64,000 nucleotides of DNA from Myotis daubentonii (Eukaryota; Chordata; Mammalia; Chiroptera; Vespertilionidae), in assembly GCF_963259705.1 (NCBI RefSeq), contig NC_081846.1, positions 87,060,641 to 87,124,640 of the forward strand, written 5' to 3'. A model generated the notes under the pieces. The model saw only the letters and a list, made by a program, of their open reading frames with translations, did no database searches and was not told the origin of the DNA. Positions 1-64,000 of this stretch are shown in pieces (within the stretch, counting starts at the first letter, position 1; every line of letters starts with the position of its first letter). The position numbers and the translations under genes were made by a program.

Positions 1-290
1 CTGACGGCTAGGAGCACTGACACTGACGGCTGGGAGCACTGGCGCTGACGGCTGGGAGCACTGGCGCTGACACCTGGGAGCACTGATGCTGACAGCTGGG
101 AGCACTGGTGCTGACAGCTGGGAGCACTGACGCTGACGGCTGGGAGCACTGACGCTGACGGCTGGGAGCACCGGCGCTGACACCTGAGAGCACTGACGCT
201 GACGGCTGGGAGCACTGACGCTGACGGCTGGGAGCACTAACACTGGCAGCTGGGAGCACTGGCACTGGCAGCTGGGAGCACTGGCAAGGT
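1..290. repeat. 22-bp minisatellite
   Basis: About 13 imperfect tandem copies of a 22-bp unit of the form CTGACGGCTGGGAGCACTGG plus two bases run from the window edge to about 290. Copies differ mainly at the CpG-containing positions (GACGG, GACAG, GACAC) and in the spacer after CACTG. The array may continue to the left of the window. The open frame on the minus strand here is only the repeat read through in a stop-free frame. Confidence 0.93.
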
Positions 291-589
291 TGTGGAAACA
301 CTGCCCAGGGCAGAGGCAGCCAGTGTGAATCATGTTCCAGGAGGCTCATGGCCCAGGGGAAGGAGGACGGTGAGCTCTGGAGAGGGAGCTCTGGGGAGTG
401 CAGTGTCCTTTAGGGAAGACATGAGCCCTGACCTGTGGTCTGTGGAGGAAGGCTGTGTCTGCGCCTGCCCCTGCCGGAGGTGAGAGGGGCGCCTACCTGG
501 CACAGACTGCAGGGGGTGCGGGCAGAGAGGACGGCAATGCAGAGGCCCAGGGTGTACAGCTCACTGAGAGGAACTGCATCCCGTCTTGG
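291..589. other. unique sequence, no gene seen
   Basis: A GC-rich stretch between two repeat arrays. I recognise no transposon and no exon in it. Short open frames are present but show no domain. Confidence 0.4.
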
Positions 590-590
590 A

Positions 591-675
591 GGGAGGGAAG
601 GAGGGAGAGAGAGGGGAGGGAAGAAGGGAGGGAGGGAGGGAGGGAGGGAGGGAGGGAGGGAGGGAGGGAGGGAGG
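591..675. repeat. (GGGA)n purine tract
   Basis: An almost pure GGGA/GGAG tetranucleotide run on the plus strand, with a degenerate purine-rich lead-in from about 585. Open frames on both strands through it are low-complexity artefacts (Gly-Arg-Glu or Pro-Ser-Leu repeats). Confidence 0.95.
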
Positions 676-2386
676 ACTCTTCTGTTCATGGCTGAGTCCA
701 GGGCACCCTGCCCTGCATTTTCTTTGCCCCGTCTGTGCACCAGGGTCTATGGCCAGGGCTGGGGGCCCAGTGACTGAGAGCACAGTCCGTGTCCTCCGGG
801 GCCCAGGGCCTACTCGGGGAGCAAGGAGCAAGCAGAGTCCCAGGAGCCAATCTCAGCCTGGGAGGTCGGGAGGTCACACAGGCTGAGGACACCCAAGGGA
901 CGACCTGAGTGGCCAGAGGGAACAGAGCCCGCCGCAGCCCCTGTGAGAAAGCAGCGCCATCCTGACAAGGTTCGCACGGCGAGTGGCGAGCTCTCCTCAC
1001 CTGCCCGTCGGCTTGTACGCGCCAAAGCTGTCCACCTCAGGGAGGATTTGAAGGTCAAAGCAAAGAGCCACCGCGTGGCAGCAGGAGCGGTAAGGAGGGT
1101 CCCACTTCCTCCCGGGTCCCGTTCGGGCCTGTGCTGCGCTCCTCGCGCCGCCACCCGCCAGCTCCACTCGCCTGTGGAGCGGTTTCTGTCGCCCGGAGCG
1201 GGAGGGTTTTGTTTCACGGGCCTGGCGACTTTCTGGAGAAACAGAAGCGCGACAGGCAGGAGCGGGGCCACCTCTCCATCACGCCCAGGCCCGAGACCGG
1301 CGCCTCGGCAAAGGGCAGTGCTCGCTCGGCACCAGCTCCTCCGCCGCCTGAGCCGACAGGGCCCAGCGCCCGCTATGGCTTCTTTCTGCCCGCCCGGTGC
1401 GCCGCCTGTGTGAGCTGTGAGCACGTTGTCACCCTCTGGTGCCAATCACTTACCAACGCCGTGGGCATCGGAAACAGCAGCATTTCTGAGGGAAGAGCTT
1501 CACTTTCCGAGCGGTGGCTGCTCCTCATTTGGTCGGTAGCTAGTGAGAAGCAGCGGGGCCTTCTCCTAACAGGAGACAGCTCTCGGCAGAGGTTCCAGAG
1601 CAGCAGGCAAGGGCAGGGGGAGAGGGGGAGGGGGGCTGTGCTGAGAAGCAGCACGCAGCCGCCCACGCGAGGCCACCCACGCGAGGCCAGGCGAGGGAGC
1701 AGCCTCCCTCCCTCCCACAGCGATGATGGCTGGGTCAGGGCTCCCTCTGCTGTGCTGTTCCTGGGGTCACGGTGACCACGGGGGCCGAGGCGGGCTCACG
1801 GTTAGCCTTGGGCTTGGAAGATCTCAAAGCGGGGTGAGCTGGGAGGGTGGAGGGGACAGCAGGCTCCCGCCTGAGGGCTGGGGAGCAGCCAGGCTCAGCA
1901 CACAGGAGCACCCCTCACCCACTCGGGGCCACCGAGCAAGCGCGTGCGGGCTCTCCTGGAGCCCAGCTGAGAGAGGCCCTGCCCTTCCTCCAGGCCGATC
2001 GCAGCACCCAGGGCAGGCCCGGCACACGGTGGGCAGCAGGCCTGGCACACGATGGGCAGTGCCCTGTGGACACTGCTGAGTGGATGTGGCAACGGGGGGT
2101 TTTGTGGAGAAGAAAGCAGCAGAGGCCCTGGGGACAGCGGGGGAGGTAGAGTCAGGGCCCCCCCCCCTGCCCGTCAGATCCCTGCAGCCTCTGCTTCTCA
2201 AACCTAAACTCGAATCCCCTGCAGAGTGAGGGCCTCCTGTGCTGGGTTGGCTGGCGGCTGCCGCAGCCTCGTCCTCTCTCCCTGCACAGGGGCCTCTGTG
2301 CCGAAACGCTGGCCCGACTCTGTGACCTGAGGAGAGCACTCACCTTCTGGAAGGGCACTCCTCCTGCAGGATGGTGAAGCCGGCCG
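676..2386. other. GC-rich unique stretch with a CpG-rich core near 930-1400
   Basis: I recognise no transposon here. CpG density rises clearly between about 930 and 1400, which suggests a small CpG island or a GC-rich exon neighbourhood. On the minus strand, a possible micro-exon lies at 1001-1035, bounded by an AG at 1036-1037 and a GTGAGG donor at 1000-995, with an open frame through it. None of the longer open frames shows a recognisable domain. I cannot assign a gene. Confidence 0.35.
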
Positions 2387-2404
2387 GGGGGGGGGGGGGG
2401 GGGG
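2387..2404. repeat. poly-G run
   Basis: An uninterrupted run of about 18 G on the plus strand after CCGGCC. Such runs are common length-error sites in assemblies, so the exact length is uncertain. Confidence 0.9.
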
Positions 2405-3069
2405 AGGTGGCCTGGAGCCGAGGAGCCAGGTGGGCTCAAGGGGGATGGAGGTGCAGAACCGGCTCCTCCCGCTCTCCGAGGCTCCTGGGCACTCAGAACC
2501 CAGCCTCCCCTTGCCACACGCTGTGCCAGGTCATTTCATCACCTGTCCCCTCAGCCCGTCTCGGTGGCCCCAGATCCCAGGGCTGCTCCCCACTCCTGCC
2601 GACACTCCTCTCCGCTGTTGACAACGACGTCGCCCGCCATGGAGTCCCCCTGCGCTTTGCCTGACTCTCAGCACGTTACCATCTGATCGGCCCACAGCAG
2701 CCCGCGAGGTATATGCCATGACTCTTTCCTGTCCGCAGGGCCTGGGCTGTCAGCTAGGGGCAGGCTCTGCACCCTGAGCCTGAGATCCTGCCTCCAACGC
2801 GCGTCCCAAAGCCTGTCCCCCCGCGTCACCTCTCTCACCAGCTTTGTCTCCCCACCCACCCATGGCTGCTGCTTGGAAACAATCACTACCTTTGTCTGTT
2901 TTTCCCGAACATCCAGAGCAGTGTGGGGGCACCCTGTGAACAATCTGGAGAATACAAAAAAAGAGAAAGTGAACGAAACGCACCCATGGCACCCCTCATG
3001 CCTCACTCTGTTCCCTGATGATGTACACAGGCTGCATGCAGTTTCTTGGACTCCTCACCTAGCATTACA
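2405..3069. other. unique sequence, no gene seen
   Basis: Moderately GC-rich DNA. I see no repeat family and no convincing exon. Confidence 0.35.
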
Positions 3070-3810
3070 TTAAGAGCAATCTCAGCATCATGAAATACTG
3101 TGGAAACACCATTTCCGTGGCTGTCAGTGCTCCGTCAAAGAGCCGAATTAAATTGTGTTGAAAGTTTCAAGACTCTAACACCCATCATTCAAGTCTGGTG
3201 ATGGAACTCCAACAGGAGAGCTCTCATGCGCCCCCTCCTGGGAGTGTAGAGTTGTGCGACCACTTTGGGAAGCATGTGCACAGTGGAGCACAGCTGAGGA
3301 CGGATCCTGTGACTGTGTTGTCACCCAGCAGTGCACCTCTTTGGGACACACACCTTAGCCAACCCCCTCCCCCCCCAGAGGCACCAGCAGACAAGCGCCC
3401 ACGTGGTCAGAGCCTCGTTGTTTGTAATAGCAGAACCAACCTAAAGGACAACATCAGTAGGATGGATGACTCAGGGGTGATCCCAGAACTCATGGCCACA
3501 GAACAACGAGGATGAGCCGACTGGTTCCGACACTGCAGCCATGCCGAGGCTCTCAGCCGGCACTGGGGCAGGCTGCAGAAGGACAAAGGCGGCACTCACA
3601 TGGACCCGAAAGCACGCGAAGCAACAGTGTGAGCGTTTGGGAGAGGCCTGTCCCTAGAACACGAAGACATGCCTGTGGATGTGAGCACCGCACTCGAGCG
3701 GGGGCGGGGGGGGGGGGGGCTTTGTAAGGAGAGCGATGCCTGGGGTGGATGGGTTTATGGGTTGTGTTCTGGGTACACATGGGTTATGTCAGCCATTTAG
3801 TTTTATTTTG
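3070..3810 (+). mobile_element. old L1 3' end, plus sense
   Basis: The stretch around 3415-3490 (TTGTAATAGCAGAACCAACC, then a 'ATCAGTAGGATGGATGACT' block) matches the well-known L1 3' region in which samples read 'tttgtaatagcaaaa...catcagtaggggaatggat'. The following part, to about 3810, keeps the same order of landmarks but is diverged and interrupted by a G-run at 3702-3719. It is an ancient, non-coding fragment of the L1M type. Confidence 0.6.
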
Positions 3811-3894
3811 TACTGAATTAAGCAAGGACAGAAAAGAGATTAAGAAAATTTACTAGGTCAACAAAATTGGCTTGGTCTGTCTTTAGCTAGATGG

Positions 3895-4948
3895 ACTAAG
3901 AGGAAAGGAAATTAAAGGAGACTAAGTAAATGGAAATATACCCCAGACCCATGGATTGGAAGACTTGGTATTGTTAAGATGTCACTACTATCCACCTACG
4001 GACTCAAGGCAATCCCTGTCAAAATCCCAATGACGGCTTTGCAGAAATAGAAAGACCCATCCTAAAATTCATACAGAATCTCAAGGGACCCTGAGCAGTG
4101 AAAATGATCCTGCAAAAGAACAGAGCTGGCGGACTCACCCTTCCTCGTCCTAAACTTACTACAAAGCGACTGTAACCCAAACGGCGTGGTGCTGGCAACA
4201 GCGGGCGTGGAGCCAATGGAATGGAATAAGGAGCTCAGAAGTGAAGCCGCACACGTGTGGTCCAAGGGCTCTGGCAAGACCATTCGATGGGAAGGGACCG
4301 TCCTTTCAGCAAACGGCGCTGGCAGAACTGGATACCCTGATGCCAAAGAATGAAGCTGGACCCTTACTTAACAACATGCACAAAAGTAAAAGCAAAATGG
4401 ATCAAAGCCCCAAACATAAGAGCTAACACCATAAACCTTTTAGAAGAAAACGCAGGGCAAGGCTTTACAATACTGGCTTTGGCAATGATTTCTCAGCTAT
4501 GAGGCTGAAGGCACAGGCAACAAAGAAACAATAGACAAATTGGACTTCATAACATTTTTGAAATGTTGTGCATCAAAAGACAATATGAAAACAGTAAACA
4601 GGCACCCAAAGATGGACAATGATTTTGTAAGTCATACATCTGATAAGGGACTGCTGAGCGGAATGTGTAGAGAGCCTTAAAGATGTTGATTAGGCAGAGT
4701 GAAAGGAGCCAGCCGCAAAACGCCCTGTACTGTATGCTTCCACTTACATGAGGTGCTTAGGGTAGTTAAAATCATGGAGACTGAACACAGAGCACTGGTT
4801 GCAGGGGCTGGGGGAGGGGGGGGGGAGCCACTGTTTCATGGGGACAGAGTTTCAGGTTTGCAAGATGACAAGAGTCCGGTGGATGGTGCACACAATGTGA
4901 GGTACTTAATGCCGCTGAGCTGCACACTTACAGGTGGTTAAGATGTTA
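3895..4948 (+). mobile_element. L1 ORF2 3' part and 3' UTR, plus sense (dead)
   Basis: Recognisable degenerate ORF2 text runs from about 3905 (AAATGGAAATATACCCCAGA, then 'catggattggaagacttggtattgttaa') through the 'caaaagacaatatgaaaacagtaaacagg' block near 4575-4605. A 3' UTR-like tail with 'acttacatgaggtgcttagggtagtt' follows. Many frameshifts and stops interrupt it, and the longest remaining frames are 60-95 codons. The reverse transcriptase core is absent because only the C-terminal end of ORF2 is present, as expected for 5'-truncated L1. The Ves SINE at 4951 sits directly after its 3' end. Confidence 0.85.
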
Positions 4949-4950
4949 AC

Positions 4951-5181
4951 TCTAGCCCTGGCTGGTTTGGCTCTGTGGATGGAGCATCAGCCTGCGGACT
5001 GAAGGGTCCCAGGTTCGATTCCCGTCAAGGGCATGTACCTGGGTTGCGGGCACATCCCCAGTAGGGGGCGTGGAAGAGGAAGCTGAATCGATGTTTCTCT
5101 CTCATCGATGTTTCTAACTCTCTATCCCTCTCCCTCTCCCTTCCTCTCTGTAAAAAATCAATAAAAAATATTTTTTTAAAA
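4951..5181 (+). mobile_element. Ves SINE, full length
   Basis: A tRNA-derived bat SINE. The head reads CCTGGCTGGTTTGGCTCTGT, with a B box GGTTCGATTCC at about 5013, the usual GTCAAGGGCATGTACCTGGG block, two ATCGATGTTTCT motifs, a CT-rich part and an AATCAATAAAAAATA tail. Perfect 11-bp target-site duplications AAGATGTTAAC flank it at 4940-4950 and 5182-5192. This shows L1-type retrotransposition and gives exact borders. Confidence 0.97.
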
Positions 5182-5192
5182 AAGATGTTAAC

Positions 5193-6130
5193 GCTGATGT
5201 TATGTATATTTTATCACAGTTGAAAAAAGTAGGTAAGAGAAGGAAAGAGGTAGAAAGAGGGATAGTGAGATTGAAAGGGAAGGGAGGGAGAGAGGGAGGA
5301 AGGGAAAGGGCCATCTTCAATGCACCTGTGAGATAAGAAGGCGGAGGGCACCTGCTAGGAAGGTCCGAGGCTCCTGGGACCTGCACTGTGGGTCTGACCA
5401 GCAGCCTCTTGAGCATCCTGTCAGCCTGGCCTGACCTCGCTCTGGGTCAGCCAGGGTCAGTGGAGACAAAGGAGACAATGTGTGGTCAGTGCCGCTCTGT
5501 GCCAGGCCCAGGGTGAGGGGCTGTCATGGACATAGTCATGGGGACACCCTGTCTCCTGCCCGAGCCCCTCACTCCCTGGGAGACGGAGTAGGAGGAAAGA
5601 CCCTCTGGGAAAGGAAATGTTGGTACAGGCGGGACCTGTCAGCCTGGCCTTGCCCCTGGCCTTGGAATCGAGCAGCCTTCCTGGGCAGACACCCCAGGCT
5701 GTGCCTCCTCCAGGGCTCCCCGCAGGCACCCCATGGCCATATCCACCTCCCCAATGACCAGCCCCGAGCTGGCCTGCTCCCGGGCTTTCCTGAGGACTCA
5801 GCTTCTTCCACCTGTCTCTCCTGCTCGGACTCCTTCTCACCTGCCACCGTTTGCTTGGCCTCCGAGAGCATTTCCCATCACACTGATGTCCCCACAGACG
5901 GCGCCTGAGCCCCTCCAGGGCTGGAGAGGAGGACACAGGCCCAGCCCCCGGGAGGGCGTGAGCAGCAGAGGAGGAAGGAGAAGCAGCTCTGACGGGGCAT
6001 TTAAACCACCGTGTGGCTTTCCATTTTGGCTAAAGCCACAAAACAAGAGATGCCTCATGGTAAGGGGGGGCGAGAGCCATGACGGGCTTGCACAGGGGGT
6101 GGGAATGAAGCTGAGGGAGGCTGAGTGCTG
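5193..6130. other. purine-rich lead, then unique GC-rich DNA
   Basis: The first 120 bases are a degenerate GGAA/GAGG purine-rich stretch (about 5220-5315). The rest is unique. Open frames of up to 159 codons on the minus strand overlap equally long frames on the plus strand and show no domain, so I do not call a gene. Confidence 0.35.
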
Positions 6131-6131
6131 C

Positions 6132-6226
6132 TGGGGAGTTCGGCTGGTTAGAGCGTCATGCTGACGTGCCAACGCTGCGGCTCCATCCCCAGCAGGGCAC
6201 ACACCAGCGTCAATGAATGAAGTGGG

Positions 6227-6284
<58 letters not shown>

Positions 6285-6325
6285 TCTCCCTCTCTCTCAT
6301 CAGTCACTCAATAAATAATTTTTTG
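6132..6325 (+). mobile_element. Ves SINE with expanded CT tract
   Basis: A second Ves subtype. The head GGCTGGTTAGAGCGTCATGC is followed by GACGTGCCAACGCTGCGGCT, a CCCCAGCAGGGCACACACCA block, CAATGAATGAAGTGGGACAA, and a tail with CACTCAATAAATAA. The internal CT stretch has grown into a (CT)n microsatellite at 6231-6281. I did not resolve clear target-site duplications. Confidence 0.88.
6231..6299. repeat. (CT)n microsatellite inside the SINE
   Basis: About 25 uninterrupted TC dinucleotides followed by a CT-rich imperfect extension. The long Arg-Glu frame on the minus strand is an artefact of this run. Confidence 0.95.
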
Positions 6326-6429
6326 AAAAGGAAGTAGAGGTTAGGAAGGAGGGGAAGGAGGTTTCCCTGGAAAACTGTTGGGTGAAGACCACCCCCCCAC
6401 TTCTACTAGCAGTCTGTCAGGAGAGAGTA

Positions 6430-7425
6430 TGGAGGGCTGCAGTTGGGGACAGAGGCAGGTGTCTGAGTCACACCTGGGATGGAAAGGACAGAGGCTGCAG
6501 GTGGGGACCGAGGCAGGTGTCTGAGACACACCTGGGATGGGAAGGACAGGGGCTGCAGGTGGGGACAGAGGCAGGTGTCTGAGTCACACCTGGGATGGGA
6601 AGGACAGGGGCTGCAGCTGGGGACAGAGGCAGGTGTCTGAGTCACACCTGGGATGGAAAGGACAGGGGCTGCAGGTGGGGACAGAGGCAGGTGTCTGAGT
6701 CACACCTGGGATGGGAAGGACAGGGGCTGCAGGTGGGGACAGAGGCAGGTGTCTGAGTCACACCTGGGATGGGAAGGACAGGGGCTGCAGCTGGGGACAG
6801 AGGCAGGTGTCTGAGTCACACCTGGGATGGAAAGGACAGGGGCTGCAGGTGGGGACAGAGGCAGGTGTCTGAGTCACACCTGGGATGGGAAGGACAGGGG
6901 CTGCAGGTGGGGACAGAGGCAGATGTCTGAGTCACACCTGGGATGGGAAGGACAGGGGCTGCAGGTGGGGACAGAGGCAGGTGTCTGAGTCACACCTGGG
7001 ATGGGAAGGACAGGGGCTGCAGCTGGGGACAGAGGCAGGTGTCTGAGTCACACCTGGGATGGAAAGGACAGGGGCTGCAAGTGGGGACAGAGGCAGGTGT
7101 CTGAGTCACACCTGGGATGGGAAGGACAGGGGCTGCAGGTGGGGACAGAGGCAGGTGTCTGAGTCACACCTGGGATGGGAAGGACAGGGGCTGCAGGTGG
7201 GGACAGAGGCAGGTGTCTGAGTCACACCTGGGATGGGAAGGACAGGGGCTGCAGGTGGGGACAGAGGCAGGTGTCTGAGTCACACCTGGGATGGGAAGGA
7301 CAGGGGCTGCAGGTGGGGACAGAGGCAGGTGTCTGAGTCACACCTGGGATGGGAAGGACAGGGGCTGCAGGTGGGGACAGAGGCAGGTGTCTGAGTCACA
7401 CCTGGGATGGGAAGGACAGGGGCTG
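6430..7425. repeat. 58-bp minisatellite, about 17 copies
   Basis: The tandem unit is 58 bp (for example GTGTCTGAGTCACACCTGGG starts at 6459 and again at 6517). It contains TGGGATGGGAAGGACAGGGG, then GCTGCAGGTGGGGACAGAGG. Copies are nearly identical. Two linked variants (CAGCTGG for CAGGTGG, and GGAAAGG for GGGAAGG in the next unit) recur at about 6613, 6787 and 7019, which are 3 and 4 units apart. That shows duplication of multi-unit blocks. Confidence 0.96.
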
Positions 7426-7969
7426 CTCCTGCGCAGCAGGGGGCTGGGGGGACAGCTGATGTGCTGAGCTTGGCCACGCTCAGGGCACTTGGGGACGAAG
7501 GCAGCTGTACGGAGTTCTCATAACTCCTGTCGGAGAGGGTCCGTGGGAGGGCAAAAAGACCTCACTCCGAGGAAGTGGGAGTCAGGGCTGGAGGCCCGGG
7601 TGTCGGCCCCCAGAAGGTCTTTTCTTCTCCAGACCCACCTGCCCCTTCCTCCCTCTGCCCTCCTCTCCTGGGCTCTGAGCACAGGAAGCCCACGGAGGAA
7701 GCACCCCGAAATGCTTTTGTATAGACACAGCCTCACAGCTGTGGGGTGTTTCCTGGGGGCGGGGGGGCAGGGAGAAGAGCTGGAGGAGCCACTGAAATCA
7801 TTAAGCGAGTGGCGAGGGAGTGGGGACACGCTGCTGCCACTTCCCATAGCTCCCGGCAGGACCTCCTAGGGACCCACGGAGTGCATCTCAAAAACCCACC
7901 GCGAGGTGGCAGGGCGGGACTAACAATCAGGCCGTCCGGCTGCCCCTGCGGCAGGCCTGGGACCCTGCA
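7426..7969. other. unique sequence between two minisatellites
   Basis: No repeat family or exon recognised. The two longest opposing open frames (126 and 109 codons) overlap each other, which argues against either being real. Confidence 0.35.
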
Positions 7970-8136
7970 GACAGCGGGACCGCGGAGGGACCCAGGCCAG
8001 GCAATGCCCCTCGCGGAGGGACCCACGCCGGGCAATGCCCCTCGCGGAGGGACCCACGCCGGGCAATGCCCCTCGCGGAGGGACCCACGCCGGGCAATGC
8101 CCCTCGCGGAGGGACCCACGCTGGGCAATGCCCCTC
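7970..8136. repeat. 31-bp CpG-rich minisatellite
   Basis: Five tandem copies of a 31-bp unit with GCAATGCCCCTCGCGGAGGG and ACCCACGCCGG. Later copies are almost identical, and the first has GACCCAGGCCAG. The retained CpGs suggest a young or recently homogenised array. Several overlapping open frames on both strands are simply this repeat. Confidence 0.95.
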
Positions 8137-8854
8137 GGCGGCTGGGGAAGCCTTGGGACTTGGCACCACGCGGCCCCCTCTCTGTTCAGGGGAAATAACC
8201 CCGCATCTACGGCCTGACTCAGGCACCTGCCACCAGCACTCACAGCTCCTGTCCTCCGGTACCGTGTGCTGCCTCCAAAGAGCAGGAGGTCCCGTGAGCT
8301 CAGCTGCCACCTCCGCGAGGGGATGGGGTCGGACCTGGACGCTGGCAGGTGCGAAGGGACAGCTGAAGACAACACGGGAAGAAATCCTCAGGCAGCAGCA
8401 AGCCCGTGCAATGCAAACAATAAGGCTCACCTCGTGTCTTACCCCGCCCTGCGCTCCCTTCCTGAGCAGCCTGAGATCGGAGGGGCAGGCCCTCCCCAGT
8501 CCCACACCCACGCTCAGCCCACCCTCAGCCTCTGCTCTAGACCACGCACGCTGTTGCTTCCCTGGCGGGAACCCAGGGTGGGCGTCAGAGTCTGCTAGAG
8601 TCTCCGTTCCACCTCCCGCGGTCAGTGACTCCAGCGGGAGGGCAGATGCCCAGGTGAAGGGAGAGAGGGGGGCGGGACTTCCGAGAAGAGCTGGAGACAG
8701 TCCCCCTGAAGGAGGCTGGTGACGGGCAGGCTGGCTCTGCGCTTGGCACCACCACTTACCAGCTCTCCACTCTGCGCTCTGCTTTGTAAGGCCGGTTGTC
8801 ATCACAGTGTGAATCGTAGGATGTTTCCTCCGGATTAAATACAACTAAAGTACA
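8137..8854. other. unique sequence, no gene seen
   Basis: GC-rich DNA with no recognised repeat. The long minus-strand frame (to about 305 codons) is open only because it runs into the 31-bp minisatellite. No domain is visible. Confidence 0.35.
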
Positions 8855-9560
8855 TTTCCACTCACACCATCAGGATGGCCACTACCAAAAAGCAGAACAT
8901 ACACTGCCAGCGAGGACGCGGAGAAACTGGAACGCGTGCACTGTTGGTGGGAATATACATGGGGCAGCATTTATGCAAACCAGTGTGAAGTTTTCTCAAA
9001 AAGGTAAAAATGGGATTACTATATGGCCTCGCAGTTCCACTTCTGGGTACATCCCAAGAGAATGAAAGCGGGTCTTGGAGAGATTGATGCACACCCATGT
9101 CCACAGCAGCACTACTCACGGAGCCAAAACGCGGGAGGAATCCAAGCGCCAGCGGCAGATGAATGAACAAGCAAAACGCGGTGGGTACATTCACAGCGAA
9201 ATGGTGTCAGCCTTAGGTAGGAAGGGAATTCTGGCGTCTGATGCAAACCTGGGGACAGGATGCCCAGTGAGAGAAGCCAGCCACAAAAGGACCAGTGCTG
9301 TGTGACTCCGGGTGTGTGAGGCGCCTTCGCACGCGGTTCACGGAGACAGGAAGTGGACGGATGGCGGCCGGTTGGGAGGGGAGGGAGTTAAGTCACTGCT
9401 CATGGGGACAGTTTCAGCTGGAAGATGACAAGAGCCCTGCGGATGGATGGTGCTGACGGTGCACAACAATGTGAATGCACCTTATGCCACCATCTCTGCA
9501 CTTAATGGTGAAGAAGGTAAATTGTATGTTATATGGATTGGACCACAGCTATTGAAAATT
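8855..9560 (+). mobile_element. L1 3' end, plus sense
   Basis: A classic L1 3' region: CACACCATCAGGATGGCCAC, then 'aactggaacgcgtgcactgttggtgggaatata', 'cagttccacttctgggta' and the cluster around 9370-9540 that is shared in order with 4780-4945. No open reading frame survives. CpG positions look well kept compared with the older L1 scraps. Confidence 0.85.
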
Positions 9561-9611
9561 TAAAAATTGGTCACATTGTGAAAAGACTAAGTACAGGTCG
9601 TCAAAAAATAC

Positions 9612-9812
9612 TATTCCTATAGTGCTGGACGCTGTTCTCAGGGGTCAGAGCCTCAGCCGCCACACTGAAGGGTCACAGGTTCCATTCCCGGTCAAGGGCA
9701 TGCTCCCCGCCCCCCAGGAAGCAACTGGCTCACATTGATGTCCCCCCCCTTCTCTCTCCTTCTCCCTCCCTCCCTTCCACTCCCTCTGAAAAGCAATGGA
9801 AAAAATATTCTC
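9612..9812 (+). mobile_element. Ves SINE, diverged
   Basis: The head is degenerate, but CACTGAAGGGTCACAGGTTC then CATTCCCGGTCAAGGGCATG are clear Ves landmarks. A C-rich middle, CACATTGATGTC, a CT-rich stretch and a short AAAAGCAATGGAAAA tail follow. It is older than its neighbour at 9868. Confidence 0.82.
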
Positions 9813-9829
9813 AAGTGAAGACTAACAAA

Positions 9830-9832
<3 letters not shown>

Positions 9833-9867
<35 letters not shown>
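9833..9867. repeat. (AT)n microsatellite
   Basis: About 17 AT dinucleotides directly before the next Ves copy. Confidence 0.95.
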
Positions 9868-9869
<2 letters not shown>

Positions 9870-10084
9870 CAGCCAGTGTGGCTCAGTGGTTGAGCGTTGA
9901 CCTGTGAACTTGAAGATCACGGTTTGATTCCCAGTCAGGGCACATGCCCAGGTTGCAGGCTCGACCCCCAATAGGGGTCGTGCAGGATGCAGCTTGTCAG
10001 TGATTCTCTCTCATCATTTATGTTTCTATCTCTCTTCCTCTCCCTTCCTCTCTGAAATCAATAAAAAAAAATTTTTTTTAAAAT
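9868..10084 (+). mobile_element. Ves SINE
   Basis: CAGCCAGTGTGGCTCAGTGG head, GATCACGGTTTGATTCCCAG box B region, CAGTCAGGGCACATGCCCAG, GTTGCAGGCTCGACCCCCAA, CTCTCTCATCATTTATGTTT, and an AATCAATAAAAA tail. The head belongs to the 'GTTGAGCGTTGACC' subtype, different from the 'GATAGAGCG' subtype of the copy at 4951. Confidence 0.95.
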
Positions 10085-10093
10085 ACATATATA

Positions 10094-10222
10094 CAGGTAT
10101 CCCAAAAAAGTATATACACACTTAAACAGCTGATAGCTCAATTTTGAAAATGAGATGTGTTTGAATAAACACTGCCTTTATAATTATTCAAACTGTGAGT
10201 ATACCTTTTGGGGGAGACTCTG
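10094..10222. mobile_element. mariner-like MITE
   Basis: A 129-bp element with terminal inverted repeats. The left end reads CAGGTATCCCAAAAAAGTAT. The right end, read from the other strand, reads CAGAGTCTCCCCCAAAAGGT then ATACTCACAG. A TA dinucleotide stands before the left end, as expected for Tc1/mariner insertions, but the right TA is not seen. It has no coding capacity. The family call is inference from the ends and size. Confidence 0.6.
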
Positions 10223-12171
10223 GGTGGCTTGGCTCAGAGCTGTTTGTCCTACTCTCTGTGGCTATATCTTCTTTGCGATACAGGTCTACACCCCCTCCCC
10301 TGAGCTGGAAACAGTGCGGCGGAGAGGCACAGAGTGGCCTCCACCGGTCAGAAAAGTCCATTCAGCTTCTGCCTCGTTTGCTGGGTCTCTTGGGTTTGGA
10401 TCCCTGAGCTCCAAGTAAGAAGTCTGCGCAGCCCCCAGAGCCGCCATGCTGTGAGGAAGTTTAGCCACGCAGCCGGTCCCCGTGAGGGGCAGCACCGCGC
10501 TGCCTGCCCATGAGGCCCGGACAGCATGGCACAGACCAGACAGCCCTCCCTCCCTCCCACCCCCACCCCACCCCCACCCATTTCTCCTGGATGCTTCCTC
10601 CCGCCTCCCTCCCTGCAGGTACATAAGTACATTTGAAATGTTCTCTGCGGTGGCCCGGGTTAAAGGACCAAGGAACAGTCCAGAATTCCCTGCCCTGGAA
10701 ACATCCTCTGAGTTTGTGCCTGAAAACAGGCTCGCCCAGCTTCGTGGCGGGCGCTCCGTGGGGCTGTAAGCTCCGCGAAGCTGTTCATCAGATCTTCCCA
10801 CCGACTCCGCTCCTGTTGCAGAGACGCGGTCTGTCCGCTTGGCCTTTTCCGGACGAAACTCAGGGGACAGGCGCCTCTGGGAGCTGAGCTCAAGCCCCTC
10901 TCACTTAGAGAGGGAGGGCCCCAGCCCCGCTCTGGACGCTCGCCTCTCCGAGGAGGCATGGCGGGCTGCCAGGCCCCCGGTGCCCCCGGGGGTGGCTGTG
11001 ACTGCACTGTCCCTGCAGGACAAAGGCCCTGACGGAGGCAGAAGCACTGGGTGGCGGGCACAGGGGCTTGGCCCCTCACTTTGCCACACAATTGCCAGGT
11101 CGCCTTGGGCCGGTCACCCAGGCCCTGGCCTCCCTCACTTGCCCTCCCTCCACTGGACGGATGGGGCAGCTCAGCACGGGGGCTGCTGAGGGGAGCAGAT
11201 CGGCCCAGCCCGACCTCCGGACACTGAGGTTCCCCTGCAGCAAGGCAGATGCTGACTCCACCGAGTCCATCGCTGCGGAGGGGGACTTACAGCGAGAAGC
11301 CCTGGGGAGAGGCACGCGGGGCGGGTGGCATTTGAGGGAAGACATAGGGGAGGTCGGGAAGCCGCGCTGCGGGAATCTGACTCTCACTAAATTGTTTCTG
11401 GCATTTTCCAACCATGCTTATGAGCAGCACTCGGAAGAGCTGAGCCCACCGCCAACTCTTCTCCAGCATCAAGTCCTTCCCAGGAGCCTCGCCCTTGCCT
11501 GTGGTCAGCACTAGCATTTATGACAAACTTATATTGTGGTAAGAATAAGGGGCTTCCAAGCTGCCTAAACCTCCTACAGGACAATGTGCTGTGAGCGGAG
11601 CCGGACAGGCCCCCCAACCCCCCACCCGTGGTCTGCACAGCGCTCTTGTCCTCCCAGGGGGTTCCCGCCCGCCCCCGGGGGTGACAGTGCGGGAGCCCAG
11701 CCCCACCCTTGCGGGAGCCAGCTTTGGGGATCTTCCCTCCAAACCTTGGGTTAGGCCCCTAATGTTCTGCATCTGGCCAGGGTGGTCCTTCCCGGTCCCC
11801 TCAGCCTGTCCCTGCCCTGCACCTTCTGTGCCGGGCCCAGGAGCCAGCGCCCCCGAAAGCTCCGAGGCCTCGGGGACAGAGTGGGGTCCGAGCTCTGACA
11901 CAGAGTGGCCGCCTCCGGTCTGCGTGCGCCCGGCTGCCCGGCTCTGGTGCCGCGGGGTGGCAGGCACCTCCACAAACAGGCTGCCAGGGCACAGAGCCCC
12001 CTGCGCAGCCGGGCAGTGCCCTGCGCTGTCCCCCCTCGCCCTCTGACTTCCGTCTGAACCCTCACTGGCTGGACGCGGGGAAGGAGGCTTTGCGCTCCCT
12101 CTCCCAGGCTCACCCCTCCTTGAAGGGACGGCGGTGGCTCTGCTGCCAGGTGGAATCTAACTTTTCTAACG
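10223..12171. other. unique GC-rich DNA, no gene seen
   Basis: No repeat was recognised in about 1.9 kb. Several overlapping open frames on both strands (up to 171 codons) lack domains. A C-rich (CCCTCC/CCCACC) stretch lies at about 10,540-10,615. This could be intronic or intergenic DNA. Confidence 0.35.
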
Positions 12172-12384
12172 CAGGGGCTCTCAGCCGGCTCTGTGGCATT
12201 TGGGATCACGTGATTCTTTGTGGAGGGGCAGCCTGTGTATTGCAGGGTGTTTGGCAGCATCGCTGGCCTCCACCCACTAGCTGCCAGTAGCCTCCCGCCC
12301 CCCAGTGTGACCAGAAAATATCTCTAGACATTGTCAAATGTGTTGGTGGGTGGGGACCAAAATCACTCTGATTGAGAACCTTTG
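12172..12384 (+). mobile_element. MER5A-like hAT MITE relic
   Basis: The order of landmarks matches the old mammalian non-autonomous Charlie element MER5A: CAGGGGCTCTCAGCC at the left, 'ttctttgtggaggggcagcctgtgtattgcagg', 'tagctgccagtagc', 'ctctagacattgtcaaatgt', then GATTGAGAACCTTTG at the right. The ends form imperfect inverted repeats. Target duplications are not clear, as expected at this age. Confidence 0.85.
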
Positions 12385-13369
12385 GTTTAACTACAAAGAC
12401 TGTTAATCCTGAGGCGGACGCGTCCTGGGAGAAGCGGGTATAGTCAGGTTGCTCAGCCATGAGCACCCCCAGAAGTAATTGTTTAGTCATAGTTTCTCCC
12501 CTCTCTCCCTAGTGTGTCTAGTAGGGCCTGGGGCGACAAGAGCGGGCTCCGGGGAGCTCTGAGCAGAAAAGGAGGATGCAAAGGGCTGCATTAGGAGGGG
12601 CTGCCTGGGAGGAAGAGGGGGTGACTGTTGCAGAAGTAACCCCAAGTTTCTGCAAGCCCCCCTCCTCCCCCCTCAAGGCAGCAACACTCTTAGGATCTGA
12701 TCAACTGAATGCCAACCTCGCTCTGTTCCTTGGCCCCATGCGGGCTCTGTCTCATCACATCTGTTAAAACAGGCAGGGAGAAGTGGCGAGCGTGCACCCA
12801 CAAATAACTCCCAGGTGCCCACTTGCCGCGCGGGCAGAGCCGTCCTGAGCGGCCGCCGCGGCAGATGGTCCTGACGGGAGTGCCCGCGGTGACCGGTGCC
12901 CGCACGCCCTGAGCCGCGGGTGAGTGAGGAATGGCTCCTTTACGGCCCAACAATTCACGCAGTAATGACCTAACATCACTCCTCTGGGAACTGGGCCCAA
13001 GAAATATATTTTTGCAGGTAGCAGCAAATAAGAGCCAACTCTGCAAAGATGGAGACTGAATAAATCTCTCGCCCCCGGAGAACCCCCATGCTCTGACAGA
13101 AGCGATCTGTAAGCACTCCGCGGCACCGGAAGTGCCCGCGACGGGGCTGGGGTGGCGTTCGTTGCCAGGCGGGAAAGCCCAGCAGAGCCCACGGGAGCCA
13201 GCAGCCTGTTCCTCCCCACAGGTGACTCCACAAGGCCAAGGGCGCCCCATTCTTCTGCTCTGAGTGGGGCCTAGTCCTGCTGGAATTTGGGGGTTTCTTG
13301 GAGGCCTGTGTGAATGTCCAGGTTGCTGTGTGATGAGTGCAGATGAGGGAGCAGTTTGAATAATTTTCT
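12385..13369. other. unique sequence; possible conserved block near 12,920-13,065
   Basis: No transposon recognised. The portion from about 12,920 to 13,065 is AT-richer than its surroundings, and the text around it has no repeat features. It is a candidate for conserved non-coding sequence, but nothing in the sequence alone proves that. Confidence 0.3.
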
Positions 13370-13640
13370 TTGTCTGGTTCACTGTCAAACTCCTATGCAT
13401 CCTTCAAAACTCTGCTTAAAATTCACTTCCTCTATGCAACCCTTCCTGAGCCCCTGCCTTCCTCACTCCGCAGCTGAGTCGATCCTGATCCCACGGTTTC
13501 TCCAACGGCTCAAGGAGCTCTGGGCTGAGACCACAAGAGGGCCAGTCAGTTGTCCGGTTTCTCTCCCTGGAGTATTTCTGAGGACACCTTTGTCTTCAGG
13601 CTCCACACATCCAGCCCAGCTGTCACTGCCTGCCCCTGCG
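13370..13640 (+). mobile_element. possible L2 3'-end fragment
   Basis: The phrase 'catccttcaaaactctgcttaaaattcacttcctc...gcaacccttcctgagccc' resembles the L2 3' UTR ('ccttcaagtctcagctcaaatgtcacctcct...aggccttccctgacc'). It is ancient and non-coding. The right border is uncertain. Confidence 0.45.
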
Positions 13641-14371
13641 GCTGGTGTCACACATTCCCGGAGCCACCTCTCTCTGCTCTGCCACCCCTTTCTCATCCCT
13701 GCTCCCTCTTTCCTGGCTCAACTGCCACCAGTCACAGGCCCGGGATCCTCTGTGGCTGCACAGTCTGCACAGGCCAGAGCAAACTTGTCTAGAAAGGTGT
13801 GGGAACAGCAAGGACAGAAGAGCTTCAACCCTGCTCTGGGTGCTCCCTGCCAGCCCAAAGGGTGCTCTCTCGGTCTGGTCTGCTGCCCTGTCTGGGCCTG
13901 GCCAACTATTGGTCCCCACCTCCTTGTGACCAAGACCCTCACAAAGGTCCAGCCCACGCCTGCCCAGCCTCCCTGGCCCAGGGAGGGCGAGGCGCGCATC
14001 CTCCTGCCCTCACCCTGGTCATCGGCTGCTCTCCCTTGTCACCAGGATCACCTTCTGCGAAACATTCTTCTCCCCGTGAGGACAGCCATTCACAGCTACA
14101 AACAGAACAATTTAGCTCATGGGTGACGTTACTGGCTTTAAATTTTAAGTATTTTTCCCCAAACAAAGAGCAGCCTTTCCCCAATTATGAAGCAGAAGTT
14201 GTCAGAGGTTTAACATGGGAACAATCCCGAAGCTCATGGCTTCGGAGATGTGGGGTCCAGGCGCACGTAGGATACTGGCCCCCTCGTCGGGAGTGTGCCC
14301 CGTGCTGCCACATGGTAGGCCAACCCCGTTCCCAAACATTAGTCTCCTGAGGCCATAACAAAGGTTCATGT
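13641..14371. other. unique sequence, no gene seen
   Basis: GC-rich then AT-richer DNA with no repeat recognised. The 256-codon plus frame that crosses this part and the L2-like stretch has no domain and overlaps minus-strand frames. Confidence 0.35.
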
Positions 14372-14739
14372 TGTTAGAAACAAGACAACAGGCCCAAAAT
14401 GGAGTCGCAGGTGCTAAGCCCCACCAAACCAAGACTTAACTACAGCTTGGGCTCTCCTAGAAACGGATCTATGTCGGCCAATCAGGATCGCCTGGTCAGC
14501 CAGTGAGGCCGCCTGCTGCAGGCCCCTGCCATCGCCTCAGGGAAAGTGACCTGGCAGCTACCAGCCTGCTTTGTCCGGCGTGGCTTCCTGTTCCCGCTCC
14601 TCTGTCTGTGAGCTCTTCCATGCTGTGCTGTGCCTCAGAGTCCCTTCTGTCTGCTGGATGCATGCTGCCCTATCTCTATCGATTTGTGCTCAAATATTGG
14701 CTTAAAACTTTTTAATATGCCGCAGTCTGTATTCTAACA
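14372..14739 (+). mobile_element. solo LTR (368 bp)
   Basis: The element begins TGTTAGAAACAAGACAACAG and ends CAGTCTGTATTCTAACA, so it has the TG...CA ends and a short terminal inverted repeat TGTTAGAA/TTCTAACA typical of retroviral LTRs. CCCAAAATGGAGTCGC and 'ctaagccccaccaaaccaagactta' near the 5' end are familiar from mammalian ERV LTRs. A CCAATCAGG motif lies at about 14,478. There is no internal viral sequence beside it. A target duplication was not found. Confidence 0.68.
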
Positions 14740-16790
14740 ATTCTAGCATTTGCAGGCTCTATTCGAAGCATGCTGTACGAGTTAACTCGCTTCTTCTTCA
14801 CCACCTCTGAGGCAGGCGCTCACACACCTGCGTTAACTGATAGGGAAACTGAGGCTGCGAGGCCTGTCCGAGCCCACAGTCAGCCGCACACTGAACCACA
14901 CCCCCTCCAGGTGGGCATGCTCAGGCCTCATCTTGCACGCCACAGTCTAGGACAGCCCGGCCGGGACTCAGAAACAGGGGCCTCACGTTTTCCTGGCCGC
15001 TCTGACAAGCACCAAACCACCGGGGCTCTGCCAAGGGTCTCCCCACCCCAGCCCCTCCCTGTGCCCCCTGTCTACCTGCTGAGTGCCAGCCAGGCTACAG
15101 GACGGTGCGGGAGGGGCACAGTGGAATCAGAACTCAGGCTCCAGTGAGGGGACCAAGGACCCCAGAACTGCCTGCCGGTGACAAGGCCCCCGGGTCCTCC
15201 CAATGCTGAGGGCTTAGCGGCTCACCGCCAGGACCGTGAGCAGGGGTGGCCCCGCTAAGGGGGAGGCGAGCGACCTGGAGGACCCGCAGGAGTTCTGAGG
15301 TCCAGCCCTGGGAGCGGCATTGCCAAGCCTCTGGGAGCCAGAGGGGGACGACAGGCTTCAGTGAGACGGCCCCTTGCAGATGAGGGATCCTTGCGGCTCA
15401 GCCGCTCAGAGGGGCGCTTCCTCCTCTGTGTCATGGGCAGGTTGCCCTCCTGTGGGGCAGTTTTGAGGGTTAAAAGAGGTGACAGACAGGGGACCCACGC
15501 AGGCAGTTCGTGGTAGCAGATGGGCTTAGCAGCTGCCTGTGGGAACTTCAGCAGAGTGTACTGCAAAGCCCCTGCGTCCTTCCTGGCCTTGGGCAGGCAG
15601 CGCGGCAGGAGCGAGAGGAGTCGGTGGGAAGGGGCCCTGCTGCCTCAGGCTCGCCATCCTGCTCCCCGTCACCCCAGGCTGGTCTCCTCCCTTCTACAAA
15701 CAGCATGGAGGATGCGGTCGGTCGCGGGGCCCAGCATTGCGGGGAGGGCGTGGCTGGGCACAGGAGCTGGGCCTGGCTGTCACCCTTTCCTCAACACTTG
15801 CCCAGTTTCAAGGCCATTGTCATTCAGTCCCAGCCCCATGCCAGGAGCGAGGGAGGAATTCATATTATCCAGAGGAGTGGAAGCCCAGTTAGTCTGCTGC
15901 CCCAGGCTGACAGGCTCCTCCCTCTACCTCCGTCCTCACGGCTCAGTGCAGATGGAGGGATCCTTTAGTATCAACAGTCAAGCCTGGTCCCTACTCCGGC
16001 TTCTGTGAGAAACACGCTCACCTGTCCAAACTCAAATAAGGGACTCAGGGACACCAAGGACCGTGAAAGCAGCACTTTTCATGGCGTCTTGCAAGGTGGG
16101 GTGTCTGGTGAACAGGCGCACCCAGTGGTTACAACCAGCAATTGATCCCTAGTGCGCGAGTCCCTGCCCCGGTTCCGGTTCCTCATTGGCTGAGGACAAT
16201 GGGGTATATGCTCTCCCCTGCTGTCGCCTAAGTTTCCAATTGGGTTATTTAAAGAGTAGGCTGTGGGCTTTTTAGTTGTCTCCTCCTGCCTTTGTCTCTT
16301 TATGGTGGGAAGGTCTTCATGGGTCTTTCTACCCTCCCCCATAGCCTGCTTTCTTCAGGGACTTGGCAGTTGCATTAACTAGTTAAGCAAAGCGGCTCCT
16401 AGTATTTTTCCATTTAGAGCAAGATATGTTGAAAATGGACCACTGAGCCTCGTTCCTAATGCTTGAAGTCTCAGCTCTTCGGATGCATTTCAAAACCCCT
16501 GGGATCCAGCGCCTGCCTACCCTCGAGCCTCATCTCTGCTTCCTACCTTGGGCCCTTCCTAGGAGCTCCCCCTTCTTGTTGCCCACCCCCAACCTGTGTT
16601 TGTCTAATGACTCCAACATCCTAAGGCCTAGCACAGAGCCTGCCACAGGAAAGTGCTCAGTAATTACTTGATGAACGAATGGGGTGGTTATGAATGGGTA
16701 TGAGAAAGTGGGGAAATGAAGACTCCACCACAACTACTGTGGGCTGAAGCCATTATTACTACACCACCAGGAAACTCACCTGTCACCTCC
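14740..16790. other. unique sequence with MIR/L2 scraps
   Basis: A short MIR-like piece is seen at about 14,800-14,880 ('gatagggaaactgaggctgcgagg'). Another, 'cctagcacagagcctgccacaggaaagtgctcagtaa', is at about 16,625-16,665. The rest is unclassified. No exon is convincing. Confidence 0.4.
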
Positions 16791-17692
16791 CTGCACCACA
16801 GCTGGTTCCCACGTGTGTTCTCTCACTGCACATCCCTGCAGCACAGCTGGTTCCCACGCATGGTCTCTCACTGCACATCCCTGCACCACAGCTGGTTCCC
16901 ACGCATGGTCTCTCACTGCACATCCCTGCATCACAGCTGGTTCCCACGCATGGTCTCTCACTGCACATCCCTTCACTCACAGCTGGTTCCCACGCATGTT
17001 CTCTGTACTGCACATCCCTTCACCCACAGCTGGTTCCCACGCATGTTCTCTCACTGCACATCCCTTCACTCACAGCTGGTTCCCACGCATGGTCTCTCAC
17101 TGCACATCCCTTCACTCACAGCTGGTTCCCACGCATGGTCTCTCACTGCACATCCCTTCACCCACAGCTGGTTCCCACGCATGGTCTCTCACTGCACATC
17201 CCTTCACCCACAGCTGGTTCCCACGCATGGTCTCTCACTGCACATCCCTTCACCCACAGCTGGTTCCCACGCATGGTCTCTCACTGCACATCCCTTCACC
17301 CACAGCTGGTTCCCACGCATGGTCCCTCACTGCACATCCCTTCACCCACAGCTGGTTCCCACGCATGGTCTCTCACTGCACATCCCTTCACCCACAGCTG
17401 GTTCCCACGCATGGTCTCTCACTGCACATCCCTTCACTCACAGCTGGTTCCCACGCATGTTCTCTGTACTGCACATCCCTTCACCCACAGCTGGTTCCCA
17501 CGCATGTTCTCTGTACTGCACATCCCTTCACCCACAGCTGGTTCCCACGCATGTTCTCTCACTGCACATCCCTTCACTCACAGCTGATTCCCACCCATGT
17601 TCTCTCACTGTACGTCCCTTCACCCACTGCTGATTCCCATGCATGTTCTCTCACTGCACGTCCCTTCACCCATAGCCGATTCACTGGCATGT
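16790..17692. repeat. 46-bp minisatellite, about 19-20 copies
   Basis: The unit is CACAGCTGGTTCCCACGCAT then GGTCTCTCACTGCACATCCC then TTCACC, 46 bp (starts at 17,163 and 17,209, for example). First and last copies are more diverged, and central copies are nearly identical. Because 46 is not a multiple of 3 and the unit has no stop in any plus frame, 305- and 324-codon open frames cross it. They are artefacts. Confidence 0.96.
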
Positions 17693-18940
17693 TCTCTGTG
17701 CCAAAGCCACAGAAAAGTCAAAACAAAACCAAAAAGCACATCAAAACCCAGGAGGTCAATCAGCAAAACAAAGGGATTTTTCATTAAGTACTGAAGGTCT
17801 TGGGTTTCTGTTTAATCCCCATCACAGATGTGGCCCTGCCCCAAAGACATCTGGATTCTGGAAGGCTGAGGGCCGACTCCTGGGAGAGGGAGGGAGAAGC
17901 CCTGGGCAGCTCTGAAAACCTCTGTTCCTGGGAGACATGGCCCCCACATAGCTCCTGGAAAGAAAGTGCCAGGTTCAAGTCCACAGGCTTGAAGCAGTGG
18001 TGACAGTGGTTTCACAGAAGGTGGGACTGTAAACACGTATGTGGATTTTAAATTTAAAGTGTCATCTGGCCCAGCACCTACCTTCAGAGTTCAATCCTAA
18101 GCCCTTCTCCCACATCTGTGCAAAGATATGGCCCGGGGAACTCCCTCTGCACATTCTCTGTAATAAGAAAGTGGACACACCCAGGTGCCCATCCGCAGGG
18201 CAGACAGTTGATACCTCCTGTTCTAGTACATCCTCACCGTGGGCGATTAGGTCCCTCTCAGAACTGTAGCCAAGGAAAACGTTAAAGGGAAAAACTCGCT
18301 TTCAGAACAATATTTATAGTATTGTTCACTTTACGTCTATACATATGTTGAGAGGATGGGTACTTCTAGAAAGTGAAGGGAAGGTGATGGGAAGTGGGAG
18401 CATATTCCAGAGGCCACAGGGAGGGTGGAGAAGAGGGTGAGGAGCCGAGAGAATGGAGGTGTGAGGGCTCTGAGGTGGGAGCCCAGAGGAGGGAGGGTGG
18501 CAGGCGTGCTGGGCTCACCCGGGACCTGTGTGTCCTGGCAGCATGAGCAGGGCCTGGAAACATGTAAGTGGAGGGATGCCAGGGTAAGATGTGGAATTGC
18601 TAGTGTGTAGCTGAAAAAATAATTAAAATCATTTCTCTGTGTTGATAAGGAAAATTCATGGGTTCCTCTGTAGCCCAGGCAGAGCCCTTCCTCTGGTGGC
18701 CTGGGAAGGTGGGCAGGAGGGAGCGGCAGGAAGAGGGGCAGCGCCAGGCATAGTTCAGTCCGGCAAGGGGCACTCACTTCTGCTGTGGGTACATGTCTGC
18801 CACCCAGGGTCTGCGTTGCCTCATGGGGGCATCTGTGGGTGGACTTGGCAGGCTGGAGAAGAAAAGAGATGCAGGAATTGGGAAAGTAACTCAAAGGAAG
18901 AGGGATTTTGATACTAAAATGAAGTAAGTGGTTTTGAGTC
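17693..18940. other. unique sequence, no gene seen
   Basis: Mixed composition. A purine-rich stretch (GGGAGGGTGG and similar) lies at about 18,360-18,500. No transposon was recognised. Confidence 0.35.
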
Positions 18941-18944
18941 TAAC

Positions 18945-20150
18945 GTTTACGTCTCTAATCCACTTTGAGTGTATTCTTGTGTGTGGTGTAAGAAGGTGGT
19001 CTAGTTTCATTTTTTTGCATGTGCCTGTCCAGTTTTCCCAATATTTATTGAATAGACTATTTTTACTCCGTTGTATGTTCTTACCTCCCTTGTGAAATAA
19101 TAATTGACCGTAAAGGTGTGGGTTGATTTCTGGGCTCTCTGTTCTGTTCCATTGATCTATATGCTCGTTCTTGTGTCAGTACCATGCTGTTTTGATTACT
19201 ATGGCCTTGTAGTATAGTTTGATATCAAGTAGCATAATTCCTCCAATGTTGTTCTTCTTTCTCAAGATTGCTGTCATGCCCTGGATGGGTAGATCAGTTG
19301 GTTAGAACGTCCTCCTGACATGCCAAAGTTGTGGCTCGATCCCCAGGTCAGGGCACACACAAGAATCAACCAATGGATGCATAAATAAGTGAAACAACAA
19401 ATTGATATTTATTTCTCAAAAAATCAATAAAAAGTTTTTTTTAAGATTATTGTTGCTATTCTCAGTCTTTTGTGGTTCCATACAATTTTTTGGAATATTT
19501 GTTCTAGTTCTGTGAAATATGTCATTGGTATCTTGATAGGAATTGCATTGAATCTATCGATTGCTTTGGGTAGTGTGGACATTTTAATGATGTTAATTCT
19601 TCCTATCCATGGACATGGTATATCCTTCCACTTACATCTTCTTCAATTTCTTTCTTCGGTTTCTTATAATTTTCTGAGTACAGGTCTTTTACATTCTTGG
19701 TTAAATTTATTCCTTGGTATTTTTCTTTTGATGCAGTTGCAAATGAGATTGTTTTTATCAATTTCTCTTTATGATAGTTCATTATTGGTGCATAATAATG
19801 CGACTGATTTCTGGATATTTATTTTGTATCCTGTTACTTTACTGAATTCATTGATCAGGTCTAGTAGTATTTTGGTGGAATCTTTAGGGTTCTCTATATA
19901 CAGTGTCATGTCATCTGAAAATAATGACAATTTCACTTCTTCCTTCCCAGTTAGATGCTTTTTATTTCTTCTTCTTGTCTGGGTGCTGTGGCTAGGACTT
20001 CCAGTACCATGTTGAGTGGTGAAAGCAGAGACACCTGTATTGTTCCTCATCTTAAGGGAAAGGCTTTTAGTTTTTCCCAGTTGAATGTATGTTAGCTGGG
20101 GGGTTAGCATGGTCTTTATTATGTTGGGTTATGTTCCTTCGATCCCCTCT
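18945..20150 (-). mobile_element. L1 ORF2 fragment, antisense, split by a Ves SINE
   Basis: The plus strand reads the reverse of ORF2: 'gtctctaatccactttgagt', 'ttgttctgttccattgatctatatgctcg', 'taccatgctgttttgattactatggcc', and on to 'tagctggggggttagcatgg'. The minus-strand frame at 19,769-20,110 encodes part of the reverse transcriptase, including the catalytic-loop equivalent F-S-D-D-M and the following [20 protein letters not shown]. The canonical F-A-D-D has become FSDD, and stops and frameshifts break the remainder. The L1 is interrupted at 19,276-19,446 and resumes in register. Confidence 0.92.
19276..19446 (+). mobile_element. Ves SINE inside L1
   Basis: CCCTGGATGGGTAGATCAGT head, TTAGAACGTCCTCCTGACAT, GGCTCGATCCCCAGGTCAGG, GAATCAACCAATGGATGCAT, AAATAAGTGAAACAACAAAT, and an AATCAATAAAAAG tail. 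The host L1 continues on both sides. The flanks repeat an AAGATTgCTG / AAGATTaTTG motif, which looks like a mutated target duplication. Confidence 0.94.
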
Positions 20151-21101
20151 GGGTGAGGGGAGGCGAGGGGCAGGGGAAGATGGTTTAGGTATGCTATGTA
20201 GCATCCCAGCATCGGTAAATAGCTGGGAAGTGACGGGTCCACATGGGCTTTCCATGGCACTTCTGCACACAGATGGCAGCAGCAAAATGCGTAAAAAGGT
20301 CTCTTCAGGCCTACGATGTGCTTACCCCAGAAGGCCCTCCCTCCAGGGTGATCCTTGAGCATGCTGAGGACAGAGCTTAGCTGCCTGCTGAAGTCACACA
20401 GCAGGTTCTGTGCTGGATATGACTAGAGGTCAAGAGAGAGGAGATGAAAAGTGAACAAACTGTGTTGAAGGCCTACTAGCTATTAGGTGCTGGGACCTAG
20501 GTTCTGTCTTTGGGGAGACACAGAATGGTGGATCCTACATGACTATGTATAGCAGGTGATTGAACACAGGTGGGCCTCGCAGAGGGGGCATGAGGCAGAG
20601 GTGACAGGGAGGCAGGGCTCTTGGGAGCAATGGATTCCCGAGCTGAACTTGGTTAGGAGAAGAGGGCAAGAGATTACAGACAGGATGGAGGCCTGCCTGG
20701 AGCCCTGTCCTCTGAGAGGGCCAAGGATATTTCCCATGGCTGCAGGGAGTGGGACTGCGGAGCAACTAGCTCTCGCACTAATGCTGGGGCCTGGGCCAGC
20801 ACGGGGCAGGGCTGAGCATCAGGGAGCTGACGCAGAGCCACGGTGCCTACGAGGAAGAGTCTGGAGGACTTGGAAAATAGTTGGATGTGGTGCAGGAGGG
20901 AAAGGAAGGGCACTCAGATGACTCTTGAATCCACTAATTATTCCATGAGCATTTACTGAGCTCCTACTGCATACTAGACTCTGGATGGCAGCACTGGACG
21001 TGTATACTGAAAGGCTCCCAAGCTGCAGTCTGGTCCAGGGGTGTGGCTAGGAGACTTGAAGCAAACAGTGTTTAATTCTTTTTTTAAATATTTCTTTTAT
21101 T
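20151..21101. other. unique sequence; a MIR-like scrap near 20,940
   Basis: The text 'ccatgagcatttactgagctcctactgcatactagactctgg' at about 20,944-20,985 is MIR-like. The remainder is unclassified, and I see no exon. Confidence 0.4.
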
Positions 21102-21401
21102 ACCCTAGCCAGTTTGGCTCAGTAGAGCTTTGGCCTGTGGACTGAAGGGTCCCTGGTTTGGTTCTGGTTAAGGGCATATGCCCGGGTTGCAGGCTCGATC
21201 CCCAGTAGAGAGAGAGGCGAGGAGAGGGAGAGAGAGATAGAAACATTGATGAGAGAGAAACATCAATTGCTGCCTCTTGCATGCCCTCTCCCCAACTCCC
21301 AGCACCCTGAAACCTGGGCATATGCCCTGATTGGGAATTGAACTGGTGACCTCTTGGTGCATGGATCAACACTCCACCCCTAAGCCACACTGGCTGGGCA
21401 A
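21102..21401. mobile_element. two Ves SINEs in inverted, head-out arrangement
   Basis: A plus-strand Ves begins at 21,102 (CCCTAGCCAGTTTGGCTCAG) and stops after CTCGATCCCCAGTAGAG at about 21,205. It then joins a minus-strand Ves that runs to about 21,401, where GCCCAGCCAGTGTGGCTTAG is read on the minus strand. The minus copy lacks its A tail at the joint. The two tRNA-like heads form an inverted repeat with arms of about 100 bp and a loop of about 100 bp. Confidence 0.9.
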
Positions 21402-22049
21402 CACACTGTTTAATTTGAATTTGGGGTTGAGGGAGCATGGGTGATGGAGATAACAGAAGTCTAGGCTCTCCCAAACCATCCCAAGTAGTTCCTACACTAG
21501 GGCCTGGGGCTCAAAGATTTTAAGGCATTGTCCCTGACTGCAAGGGCTGTAACAATTGAATAAGAGAGACACATCAACAGATAATGAAAATGTAACATGT
21601 CTGGTACGTCCAAGAGACACACACAGGATGGAGTGGAGGCTTGTTGGAGAGTTAGCCAATTCACTGGAAGTGGAATGTGATCAGAGAAGGCTTCCTGGAG
21701 GAAGTGACAGGAGATAAAGCCTCTGCCTACGGCATCCAGGAGTGGAGGATGCCAACAGGGAGCAGGCTAAGGGGGAAAGGTGTCAAGTTCAGTTTTGTTC
21801 AGTGTGAATCTGAGGTTCCTGTGCTATCCCAAGAAGTGATGTCTAGTAGGTATTGGATGCATGGGTCTGAACTGCTATTATACCCATTTTATAGATGGGA
21901 AAGTTAAAGCTCAGAGTGGTTAAATCCTCTACTGACAGTGACACAGCTGATGAATGCAGCTTTGAGTTTCAAATCCAACAAGTGGCGCCAGGGGCTGAGC
22001 AGCTACTCGGTGGGCCCTGCAGGGACAGCATCCGACAGGTGCTGCTGGT
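21402..22049. other. unique sequence with a MIR piece
   Basis: MIR-like text 'tatacccattttatagatgggaaagttaaagctcagagtggttaa' lies at about 21,878-21,925, with the 'gacacagctgatgaatgcagctttgagtttcaaatcc' part after it. No exon was recognised. Confidence 0.5.
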
Positions 22050-22282
22050 CAGTGATGGCGAGCCTATGACACGCGTGTCAAAGGTGACACGTGAACTCAT
22101 TTTTTTGGTTGATTTTTCTTTGTTAAATGGCTTTTAAATATATAAAATAAATATCAAAAATGTAAGTCTTTGTTTTACTATGGTTGCAAATATCAAAAAA
22201 TTCTATATGTGACACGGCACCAGCGTTAAGTTAGGGTTTTTCAAACCCTGACACGCCGAGCTCAAAAGGTTCGCCATCACTG
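22050..22282. mobile_element. hAT-type MITE (233 bp)
   Basis: Terminal inverted repeats begin CAGTGATGGCGAGCCTATGA on the left and CAGTGATGGCGAACCTTTTG on the right, read on the minus strand. Both are followed by a GACACGC/GTGTCA motif. The core is AT-rich and non-coding. The CAGNGNTGG-type start and the size fit non-autonomous hAT elements known in bats. An intact 8-bp target duplication was not seen. Confidence 0.88.
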
Positions 22283-23045
22283 GCTTAGCTCATACCATCC
22301 GGCACAGAAAGGCCCTTCAGAGTCTTTGAAAATGATCAACAGAAGAGAGAGGATTTAACTGATAGGAAACAAAGGGTGAAAGTGACTTCTATTAGAATGA
22401 GCTCACGTTCTCTTGTCAGATTTCCTTCCGATGATGAGATAAGAAAAAAATGGCAAAATTTCAAGTTACACCCAGCCACCAGGAACCCTTCCCAGTCTCT
22501 AGTACCCACAGACGCCCTCACGCCCCAAGCCTCCCTTCACCCCTCCCCTTCCTGCCTAGCCCCTCCACCCTGCCCTCCCGCCAGCACTCCTCCTGCAGGG
22601 ACCTCCGTGCCTCGCCCTCCCGGGGGAGCCAGCAGGATCCAGAGAAAGACCCAGAGGCTCAGCTGCACCCAGAGCTGGTGAACGGAATGCTTTTTAGCAC
22701 CCTGTCCCCTCCAGGACATGCCCCTGTGAGGAGAGGGAAACGGAGGCCTACCTTTTGGAGACTTAGGTTTGGCCAGTTTCCAGGCCCTACTCCTCTTGCT
22801 CTTCCTCATGTCATCAGCCTCGGTACCCACTGGCAGGCGGGGCACAGATGCCGGGCAGTGGAGCCTGTGACTGAGCGAGGAGAAGGGCCCCTCGCCCCTC
22901 ACTCAGGAGCTGGGGAGCGGTCTGCACTAGGACCTTGGCCCCTCAGAAAGCTGAACTCGTGGCCTTAATTAGTCCCCTACTGATGAACATTTAGCTCCCC
23001 CCAGTTAACATTCAGTTTTGAACGAACACAGGGTTTTTAATTTTC
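22283..23045. other. unique sequence, no gene seen
   Basis: No repeat recognised. The overlapping plus and minus open frames of 172 and 121 codons do not show domains. Confidence 0.35.
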
Positions 23046-23271
23046 TTTTCTTTTTTTTTTTAAATATATTTTACTAATTTCTACAGAGAGGACGGGAGAG
23101 AGACAGAGAGTCAGAAACATCGATGAGAGAGAAACATCTATTCAGGTGCCTCCTGCACACCCCCCACTGGGGATGTGCCCACAACCAAGGTATATGCCCT
23201 TGACTGGAATCGAACCCGGGACCTTTCAGTCCGCAGGCCGACGCTCTATCCACTGAGCCAAACCGGTTTCG
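23046..23271 (-). mobile_element. Ves SINE, full length, minus strand
   Basis: On the plus strand it appears reversed: a T-rich tail, ACATCGATGAGAGAGAAACA, CCCACTGGGGATGTGCCC, GGAATCGAACCCGGGACCTT, CAGTCCGCAGGCCGACGCTC, and TATCCACTGAGCCAAACCGG. An 18-bp target duplication (ACAGGGTTTTTAATTTTC at 23,028-23,045 and the same with one T-to-G change at 23,272-23,289) fixes the borders. Confidence 0.97.
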
Positions 23272-23289
23272 ACAGGGTTGTTAATTTTC

Positions 23290-24768
23290 CGTGACTCGGC
23301 AATAAGCTTTTCCTCCGCCTTTGCTGGTGGTCTCTGTCTTATTAAACAGTGGGTCTCCGGGGACCCTGTGTGGACTGGATGTCGGCCACTCGGCTTCAGC
23401 AGCGGGAGGCCGTTTCTTTGCAGGAAGCGGCAGAAGCTCCTGCACTGCGCACTGCAAACCACCAAGCCCTGCGTTCGCCCAGGGGCCTGGGGACCTCCAG
23501 CCAGGAACCAGGGGTGGAAAGAGGGTTTTGAGTGGGCCATTGCTGCAGCCTCACTGAGCTGTTAGCATGGCCACGGCCATGGTCACTCCCCAGACTTCCC
23601 TTTCCTCAGCTGCCCTGGGCCACGCCCACAGGGTGCCTGGTGCAGAAGGCAGGGGGGCCTGGAGGGTCAACAGTGCTGCCATCCCCATCGTTCCAGGCGG
23701 CCCCTCAGGCAGCAGGCGGTGGTCTCAGCATCAGCCTGTGCGTGACACATGCCCACCAGACCAGGGCCAGGGAGGGGACACTGAGGCAGCCCAGGATCTC
23801 AGAGACAGGCAGCACTCCAGAGATTGTCTGCCCCAACTTTTCCTTCCAATGTGGAAACAGAGGCCCAGGGAGGGAAGTGAGCTGCTTCAGTCCTCACGAT
23901 GCCTTCATGATGTTGCTATTATCTGTAATGAATAACGAAACAGTTAAGATTTATTGAGCACTTACTGATCATCTGGCAGGCACTGGCCTGTCAAGTGCTC
24001 ATTAGGGAGTTTCTGATTTCATTATCACAGCAACTCTCTGAGGCCAGTGCTGTTGACGGTCTTTCTTTGACAGATGGGGAAACTGAGGCTCAGCAAGGAA
24101 CTTGCCAAGTGTGGCTCTGAGCTTCTGGGGGATTTCTCTTTGAGGAAAGGGCTCAGGCTCCCGCTTGGCACCCCCAGGACGAGGTGAGCAGCTCTGGCAG
24201 GGTGGGGAGCCGCACACCACACAGGCCTCCCACATTCCACCTTGGCTCAGACTCAGGGACAGGAAGAGACAGGGAGCACCCCAGGGCCTGTCTGCAGTGG
24301 ATCAAAGTGCCAGGGTGGGAGGCCGCCCGCCGGTGCTGCAGGGGGAGCAGCGCAGAGCAGCGGTCCCGGCCAGGAGGCCCCAAAGTGCCCTAGAGACCCC
24401 CTCCGGGCCTCCGCTCTCACTGGGTGCCCAGCAAAGGAGAACATCACCATGAGGCCGCTTTCAGGGGCTCTGCCTGCGCAGTGGAGCCTCCCGCCCCATG
24501 CTTCCGCTTGCTCCCCAGCCACGCCCAGGGGCAGTCTGGGAGCGCCAGGGAGCAAGAGCTGACCTCTTCGTGAAGCACAGGTGTGGCGAACACGAGGCAG
24601 GGCCAGGCAGGCAGGCAGAGCTGGCTGGCAGCTCTGGGCCCAGGAGGCCATGGGCTCACGCCCCGCGGATCCCCTCGTGCACCCTTCCCCCCCTCCCCCA
24701 CAGCCCAGCTGATGAAGGAGAGTACCAGTCCTGTGCTTTACAATACTTTTAAGTGCTCTCCCCCCCCC
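23290..24768. other. unique sequence with a MIR element
   Basis: Mostly unique GC-rich DNA. A MIR lies in plus sense at about 23,940-24,115 ('agatttattgagcacttactgatcatctggcaggcactgg' through 'cagatggggaaactgaggctcagcaagg'). No exon was recognised. Confidence 0.5.
23940..24115 (+). mobile_element. MIR SINE
   Basis: It carries the order 'ttattgagcacttact...ggcaggcactggc' then 'tttcattatcacagcaactctctgagg' then 'gatggggaaactgaggctcagcaaggaacttgcc'. These are the standard core and 3' landmarks of MIR. It is ancient and diverged. Confidence 0.85.
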
Positions 24769-24769
24769 C

Positions 24770-25430
24770 CCAGTTTTACTGAGATATAACGGACATACAA
24801 TTGTATTAGTTTAAGGTGCACGACATAAGGATTTGATACTTGCACACATTGTGAAATGACACCGCAATAAGTCCAGGTAACATCCATCACCTCACCTAGG
24901 CATACAACTTATCTTCTTGTGGTGTGACTTCTAAGATCCATCTTTCAACGTTCACATACGCAATGCAGCGCTGCTAAGCACAGTCACCGTGTGTGCACTG
25001 CCCCAGGAGGCGCTTACCTTGCGAGTGGAAGACGGCACCTCTGACCACCTTCACCCATTCCCCCCCCCCCCCCCACTCTGGCCACCATCAACCTGCTGTT
25101 TCTCTGAGTGTTTGTTTTGGGGTTTTTTAAGATTCCACGTGTAAGTGAGATCACACAGTATCTGTCTTTCTTTGTCTGACTTACCTCAGTATAATGTCTC
25201 CCAGGTCCCATCCACGCCTTGCAAGTGGTCGGCCTTCCTTCTTTCAGTGGCCAGACAAGATTCAATCATATTCATACGCCACATCTTCTTGACCCATTCA
25301 TCTGCCGAAGGTCACTTAGGCCGGTTCCACGTCTTGGCCATTGTAAATAATGCTGCCGTGAACACGGGCGTTCGGATATCTTTTTGAGAAAGTGATTTTG
25401 TGCCCAGAACTGAAATGGCTGGGCTATTCT
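24770..25430 (-). mobile_element. L1 3' end, antisense
   Basis: The plus strand reads 'ttttactgagatataacggacatacaatt', 'gtttaaggtgcacgacataaggatttgat', 'aacatccatcacctcac' and 'ggccattgtaaataatgctgccgtgaacacgggc'. This is the L1MA/MB 3' UTR in reverse. A run of C (about 25,060-25,074) interrupts it. It is non-coding. Confidence 0.85.
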
Positions 25431-25664
25431 ATTTTATTTTTTGAGGAACTTTCATGGAACCCTGTGCTTGGCAGCAAGAAAATACACCTCTTTCCAAAGT
25501 TCAGGGCAGTGAAGTACACAGGCCTACCAGAGGTCGATCAGGACGGACTAAGGACTCACTTGGCCCCACGAGGAAGATACAGCCCAGGATCCACGGACAC
25601 AGGGACACCTGCCGAGCCTCAGGCCTGGCCCTGGTCCTGACCCAGCCAGGGCCCTGTCCATGCC

Positions 25665-26170
25665 TGTCATAACAAACTGTCACAAACTTAGTGGCTTGAA
25701 ACGACACACATTTCTTTTCACGCTACTCTGTAGATCAGAAGTAAAATCGAGGTGTTAGCGGGGGTGGGCCCCATGCCGGAGGCTCTGGGGGAAGTCTGTT
25801 CCCTGCTTATTTAGGGTGCAGTCCTGGTGAGTTGGGGACCCAGGCCCCGTTTTCTTGGCTGTAAGTGGAGACACTCCTTGGCCCTCCTCGCCTCGGGGCC
25901 TTTCCCGTCCTCAGTCCTCAGTCCTCAGCCCGCACTGGGCGGGGGGTTCTCAGCGAGTCTCTGACCCACGCAGCGGCCGCCTCTTCCACTCTCATCCTGA
26001 GATTAGGCGGGGCCGAGCATCCCCACTCTAAGGTCCTCAATGTCAGCTCACCTGCCGAGCTCCTCTGCCCTGTGGGGTGATGTGGCCACAGGCTCAGGGA
26101 CTGTGGCCTGGGCACCTCTGGGGCCTGTGATTCTGTCTACACCTTTCCTGGCTCCCTGTCACGAAGCCAG
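25665..26170. mobile_element. unclassified old interspersed repeat (LTR-like)
   Basis: 'cataacaaactgtcacaaacttagtggcttgaaacgacacacatttc' and 'gtagatcagaagtaaaatcgaggtgttagcgggg' match a common ancient mammalian repeat phrase ('cataacaaataccacaaactgggtggcttaaaacaacagaa...ggaggtcagaagtc'). I cannot name the family with certainty, and the right border is arbitrary. Confidence 0.4.
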
Positions 26171-26382
26171 AGACTCAGAGTGATAGCCAACCTCAGCAGG
26201 TGGCTTTGTGCAGCCAACCGGGCAGGCAGAGCTCAGGGCCGGCCCCCGGCCACCCTGCCTGCCACCCAGGCCCTGCCCACACGTGGCTCCCCGATGGCTT
26301 TTGGCTACTCACTGGGATGCAACAAATGGGCTTTTCCATTATGAAAGAGTTTCATGAACATTAAAGAAAGTTTGGAAAATAC

Positions 26383-26383
26383 T

Positions 26384-26444
<61 letters not shown>
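26383..26444. repeat. (AG)n microsatellite
   Basis: About 30 AG dinucleotides with one AA interruption near 26,400. Confidence 0.95.
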
Positions 26445-26445
<1 letters not shown>

Positions 26446-26559
26446 AAGCAGAAAAACAAGGCCCCAGGCTCCCAAATAGCCACTGTCTATATGTTGCTGA
26501 ATTTCCTTTGAGTGGTTTATTCTGTGCATGGGCTGACTTTTTAAGACTAGGGTTATGAT

Positions 26560-26880
26560 ATTATAGAAATAAAATTTTGTTTTGCTTTTTTATATAGCAT
26601 CATATTAGACATATTTGCTACATTGAAGTAAATTATCTGCAAATCCTTTTGAAATGGCGACCTGATAGTCCATCACATGGATGGACATTACAACTCACTC
26701 AGCGATTCCGTAACGTGGACATTCAGGTCGTGGTCATTATAAATGACCTTGCGATGGGTGCCTTTTTGGTAAGGCACTCCCCATCCGCGGTACACTTCCT
26801 GGCACGAGGGTTGTTGGATCCAAGAGCATGAACCCGTTTTAAAGTTTTCGCGGTTGACCGGGAGGGTGACCTCATGTCCC
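26560..26880 (-). mobile_element. old L1 3' end, antisense
   Basis: 'tagtccatcacatggatggacattacaactcactcagcgattccg' followed by 'gacattcaggtcgtggtcattataaatgaccttgcgatgggtgcc' follows the L1 phrase 'tagtattccatcgtatggatgtaccataatttatttaaccattcc...gacatttaggttgtttcca...tataaataatgctgcaatg'. It is heavily diverged. Confidence 0.6.
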
Positions 26881-29700
26881 AGCGCTTCTCGGACAGTCCT
26901 CATGTCCCGGCATCATATGCAAAGTGCTCCTTCCACCTGGGTCCCAGTTTGGGTGATAAATCATGTGGCCACCCACCCACAGGAGGCCCTGGGGGCTCAA
27001 AGGGTCCCTACCTACCCTCTGCACCACTGCGCTCGGTGTGGGCACCTGGGAGGGCGGAGGCTGCACCCTGTCACCTCTAGGCACCTGCCGACCTCCAGAA
27101 GGCCTGCCTCGTGCCAGCCCTGTGCTGGACTCTGGGGGGCGGCAGAACAGCCGGGGGGCACCTCACAGGTGCGCAGGAAATGCCACTCAATGCGTAAATG
27201 AGACTCATGGTTGTCAGAAGCCACTGGGTGTTTGCAATGAGCAGGGCTTCCGTCAGGCCCCATGGAATGAAGAGCTGAATACAGAGGGCTTCACAGTGGG
27301 GGAAGAGGGGGCTGGGGGGCAGGCCTCCTCTCGAAGGCGGGCCCCAGGCAGGCACCCAGGCCTGCGGAGGAGACACAGTTCTGTCTACAAGTAGCCAGGA
27401 GACCTCTGTGAAACGTGCCAAGAAGCAGAAAGAATAGACGCCGTGTCCTATTTGCTTAAAAATCATAGACCGGGGCAAGACCCCCGGCCCTGCCATATCC
27501 ATGAGCAGGTTTGGCAGGGACCAGGCGGCAGGAGCTATGGGACTTGCTGGCTTGAAAGAAAAAGTTTCTAATTCAAAAGGTGGGAAATTTCTTTCACAGA
27601 CATTAGCGAACTCCTGGCCCCTTAAGACTCAGGGTACCTACCCCTCATCCCCCATCACTCAGGCACCACAGCTGCTGGGGAACTGGAGATGGAGGCCTCG
27701 GGGAGAGGAAGCCCCGGCCGCTGCCAGTCCTTCGTGAGACCGCCCCTCGGTGTTCTGAGGACCCGCTCTGTGAGCAGCCCAGCGACACGCGCACGGCAAC
27801 GGCCCATCAGAGGCTAGAGGTGGCTCTCCGGGTCCCCAAGTCTTCCAGGTCCAGGCAGACATCTCAGCCCCTCAGCTGCCGGCCGTGTGTCAGGGTTCGG
27901 AGCCTCACTCTCCAGGTCAGACTCAGCACCACTCTCGTCCATTGCTTTCTCCTTGGGAGGCAGCCCTTGCCCAGCGCGAGGCCAGAGGTGGGAGCTGCCC
28001 GGAGGTGCACAGGGACAGCTTTTTGTGGTTGGTCGTTCGGCATCACACACACCGGTCTAACGCAGCGCTTCCTGCACAACGAATGGCGTTGACCGGGCAC
28101 ACAGGTGGCCTGCAGCCGTGGCAGCACCGGGGAGGTCTGTGACAGCTGAGCTTTTACACTGAACCACAGCCCATTAGCTTCTGTGACAGCGTTTAAACGT
28201 CTGGGCTTCCTTGAACACCCTCAGCTTTTTCCCTTGTTTCGCTCGCTCTCCCCCGCATTGCTCCGAAGCCACATCTCTCCATTCTTTCCTTATGGGATGG
28301 GTTTTGTGAGGCTCAGAATCTTAGATTACATTTTGCCAGTTTCTTCTCTTTTCAAATCCTGATTGCCAAGATTGGGTATCGGCCTTGCGTCACCCCCAGA
28401 TTCGATGCAATGCTTTGCTCGGTCTCCTGTGTGCGAGTCGCTCTTGGCGCTGCCGAGCTGGGGAGGGCTGTGCGCAGTCAGGGCACCCCTGGCTCCCTCC
28501 GGGGCAGCAGTTCTTTGCCCAGCACTTGCCCTGCAGTTGTTGGCACTTGCCCACTGCAAACCCAGGCATTGCTCTCCTGCAGGGCTCTCAGCCAGGTGCG
28601 TAGTCTGTGAGAGGTTACCCCAGCCCTCCCCCGGGACTTGCACCAGGACTCGCCACCAAGGCTTCTGGTCATTCTCAGAGCCCACCTTCCCTTGTCTGAA
28701 GAAGCAGAGGGCATATTCCATTTCCTGGCCCCTCCCCGAGGCGGCACACCTGCTGGGGAGCCGTGGGGAGCCGGCGGCGCCCGGCCTGGGCCTGCAAGCT
28801 CTCATGGTGCTCTGGACGCAGGGACCAGATTATTCAACCTGGCTCTCAGGTCTCTGACTACCCCTCAGCCACACTGTGGCCAACTGCCTCTTAACCATGT
28901 CATTTCCAGGGGGAAAGCCACCCGTATGTTTCTGATGGAGTGACATCAGAATTGGGTGATTCTCTGCCCCCCATCTGCGTGAACACCCATCATGGAATGT
29001 CCCATCATGGAAGACAGAGACACAGAGATAACTGAGACAATGCCCCTGCCCAGGCCTGCCGGCCCTACACCGCTCCTGCCCCTTCCTGTTCATGTCGTCA
29101 TCCTGAACGTTCTGTAAAGGCACGCTTCCCTGCCTCTGGGCTTTCAAACTATGCTCGTGCTCTGAACTCAGTGCTCCCAACACAGCCAGAGAGTGAAGGA
29201 ATGGAGTTCTCCGAGCCGGAATGGGACGCCGTGTAACAGGCTGTGGCGTTAAACAAGGCAGCCGACGGACATGCAGTGCTGGGGTGGACGGCAGTCGGGC
29301 TGAGGGGCTGGTCAGGACGTGCATGTTCACTCACTCAGCACCGCCCCTCCCCAACCCCACCCCAAAGCTCCGAAGGTAATCTTTTCCTCCAAGCTGGAGA
29401 CCTGAGCTGATGCTAACAGGACATTGCTTGCAAGGGCCAGCGGGGACCGCGGGTCTGTACCCCGAACATCAGCAGCACGTGTTGCTGTGAGCACTGTGAG
29501 GAGACGGGGCTGCCTCGCCTTGTCTAGGGGAGTCAGGGGAGCATTAGAGAGGAGGCAAAGGCCAAGCAGACTTTTGAGGGGTGCATAGGAGCTTTCCAGT
29601 GGAAATACTTAACCTACATCTAGACTTTACAATTTATAGTAAAGGTAGATTCACGCATCCAAGTTGTTCCAAACACACTAAAACGTTTTCAATAACCTAA
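26881..29700. other. unique GC-rich DNA, no gene seen
   Basis: About 2.8 kb with no repeat family I can name. Open frames of 130-166 codons occur on both strands at the same places, for example 28,326-28,805 minus and 28,363-28,857 plus, so neither is credible on sequence alone. It may be intergenic or intronic. Confidence 0.35.
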
Positions 29701-29716
29701 GTGAGTATCGGATTTT

Positions 29717-29934
29717 TTAAAAAAATATATATGTTTTTATTGATTTTTAGAGAGAACGGAAGGGAGAGGGAGAGAAAAACATCGATGTGAGAGAGAAACA
29801 TGATCGGCTGCCTCCCGTATGCATCCCACCGGGGGATCAAGCCTGAAGCCTGGTATGTGCCCCGATGGGGAGTGGAACAGGGGAATTTTTCGTGCACAGG
29901 ACGACGCTCAACCAACCCAACCACACAGCCTGGC
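29717..29934 (-). mobile_element. Ves SINE, minus strand
   Basis: Reversed landmarks: T-rich tail with TTTTTATTGATTTTTAGAGA, AACATCGATGTGAGAGAGAA, GGCTGCCTCCCGTATGCATC, and 'cgacgctcaaccaacccaaccacacagcctggc'. Target duplications of 15 bp (TGAGTATCGGATTTT at 29,702-29,716 and TGAGTATCCGATTTT at 29,935-29,949, one mismatch) fix the borders. Confidence 0.96.
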
Positions 29935-29949
29935 TGAGTATCCGATTTT

Positions 29950-30974
29950 AAATTTAAAATTAAATAAAATTTAAAATTCAGTTCCCCAGTTGGACTAGCC
30001 ACATTTAGAGCTCCGCTAGTGGGTACTGAATGGACTGTGTGTTCAAGGAAACCAGTGAGGAGGGGTTCTCTCAAGCATCTTTCCACAGGCACTGATTTAA
30101 GCTTATCATTGTCTTGGTTATTCTTCCTGAAACTTGCAAATATGAAACGAACATATCTGGCCAGGGGAGTCTCTTTATTGGTCCTGAGCCCTTTGACACA
30201 GCTCTAAATGGTGTTGACATCTGCCTTGCCCTGTGGTATGACAACATGTTTCAAGTTTGTGTTGGGCATTTTCTTCCCGAGAGCTGCAAGCAGCCATTTC
30301 TTCAAGGAGCTCTGGTTCCCTAGTGTGGGAAGTGAGAGAAATCAAGTTCTACGCCCGGGGCTGCTCATTGCTACTGGGTACATTGTTTTTAAGACTTGTC
30401 AGTGGGCTGGAAAACACAATTAAAAAGAAAGAAATCACTTACATTATTATAAAATAAAATTTTTTCATATGAATTTATGAGTTCATAATGATATTTCCAA
30501 CTCAAATTCAGAACCATAGAGTTTACTCAACCTTATTCATTATATATTTACATCTCCTTCCCCTCATGCTAGATAGCCCAGTTGTCACTGATACCTACAT
30601 AACTAGTCACTCACATTACTTCGTACTATACATACAGCATCTCAGAATACCAGCAGTCCACAAACAATAGAATTATTTTTTTAAAATGTGTTCCTCCCCC
30701 CCAGTTCTTTTAGTCCTAAAGGTATATATCCCTCCACAATTGTGCAAATTATTGTTTTAAAGTCATATGGAATATTTTTTCTCTTGTATCTACTAACTGG
30801 ACACATAATTATGTTTATTTGTTTCATTTACTTTCATTTTTTTGGGGGGGGTACTTTTTAAAAAGGAATTTTTGCTCTATAATGATGTAAATTATTTTAA
30901 TGGTCAAGTTTAAAAACCCAAGGTATATTAAAAGAAGCCTAATTTTCTTTTTGGTGTTCTGAGCACCCAATTTC
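29950..30974. other. AT-rich sequence, unclassified
   Basis: AT-rich DNA, especially after 30,420. It reads like degraded interspersed repeat, possibly an old LINE, but I could not match landmarks with confidence. Confidence 0.3.
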
Positions 30975-31790
30975 AACGTGGGGAAGGGGTTCCCCCCCCC
31001 CCCACACCAACCAGCAGGGTGTCCAAGAATTCAACCCAATTCTCCCACTACCTCCCTGGAGAGAACATCAGATTCCACAGCGTAAGGGGTCAGTTCTACA
31101 GACCGCCCTCCCCACCTCAGACACCAGGGCCAGCCAAGTTGTTACCTGTGCTTCTGACCAACTTGCTACAGATTGGAACTCAGGATGCCAATTGCAAGTC
31201 CAGGTTGTTCCTGTACTTCTGACCAACTGGCTATAAATTTGACTTTCCCATTGAACTCCCCTCCTTAGGAGTTCAATTACTTTGCTAGAACAACTCAGAA
31301 CTCAGAGAAATAGTTTACTTCCTAGATTACCAGTTTATTATAAAAGGATATCACTCAGGAGCAGCCAGATGGAAGAGGTACATAGGAAAAGGTATATGGG
31401 AAGGGAGGTGGAGCTTCCCTTCCATGCCCTCTCCCCAACCTCCCTGTGTTCCCCAACCTGGGAGCTCTCTGAACCCCATCCTTTGGGTTTTTATGGAGGA
31501 TTCATTACACAGCCTGATTGATTAAATCATTGGCCAGAGCTGGCAACTGGCCAACCTCCATCTCCAGAGGTGAGTGGCGGACTGAAAGTTCCAAGCCTCT
31601 AATCACACTCTTGGCTCCATCACAACCAGCACGTCCTTAGGGGCTTTCCAACAAGAGCCTCATTAACATAAGAGACACCTTTTTCATTCTTAGGAAATTC
31701 CAAGTGTTTCAGGAGCTGTGAGGCAGGAATTGTGCACAAAGACCAAATACCAAATACATACAAATGAGACATATATGTTGGTCCTCTGAA
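30975..31790. mobile_element. old LTR retrotransposon fragment (ERVL/MaLR-like)
   Basis: 'ttattataaaaggatatcactcaggagcagccagatggaagaggtacatagg', 'gggagctctctgaaccccatcctttgggtttttatggagg', 'ttgattaaatcattggcca', 'ctgaaagttccaagcctctaatca' and 'ggaaattccaagtgtttcaggagctgtgaggcagg' form the ordered text of a common ancient mammalian LTR. I believe it is of the ERVL/MaLR group, but the exact family, orientation and ends are not certain. It has no coding part. Confidence 0.55.
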
Positions 31791-31798
31791 TGACCATA

Positions 31799-32283
31799 TC
31801 TATACTAATAAAAGGGTAATATGCTAATTAGACCAGACATCTTCTGGACGACCTTCTGGACATCCTTCCAGACAAAGCCATGGTGGCAGGGCCGAGGCAG
31901 AGGCAGTTAGGGGCGATCAGGCTGGCAGGGGAGAGCAGTCAGGGGTGATCAGGCTGGCAGGGGAGAGCAGTTAGGGGGAGCAGGCTGGCAGGGGAGAGCA
32001 GTTAGGGGGAGCAGGCTGGCAGGGGAGAGCAGTTAGGGGGATCAGGCTGGCAGGGGAGAGCAGTTAGGGGGATCAGGCAGGCAGGCAAAGGTGGTTAGGG
32101 GTGGTCAGGCAGGCAGACAGAGTGGTTAGGGGCGATCAAGCAGGCAGGCAGGTGAGCAGTTAGGAGCCAACAGTCCTGGATTGTGAGAGGACCCCCTAAT
32201 GGGGGTCCCAGATTGTAGAGGGTGCAGGCCAGGCTGAGGGACACCATCCCCCCATGCATGAATTTCATGCACCGGGCCTCTAG
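31799..32283 (+). mobile_element. non-autonomous Helitron (HeliBat type), copy 1 of a tandem pair
   Basis: The 5' end is TCTATACTAATAAAAGGGTA, preceded by A. The 3' end is CATGCATGAATTTCATGCAC then CGGGCCTCTAG, with a palindrome just before the terminal CTAG, the standard Helitron hairpin plus CTRR. It has no coding capacity. The interior carries a minisatellite (31,905-32,110). The next Helitron begins at the very next base. Confidence 0.95.
31905..32110. repeat. 31-bp minisatellite within the Helitron
   Basis: Six to seven copies of AGGCTGGCAGGGGAGAGCAG then TTAGGGGGA/TCAGGGGTGATC, with GGCTGG at 31,920, 31,952, 31,983, 32,014 and 32,045 (steps of 31-32 bp). Confidence 0.92.
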
Positions 32284-32471
32284 TCTATAATAATAAAAGT
32301 GTAATATGCTAATTAGACTAGCCGTCCTTCTGGACATCCTTCCAGACGACCTTCCAGACGAAGCCTGGGCTGTGAGGGAAGCCCAGATCCCAGGTGCCAG
32401 AGAGAACTGGTACCGGCAGCCGGGGGAAGGAAGGCCTATTCTCACATGAATTTCATGCATCGGGCCTCTAG
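32284..32471 (+). mobile_element. non-autonomous Helitron, copy 2 of the tandem pair
   Basis: It starts TCTATAATAATAAAAGTGTA immediately after the CTAG of copy 1. It ends CATGAATTTCATGCATCGGG then CCTCTAG, followed by T at 32,472. The 188-bp element shares the first about 60 bases and the last about 30 bases with copy 1 but lacks most of the interior. The pair occupies a single A/T target (A at 31,798, T at 32,472). Confidence 0.95.
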
Positions 32472-32811
32472 TATACTAGCATATATATTTATAAATCATA
32501 ATATTACAAGCTTCTTTCCTTTCCCCTCCATCTTACTCCCTATTCCCCCCGGAGAGAATTTTAAAACATTTTATGATTTAACTACATAAAAATAAATCTT
32601 ATATACATGCATGTATGCACGTACTTGTATCACACTCACTTTAAGATAAGCAGGAGTGTACCACACACACTGTGCCCCCTTGTTAAACACTAAACGATAT
32701 GTACAATAGCTTAAAAAATACTCCTCTTTCCTTCTCCTAGCTACATAATACTCCAATGCACAATATACTACAGATCATTCCATCTGTCCTCACATAAAGA
32801 TACTTGGGTTG

Positions 32812-33006
32812 CCCTAGCCAGTTTGGCCAGTGGATAGCATGTCAGTGATTCCGGTCAAGGGCACATGCCTGGGTTGTGGGCTTGATGCCCAGTAGAGGGC
32901 ATGCAAAAGGCAGCCAAACAGTGATTCTCATCATTGATGTTCGTATCTCTTTCTCCCTTTCCCTTCTTTGAAATCAATAAAAATATATTTTTTTTTAAAA
33001 AGAGAG
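32812..33006 (+). mobile_element. Ves SINE at the edge of the LTR
   Basis: CCTAGCCAGTTTGGCCAGTG head, CCGGTCAAGGGCACATGCCT, GGGCTTGATGCCCAGTAGAG, CATCATTGATGTTCGTATCT, and AATCAATAAAAATATA tail. An 8-bp duplication TTGGGTTG flanks it (32,804-32,811 and 33,007-33,014). The right copy abuts the LTR. Confidence 0.93.
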
Positions 33007-33014
33007 TTGGGTTG

Positions 33015-33458
33015 TGTGGGAAGCTGATATAGGGTTAAGTCTCGGACTGACCTGTTGGCAAAGTCGCAAACAATTCCCAGCTTAGAGGGCACAGTCCTCT
33101 TAGCATATTTAGGCTTGACCTTATAACACTCCCTAGATCTTATCTGGGAAGCTAATGGACTGAGGAAGTGCAGGAAGTATAACCATGGTGTAAACAAGTG
33201 AAACTCACAAGAACAAAAATAAGTGAAACTCACAAGAACAGTGTAACTTTGGTAACCACTGCCTTGTTTACCTCTCACTATAAAAAGCTTGGTGAGGCCT
33301 GAGCACAGTGGAAGTCCTTCCTCTTGAGTTGGACTTGCCCCCTGGTCCCCCAATATTCCCAAATTATCTCATGTCTTTTCTTTTTCATTTGTTGTGCGGC
33401 TCCTCTTCCAGACCCGAACCCTGAACCACGCAGGACGTGGAGGGAAACACTTATGACA
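33015..33458 (+). mobile_element. solo LTR (444 bp) with TATA box
   Basis: It starts TGTGGGAAGCTGATATAGGG and ends CACTTATGACA. A 5-bp target duplication GGTTG lies at 33,010-33,014 and 33,459-33,463, and the L1 continues on both sides, so the borders are firm. A TATAAAAA box is at 33,279-33,286. Upstream, the 20-bp motif AAGTGAAACTCACAAGAACA is present twice, at 33,196-33,215 and 33,221-33,240, as expected for a U3 enhancer duplication. There is no internal retroviral sequence, so it is a recombination remnant of an endogenous retrovirus. The 5-bp duplication does not settle the class. Confidence 0.88.
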
Positions 33459-34400
33459 GGTTGTTTCTGGTTTTTAACATTCCAAATACTGCCTTATTAC
33501 TAGTGCTCTGCATGAGCCTTTGTTCCCTGTGGCCGAGAGCGGCACCTGGAAGAGAGATGAGTAGGTCAGGGGGTGGATGCATGTGTGATTTGCTGGATAT
33601 CCCAAATGTCCCTCTTGGGGGGTTGTCTGCATCGCGACCAGCGGAGCGTTGTCCTGCAGCCTCTGTGAGAGCATGTTGTCAAGCTTGGGGTTTTGTCAGT
33701 ATGACAGGTGAGGAATGATATCTTGGCCTACTGGGATTTCTATTTATCCCAGTATAACTTAGTAAAAAGCACACCTTTCACCCACTCATTCATGATGCCC
33801 CCTTTATCAAAATTAAAATTTCCAGGCATAGTTAGGTCTTGTTCTGAATTTTGTATTCCATTCCATTGTCTATCTTTTCCTTCATTCATTCAATTCTGAA
33901 TTGTTTTCATTATAGAGGCTTTGTGTTTTCATGTCGGACAGGGCTGCTTTATTTGCCGCCCCCCCCCCAACCCCATTGCGTTTCTTTTTCATCATTTTTC
34001 CTGGCTATTCTTCTTTCTTTATCCAAAAAAACTTTATAATTGTTAATTTCTCTAGTCTTGTCCCCTCGCCCTAAAATATATGGTATTTTTATTTGGATTG
34101 CAATAATTTACACATCAACCTAGGAAGAACTAATTCCTTGATGACATTGAATCTTTCTAACCAAAAACAGGTGTCTTTCCATTTGTTCAAGTCTACTTTC
34201 ACATGTTTTGGTGTTTTATGGTTTTTCAGGTTTTTGACATTTCTTTTTATATTAAAGCCTTGACGGGTTATATTTCTTTTTTCTTTGCTATCATAATCTT
34301 TGTTATCTTCCATTTTATCTTCTAGCACATTTTGCTTATCCATGGGAAAACTTCTTATTCGTGTGTTCATTTGGGCGGGGGTGGGGGAGCTTTGGGCTAG

Positions 34401-35473
34401 CCTCCCCACTCACCTGCTCAGGCCTCTTGTACTAGGTGCCTGCTCCCATGTTGCCCGGGCCCTCCACCTGGAGGTCTGACAGGGCCTCCCCCAGCCATGT
34501 CTTTCCTTCTTCAAATCATTCAAAGGCAGTGGGACCTCACCTCTCTCCAGCTGATTTCTGGCAAATGGAAGCTCACCAAGTAACCCAGGCACGAACCTTT
34601 GACACCAAGCATTTTAAAAGACAAGTTGACACATTAATAAAATAATCATGAAGGGGGTCAAAGAAGAGCAATTACCCATACCCATTGGGGAAGGTTCGCG
34701 TTCAGATGTCCTTTAGGGCAGTCCACAGGTGACTTCCACATGACTTCCTCCCACTGGAGGCAGGGAATGGAGGGCACAGAACCCCAGGAAGCAGGTGTCT
34801 TAGAACACGGCCATCGCCCACGGTCTCTCCATGGCTGCCCGTAACCCCCGAGAGCAGTGGCTGATTGAAGGTAAATTTAATGCAGTAAGGGCACGGAGGC
34901 TGTCCCCAAGATCGGTGTGTAGCTCAGTTCAGAATCTTATAGTAATTTGTTTTTTAATTAGGTATATTTAATAATTCCTTTCGAAGCTGTCTTGAAATAA
35001 TGTCTTTTGTTGTTATGTGACTGGTGAGGACTATTGATATTTCTTAGGCTCACTAGTGGCTATGAGATGATGTTATCTTTTTCAGTTTGGTTAAGAAACC
35101 CACAATGTGTCTTGAGAAAAGTCCTTGAGTGGCTGGCCCTGAGGGGGAGAAAGCCTGGCAAACATCCCCTGGACCTCTAAGCAAGCCCTGCTGGTTTTAC
35201 CCCCTCCCCTTCCCTCCCCTCCTCTCCCATCCCCTCCCCTCCTGTCCCCAGGAGGGCTGCACCAATCTCCCATGGTCCCCTCTGAAGCACTTTCCTTTTC
35301 CAAGCTGTCCTGCACATGACAGCCTCCTTCCTACTCCTTACTCGTCTAAGCTGACGCAAGGACCTATGAGAGTGCCACCCAGCAAGGACGAGCAGGTGGA
35401 GGAAGGCAAGGACTGTGTCTCATTCACTTTTTTATCTCTAAAGTGCATGGTACATGGTAGGAGCTCAACAAGG
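34401..35473. other. unclassified sequence
   Basis: A C/T-rich tract (CCCCTCCCCT) lies at about 35,200-35,250. I see no certain repeat family or exon in the rest. Confidence 0.3.
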
Positions 35474-35506
35474 ATGAATGAATGAATGAATGAATGAATG
35501 AATGAA
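35474..35506. repeat. (TGAA)n microsatellite
   Basis: About eight TGAA tetramers follow a MIR/L2-like phrase ('gcatggtacatggtaggagctcaacaaggatgaatgaatg'). Confidence 0.93.
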
Positions 35507-35720
35507 GTAGAGTCTATTTTCCTTTCCCTTTGAACCTAGAACTTCTTGTCTCAATGAATAGAATACAGCCGAGTGAGTGGAGGGGCAGTGAGCCGGGCCA
35601 TCTCAGGAGCCCTAACAACAATCCATAATCAATCCCCTTGGGAGGACTGGCCCTGGCTGCTCTGGCCCCGCCTTCCTCTCCTCCTTGCCTCTGACTGGCT
35701 GTGCAGTCTACCACCTGCTC
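35507..35720 (+). mobile_element. MLT1-like LTR fragment
   Basis: 'agagtctattttcctttccctttgaacctagaacttcttgtctcaatgaatagaatac' matches the start of MLT1-type MaLR LTRs ('ttcccttgaacctggacttg...accaatagaatg'). It shares this text with the fragment at 35,998. The 3' part is less clear. Confidence 0.55.
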
Positions 35721-35997
35721 CCCTCAGCCACAGCCCGCTCCTCACTTAGGGTGTCCTTTCGTGACCTTCAATTGTGGCCAAATTTGTGCGTCTCTTGATC
35801 AGAGTGTGGACTCCGGGAAGGTAGAGGCTGGCCTCCCGCTTCTTCCTAGTGCTTGCTCATGGGCTCTGTAGGCCAGCCCCGGAGCACACCTGCGGGCTGC
35901 CGGCTCCTTTCCCCGCGTCTCCAGTGAGCTTTGTGGGGCAGACCTGTTTCCCCAGCACCGTTTCTGCCCCAAGATGCTCTCCAGAGTCTCGTTCCCA

Positions 35998-36340
35998 TCA
36001 AGTAGAGTCTATTTTCGTTCCCATCAAGAAGCAGAGTCTATTTTCCTTTCCCTTCAAAGCCAGGACTTCTTGTCTCACTGAACAGCATGGAGCCGAGTGA
36101 TGCTGTGTGACTTCCAGGGTTTCCTAAAAGGCAACAGGGCTTCCCCTGGCTATTTCTCACTAAGCTCACCCTTGGCACCCACCGGGCTCCAGGAAGTCCA
36201 AGCCAGTCTACGCAGAGAGGCCGCATGGAGAGGCCCCCAGGCAACAGCCAGCATGACCAGCAGTCGTATGGGTGGGCAAGGTTCAGAGCTCCAGGGAGCA
36301 GTGAGCTCCATGAGGCAAAGGGTCCCACAGGCCGGCCGCC
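35998..36340 (+). mobile_element. MLT1-like LTR (MaLR), plus sense
   Basis: Landmarks in order: 'agagtctattttcctttcccttcaaagccaggacttcttgtctc', 'cagcatggagccgagtgatgctgtgtgacttccaggg', 'gctccaggaagtccaagccagtctacgcagagaggccgcatggagagg', 'caacagccagcatgaccagcagtcg'. This follows the MLT1 LTR consensus. A partial local duplication of the first about 30 bases is visible at 35,998-36,030. Confidence 0.75.
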
Positions 36341-37520
36341 CTCCCTGTGGAGTTACATCACTCAGCACCGCGTCCGGCACACAGAGCTGCTGAGGGAACA
36401 GACTGGGACTGCCCAAGGCCCTGTATTTAGCACTAGACACGAGCCAGGAGCTGTGCGCTGAGGTTCAGGTGCAGGCTTCTCTGCTCTGTCAGTTTGCCTC
36501 TGCTCCCAACCTCCCGCTGCCTTTTCTGGTGCCCAAACTTCTGACCATCAGGGGTTAAGGCCCGGTTCTACAGCCTCTCCTCAAACTGAAAACATTCCGT
36601 CTTCACCTCCACAGCCACCTTCTTGCCAAAATAAGCCAGGAATGGTTATGGGAGTGCCTGGATTCCAGCAGGAGTTGAGCTGGTCGGAGAAGCAAAACAG
36701 AGAAAAGGAACTATCCCGAAATGTTGATTTGTTTAAACTTCACAAACGTAACAACACAGGGAAAGCGACAGAGACAAGCTGGTAATGAAGCAATCAGCCG
36801 GCGCTGCTAATATTCCAGGAACATGAAATGACTCCCCCACTTCCTGCGGTAGATATGAATAGGGTCATTAAAATATGGCCAAGGACGGGAGGGAGCGTTC
36901 ACTTTTTCTGTCTCCTTGGAGTCCGTGTTCTGAAAGCTCAGCAGGAATTTAAACAAATAGCATGGAGGAATGGTGAATCTGATCATATTTAAAGAAAAAG
37001 CCCCTTTCAAATTTCACTTCCCTTTAATAAATGCATTGGCCTCTGCAAGTTTTGCTTTTTAAATCCCTGCAGGTTCCCTCCTCCCATCTGGATAGCCTAT
37101 TTGAAGAAAAACAAAATTAGCATCGAGTTGCATCGAGTTGCTCTAATATTAGTCTGCATATTTTTTTTTTCTCCAGGTCAAGAAGAAATTGTTGCTTCTC
37201 TCATACAGATGCAGGTAAGGAGAAAGGAAGAAAGGAGGGTAAGAGGAAATGGGAATCAGCATGCTGCTTCTTTGATTAAAAGTGAAAAATAAAGTTAGGG
37301 AAGCTCCATGGTGCAGGGAGAGGGCTACTGAAAACAAGGACTTACATCAGGAAATGGGCCTGTGAAGCTCACACCCCTCAGGCGGGCAGAGTTGAGTCTC
37401 CGAGCCTGTGAGTCCCCAGCTGCCAGACAAGGTCCAAGGTAGGAAGCGGGGCTGATGCTCCCACGCCCAGGACTGGGTGAATCTGGGTGAACTGAGGCTG
37501 CAACTACTGACACTCATGGC
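36341..37520. other. unique sequence with a candidate conserved block at 36,690-37,080
   Basis: From about 36,690 to 37,080 the DNA is AT-rich, without repeat landmarks, and full of short homeodomain-like and forkhead-like motifs (for example TTGTTTAAAC at 36,731, TTTAAACAAA at 36,950 and ATTAAAATATGG at about 36,867). That look, together with the CpG island 1 kb downstream, suggests regulatory DNA. A 10-bp tandem duplication (GCATCGAGTT twice) is at about 37,120-37,139. Confidence 0.4.
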
Positions 37521-37521
37521 C

Positions 37522-37700
37522 TCAGGGCTCTGACCTTGGACACGTTACTTAACGTCTTTAAACCTCAGTAACCGCCCCCCCCCCCCTTGTAAAACTGGGT
37601 ATTAAAGAACCTATCTCACGGAGTTTTGTAGGTTAAATAAAATAAAGGAAATAAAACCTGTCCCCTAGCACATAGTAGGTGCTCCACAAATGTTCGGAAG
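37522..37700 (-). mobile_element. MIR SINE, minus sense
   Basis: 'gaccttggacacgttacttaacgtctttaaacctcagt', a C run, 'ttgtaaaactgggtattaaagaacctatctcacggagttttgtaggttaaataaa', and 'cctagcacatagtaggtgctccacaaatgtt' are the MIR text read from the reverse strand. Confidence 0.88.
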
Positions 37701-37925
37701 AAAAATAAAAAATGCTCCCAGTGGGTGAGGACCCTCAGTTCTGGAGAGGCTGGTGGTCCCTGAAGGGTTGGGACCTAGCCACCGAGTTTGCTTAACAAGT
37801 TCTTTCACACACACCCCCATACACATTTTGGCCCCAAAATTCAGTGAGGTTTTTTTCTTCCTTCTTCCTCTGTTGTTGGGCTCTGATTACTTCCATCTGG
37901 CTGTGGCAGCTCCAGTGGAGTCTCT

Positions 37926-37927
<2 letters not shown>

Positions 37928-37956
<29 letters not shown>

Positions 37957-37962
37957 GTCTCC
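37928..37962. repeat. (CAAAA)n microsatellite
   Basis: Six AAACA/CAAAA units in TCTAAAAACAAAACAAAACA and its continuation, at the border of the CpG island. Confidence 0.9.
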
Positions 37963-38282
37963 CAGCAAAACACACAAGCACTAACCCTAGAAGGCTGCCT
38001 CGCTTCTCGCCAACCAGCGTTCAAATGGCTACTCTGGCCCGCCGAGGCGGGGGCCCAGGAAGGACCCAGGGCACCTGCCTGCACTGCTGGCTGGAGAGGG
38101 GCCGCGGGAGCCAGGGACCCCTCCCTTCCCTCCCTCCGGGTTTCCGCCTGCGCCCTAAGAAGCCGGCGCCCGGGGAGCGGCGACCCGGGCGCTCTCTGCG
38201 GAGGGGAAGAGGGAGGTGGGGAGCGCGGTGATGTCAGAGATTGGAAACAGCAGCGCCAGCGCCTCCGCTCCGGGCTCATCTG

Positions 38283-38926
38283 ACTTGAGTTAGCGACCCC
38301 CACCCACCCCGGCGCCTGAAATAAAGTGTTGGAGACCGGCGCGTTCCTTCCTTCCCGGATCGAACTTTCCTTGTAGGTGTGCTCCCTCTCCTCCGGGCTG
38401 GGAGGAGCGTCCTCGGCCGCCTCCTCTGCTCCGGTCCCCGGGCCCGGCGGGTGCGCGGCGGCGGGTGCGCGGCGCCCGGTGTGCTGCTGTCGTGCGCGCG
38501 GGGGCGCTGCGCCGTCCGGGCGGCGCCGGGATCGCGGGAGTGCCGCAGCTCGCCAGCCGAGGCAGCACGGCTCCGCGGACTTTTCTTCCAACTCCCATCA
38601 ATGAGACTTCGAGAAGGAGCGGGAGGCGACGGCGGCGGCCGCTGAGGCAGGCGAGGAAGGGCCGGGGTCGCCGGAGGAGCTGGAGGAAGTAGCGCGAGCC
38701 GCGCGGCGCGCCGGAGCCTGGGGAGCCCCCCGCGCGCCGGCGATCGGGGCGGCCTGGCCCCCGCCCGCCTTTCCGTCCCCTCTCCTGCCTGGCCCGCCGG
38801 GCCCGGCTGCACTGAGCCCCTGCAGCCGGCAGCCGGCGGCCGAGCGGCCGGTCGCCGCGCCAGCCAAGTTGGGATGAGGGCTGGCAGCCACCGCCTGGCG
38901 CCCCGGCGGCCACCTGCGTGCTAGAG
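38283..38926 (+). other. candidate non-coding first exon
   Basis: The densest part of the island ends in a plausible donor (exon ...CTAGAG, intron GTAAAC at 38,927). A short upstream-ORF-like frame, ATG at 38,874 to TAG at 38,924 (17 codons including the stop), lies just before the donor. The left limit is arbitrary, because the transcription start cannot be read from the sequence. The minus-strand open frames of up to 234 codons across this area are explained by stop-poor GC content. Confidence 0.35.
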
Positions 38927-39848
38927 GTAAACTTTTGTCTCTTGGTAAAGTTGCCTTGGCCTTCTTTCGCTCGCCTTTCGTTGAGAAGTGCCCCTACCCC
39001 GGCCGAATCCGGGCCGGCTGGGATGCTGTGCCGCCCCGGAGGGTGCCTGGGCGCTGGGATCTGGACACCGGGTTTAGGGGGCCAGAGGGTAGGAACTCGT
39101 GACTTGGCGGGGGGTGGGGGGGTGGGAGGGGGGCTGATTTTGCATCCCCCTTCCTACCTGGGGGAAAGAGCCTCTCTTCTCCGGGTGCACAGCCAGGCGG
39201 CCCTCGCCCCTTCTCCACCGCGCCGGAACCTGGGGCTCTTTTTTTATTTTTATTTTGGGGGGGGGGGCGGTGGTAGGGAGGCTGGGATGCTGCGGAACCC
39301 CGGGAGGTGGGCAGTGAGAGTGCGCCTTAGGTGAGTGTGCTGCGTGCGGAGGGCTGCAGCCATCCAATCCTGAACTTCTAACTGCACTTCTCCGCGCGAC
39401 CCGTCCCGGAGCCCTGCCTTTCTTTCTTCCTCCCTCCTTCCTCCCCCTCATCAGGCCTTGCGCCCCCTCCCCCTCGGTCAGCTCTCCTCTCCCTTCTCCC
39501 TCCGCTTTTCCCCTCCTCCTCCTCCTCCTGCCCTCCGCCCGGAGAGCCGCTGGACTTCCCGTAGGGATCCGCGTGTAATCCCTGGCCGGGTCCTCGGGGT
39601 CCCCCCACCCTCACTTTCATCCCGCCCCCACTCATCCCCCCTCCCCCGTACCCTACCCTCCGAGCCAATCTCTCAACAAGTATATTTGCTGAGGAATTTG
39701 AAAAATCCACTACTGGAACTTGATCTGTGTGTGATGGATGGGGAGAGGCGCGGAGAGAGTTGGGCGCCAATCCTATTAAGGGTTTAGGGAGGGGAGCGTT
39801 TTCCCTGGATGGGGGCGGGGGTGTTTGGGGAGGGGAGGAGGAAGGAGC

Positions 39849-39889
<41 letters not shown>

Positions 39890-39890
39890 C
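39849..39890. repeat. (GT)n microsatellite
   Basis: About 18 GT dinucleotides followed by GCGTGCGCGCGCGCAC, inside the CpG island. Alternating purine-pyrimidine DNA like this can adopt Z-form. Confidence 0.95.
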
Positions 39891-40300
39891 GCGCGCGCAC
39901 TCCCGCCGAGTCGGGGAGCTGAAGTCCACCCAACTCGGCGCCTTTTCAGCTCGGCAGGAATTGCTGTCATTTCCTAGGAAACCCGACTTTCACGGCGCGA
40001 GTAGCTGGGGATGGAGCCGCGCGCCGCACCCCGGTGACCCGCGGCGGAGGCGCTCGCGGGCCTTGGGTCCCCCGCGGATGCTCTCTCTTTTGTATGATTC
40101 TTGTGTGGCTCTCAGAGTTGATCCGCCGGAACTGCGGGCCTTTCCCCAGCGTCGGGTGCGGGCCGCGGGGGTCGCAGTCGCTGCTCCGCTCTCCCGTCCG
40201 GCAGCGCGCTGGGTGCAGCGCCTCCCGCCGGGGCTTCGCGCCGGTGGCCGCGGCCCGGACCGGCCCCGCCCCCGCCCCGGCGTGAGGTTTAATCCCGACA

Positions 40301-43250
40301 GCTTCAGATAAAGGGCGCAGTTGTAAAACGCTCACATGCTGTTTGCAGACGAGGCTCTGGGGATGTTGGAGAATTTGAAAGTAAACGTTTCCCTCGCAAG
40401 CGGCATAAAATAGTGTTTAAACAAATATTGTATTGGCATGCTCAGGGGGCTCGGTGCCAAAAAGTAAAGTAAATAAACTGTGAAATCCAAAATATACAGC
40501 GGTGGGAGGCAGGGCGATAGGCGGGCTCCTCACAAGTCCCCGATGAAGTTTGTTTGTTTGCGCCACCTCACCTACAAGGCCCCTCCGCGCCCATGTCCTC
40601 ACCTGGGCTGGCAGGTCTCCTCCCTCCCCGGGCGTCCTGCAGGCCGGCGGGGCGGGAGCTGGGAGCGGCCTGGAGGAAATTCATGGTGCGGCTCCTTAGG
40701 CTGGTCTCCCAGGGGAGGGGAGCACCCTGGCTGAGCCGCTTGCTGGGAGTTCTGATGCTCTGGACGCTGTCCCAGCTCCAGGCCTGTCCTTCTAGAGTCT
40801 AGACCCAGGATCTGGAACCCGCAGATGCGCCTTGTCGGGGCCTCTCTTCTGGGGCCTCTGACCTCCCTCCTTGCTCCTCTTCATCTTTCTTGCTTTCGTT
40901 TTCCTAGACTTGCAGCCGCTCCCTCCTGCGGCTGAGGGTTACAGGAAATTGTGGAGATGTTCTCTCCCAGATTTAAATTCCACTCACACCCAGAGGGGGA
41001 CAGTTGTCACTTCTCTGAGAGTTTCAGAGTTGGTTATATTTTGAAATGTTTAGGGTGGCTTTGTATTTCTCCTCTGCTTTGAGAAATAGGCTACTTTCGT
41101 GAGGTTTAGTGGTTCTGGGGGGATGGAAACTGATGCAGGAAGGTCCCATTCTGGGCGGGGAGCCCAGGGCCCAGGAGACAGCCCTCCAGTGAGCAGCCCT
41201 CCCTTGGTCCGGCCTCGGGGAGAGTGTGGCCAGACCTGTCTGTTTTCTAAGTCAGTAGGTGCCCATGAGAAGGAGAGGAGAGAAACGCTCCCAAACCAGG
41301 GCCGGGCTCACTGAGGAAGGAGGTGGGGCTGTGAGAGATGTTTTCACCTTCGGTGGGAATTGTTCTGGGGATTTCACACAAGGGTCGGACTCCTCCCGGG
41401 GACTCTTGGCCCGCCCCCCTTGAAGCGTGTGTGAGAGGTAGACTAGGGCCCTCTGGCCCAACAGCCTTAGGGCGGAGGCCACTCCACTGCCCCAGGGATG
41501 CTCCAGCCCACAAGAGGGGACCACAGGGCCACCGGTCCGCGGCTGGTTGCCGGGCTCCAGGGGGCTTGGGAGCTGTGTGCTGAGGCTGGCTTGTTTGCTC
41601 TGCAGACTGAAAAATACACAAATACTTCATGCTTTTTGTACTCCCACAAGTGCCCTGTACACAGTGTAGCCCCTAGGACTGGATTAGCAAAGCAGGGGAT
41701 TCAGCAGCAGGCAGACAAAATTGGATATTTGCCTAATAAACACCCTTCATCCATCAGGGCCTGTGGGGTGTGGGGCAGGGGTGGGGGTGGGGGGGTGGGG
41801 GGTGGGGGTGGGGCGGAGCACTTCACCTCACAGATGCCAGCAATCCCCTTTAGCTGGGACCTGGAGGTTGTCCTGTGCACTGTGAAAGCCTGTGTGACCC
41901 CTGCACATGTGGCTGGCTTATGAAAGGTCAACACCCGAGCCCTCCGTCGTGTGCACTCTCGGGGAGGCAGCCGGTCTTTTCCTGGTGCAAGTGTGTTCCG
42001 CACGGCTTTCTTTCACCGAGTGTTGCTCACTCATGACACCGGCCGCGGAGGTGGTGCCAACCAGCCGCGCTGCTTTAGGTTGGGGGGTGGTTTCTACCTG
42101 TGCCAGGGCCTGGGTCCTGGTACTCGAGGGCCTCCAGGCAGGTGCACCAGGTGGCCCTCGGGGGCCCTGGGGTGGACAGCTGCAGCTGTTCCCGCGGGGC
42201 CAGGGCCCTTTGAAAAGGAACCCCAGGGAAGCAGTCCCTTTCTTCTTTTCAGGAAGCGGCAGAGGCAGGGACCAATGAAACACGTGAAGAATGCCAAAGA
42301 GAAGAACTGCTCTCAGGTTCCAGAAAGTGCAGCGAGGCAGGCGAGGCGAGGGTCCCGGAGAGCAGAGTGCACAGCAGTCTCCGGGGACAGGCTCACGGCT
42401 GCCAAACTGCATGGGAGGGAGCTGGCCCGCCTGCTCCTCGGTGGACAGCAGCGTTTGGGGTGCCCTTTGGTGTAGAGCAACCGCTTCCTGCTTTTCAAAT
42501 AAGTGCAGGACTCCAGGTTCAATGGGACTCGTTTTCTCTGAAATGAGTTTGAGCGTTTGCTGTGGCAGAGAAAGGCTTTAAGAAAACAAATCACTGATCG
42601 TTGTGTGTAGGTGCTGAGGGTGACAGATGCATCCTTACCCTTCATAATCTATGTTTAAAGCTGTGGGAAAGTCCGACAACCGTCACTGCATACTTTCTGC
42701 GTGGTTAGCATCTTGTTTTCTCAGTTTCTTCGTCAACAAAAGCGTCCTCAACAATCCTGTGTTGTTCTGGTTCTGGCTTCTTTTATACAAGTGGGGGAAA
42801 ATAACTTATTTAAGATGTGACCAGAGAGTACATAGTAAACCGTCTTGGTGATTTTGGTTTACGTTGAGTAAGTGAATGTGGCTTTGTGTGTGCGCATGTG
42901 TGCGGTTAAAAAACCAGGTTGCCGGGAAGGGCGTCTTAACTGCGTGCCCGGTTTCATGCATTAGCATAAGAAAAAAGTTGTAGTGCATTTACTATTGTCT
43001 TGAATGAGGAGTTCCAGCAAAGGGAAGGGAAGCCCAAAAGAGTGATGGTCCATTGAGATCCCTCAGCGGCCTCAGCTGGTCATGGCTGAAATCTGTGATC
43101 GGATATCACTTTTATCTTGCTTTTCCATTCTCAGGCCTTTTTCACACGTTCACTTTTGTCAGGGTTTATTGATTATGTTTTCTTCTCTGCAAATCTGTGG
43201 AAAATTTAATGAACCAAAAACATAGTGAAATAAAGGGGACTTTTTATTCA
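40301..43250. other. unique sequence downstream of the CpG island
   Basis: No transposon was recognised in this roughly 3 kb apart from a (GGGGT)n run at about 41,768-41,816. The first 150 bases (40,301-40,460) continue AT-richer without repeat features. If the island is a promoter for a rightward gene, this would be the first intron. No coding exon was recognised. Confidence 0.4.
41768..41816. repeat. (GGGGTG)n G-rich run
   Basis: GGGGTGGGGGTGGGGGGGTG and its continuation. It has several G-runs close together, so it is G-quadruplex prone. Confidence 0.9.
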
Positions 43251-43508
43251 TTAGCACGGGATTGATTTCCCCCCTTGGGGGAAGGCCCCTGGCCTCCCCA
43301 GCGAGTGGGGGGTGGGCAGGGCGGGTGGCCCGGCTGCAGGCAGAGGCAGGGCCTCCCCCCGCTGGGGCCTCACTGCTGACCAGGACGCCTCAGCCAGGGA
43401 CTCCTGTCCGGACTGAACATTACAGCCCCCATCCCCCCACGGCTGTTCCAGCCAGCCGGAGTCTACACGCGCAGACCCCTGCCTGGCCGTCCAGGATCCT
43501 GCTCGGCG

Positions 43509-43509
<1 letters not shown>

Positions 43510-43547
<38 letters not shown>
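43510..43547. repeat. (GT)n microsatellite
   Basis: About 18 GT dinucleotides in otherwise unique DNA. Confidence 0.95.
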
Positions 43548-43794
43548 GGTGGGGTCTTTGTGTTCTCCACCCACACAGACCATCTGAGAGCCTGGGCCTT
43601 CCCTGGGACACAGTGAAGTATCTCTCTCCCTCCAGCCCTCCCTCGCTCTCGAACCTGTAATTAAGCAAAGCCCTGGTGCGATTATGCCTTGCTGACTCGG
43701 CGGGGTTTGGAGCGGCTTCCCTCTGTGAAACAGGGTGAACTCTTGCTCTTTGCAGAGGCTTCCTGGCAGCCCATGGTGCATTCTATTGTCCATC

Positions 43795-44080
43795 TGTCTG
43801 TCAGTCTCTCTCCCTCTCCTCTTTTCTTCTCCCTTCTTCTCGCTCCTCTATGAATTCTTTCTTTCTCCTCCCCTCCTCCTCCCTCCCCTCCTTCTCTCTG
43901 TTTCTTTCTCTCTCCCCTACGATTCCTCTTCTCTCTTCACCTCCTCTATCTCCTGTTTCCTTTTGTATCTTTTTATTTCTCTCCCCCACGTTGTTGTTCT
44001 CTCTCTGCTCCCGGCTCCTGTGTGTCTTTCCTTTCTTGCTCCTCTCTCTCCTTCCTGCTCTCCTTCCAGCGTTCTCTCCC
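43795..44080. repeat. long polypyrimidine tract
   Basis: The plus strand is almost all C and T for about 280 bases (TCTCTCTCCCTCTCCTCTTT and so on) with few purine interruptions. The minus-strand Arg/Glu/Lys-rich open frame and the plus-strand Ser/Leu/Pro-rich frame are artefacts of this. Such tracts can form triplex (H-) DNA. Confidence 0.9.
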
Positions 44081-45170
44081 ATCCCCCGAGGACTGGCCCT
44101 TGAGTTCCTGGAGGAGGGGGGTGCCCAGCCCTTGGGGACCATGCCCATGTCCAGGGGACGCTGGGTGCTTGGTGCCCAGTGCAGCGCTGCGTTCCTCCCA
44201 CCTGCCTGCTGCCTGGTCTGTGGCTGAACAATGGCCACATTGTCCCGCCCCCCCCCCCCGACCCCACCCAGGCGCCCTCCTCTGGCGAGTGGGGAGAGGC
44301 TGGACTCTGCTCTTGGCGAGTCGGAAAGAAAGCCAGCAAGCCAGACCTGAAGCTGCGATGCCACCGCCTTTGTCGCCAGGGAGAGACCCGAGAGCGTGGT
44401 CCCAGCGTCCCGCGAGCCTGCACCCACCTGGGAGAGGCGCCTTTTCCAAAGGGTGCTCCCACCCCCGTGGACTGCAGGACTCCTGAACCCTTGCGACTCC
44501 CCTTCCCTTTTCTACACGCTCGCTCTCCCTCTACCCCGGAGAAGGGGTTTCCAGTTTAGCTCAGAGTTTGCAGAGTGAATTGAGAGCCTTTCACCGGAGC
44601 CGGGAGACAGGGCCACGTTACCCAGCGTCAGAAACTTCCTGTGAGGGATCACAGACCGACTTCACAGGCCTCTTTTTGCCTTGTCTCCACCCAAAGGCAG
44701 AGAAGGAATGGTGGTTTCTCAAAATAGTAACCCCTTCCCCACCCCCACCCCCATTCGACTTGACCTGTAGGGATTGGAGAACTCTCAGCGCTCAGAAAAA
44801 GAAAGATCTCTGAATGCCTAGGATGTGAAAAGCGCATCGGGCCGGTCCACGCCGACGCTTAGCCATGCTGCTTTGTGTGGTGGACAATGCAATAAGTCAG
44901 CTCGACTTTTGAGCCACATTTAGAAGGAACTGTAAGGGCCGCTCAAGTACACTTGTGCTAAGTTGAATTGATTGAAATTTAATGGCGGTTAGTGGTGATG
45001 AATGGTAATGATTTGCCAGAGTATCTTTGGCATACTTGACATTCATAACTGGAGAGCGTGTGTGCGCGCACCGAGAGCCCGCCACACACGTGAGACGGAG
45101 CGTTATTCATCTTCCTGGGTGCCAGTCCCTCGCCTGCTTCCTCTTCTCAAATCCCGTTCCTTCTCACCAT
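44081..45170. other. unique sequence, intron-like
   Basis: No repeat was recognised. A C run lies at about 44,247-44,260. The part around 44,880-45,060 is AT-richer and free of repeat features and may be conserved non-coding DNA. Confidence 0.35.
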
Positions 45171-45425
45171 AATTCAGTTGTTTGGATGATTTAAAAAAAA
45201 AAAAAAGGAAAAGAACGAGAAAAATCTTTCTCTATTGAGCACCCACATCATGTCAACATAATATTGAGCTCATGATTTTTTTCAATTCCTGCATAAATCA
45301 GCTTCTAATATACAGAATGTGATGAATTTGTTTCAGCTGTCATCATGAATTAATGTTATGCAAATAGAAGCTTTGCAGGTGAAATGATTTACTTAATAAT
45401 TTCAACTTCTAATATTTAAACTCAT
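45170..45425. promoter_or_regulatory. candidate conserved enhancer-like block
   Basis: AT-rich, repeat-free text packed with motif-like words: an octamer ATGCAAAT at about 45,358, GAATTAATG at about 45,346, CAGCTGTCATCATG at about 45,333, and TAATATTTAAACTCATTCATTA near 45,410. It stands out from GC-rich surroundings in the way deeply conserved developmental enhancers often do. This is inference from composition and motifs only. Confidence 0.35.
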
Positions 45426-48400
45426 TCATTATGTTGGGAGCTAAGAAAAAGAAACAAGTCCATATTTTCAAACCTGCGATTGGGGAGATGAGGATGCGAG
45501 GGCTTGCAGCGCAGGCAGACCTCGGGGGCCGGGAACCAGGAACCAGCTCTTCATTTGCTGATTCTTTCTTTGAGAATCTTCCATTCCCCAAGCAGGGGCT
45601 TAGAGGCTGGGACAGAAGTCTCACCAAGCTGCGTCTGGGGAGGTCACAAAGGCACGTCAATAATTCCAACCTGACCCTCCAGGCACCATGTCCCCTGGGA
45701 CTGAACCAGCGCCACGTTGGGAGTGAAGGAAGGCTTGAAAGATGAGGATGGCTGAGCCAGGGGCACAAGGGCGAAGGGGCTTGATGTCCCCGCCTTCATC
45801 TTTGTCGTTGGCTAGTGAAGACCATCCTGGAGCCAGTCATTCATTGGTCCCTGCCTAGGAAGGTGGCGGCGGGCTAGAAAGGTGGGCAGGCCTCCCTGGC
45901 CCCCACACCCTGCCATAACCTCTGGGCAGACTTGCTTATAGATGGCATCCTTTCAGGCTGTTTCCCCTGGGAAAAGCTGAGGAAGAGCCCAGTAGTGATG
46001 GATGAAAGCACTCTGGAGAGAACTGAGCCTGAACCCCAGGGGGTTACCCTCAGGGAGTGCGAGACCACTCACTCCAGAGCTGGGTGACCCTGTGCGAGCT
46101 GCTTCGTCTCTCTGTGGAAGGAGAGGCTGGCAAACGTGGTCTCTCAGGTTCCCCAGCTTCAGAACCCTGGAGCCAGCCGCCCTGCCCTCGCAGCCTCTCT
46201 GAGAATCAGGGTGTGAGGACCCGAGTCCGGAAGAAGTGTGGGGCCTGGCCATTGCCTCTGCTCCGGGGGACAGTGTAGGGAGGCACCTCGAAGGGTATGG
46301 CCCACCTCCCCTGCCAGTCACTCTCCTTAGCTGGCCCTGTGCTCACAGGGGGCCTGGGTGGGCTGCACTTGGGGACATTGGAGGGGGCGGGAGGGCACTC
46401 GGCCCTCTGGCCTTCTCAGACTGCCCTGAAGGCTATAGACAAGTGGAAGGGAGAGCTGACACATACATATGTCTTGGATCTCTGGAGATAAGGGTGGAGT
46501 TTTGACTTTACTTCTGCAAAAATTGAGGTCATTGCCGTCCGATGACAGGTTGAAGGCACATCATTCAGACAGCGGTGCCGTGGTGATCCATTGTGTCAGG
46601 CAGTGACAGTGTATTTAGGGCTGGCCCTGGCTGTCTGCGGAGATCAAGGTGAGGGGACGTCTCTGTGTTCATGGGCGGAGGGTGTGCGTGCATTGCCCGT
46701 TTCATCGGGAAAGAGGGACTCTGACTCAGCAGTTCCGCAGGCAGGAGTTTTCAGTATGATGATGGGGGCATGGAGCAGGGGGTAGGGGCCAGATGTCATG
46801 CAGATGTCTTCATCTATGGGCACGTACGTAATAGAGTCTGAGGGGTAACTCTTCCTGGTAAAACACATTGCGGACGGATCACGAGAATTCTCGCTTCATA
46901 TTACACAGTGTTTTACCAAGTATCATACTTTAAAAAGATATTAGCTTGTAAGAACATGTAATACGTAACTTCAAAATGCAATGGGTATTTAATTTTAAAG
47001 CGTGCCTTTAACATTCATGTAAAACGTTTTTTGTACTCGTTCGATAGAAACTTATCTGGCCACTGGGTAAAGCCAGCAATAAAGCCACTGGTCCGCAGTG
47101 TGTTAAGTGGGACAGGGGACATGTTTATTTATGCGGATATACGCATATATCAGTAAGACTTGTAACTACCAGGTCCCTTTATGAATTAGAAGATTTTTTT
47201 TCTTCTACGAGGCACTTGTACGAAAAAGAGAAGCAGCAGAGAATGAAGTCAGAACTGGGAGTGAGTTACCGAGGAAGAGCCGAGAATGGGCCTCAGGCGT
47301 CTCCGAGTTGCCTGGGCCCCTGGTTGGGAAGCTCGTGGAAATGCAGATTCCCAGGCCCCGCTGAGCCCTCCTGAACCAGAGCTCCTGTGGAGTGGGGCCT
47401 GAGGTCTGCAGTTTGTCTGGGGTGTTTAGGGCGCAGCGATCGGGTATGTGTTTTCTTCCTGGGGTGTTCCTTTGCGGTTTTTGCATCTACAGCTGGTGGC
47501 CAGCCAGGACGGGCCTCCGCGGACCGAGCCTTGCAGCGGCTGGTCAGCTGTGCCGCGGAGGTTGGGGCAGAGACTGGCTGCTCTCCATCGTGAGGCCGTG
47601 GCCAGCACTGGGAGGGGTGCTGGCCGCCACCGGCTTTCTGTGAAAGGCAGCCTTCAGGCCCTGAGAAACCAGAGTCGTCAGCCTTTGAAATCTGCACCTT
47701 AGTTATGTGTCCTGTCCTGGCCTGAGGGTCCTAGGGCGGCTCTTTCCTCGTCCCTGTGGAAGAACTGCCTGTGCTGGGGGTGTGGTGGCTGTTTCGTGGC
47801 TTCATGGCTGAGGTGGCCAGAGATCGGACCCTCTTTGGGTCCGGGTGGGGTTTCACAGTTGGAGCAGGTCTTTGGGCAGCTTGACCCACACTGAGGTTAG
47901 GACCTACCTGTGGTGTCTTTAGGGTTCCCTCAGGGTAGGAAGGAATTAGACTGGCAGGAGTGAGAGTGGGGTGGCAGGAGCCGGCGCCCGCCCGCAGGAG
48001 CTGGGGTGGCCTCAAGCCTCAGAGCTGCTGGGAGCCTGCCCTGCCCACCCTGAGGCCAGCCGGTGGCTCCCACGCTCTGCAGTCCTGGCTGACCCCCGAT
48101 CCCAGCTCACATCACACTCCCTGTGCTGGCCTGGTGTCCGCATATTTCAGGAGTGCGACCTCCTTACTGTGACTCGAGTCTCCTGAGTGAGGAGGCAAGA
48201 AAGAGCCTGGGTGGGGGTGGGGCAGCTGGAACCTCAGGACACGCAGGCTTCTCTCCGAGGCCCTCGCGCAGCTCAGAGGGAGTCTCACGGGTGTGTGTTA
48301 GCGTTGATGAGGCTCTGAGGGGGAGCCAGCGTGCCCTCTCTCTCCAGGTCAGGGCCCTGGGATGGGGGCCTTCCCATCACTGAAGTCCTGCGCCTTGGAG

Positions 48401-48608
48401 GCGTGGGCTAGGGTTAGGGCTCGGATGGCGGAGGCCAGCATTTGGGGGCTGTGTGATTTGTACTGTCCTGCAGGGCAGACTCGTAGCTTTATGTTAATCT
48501 TTCAAGTACATGTGAGCAAGGACTTCAAGAGAGCATGAAACAGCACTTTCATATGTTTGAACTTGGGACCTGCGGATGCGTCCCTTCCACTGTGCGGTTG
48601 GTTCAGAG
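45426..48608. other. unique sequence, intron-like
   Basis: No transposon recognised in about 3.2 kb. An AT-rich stretch lies at 46,900-47,210. GC-rich parts from 47,300 on carry opposing open frames without domains. Confidence 0.35.
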
Positions 48609-48814
48609 CAGGGGTGGGCAAACTTTTTGACTCGCGGGCCACAGTGGGTTCCTAAACTGGGCTCAGAAGAAGGAGCTGCGGCCGTGTTTCCCGACGTTGC
48701 CATGTTCACACTGCTGCTGGTGAAGGAGCGGAGGGGAGAGCAAGAGAACCCTCCGCTCTTTCGGCTCCGAGGGCCGGATAGAACAGCGAACGGGCCGTAG
48801 TTTGCCCACGGCTG
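48609..48814. mobile_element. hAT-type MITE (206 bp) with target duplication
   Basis: The ends are CAGGGGTGGGCAAACTTTTT and, from the other strand, CAGCCGTGGGCAAACTACGG. The 8-bp flanks GTTCAGAG (48,601-48,608) and GTTCAGTG (48,815-48,822) agree at 7 of 8 bases, which is the length expected for hAT transposase. The interior (GCGGGCC...GGCCGGATAGAACAGCG) is non-coding. Confidence 0.93.
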
Positions 48815-48822
48815 GTTCAGTG

Positions 48823-49640
48823 GGTGGCCATCCAGGGACTGCTGATCCCAAGGCAGTTTTCCTGGCTGCCCACGTGTGCTCAGGCCCTCTGCTCGCTCCA
48901 CATTCCTGTGGGCAACGTGTAAAGCAGATGAGGGCACGCTGCCCGGCTGCCCCCCAGCACTGGGAGCCCCAGGGGAAGTGGATGCAGGCTGGTGCATCTC
49001 CATCTCCTCCTGGTCCCTGGTGTGCAACACTGGGTGCTGGTGCCACCTCCTTCTCTAGGTCCAGCCCCTCAGCCCCAGGCCCCTCAGGCCCGGGCGCCCA
49101 ACCCAGCTGCTATGCCCAGCACAGACGAGGCCCCGTGGCCCCTCACCGCCACCACGTCCCCCCTTCAGGCCGCCGTGAGTGGGCGGTCAGTGGCAGGCCC
49201 GGAAGGAGGAGTGGCGTCCTTTGTAGATGCAACTGGAAGCCTTGGTTTGCAGGGCCTGAGGGTCCTGACTGACATCCCGTCCCCTGGTGCGCGTCCTGTG
49301 GACCATGACTTCAGCAGTGAGAGTCAAGCTCTCGGACCACGGCCCAGCACCAGCCTCTCCTCGCATCCTCACGGAGCGGCTGCCTGAGTGAGCACCATCT
49401 GTCCCCCACAGGCTGCCTGACCACTGCCCGGCCCGCACACAGTCCTGCGGAGCAGCAGCGGGCAAGCCTGGCTCTCGCGGTCCCCCTGCCAGCCCTGCTC
49501 GCCCCGAGGCTGCCCAGGGTCCCTCTTCCTTCTGTCTGTTTCCTTGGGTTTCGCTTCCTTAGGTTTAAACATTCTCTTCTTTGCTTGGCTTGAGGGCTCT
49601 GTGTTCAGGGTCTGGACTATGGTTTAAAACTTGGTGATTC
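48823..49640. other. unique GC-rich sequence, no gene seen
   Basis: Opposing open frames (156 codons plus, 127-178 minus) overlap without domains. No repeat recognised. Confidence 0.3.
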
Positions 49641-49779
49641 AAGCAAATAAATCTTCTGGTGTGAAAATATGAAAAACAACAAAATATTTTTCTTCATGCT
49701 TAAAACTAAGACATGCTGTTTTGTTTTTTTTACCAAAAAATTGCAAAATAGCAAAATAGGGAACAGCATAAAGAGGGAA

Positions 49780-50125
49780 ACTTTATTAAATTGTCTCTCA
49801 GTCTCTTTCTCTCTGTTACTTTGTGTGAAATGATATTTTGCTCTCTATTTTCTCACAGAATTGGAGTTACATTATGTACAGTCTTGTAACTGTTGATTCA
49901 CTATGAACATTTTCTATGCTATTAGTGAGTAATTTTATGTGATTTTCAAAAATTGGCTACATGATATTTCTTTGCCTCTGTCATATTTTGTTTTACTTTC
50001 TTTACATCCTTGGACATTTCGATTGTTTCCAGTTTTGTTACTGTAGATAACGCTGGAGTAGACATTTTTGTGTGTAAATGTTTACCTGAAATTCAGATTA
50101 TGTCCTTAGAATAGAAAAGTGGAAT
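49780..50125 (-). mobile_element. old LINE 3' end, antisense
   Basis: 'attggagttacattatgtacagtcttgtaactgttgattcac', 'tatgaacattttctatgctattagtg', 'catccttggacatttcgattgtttccagttttgttactgtagataacgctggagtagacatttttgtg' follow the reversed order of old L1/HAL1 3' ends. It is heavily diverged. Confidence 0.6.
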
Positions 50126-50261
50126 AACTTAGCCAGGTGTTTGGACAGCTGTTTTGAGGCCCTGGTTAGGTGGGCCTTGGTGGATTTCCAGCAGAATCGT
50201 CCCAGCCTTTGAGAGATTGAAGATGCTGGTTGAGGTTTCAGAGCAGCTAGGTGCAAGTCCA

Positions 50262-50365
50262 TGTAAAGCATTATTGAGTGCCTTCTGCGTGCCTAGAGCC
50301 TGCAAGCCGCTTGTAGAACTCGGCCTCGTTTTGCAGGTGGGTGAACTAGTCTCAGAGACACTGGG
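50262..50365 (+). mobile_element. MIR fragment
   Basis: 'taaagcattattgagtgccttctgcgtgcctagagcctgc' and 'ctcgttttgcaggtgggtgaactagtctcagagacactggg' are MIR-like. The SPIN-like MITE begins shortly after it. Confidence 0.7.
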
Positions 50366-50379
50366 CAATCTCCATGTTC

Positions 50380-50591
50380 CAGTGGTTCTCAACCTTCTGG
50401 CCTTTTAAATACGGTTCCTCATGTTGTGACCCAACCATAACATTATTTTCGTTGCTACTTCATCACTGTAATGTTGCTACTGTTATGAATCGTAATGTAA
50501 ATATCTGATATACAGGATGGTCTTAGGCGACCCCTGTGAAAGGGTCATTTGACCGGCAAAGGGGTCGCGACCCACAGGTTGAGAACCGCTG
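50380..50591. mobile_element. SPIN/URR1-like hAT MITE (212 bp)
   Basis: The terminal inverted repeats are CAGTGGTTCTCAACCTTCTG and, from the right end, CAGCGGTTCTCAACCTGTGG. The interior text 'cattattttcgttgctacttcatcactgtaatgttgctactgttatgaatcgtaatgtaaatatctgatat' and 'cgacccctgtgaaagggtc...aaaggggtcgcgacccac' is the text I know from the SPIN_NA/URR1 family of hAT elements, which moved horizontally among tetrapods. It has no coding capacity. Target duplications are not clear. Confidence 0.88.
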
Positions 50592-50739
50592 GCCTAGGCA
50601 ATGGAGGCAGAGCCCTGAGCCGAGCCAGATCTGCGGACACCTCCCAGGACCCTCTCCTGCAGGTGGCTTCCCGAGTGCCATGGGAGCAGCTGGCCTGCCC
50701 CAGGCAAGGCCTGAAGACAGCTCTGATTCTCAGCCAGGG

Positions 50740-50915
50740 CTGTTTGTTCCCCGGGGACATCTGGCGATGCCTGGAGACTTCTTTGGTTGTCACAGCTGTG
50801 AGGTGGCTACTGGCATCCAGTGGGGAGAGGCCAGGTAGCTGTTCCACATCCTGTGGTGCACAGGGCAGCCCCGCCACAGGGAGTGACCCAGCACGGGCGA
50901 CGCCCCCCCCTGCCC
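50740..50915 (-). mobile_element. MER5A-like MITE fragment, minus sense
   Basis: 'ccccggggacatctggcgatgcctggagacttctttggttgtcacagctgtg', 'ctactggcatccagtggggagaggccagg', 'tgttccacatcctgtggtgcacagggcagccccgccac' are MER5A in reverse. Its right terminal repeat is missing. Confidence 0.85.
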
Positions 50916-52789
50916 CCGCCCTGACACACAGGACCCGCATGGGCTTCCTCGTTGGGCTGGGGCTGGCACGCTGCACATTCTCACAGCAGGCGGCAATCTT
51001 AGACCTTTCCTGGCCTTGCGTTTGAAACAGCGTGGCACTTGCCATCAGAAGGGATTCCTTGTGCAATCCATCAGTCAATCAGCCAGCGCTCGCTGGAACA
51101 GCTGGCGTGTGCCTGGCGCTGAGTCCGCTCCCTGCCGCAGGTGCACACCGTGCTAACTTGCTTAGCAGCTGCAGGCCTCCGACATCCCGGCAGGTTTGGC
51201 GAATGTGCATCTTCCTTTGTTCCCCTCCACGCCTGGCTGGGCCGCTACTGCCGGGAAGTCATGAATTGGCCAGCGTGACCTCAGAAGGCAGCCACCTCGG
51301 GATGTTGGCCGGAGCAGGAATTGTCTGTTTTCCTGGCCCCGGCGGAGAAGTTTCCCACTTCACAGTGCATTTTTTACCAGGCTCTTCCCAGCAGCTATTA
51401 GGGATCACAGAGTCCTGGGTCCGAGTAATGAAGAGCTGGGGTCTGGGCCTCGGGCAGTGGCTCATTTATTTAACCAGAATGTGTGTCTGAGTAGCCAGGA
51501 GGGCCTCCCCCGGAGAGGCGCAGAACTGGATCTCCACGGAGGGGCAGGGGAGGAAGGGCGGCCAAGGACGATGGGCAGAGTGAGGCATTTCTGGAACCTC
51601 CAGGGGAGCGGCCTGCAGAGGGCCCTTTATGAGAGCCGGGCGCCCTGAAGGGGAGGATCTGGGAGTCCCAAGGATGGCTCTGCCACCCCTGTGGTTTGTG
51701 CTCAGATCGTGGGACAGACTCACATTAGCGACTCACTGGGACTCCAGTGAACCCGAATCCTAATTCTCTTAGCACCCGCTTCCGTGCTTCTGGTTTAAAC
51801 CAGTCACCACCCGCTGGGCCTTAGACACCGAGTCTGCTGCAGATGCCGTGGCAGGGCAGACCCCTGCTCCCCAGACCCGGACACTTCTGTGCTCTGTCCC
51901 CGGCCGAGGAAGGCAGCAACCACCAGCAGGGCGAGTTTCTAGATAGAGTACCTACGGTGCCTTATCTCCAGGCCGCCAGAGGCTGCCCGGGGCCCGAGGG
52001 GATGACCCAGTGCCCCTCTTCCACGCCTGCTCCAGAGGGGCCTTTGCCAAGCGTGGTTCCCGCAAGCCAGGCTGGTGGTCCTGCTCTCCAGTCCTTTGAC
52101 CTGTTCAGAGCTGGTCAGAGAAGAGACACAGGGCTTCAGGAGGCTGGTGGTCACGTGGCTCCCACAGGCCAGCCCCCCGCCCATGTGGGCCATCTGTGGG
52201 AGGACTGCGGAGCGGGAAGCCCCCGGCCAAGACTGACCTAGCCCCATCGTCATTGCACTTAGGGATCATCTAACCCAGAGAGGACAGTAACAGCTTTGTT
52301 CTCCTGGATTAAAAAACGTGTTCTGTTATTTTTGGTCAACTTAATTGTCGTCTTCACCTTTTATTAATATTTATTCCCCCTCCCGATATTTGACAGATTT
52401 GAGATTGTATGGTTTCTAGTTTGCTTCCTATAATTTTCACTTAATACTTTTGGGTAAGCATTTGCTTTAGGCTCTGTCGGAATGTGTTCTTTGATTCCGC
52501 TCTTTCGGACATAAAGGTTTTTTTTCACTGTCAGAAGTAATTTTTCTAAAAACACATTTGTATATAAGTGTTCTAAAATTATTAGTATACTTGACTTTCT
52601 TTAAAAAAAAACCACAGAAACAGATCATGTGTTAAATAATTATGAAAAAAGATTTTAAAAGAAGAAAGTTAAAGCCACCCCAGCCTCAGGCCTGCATGCC
52701 TGCGTTGTCTGTGGCCCCTCAGCCCCGTGCTGGGTGCCCCCGACTTTCCCTGGTGTGTTTACCAGTGCTCTCCGCGCCCAGGGAGCCTT
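50916..52789. other. unique sequence, no gene seen
   Basis: GC-rich to 52,250, then AT-rich with reversed LINE-like texture from about 52,330. No exon or clear repeat family identified. Confidence 0.3.
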
Positions 52790-53700
52790 TTAAATGTAAA
52801 ATTTGGTGAGTTTTGGCTTATGTATGTAAACCATCTCCAGAACAAAATAGCGAACATCTCCATCATCCCCAGAAGTTCCTCCTTGGGAATCTGCCCCTCC
52901 CACCCCCTCACCTTCCCTAGGCAACCACTGACCTGCGTTCTCTCGCTGTAGATTAGCTTGTATTTTCTAAGTTAAAGGAACTGTACATCTTTTACTCAGC
53001 ACAACTATTCCGAGACTTATCCACATATCTATAGCCCGTTCCGTTTTTGTTGCTGAATAGTATTCCATCATATGGATAGAGCATAATTCGTTTATTCAGA
53101 TGCCCGTGGATGGATATTGGGGTTGTTGCCAGCTTGGGCTGTTACAGATAAGGCTGCTGTGAACATTTCTGTGCAAGTCGTTGGATGGGCACAGGTGTTC
53201 TTTTCTCTTGGGTAAACACTGAGGGGCGGGATGTCGGGCTCATTTGGTAGGTGTCTCTGGGTCCAGAGGGTGGTATGATTGACTTTTTAAGAAACTGCAA
53301 AATTGTTTACCAAAGAGGATTGTACCATTTTATATTCCCACTAGCAGTATATGAGTTCCAGTTCCACCACATCCTTGCCAATACGTGGAACGGTCAACTT
53401 TGAATTTTAGCTATTTTAATAAGCACCTAGTGGTGCTTCATTGTAGTTTTAATGTGCATTTTCCAGCGAGGGCTGTTCTTCTCTGGTATGCTCCATTGCC
53501 ATCGGCATATCGTCTTTGGTAAAGTGTCTGAACAACTTGTGCTTTTTTTTTTTTTCCAACCTTGGATTGATTGTTTTTTAAATTATTCAGTGTTGAAAAT
53601 TCTTGATATTTTCTGGATGCAAGTCCTTTATCAGGTATATGCTTTGCAAGTATTTTCTTCCAGTCTGTGGCTTATCTTTCCATTCACTTAACAGTATCTA

Positions 53701-53995
53701 TCTATATATGTAAAAGCCTAAGCAACTGTTATGACCAGGCGACCAGCCAACCAGCCGGTAGCCATGATGTGCACTGACCACCAGGGGGCAGACACTCAAC
53801 ACAGGAGCTGCCCTGATGGTTCGTGTGCTCCCACCGCCAACCTCCCGTGGTCCTTCCCCCCCCCACATCCCACCATACCCCCCACCCTGGCCAGCCAGCC
53901 CTGATCGCCCTGATCAGGACTGGGTGAGATGGCCCCAATCACTGGCCAGGTCAAGGGACCCCACCCGTGCACGAATTCATGCCCTGGGCCTCTAG
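53701..53995 (+). mobile_element. non-autonomous Helitron inside L1
   Basis: It starts TCTATATATGTAAAAGCCTA after A (53,700). It ends GTGCACGAATTCATGCCCTG then GGCCTCTAG, followed by T at 53,996. The palindrome GTGCACGAATTCATGCCC precedes the CTAG. The host L1 is continuous across the joint ('cttaacagtatct' then 'tgtagaataaaag'). It is 295 bp with no coding capacity. Confidence 0.95.
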
Positions 53996-54329
53996 TTGTA
54001 GAATAAAAGATTTTAATGTACTGAACTCCATATTATCAAATTTTTCTTTTATAGATCATGCTTTTGGTATTGTATCTAAGAAACCTTTGCTAAACCAAGG
54101 TCGCAAAGATTTTCTTCTATGTTTTCTCTTTAGAAGTATTCACGTTTTAGGTTTTACATTTAGGTCCATGATCCATATTGAGTTAATGTGTTAATACATA
54201 TAGTACAAAGTACGGGTCAAACTTACTTATTTACTGGTATTTACATAGAGCTGTCTCATTGCTCCAATACCTTTTGTTGCAAAGATTATTCTTTCTGCAC
54301 CAGTTGCTTTTACACCTTTATAAAAAAAT

Positions 54330-56721
54330 CTAGTGGCCTGGTGCACGAAATTCATGCACATTGAAAGGGAAATAATTAAAGGAACGTAATTTGGACTCAC
54401 TATCTGATTTCAATAATATGTGAGCATGAGGCAGTCTGCGTTTCTGAAATTCAATGACATGAATTTTAGCTATTACTTTGCCAAATAAATGGAATTTTCA
54501 GATATCATTTAAAAGAGCATTCAGCTTAATATTAAAAATTCTGGCTACCAAGTCAGGTCTATTTTCACCTTTTTTGCCAGTGTTGTAAATTGTTTGCAAT
54601 ATCTGCCCATTTGAGGTTGCATGTCATGGTTATGAATAAATTGGGCTTGCCATACTTCGTTACAATTACCATAGCATCCTGATATCACTGCGGCATATTT
54701 CTGAGACTACCCTCAGGAGATGATGGAAGTATTATCATTTTACCAATTGTCACATTGTCATTTTCAGATCTAGATTTGAGATAATCCATCAAACCACTAT
54801 ATTTTTCAGCTCTCAACTTAGATTGGTTTGCTTTGATGAAATTTATCCAATTGGCCTTCATTTTTAAATATGAATCCACAATAAACTGTTGAGTTAATTT
54901 TCCTGCATTTAAAATAGGATTGAATGTGTCCCGCACAGAGAGATGAACTCCATAATACTGCATTTGTGTGACTCGTATCCTTACATTTTGTCTAGTATTA
55001 TTGTTGATTACACTGTTGTCTCTGAGTCTTAATGCAATATCTGTTCCCCAGCCTTTTTCACCATGTGGAAAAGAATAGGATATGTCATTGCATCTAATGT
55101 AGGAAACAGGATATTGATTTGTTTCATTTTAGTGGCATTTGGATTATTGGGCTCTGGTTTACAATGAATGAGCAAGACCCTTTCAAAAGAAGGTTCTCCA
55201 TCTTCGTTTCTGAATATGACAGCAACCTCAGTTACACGGGGAGAATTATATCTACCTGGGTCACTGTTACAATCGTATTTAATCGCCATTGTTACTTCTG
55301 TGGGAGCAATACCTTTCGCTGCTGCTTCAGATTGGGCTTCCTTTTCTACCTCATGTAGCATCTTGTACGATTTTGTTAATTCATTGATTTCATGCATGAG
55401 GTTGTTAATGTTGATCATGAGTCTTTCTGAGCAGCCCTGGTTTTCTGGAATTGCTAATCTTTTACTTGTAGCTTCAGCTGTATCCAAAATATAGAGTTGA
55501 GCAAACTTCCAAGAAACACCATCCGAAGGATGTGAAGTTCCAGTTTGGTGATAAACTTGTCTATGTATTCTAAAACAGTATGGCCCATATCCTGATGGCG
55601 ATGCAATATTTGCACCCATGGAAGCAAAAGCAAAGGAACTATTTATGGAAAGAATATTTTCCATGAAATTTTTACTGTCAGAATCTTCGTTTGTCATTAA
55701 TCTTTTTAAATATGCCGGGTAATCTGGAAAATGTATATCATTTGGACAGTCTTTCCCTTTGCTACAACATCAAGTAAATTTCCCATCGGATGGTTTTTCA
55801 TCAGAGAAATTTAGTGACAGGCAAAATTCACATCGAAAAGTCATTCCACCACAACTATGTTCGAGGATTGCATCCTCATGTACTCCATTTTCGCTGAGAA
55901 GGCAGTTCCTACCAGTATTGGTAGTACTTGTTGATGACTGTTCTCTAGACATATTCTTTCGTCGCCACCGCCTTCTTTCAACTTCAAAGGCACGTTGGTC
56001 TTTAGACATTTTCTGTTGATGATGCTGGTGTTTTTTGGCATCAGAGCAACGTTTTTCCAGTAGCTGGTGCTCAGATACATCCTGTCACAGGCGCTGCCTT
56101 CTTTCACGATCAGACGCACGCTGGTCTGCAGACATTTTCTGTCGATAACGCCGGCATCTTTCAGCTGCAGAGCTACGTTGTATCAATAGTTGTTCTTTAG
56201 ACAGAGTCCCACCTCTCTACTGTCACGATCTGAGATGCAGGTGAATAAGAGTCCTGGCTGTGAGGCCGCTGAGAGCTGTCTGACACAATGGCTGACTCTG
56301 TGGGGGTGGGACTTCCTCCTCCCTGCTGTCAGTTTCTACAGCTGTGATGAGGAAGCTGGGGTGATAGAGGGAGCCACGCCCTCCAAGCCGCCCTCTCTCT
56401 CACTCTGCTCTATGTCCCGAGGCCTCCTGCTCTATCAAGTCCTCCAAACCTCCCGCTCTCCGCCCGCTCTCCCGCTCTGCTCTCTGCCGGCGAAGTTCCT
56501 AGGAGCCCGCGGGCGTAGCTTGGCACAGCTGGCCTCACCTCCCGGGGCCGGCAATGGTCCTGGGAGCCAAGGGCCGCCGTTGCCTCCCAGGGCACTTGAC
56601 ACCTGCATATGCAAATTAACTGACCATCTTTGGCAGGTTGATTTGCATACTCACTCCTGATTGGCTGGTGAGTGTAGCGAAGGGATGGTCAATTTACATG
56701 TTTCTATTTTATTATGTAAGA
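54330..56721 (-). mobile_element. internally deleted Helitron (HeliBat type), 2,392 bp
   Basis: On the minus strand it starts TCTTACATAATAAAATAGAA at 56,721, preceded by A, and ends GTGCATGAATTTCGTGCACC then AGGCCACTAG at 54,330, with the terminal palindrome. The host L1 runs from 'gcttttacacctttataaaaaaat' at 54,329 to 'tctcttttccaaataaatgtggg' at 56,722, so both borders are confirmed. The base after CTAG on the minus strand is A rather than the usual T. It carries about 0.5 kb of leader, a damaged Rep reading frame and 89 bp of 3' tail. It lacks a helicase, so it cannot move by itself. Confidence 0.96.
54420..56204 (-). pseudogene. Helitron Rep-helicase, N-terminal part, broken and truncated
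   Basis: Helitron proteins join a Rep (HUH) nuclease to a SF1 helicase for rolling-circle transposition. Here the N-terminal part has an Arg-rich stretch of repeated units (R-R-x-R-x-K/N-M-S) at about 55,930-56,200, then a Cys-containing segment (GG-M-x-x-C-x-x-C, then CCSKGKDC) at about 55,745-55,860. Next comes a long open part with the Helitron-like N-terminal domain at 55,029-55,697, including SGYGPYCFRIHRQVYHQTG. The second open part is at 54,685-54,963 (LTQQFIVDSY...KYSGLMDYL...KMIILPSS). The last recognisable motif, LPHAH at 54,420-54,434, is the HUH histidine motif. Damage: TGA at 56,085-56,087, 55,770-55,772 and 54,685-54,687, a frameshift near 55,075, and more shifts below 54,620. 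The rest of Rep and the whole helicase are deleted. The start codon position seems to read CTG (56,204-56,202). Confidence 0.93.
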
Positions 56722-58109
56722 TTCTCTTTTCCAAATAAATGTGGGCCTACTTCTGGGACTTTGTATTTTGTTCCTTTGATGTATTTGTCTGCGTTGACAC
56801 CAACACCATACTTTCTTGGTTACTGAGCTTTATAATAAGTCTTGAAATCAGGTAGTGTTAGATCTCCAACTTTGTTCTTTTTTTAAAGTTGCTTTGACTA
56901 TTTTAATCCTTTGAATTTTCATATGATTTTATACTCAGTTTGAAAATTTTTTCAAAAACCTTAAAGATTTTGATTGAGATTGTCATGTATTTAGATAAAT
57001 TTAGAGAATTGACACCTTAATAAAATTGAGTACTTTAATCCACAAAGTATTTAAATTCTCTCAGCAGTGTTTTAGTTTTTAGTGTACAGGTATTGTATAT
57101 ATTTTTCAGATTTATCCTGAAATATTTTATGCTTTTTGAAGCTATTATAAGTGGTAGTTTAAAATTTCAATCTGCTAGTATTAAGAATATAATTGATTTT
57201 TGTGTATTGTTCTTATATTCTATTTTGTAAATTTGATTGGATTTTGTATGTAAATATTCACATCATCTGAGAATAAAGACAGTTTCTTTTCTTTTTTTAC
57301 AATTTGGGTGTCTTATTTACTTACTTGGCCTTGTTTTACTGGCTGTAGAGCAGACATCCTTGTCTTGTTCTTGATGTCAGATATGGTAATATGATGAATC
57401 ACACTGATTGGCTTTCAAAGGTTAAACCAAATCCTCCAGTTTTACTTTATGTTTTTGAAGTTCTGACATTAGCTTCTTGATGAACTCCCTCCTAAATGAC
57501 TCTCAGGTAATCATCTTTGTTCTGGTTACTTTTAACATTTTCTTTACATTTGCAGTTTTCATCAAATTTAGAACATTCTTAGCCATTATTTCTTCTTTCC
57601 ACCTCTCTTCCCCATTTCTCCTTTGGGGACTCCAATTACACGTATATTAGTCAGTTTGAAGTTGTACCACATCTTCCATGTTCTTTTCTTTTCTCCTGTA
57701 ATTTTCCCCTCTGTTTTTTTCTTTTTTTATATTGAATACTTCCTATTACTATTTCTTCAAGTTCATGAATCTTTTCTCTACATTGACTCATCTGCTACTA
57801 ATCCCATCCATTGTGTTTTACATTTCCAGAAGTTTGATTGGGTCTTTTTATATCTTCTGTGTCTCCATTTAATTGTTGAACATTTGGAATATAATAATAA
57901 AAAATGTTTTAAGGCTCTTGTCTGTAAATTCTAACATCTATGTCAGCTCTGGCCCACTTTGATTAATTTCCTCATTATGGGTTGTATTTTCCTGCCCTCC
58001 GCCCGCCCCCCTTTCTGCATGCCTGATAATCTTTGATGGATGCTAGACATTGTAAATTTTGTCTTATTGGGTGTTGACTATTTTTTATTTTCTATAAATA
58101 TTCTTTTTT

Positions 58110-58312
58110 TAAAAAAGATTTTAAAATTAATTGTTAGAGAGGAAGGGAGAGGGGGAGAGAAATATCCATCTGTGCGATCCACTGCCTCCTGCACACCTCT
58201 TACTGGGGATGGAGTCCCCAACCCAGGCCATGTTCTGACCCAGAACTAACTGGCAACCTTTCTGTGGAAGGGATGACATCCAACCCACTGAGCCACACTG
58301 GCCAAAGCCCTT
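58110..58312 (-). mobile_element. Ves SINE, minus strand, in L1
   Basis: Reversed landmarks: T/A-rich tail, GAGAGGAAGGGAGAGGGGGA, CACTGCCTCCTGCACACCTC, TACTGGGGATGGAGTCCCCA, CCAACCCACTGAGCCACACT, GGCCAAAGCCC. An imperfect duplication of AAATATTCTT / AACTATTCTT flanks it. Confidence 0.9.
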
Positions 58313-58960
58313 TAACTATTCTTGACCTTTCTCTGTGACATGGCTGATTTACTGGGAACATTTAATCTTGCCATTAAGATTAGCTAGATGGGCCCAGAGC
58401 TCAGGGCTAATTATTTCTTGCTATTGAGGCAAAATCCTAGAGTTCCCTACCCAATGCCCTGTGACTTCTGGGGCTCTCCAGCCAGGCTGGCTAGAATAGG
58501 CACTGGCCCTGGGTGCCCTGGGCACCGTCTCTCAGCCCTTCGGCTGGCTCTTCCCTGGCCCCTGGGCAAGTGCAGATGCTGACCACACTGCAGGATTCCA
58601 GGGAGACCTCGCAGATCTCCGCTCTGTCTCAGCTCAGCTCTCTCTGGCACTCGGTCATGCACACTCTAGCTGCCCTGGCCTCCCCGGACTTCTGCTTTAT
58701 CTCCTCAGGTCACGGAATCTACCAGGTTCTGGAAGGTCCCCCTCCTTGCCTTGCAGCCTAGGGCATTCTGGGACTTGTTTCTGTCTCCCAGGGACCACTG
58801 TCTGTTTGTTGCCTGATGTTCAGTGTCTTGAAAACCATTGTTTGCGATTTTTTGTCTGGTTATTTAGTGGTTTCAGGTGGGAAGCTGTCCCTATTACTCC
58901 ATCTTGGCTGGAAGCAGAAAGCTTGATTTGAGTTTTTCTCCCTAGAGAGACTTTTCCCGT

Positions 58961-61249
58961 TTTAAATGGTGAAGAGAAGCCACAGCAGCTTGTCCGTACC
59001 CTCCGGTGCTCTGACCGACAGGAAAGTCTGGCTTGTCCGGGGATCCTGGGGACGGGCCTGGTGCTGAGCGAGGCAGCGGCACCTCACCAGTTGCGCCAGT
59101 GGCGGGTCCCACCTGTTGGGAGCTCGGCCTCTGAGGACATCTGTGTGGGCCGGAGGTTTGGGTTTCACTTCTAGCACCACACACGCTCTCGGCAGCTCGT
59201 CCAAGCGCTGTGTGTACAGCTGAGCGTGGGAGCCGCGTCCGGGCAGAGAGCCCCAGAGTGCTTGGGCTTGCCAGCAGAGGCACTCAGTCAAGATGCTGTC
59301 ATGGGGAGAAAGGGGGGAGCGGAAGTGGGAAGGGCCCGCTGTGAGTCGCGGGGCTGGGAGGCTGGCTGTGGGGCCCAGGCTTTGTCTCACCCTGCGGTGA
59401 TGGAGTGCTGGTTCCCAGGCCCAGATGTTTGGCCTGGGCCTCTGGCCTGTCTGTGCGCTCAGGAGATGGGAAGCTGGGGCTCGGCCCAGGCCCAGGCCCC
59501 CCGTGCCGTCCGAGCTCTGCTGAGGCAGTGGAAAATATCTGCTGGGCCTGCAGCCTTGGGCAGGGTGGCTGGAGAGGCCGTAAATCACCCGCCGGCGGGG
59601 CGGGGGGAGCGCCTCTGCTCTCCGTGGTTGGGGAGAGAGCCGTGACAGGCCGGGGGAGCCCACGGTCCAAAGGCCGGGCCGGCCACGTTGGAGCCAGAAA
59701 TCCTGACTCCAAACTGGGAACATTTAATCTTGGAGAGGCCGAGTGGGGGCCAGTGGCCTTAGCATCCGGTCCTCTCCTCGGACACAAGTGACGGGGGCCA
59801 CTCAGCCGCCGCCAAGCCTGGGCACCACGGCCTGCCCTCCTCTAGAGCAAGTGGGAGACGGGGCACAGCGCCCGCGGCCGGGCCCTCCCTGTGCCGGATT
59901 TGTCGTGACTCCTTGTCCCGACCCCACAGCCGGTCGCCCTGTGTCCACAGAGGGCCCCTGTGCGAGGCCACATGGCTGTGCACCCTGTGCGATCTCCATG
60001 GCGCCCTGGGACAAGGGAGGGGGTTCAGGAGTCAGGGCTGCCCTCACGGTCCTCGGTGGCACTCCTCCCCGACGTCCCATCCGCCTGGGAGGGGCAGGCG
60101 AGACATGCTCGCTGTGCAGCTTGGAGCAAGGCCTTTGCCCCCAGGCCCTTCGCTGCTGCATCTGTCGAGAGAAGGGGATTTGCTGGACTGGCCCAGGGCT
60201 CAGGGCGACCCTAAGCCAGGCGGGGCCTTGAGGTGGGCTCTGAAGGGGGCCTGAGCCTCTCAGAGGTCACCTGACCGAGCCTTTGAGAAGATGCCTAGAA
60301 GTCTGAACCGTCCAAGGATCGAAGGGGCAAGCCTCCGGGAAAGCGAGGCGGGTGCACCCTCTCCTTGGGGCCCGAGGTGACCGAGGGAGGAGGTGGTGGA
60401 GGGTTCGGGGGACGTGTCTGCTTCGCACTGTGCGAGGAGGCCTGTCTCCCGCTTTCTCTAGGGCGGTGACGCATTTAATCATCACCTGAGCTCCTTGGGG
60501 CTGCTGGCTGGGCAGGGTCCCTCCCCCAGGCCTCTGCTGGCTCTGGGCCCACAGCAGTCAGCCTTTCCTTCTCCGTGGTTTCTCAGACCTCACCCCTGTC
60601 TCTTTTCACCCTGTTCTCACATGCCCTGGTTCTGTTTGCCTCTTTTCAAAAGTCAAAACAAAACTGCCGTCATGTTTCCCGGTCCTGCTGGCACCCGGCC
60701 TTCGGTGCCTCTGCGGCAGGCACACTTCCCTCCTCAGAGCCGAGGGGAGCCTGGCCCTGAGTGCCCGCGGTCCAGCCCTGCCGGGCGCTGGGAAGCCTGG
60801 CATTGAGACCCGTCTGCCCGGAGCACGGGCAGGGGTGGAGGGCCGGCCTAGACTGGGCGCGCTTCCGTTCTGATGCAGCCATTACCGGTCTAGACATTTC
60901 TTCCCATCCCATTGCTGGCTTGTATCTTAGTATAATTGGTTTTTCAAAATGAAGGAGAGTGGGGTGGCACGAGAAGGGCAGGTGGCCCAGGAGACGTCAC
61001 CAGTTCCTTCCAGACTGGAAACTGGCGATGGGAAAGCTGTCGGAGTGGCCGGGGTGGGAGAACGTCATCGAGGGGAGATGAGTGGAGAGAAGAACCAGGG
61101 AGACAGCCATGGGCGTCCCGTGGGGACCAGGATGCCCTCATGGGGGAGCATTTTATCCCCTGGCCACACTGCCCCACCCAGGGCAGTCTCCCGCCCCTCT
61201 CTTTTCTCCCTCCTTAGATTGGCTATAGCCAGGGCAAGAGGAGGTTGCC
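58961..61249. other. unique GC-rich sequence, no gene seen
   Basis: About 2.3 kb with no repeat recognised. Opposing open frames are long (253 codons minus at 58,962-59,723, 162 plus at 59,743-60,231) but have no domain and occur on both strands. This is typical of CpG- or GC-rich non-coding DNA. A 20-bp exact repeat of L1-resident sequence is at 59,713-59,732. Confidence 0.35.
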
Positions 61250-61440
61250 CTTGGAACCCCAAGGCAGAGGGGTGTGGGGTGGGGGTGGGTGGGGTGGAGC
61301 AGAGGGGTGTGAGAGGGTGGGTTGGAGCAGAGGGGTGTGGGGTGGGTGTGGGTGGGGTGGAGCAGAGGGGTGTGGGGTGGGGGTGGGTGGGGTGGAGCAG
61401 AGGGGTGTGTGGGGGGGTGGGTGGAGCAGAGGGGTGAGAG
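61250..61440. repeat. G-rich minisatellite, about 35-bp unit
   Basis: Five imperfect copies of GCAGAGGGGTGTGGGGTGGG then GGTGGGTGGGGTGGA. Almost every copy has four or more G-runs of three or longer, so the plus strand is G-quadruplex prone. Confidence 0.92.
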
Positions 61441-61854
61441 CGCTTGCTTCTCCCTTGCCCCTGGCCCCCTGTCTCCCCTGCTGCCTGTGCTCCTTTCCTC
61501 AACTCTCCGCAGCGACAGCACCACTGAGGGCCAGGTCCGCTGGTTTTCAGCCCCACATCTGCCTTCCCTGGGTCGTGTCCCCACCTTGCGGAGGGCTGTC
61601 TGCCCGGTGACCGGAGCCTGTGCAGCGGTCAGCCCCCCTTCTCACCAGCGATGTCTCTACGGAACCCGGGTGGCCTTTCGGGTGGGGCCACTGCCTGTGG
61701 GGCCTGGGGAGGGTTAAGGACAGTCTGTAATACAGTCAGCCCGACGCCTGCTCTGTGGGGTGTTCCTCCTCCTTCAGCCACATCAGAGGTGACATGTACA
61801 TGTTGGGCAGGGGGTGGAATGAGGGGAGCACCTGGCGCCTGCCCCTGCTGGGAG

Positions 61855-62180
61855 CCACCGTGGCCTGTCCCTGTCCCTGTGGCCTGTCCCTGTCCCTGTG
61901 GCCTGTCCCTGTCCCTGTCCCTGTTCAGAGCCACCGTGGCCTATCCCTGTCCCTGCTCAGAGCCACCGTGGCCTGTCCCTGTCCCTGCTCCTGCTCAGAG
62001 CCACTGTGGCCTGTCCCTGTGGCCTGTCCCTGTGGCCTGTCCCTGTCCCTGTCCCTGCTCAGAGCCACCATGGCCTGTCCCTGTCCCTGCTCAGAGCCAC
62101 CATGGCCTGTCCCTGTCCCTGTCCCTGCTCAGAGCCACCATGGCCTGTCCCTGTCCCTGTCCCTGCTCAGAGCCACCGTG

Positions 62181-62216
<36 letters not shown>

Positions 62217-62440
62217 TCAGAGCCACCGTGGCCTGTCCCTGTCCCTGTCCCTGTCCCTGCTCAGAGCCACCGTGGCCTGTCCCTGTCCCTGTCCCTGTCC
62301 CTGCTCAGAGCCACCGTGGCCTGTCCCTGTCCCTGTCCCTGTCCCTGCTCAGAGCCACCGTGGCCTGTCCCTGTCCCTGTCCCTGTCCCTGCTCAGAGCC
62401 ACCGTGGCCTGTTCCTGTCCCTGTCCCTGCTCGGAGCACA
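61855..62440. repeat. minisatellite with nested CCCTGT hexamers
   Basis: About 12 units each beginning CAGAGCCACCGTGGCCTGTC and followed by one to five CCCTGT hexamers, then CCCTGCT. Unit length varies from about 33 to 50 bp only through the number of hexamers. The 250-340-codon open frames (Pro-Val/Cys-Pro/Leu-Ser repeats) across it are artefacts. Confidence 0.95.
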
Positions 62441-63117
62441 GTGGAGAGGTCTGTGTGTTACCATGGCCTGCCCCTTCCCCCCCTCCCCCACCACTGGTAC
62501 CAGAAAGCTGTCACTTCAACCCAGGGTTCTTCCCTCCTTCCCTGGAGCCCTGGTTCCCTGTGCCCAGGTCTGGACTGTGGTCCCCATCATTGGCCAGGCC
62601 AGTGGTCCGTCTTGTGCTGGGACCCTGCTATTTATTCTAAAACTTGGGGCTTTTAGGTATCAACGTTCCTGCCTTTTTTGTCTTTGGAGTCCAGGTGGGG
62701 CCTTGGAGAAAGGCCATGGCTGGAGTCTTTGCTGTTTCCTCCGCGGTCGGCACCCGTCGCCCCTCTCTCTGGCCACCTGACCGGGCGCCGCTCTGCAGAA
62801 GGAGGCCCAGGAAGGCACCGGGGCAGGGCCAGGAGCAGCCCTCTGCCTCCCAGGGCCGCGGCCTTCCCTGGACGAGGCTCCGGGGGTCCCGCGCAGAGGA
62901 CTGCCTTCTTGGTGTGCGGCTTGGGCGGGAGCTGGGTGGGCGCTCAGTGGAAGGCGTGATTGCTGGGGTGCCCCTGCTGGGCCGGAGAGCCCCCCCTAGC
63001 CTGGCCGCATATCCTCACTCAGCCAGGGAGCGCGGCGGCTTCCGGAGGGGCAAACTAGAGATTTAGGCGAAGTCCGAGTAAGGCAGGCGCCGTGTCCTTT
63101 CCCACCAGCGCAGCTGC
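62441..63117. other. unique GC-rich sequence between minisatellites
   Basis: No repeat or exon recognised. CpG density rises at about 62,740-63,060. Confidence 0.35.
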
Positions 63118-63475
63118 TGCCGTGGCGCAGGGAGTCAGGTGGGCACGGGCCCCCACGCTGCTGGAGGCACAGGGAGTCAGGTGGGCACGGGCCCCCACGC
63201 TGCTGGAGGTGCAGGGAGTCAGGTGGGCACAGTGGCCCCCACGCTGCTGGAGGCGCAGGGAGTCAGGTGGGCACGGGCCCCCACGCTGCTGGAGGCGCAG
63301 GGAGTCAGGTGGGCACGGGCCCCATGCTGCTGGAGGTGCAGGGAGTCAGGTGGACACAGTGGCCCCCACGCTGCTGGAGGTGCAGGGAGTCAGGTGGGCA
63401 CGGGCCCCCACGCTGCTGGAGGCGCAGGGAGTCAGGTGGGCACAGTGGCCCCCACGCTGCTGGAGGCGCAGGAGC
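63118..63475. repeat. 41-45-bp minisatellite, 8 copies
   Basis: GGGAGTCAGGTGGGCACGGG, then CCCCCACGCTGCTGGAGGCGCA. Copies start at about 63,129, 63,172, 63,213, 63,257, 63,300, 63,340, 63,384 and 63,427. Two alternating variants (CACGGGCCCCC and CACAGTGGCCCCC) differ by 2 bp. Confidence 0.95.
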
Positions 63476-64000
63476 CAGTGTCACCTGTGCCCAGGGCCCG
63501 ACTGACAGTGGGAGCTGAGGCTGGTGGCAGCCACGGCCCCTCAGGAGGGCTTCTGGGCCCGGAGCTCCACACGGGGTGGGGGGCATGTCTCACCCCTCAG
63601 GAGGGCTTCTGGGGCTGGGAGTTCGGGTGGGGGGGGGTCTCAACCCTCAGGAGGGCTTCTGGGCCCGGAGCTCCACGGATCTCGCCCACCCGGGAGCAGC
63701 ACCTGGCCGCCTTCTCACCGCTGTCTCAGCAGCTGGCTGCAGTGCCTCCTCCTGCTCGGGCTCCTTAGCGATGGAAAACAAGGTTCCTGTCCCCACAGCT
63801 TCCAGGACATCAGCTGGGATTTGAACCCAGACCCGCAGCCGCCAGGGGCCTTGTTCCTCCGCTGCTCCCTGGTCTGCAGCTGAGTGACAGGTGGGACCGG
63901 GAGTCACACCTGGTGGAGAGCGTGTCCGCAGGGACAGACCCAGCTGTCCTCTCCACCTGCCTCCCGTTCCTTCCCTCTCTGTCTCCATCATCCAATGAGT
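63476..64000. other. unique sequence with short GGAGGGCTTCTGGG repeats and a MIR scrap
   Basis: CCTCAGGAGGGCTTCTGGG occurs three times between 63,538 and 63,662. A MIR-like end, 'cagctgggatttgaacccagacccgcag', is at about 63,812-63,840. No exon recognised. Confidence 0.45.

What the first reader, a model, noticed from the sequence alone, without database searches (positions are those of the whole stretch)
54330..56721. Internally deleted Helitron keeps a lightly decayed Rep N-terminus that stops right after the nuclease histidine motif
Both ends and both L1 flanks are exact, so this is a single, complete insertion. The coding part runs from an Arg-rich N-terminus through the Helitron-like N domain to LPHAH at 54,420, and then jumps straight into the 3' tail. 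The break right after the HUH motif suggests one internal deletion, either before insertion (a mobile truncated family) or after it. Nonsense codons are few (three TGA), and I infer that all three could be CGA to TGA decay.
Basis: partly seen in the sequence, partly recalled or inferred. Interest (0 to 1): 0.8.

Follow-up and report, generated by a model that had tools for sequence, protein, structure and literature searches.

The report
Mobile, half-deleted bat Helitron family
This is one old, broken copy of a shortened bat jumping gene that lost the back half of its enzyme in a single deletion and still spread to many places, presumably using the enzyme of its intact relatives.

Summary
The element is real and complete: minus strand, 56,721 to 54,330, 5'-TC to CTAG-3', hairpin 11 nt from the end. 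Its coding part matches Helraiser (7lcc_A) residues 1-608; H593/H595 are kept, Y727/Y731 and helicase gone. The joint is at 54,382-54,384, 13 codons after H595. This copy has four in-frame TGA, two frameshifts and no start codon.

The decisive test was run in the window's own genome: 40 of 40 scored matches, of 551 candidates, cross the joint. A 25-nt joint pattern has 148 places, its reversed control 0; the intact left break has 51. Intact copies carry TTC at both break points, so one deletion of about 2.85 kb with 3-bp microhomology made the joint. One star-like clade fits the copies. The family consensus keeps an open 610-aa frame, but a nonsense allele is in 16 of 39 copies.

So this is a non-autonomous deletion derivative of HeliBat1, presumably moved in trans, inserted here about 9 My ago. 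It is ordinary in kind. The scrambling of shared variants among copies is less ordinary and unresolved.

The parts
54330..56721 (-). Whole element, a truncated HeliBat1 (Helitron) copy of 2,392 bp, 5'-TC to CTAG-3'
   Evidence: family consensus length 2,394
56572..56721 (-). Left terminal sequence, begins TC after a flanking A; the 150-bp extent is taken from the Helraiser description (PMC5876387 passage)
   Evidence: 23 of the 30 copies with a located start (of 39 examined) begin TC
56202..56204 (-). Former start codon M1, reads CTG here; ATG in the family consensus
54382..56204 (-). Decayed Rep N-terminal coding region, Helraiser residues 1-608 (DNA-binding N domain and start of the HUH nuclease)
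56085..56087 (-). In-frame TGA, codon 40 (CGA in consensus, Gln in Helraiser)
55770..55772 (-). In-frame TGA, codon 145 (Arg CGA in consensus)
55068..55078 (-). Frameshift: one T lost in a T run near codon 378
54685..54687 (-). In-frame TGA, codon 507 (Arg CGA in consensus)
54570..54582 (-). Frameshift: one extra A in an A run
54498..54500 (-). In-frame TGA, codon 569 (Cys TGT in consensus)
54420..54434 (-). LPHAH, HUH motif, His 593 and His 595 of Helraiser
   Evidence: numbering from PMC4778049
54382..54384 (-). Deletion joint: TTC microhomology shared by both break points of intact copies
54372..54374 (-). Position of the family's stop codon (TAA in consensus, third codon after S608), TAT in this copy
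54330..54381 (-). Retained right terminal sequence
54341..54359 (-). 19-bp palindrome, hairpin 11 nt from the 3' end
   Evidence: same spacing as in Helraiser

Best explanation
The window holds one copy of a non-autonomous Helitron family made by a single internal deletion in an autonomous HeliBat1 element. The deletion ran from codon 608 of the RepHel gene to 52 bp before the 3' end (about 2.85 kb) and sealed at a 3-bp TTC microhomology. It kept both terminal sequences, so RepHel made by intact copies could nick, roll out and reinsert the shortened element in trans (inferred from the kept ends and from published cross-mobilisation of HelibatN1 and N3 ends by Helraiser). The family outnumbers intact left breaks in pattern counts (148 against 51). 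This copy entered an A/T-rich site on the order of 9 million years ago and then decayed.
For: Shared joint: 40 of 40 scored of 551 candidates; 148 pattern places within 2 mismatches, 46 of them exact, 0 for the reversed control; different flanks. Parent: 150 PIF1-helicase matches scored of 864 candidates in this genome. Of 20 such loci held, 10 gave a left-break context, of which 8 end in TTC, and 18 gave a right-break context, of which 12 begin with TTC where placed. Of the 20, 15 match this copy's last 30 bp at 80% or more. Clade: truncated rows need 2 changes of label on the tree (shuffled mean 17.0, 0 of 500 shuffles as low); the tree holding them together has the higher likelihood, p-AU 0.77. 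Age: non-CpG K2P 0.0213 for this copy, mean 0.0285 for 40, at 2.366e-9 (PMC4436864, passage). Cross-mobilisation in print (PMC4778049).
Against: Trans-mobilisation itself was not tested; in print the ends of HelibatN2 were not moved by Helraiser. One copy with an intact left break (L081) falls inside the truncated clade in the free tree, so a second origin or exchange is not excluded. This copy's 3' flank base is A, not T. The pattern counts are for short patterns with up to 2 mismatches; 11 of the 51 intact hits lie in one chromosomal cluster, and the intact right-break count did not complete.
Confidence: 0.94

Rival explanations
1. Local damage: the deletion happened in this copy only, after insertion.
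For: None found.
Against: The same joint is at many other places in different flanks.
Confidence: 0.005
2. The truncated family was selected to keep a 610-aa Rep fragment, which bound the ends and repressed or helped transposition (like the KP repressor of the P element, a comparison made from recall).
For: The consensus frame is fully open from M1 to S608, then Ser-Asn and TAA. Without its N-terminal 489 residues Helraiser does not bind ssDNA (PMC4778049). Non-CpG variants in 3 or more copies are less often nonsynonymous than singletons (55N/29S against 654N/180S, p 0.009).
Against: At 5 or more copies the contrast is not significant (16N/8S, p 0.21), while the same cut shows clear constraint in the 20 full-length copies (11N/19S against 281N/88S, p 1.3e-5); truncated against full-length at that cut gives p 0.054. 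Nonsense S447* (TCA to TAA) is in 16 of 39 truncated copies. Each of the 40 copies has at least one in-frame stop (four rows there include misaligned 5' flank). Part of the shared variation may predate the deletion.
Confidence: 0.05
3. The joint arose more than once by recurrent deletion at the TTC microhomology.
For: L081 lies inside the truncated clade in the free tree; some variants (339T, 819C, 1340A) occur in both truncated and full-length copies.
Against: A 3-bp microhomology is weak. Near the joint, the alleles at positions 1686, 1740 and 1805 are fixed in 40 of 40 truncated copies but found in 4, 3 and 4 of 20 full-length ones. One clade is not rejected and has the higher likelihood.
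Confidence: 0.06
4. Dispersed copies exchanged sequence (gene conversion, or template switching during rolling-circle replication) while spreading.
For: Shared non-CpG variants are close to linkage equilibrium. For 23 of them in the masked alignment of 40 copies the minor-gamete sum is 0.83 of the value for free mixing; 0 of 100 simulations without exchange reach it (mean 0.42, max 0.82). In a stricter subset (33 of 40 copies, beyond nt 190) 3 of 200 reach it. At 13 of 21 sites with the same major base the variant is absent from full-length copies (pooled 171 of 785 reads against 34 of 380, L081 left out), which speaks against mutation hot spots.
Against: No decay with distance, even under 30 bp, which simple exchange tracts should give. 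The plain share of pairs with all four gametes (0.77) lies within the simulated range (max 0.79), and 13 of 200 stricter simulations have as many shared transversions. Recombination between alleles at a few source loci in the host population could also mix variants.
Confidence: 0.3

Closest known systems
HeliBat1 / Helraiser (autonomous Helitron of vesper bats; PDB 7lcc)
   Same: Ends TC/CTAG, 19-bp palindrome 11 nt from the end, Rep residues 1-608, A/T-rich target.
   Different: About 2.85 kb is missing: the Tyr motif of the nuclease, the whole helicase and most of the 3' untranslated part.
HelibatN1, N2, N3 and N541/N542/N580 (non-autonomous bat Helitrons)
   Same: Non-autonomous members of the same system; N1 and N3 ends are usable by Helraiser.
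   Different: In the passages read, N3 came from a gene capture (NUBPL). Ours is a plain deletion derivative with 1.8 kb of Rep. Whether any named N family equals ours could not be checked; no Repbase or Dfam library was on hand.
Deletion derivative of the Mothra mother element (rice Helitron; PMC4683698, passages read)
   Same: A shortened Helitron matching almost all of its mother element apart from a lost coding part.
   Different: Plant family; that derivative lost the RPA domain, not the back of RepHel.
Ds-del elements of Ac (PMC3260210, start of the abstract in a listing only)
   Same: Internal deletion of an autonomous element, moved in trans.
   Different: Not a rolling-circle element (cut-and-paste hAT family, recalled).

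Membership tests
Helitron, HeliBat1 family | 5'-TC and CTAG-3' ends | tested here: met
Helitron, HeliBat1 family | 19-bp palindrome 11 nt before the 3' end | tested here: met
   against PMC4778049
Helitron, HeliBat1 family | Last 30 bp at least 80% identical to intact family members | tested here: met
   15 of 20 helicase loci held; the other 5 stay below 80% in an ungapped comparison. The threshold follows the 20% divergence cut used in PMC4778049
Helitron, HeliBat1 family | Insertion between A and T | tested here: not met
   this copy has A and A; 38 of 39 other copies have T after the 3' end. Published targeting is not absolute, so this does not speak against family identity
Helitron, HeliBat1 family | No target duplication, contiguous empty site | tested here: met
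   6 of 10 other places matching the joined flanks run across the junction, best 81%; one was aligned base by base
Autonomous Helitron | Complete RepHel with HUH, two Tyr and SF1 helicase | tested here: not met
   alignment ends at residue 608 of 1,496
Non-autonomous deletion-derivative family | Many copies with one joint in different flanks | tested here: met
Non-autonomous deletion-derivative family | Both break points found intact in autonomous relatives | tested here: met
   whether any of those relatives is still autonomous was not tested
Non-autonomous deletion-derivative family | Moves when RepHel is supplied in trans | not testable with these tools
   needs a cell assay

The most novel reading that the evidence does not exclude
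Dispersed copies of this Helitron traded short stretches with each other, and perhaps with full-length elements, while they spread, so that the family behaved like a recombining population rather than a tree of copies. Rolling-circle replication with template switching between copies would be one way.
Probability: 0.28. Interest if true: 0.55.

Novelty: new member of a known kind. Interest (0 to 1): 0.32.

Why it matters
It gives a dated mammalian case of how an autonomous Helitron yields a parasite of itself by one microhomology-sealed deletion, with parent, joint and offspring all in one genome. Because the offspring keep 1.8 kb of former coding sequence, they allow a direct comparison of constraint before and after loss of autonomy, and a test of whether Helitron copies exchange sequence.

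Tried and rejected
Led nowhere: viral contigs with the joint pattern and the tail pattern (0 matches) and with a Rep piece (2 stretches matched a pattern, none confirmed); prokaryote genome contigs with the tail pattern (0). The 55-aa joint peptide found no protein. A Rep piece found 19 proteins, 6 of them named Cnephaeus nilssonii, which fits a vesper bat but does not name the species. Local damage was rejected. An idea that an extra A was inserted after CTAG was dropped because the place fetched across the junction carries that base. Distance-based linkage tests gave no decay. A first mean divergence (0.0548) was dropped because four rows (L010, L016, L029, L033) took in misaligned 5' flank; one search keeps only stretches aligned at 85% or more. 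Literature: of 6 papers holding the term Helibat, PMC4778049 has 31 occurrences and the others 1 to 4 (listing; PMC5876387 also seen as passages). Searches listed no title or abstract start that describes this truncated family; that is no proof that none exists, and most subscription papers are not held. Of PMC4778049 I saw the abstract, two of three parts of the Results, section 12 and passages.

Full report
What is there. On the minus strand from 56,721 to 54,330 lies a 2,392-bp element that begins TC and ends CTAG, with a 19-bp palindrome 11 nt before the end. The Helraiser paper gives the same ends and hairpin spacing (PMC4778049, Results part 1). Pieces between stops match Helraiser, PDB 7lcc_A, and a read-through with X at the breaks aligns to residues 1-608 without a gap. 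H593 and H595 are kept; the catalytic Y727 and Y731 and the helicase lie beyond the joint.

The joint is not at LPHAH but 13 codons later, at 54,382-54,384. In this copy the frame has four TGA (codons 40, 145, 507, 569), two one-base frameshifts in homopolymer runs and CTG for the start codon. Codons 40, 145 and 507 are CGA in the family consensus; codon 40 has G in the middle in 27 of 36 copies read and is Gln in Helraiser. Codon 569 is TGT, so its stop is a different change. The flanking base at the 3' end is A. With the flanks joined, 12 places match in the genome, 2 of them the window's own flanks; 6 of the other 10 run across the junction, the best at 81%. That one was fetched and carries the A/T base in question, so the target was probably AA. 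Helraiser used non-AT sites in 46 of 1,751 insertions, AA among the commoner ones.

The decisive test. The genome that holds the window (2.13 Gb, 121 contigs) was searched with the last 141 nt of the element. The tool scored 40 of 551 candidates, and all 40 match across the joint: this copy and 39 others at 91-94%. I fetched those 39. Aligned, they share the joint and differ in what follows CTAG. Against a 20-nt joint consensus, 23 of 40 have no mismatch, 13 one and 4 two. Since the copies were found with a joint query, their sharing it is expected; the independent measure is the pattern count: 148 places within 2 mismatches, 46 exact, and 0 for the pattern read backwards. The intact left break has 51 places, 13 exact, 0 for its control; 11 of these 51 lie in one cluster on contig C3.

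The parent. Pfam PIF1 found 864 candidates in this genome, of which 150 were scored. Twenty of these loci are held. Ten gave a left-break context: 8 of 10 end in TTC, followed by AGAAGATGACATTG or a near match; one was cut off by the locus end (L053) and one differs (L060). Eighteen gave a right-break context: 12 of 18 begin TTC where placed, after AATATTAAAATAT or a near match; in the rest the base differs or the placement slips. TTC occurs at both, so the deletion sealed at 3 bp of microhomology. In 9 loci where both ends were placed, the span between them is 2,629-3,080 bp, 6 of 9 between 2,828 and 2,855. Twenty 5' Rep stretches with an intact left break were fetched. On a quick tree without CpG-type columns, the truncated rows need 2 changes of label because one full-length copy, L081, falls among them. 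Held together, the 40 have a higher likelihood than the free tree, p-AU 0.77. At positions 1686, 1740 and 1805, near the joint, the truncated allele is in 40 of 40 truncated copies and in 4, 3 and 4 of 20 full-length ones.

Age. Non-CpG K2P to the family consensus over the coding part is 0.0213 here, mean 0.0285 for 40 copies and 0.0271 for 20 full-length copies to their own consensus (only stretches aligned at 85% or more are counted). With 2.366e-9, cited for bats in PMC4436864 (passage; printed there per million years, read by me as per year), that is about 9 and 12 million years. PMC4778049 places HeliBat activity between 30-36 and 1.8-6 million years ago (passage). If copies exchanged sequence, these ages are too young.

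Did the fragment matter? The consensus of 40 copies has an open frame of 610 codons, M1 to S608 plus two codons, so the deletion hit a working or recently working gene. Without CpG-type changes, those found in one copy only are 654 nonsynonymous to 180 synonymous. Those in 5 or more copies are 16 to 8 (p 0.21) and those in 3 or more are 55 to 29 (p 0.009). In full-length copies the 5-or-more class is 11 to 19 against 281 to 88 (p 1.3e-5); truncated against full-length in that class gives p 0.054. With CpG-type changes the truncated 5-or-more class is 84 to 33, plus 10 nonsense. Constraint is plain in full-length lineages and weak or absent in the truncated one. The weak signal may be variation inherited from before the deletion, or chance recurrence at count 3-4. 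Nonsense S447* is in 16 of 39 truncated copies and 7 of 19 full-length ones. I therefore read the fragment as a passenger.

A loose end. Well-shared non-CpG variants (26) are scrambled among copies. For the 23 left in the masked alignment a linkage measure stands at 0.83 of free mixing. Of 100 simulations on the best tree without exchange, none reaches it (mean 0.42, max 0.82), although the plain share of four-gamete pairs, 0.77, is within the simulated range (max 0.79). In a stricter subset (33 of 40 copies, beyond nt 190) 3 of 200 reach the linkage measure. Hot spots are unlikely because at 13 of 21 sites with the same major base the variant is absent from full-length copies; at others, such as 339 and 1340, it is as common there. 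Yet there is no decay with distance. Exchange between copies is suggested, not shown.

How it works (inferred). Helraiser's cleavage signals lie within 40 bp of each end, and Helraiser mobilised the ends of HelibatN1 (about 28% of its own activity) and N3 (about 2%), though not N2. The truncated element keeps both ends and would have been replicated and inserted by RepHel from intact copies. No step of this was tested here.

Placement. It is a non-autonomous deletion derivative of HeliBat1: a known kind, possibly a known family under a name that I could not look up.

Noticed in passing
window about 31,799-32,283 and 32,284-32,471 (+): Two other short Helitron-like elements abut head to tail: the first ends CTAG and the next begins at once, with a 31-bp tandem repeat inside the first.
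   Followed up: partly
window about 53,700-53,995 (+): Another short Helitron-like element ending CTAG lies about 330 bp beside this one, with a variant hairpin. Its start was not determined.
   Followed up: no
L009-L047, 5' flanks: Of 39 copies, 30 have a located start; 18 follow A, 10 follow G and 2 follow T. Of the 10 with G, 7 read CTAG: they sit directly behind what looks like another Helitron's 3' end. PMC4778049 reports such abutting insertions.
   Followed up: partly
L009-L047, 3' flanks: Beyond T at +1 (38 of 39), A at +10 is found in 33 of 39 and ATAA starts at +8 in 12 of 39: a fixed spacing that was not tested against a background.
   Followed up: partly
own genome, contig C3, 94.76-96.58 Mb: Eleven like-oriented HeliBat1 left-break hits with the same one-base change, about 0.08-0.26 Mb apart: probably an amplified chromosomal block carrying the element.
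   Followed up: no
L081: A copy with an intact left break that carries several alleles otherwise special to the truncated family: nearest parent lineage or a recombinant.
   Followed up: partly
window 6,434-7,426; 16,775-17,697; 61,838-62,444; 63,124-63,472: Long tandem arrays with units of 58, 46, about 38-44 and 42 bp.
   Followed up: no
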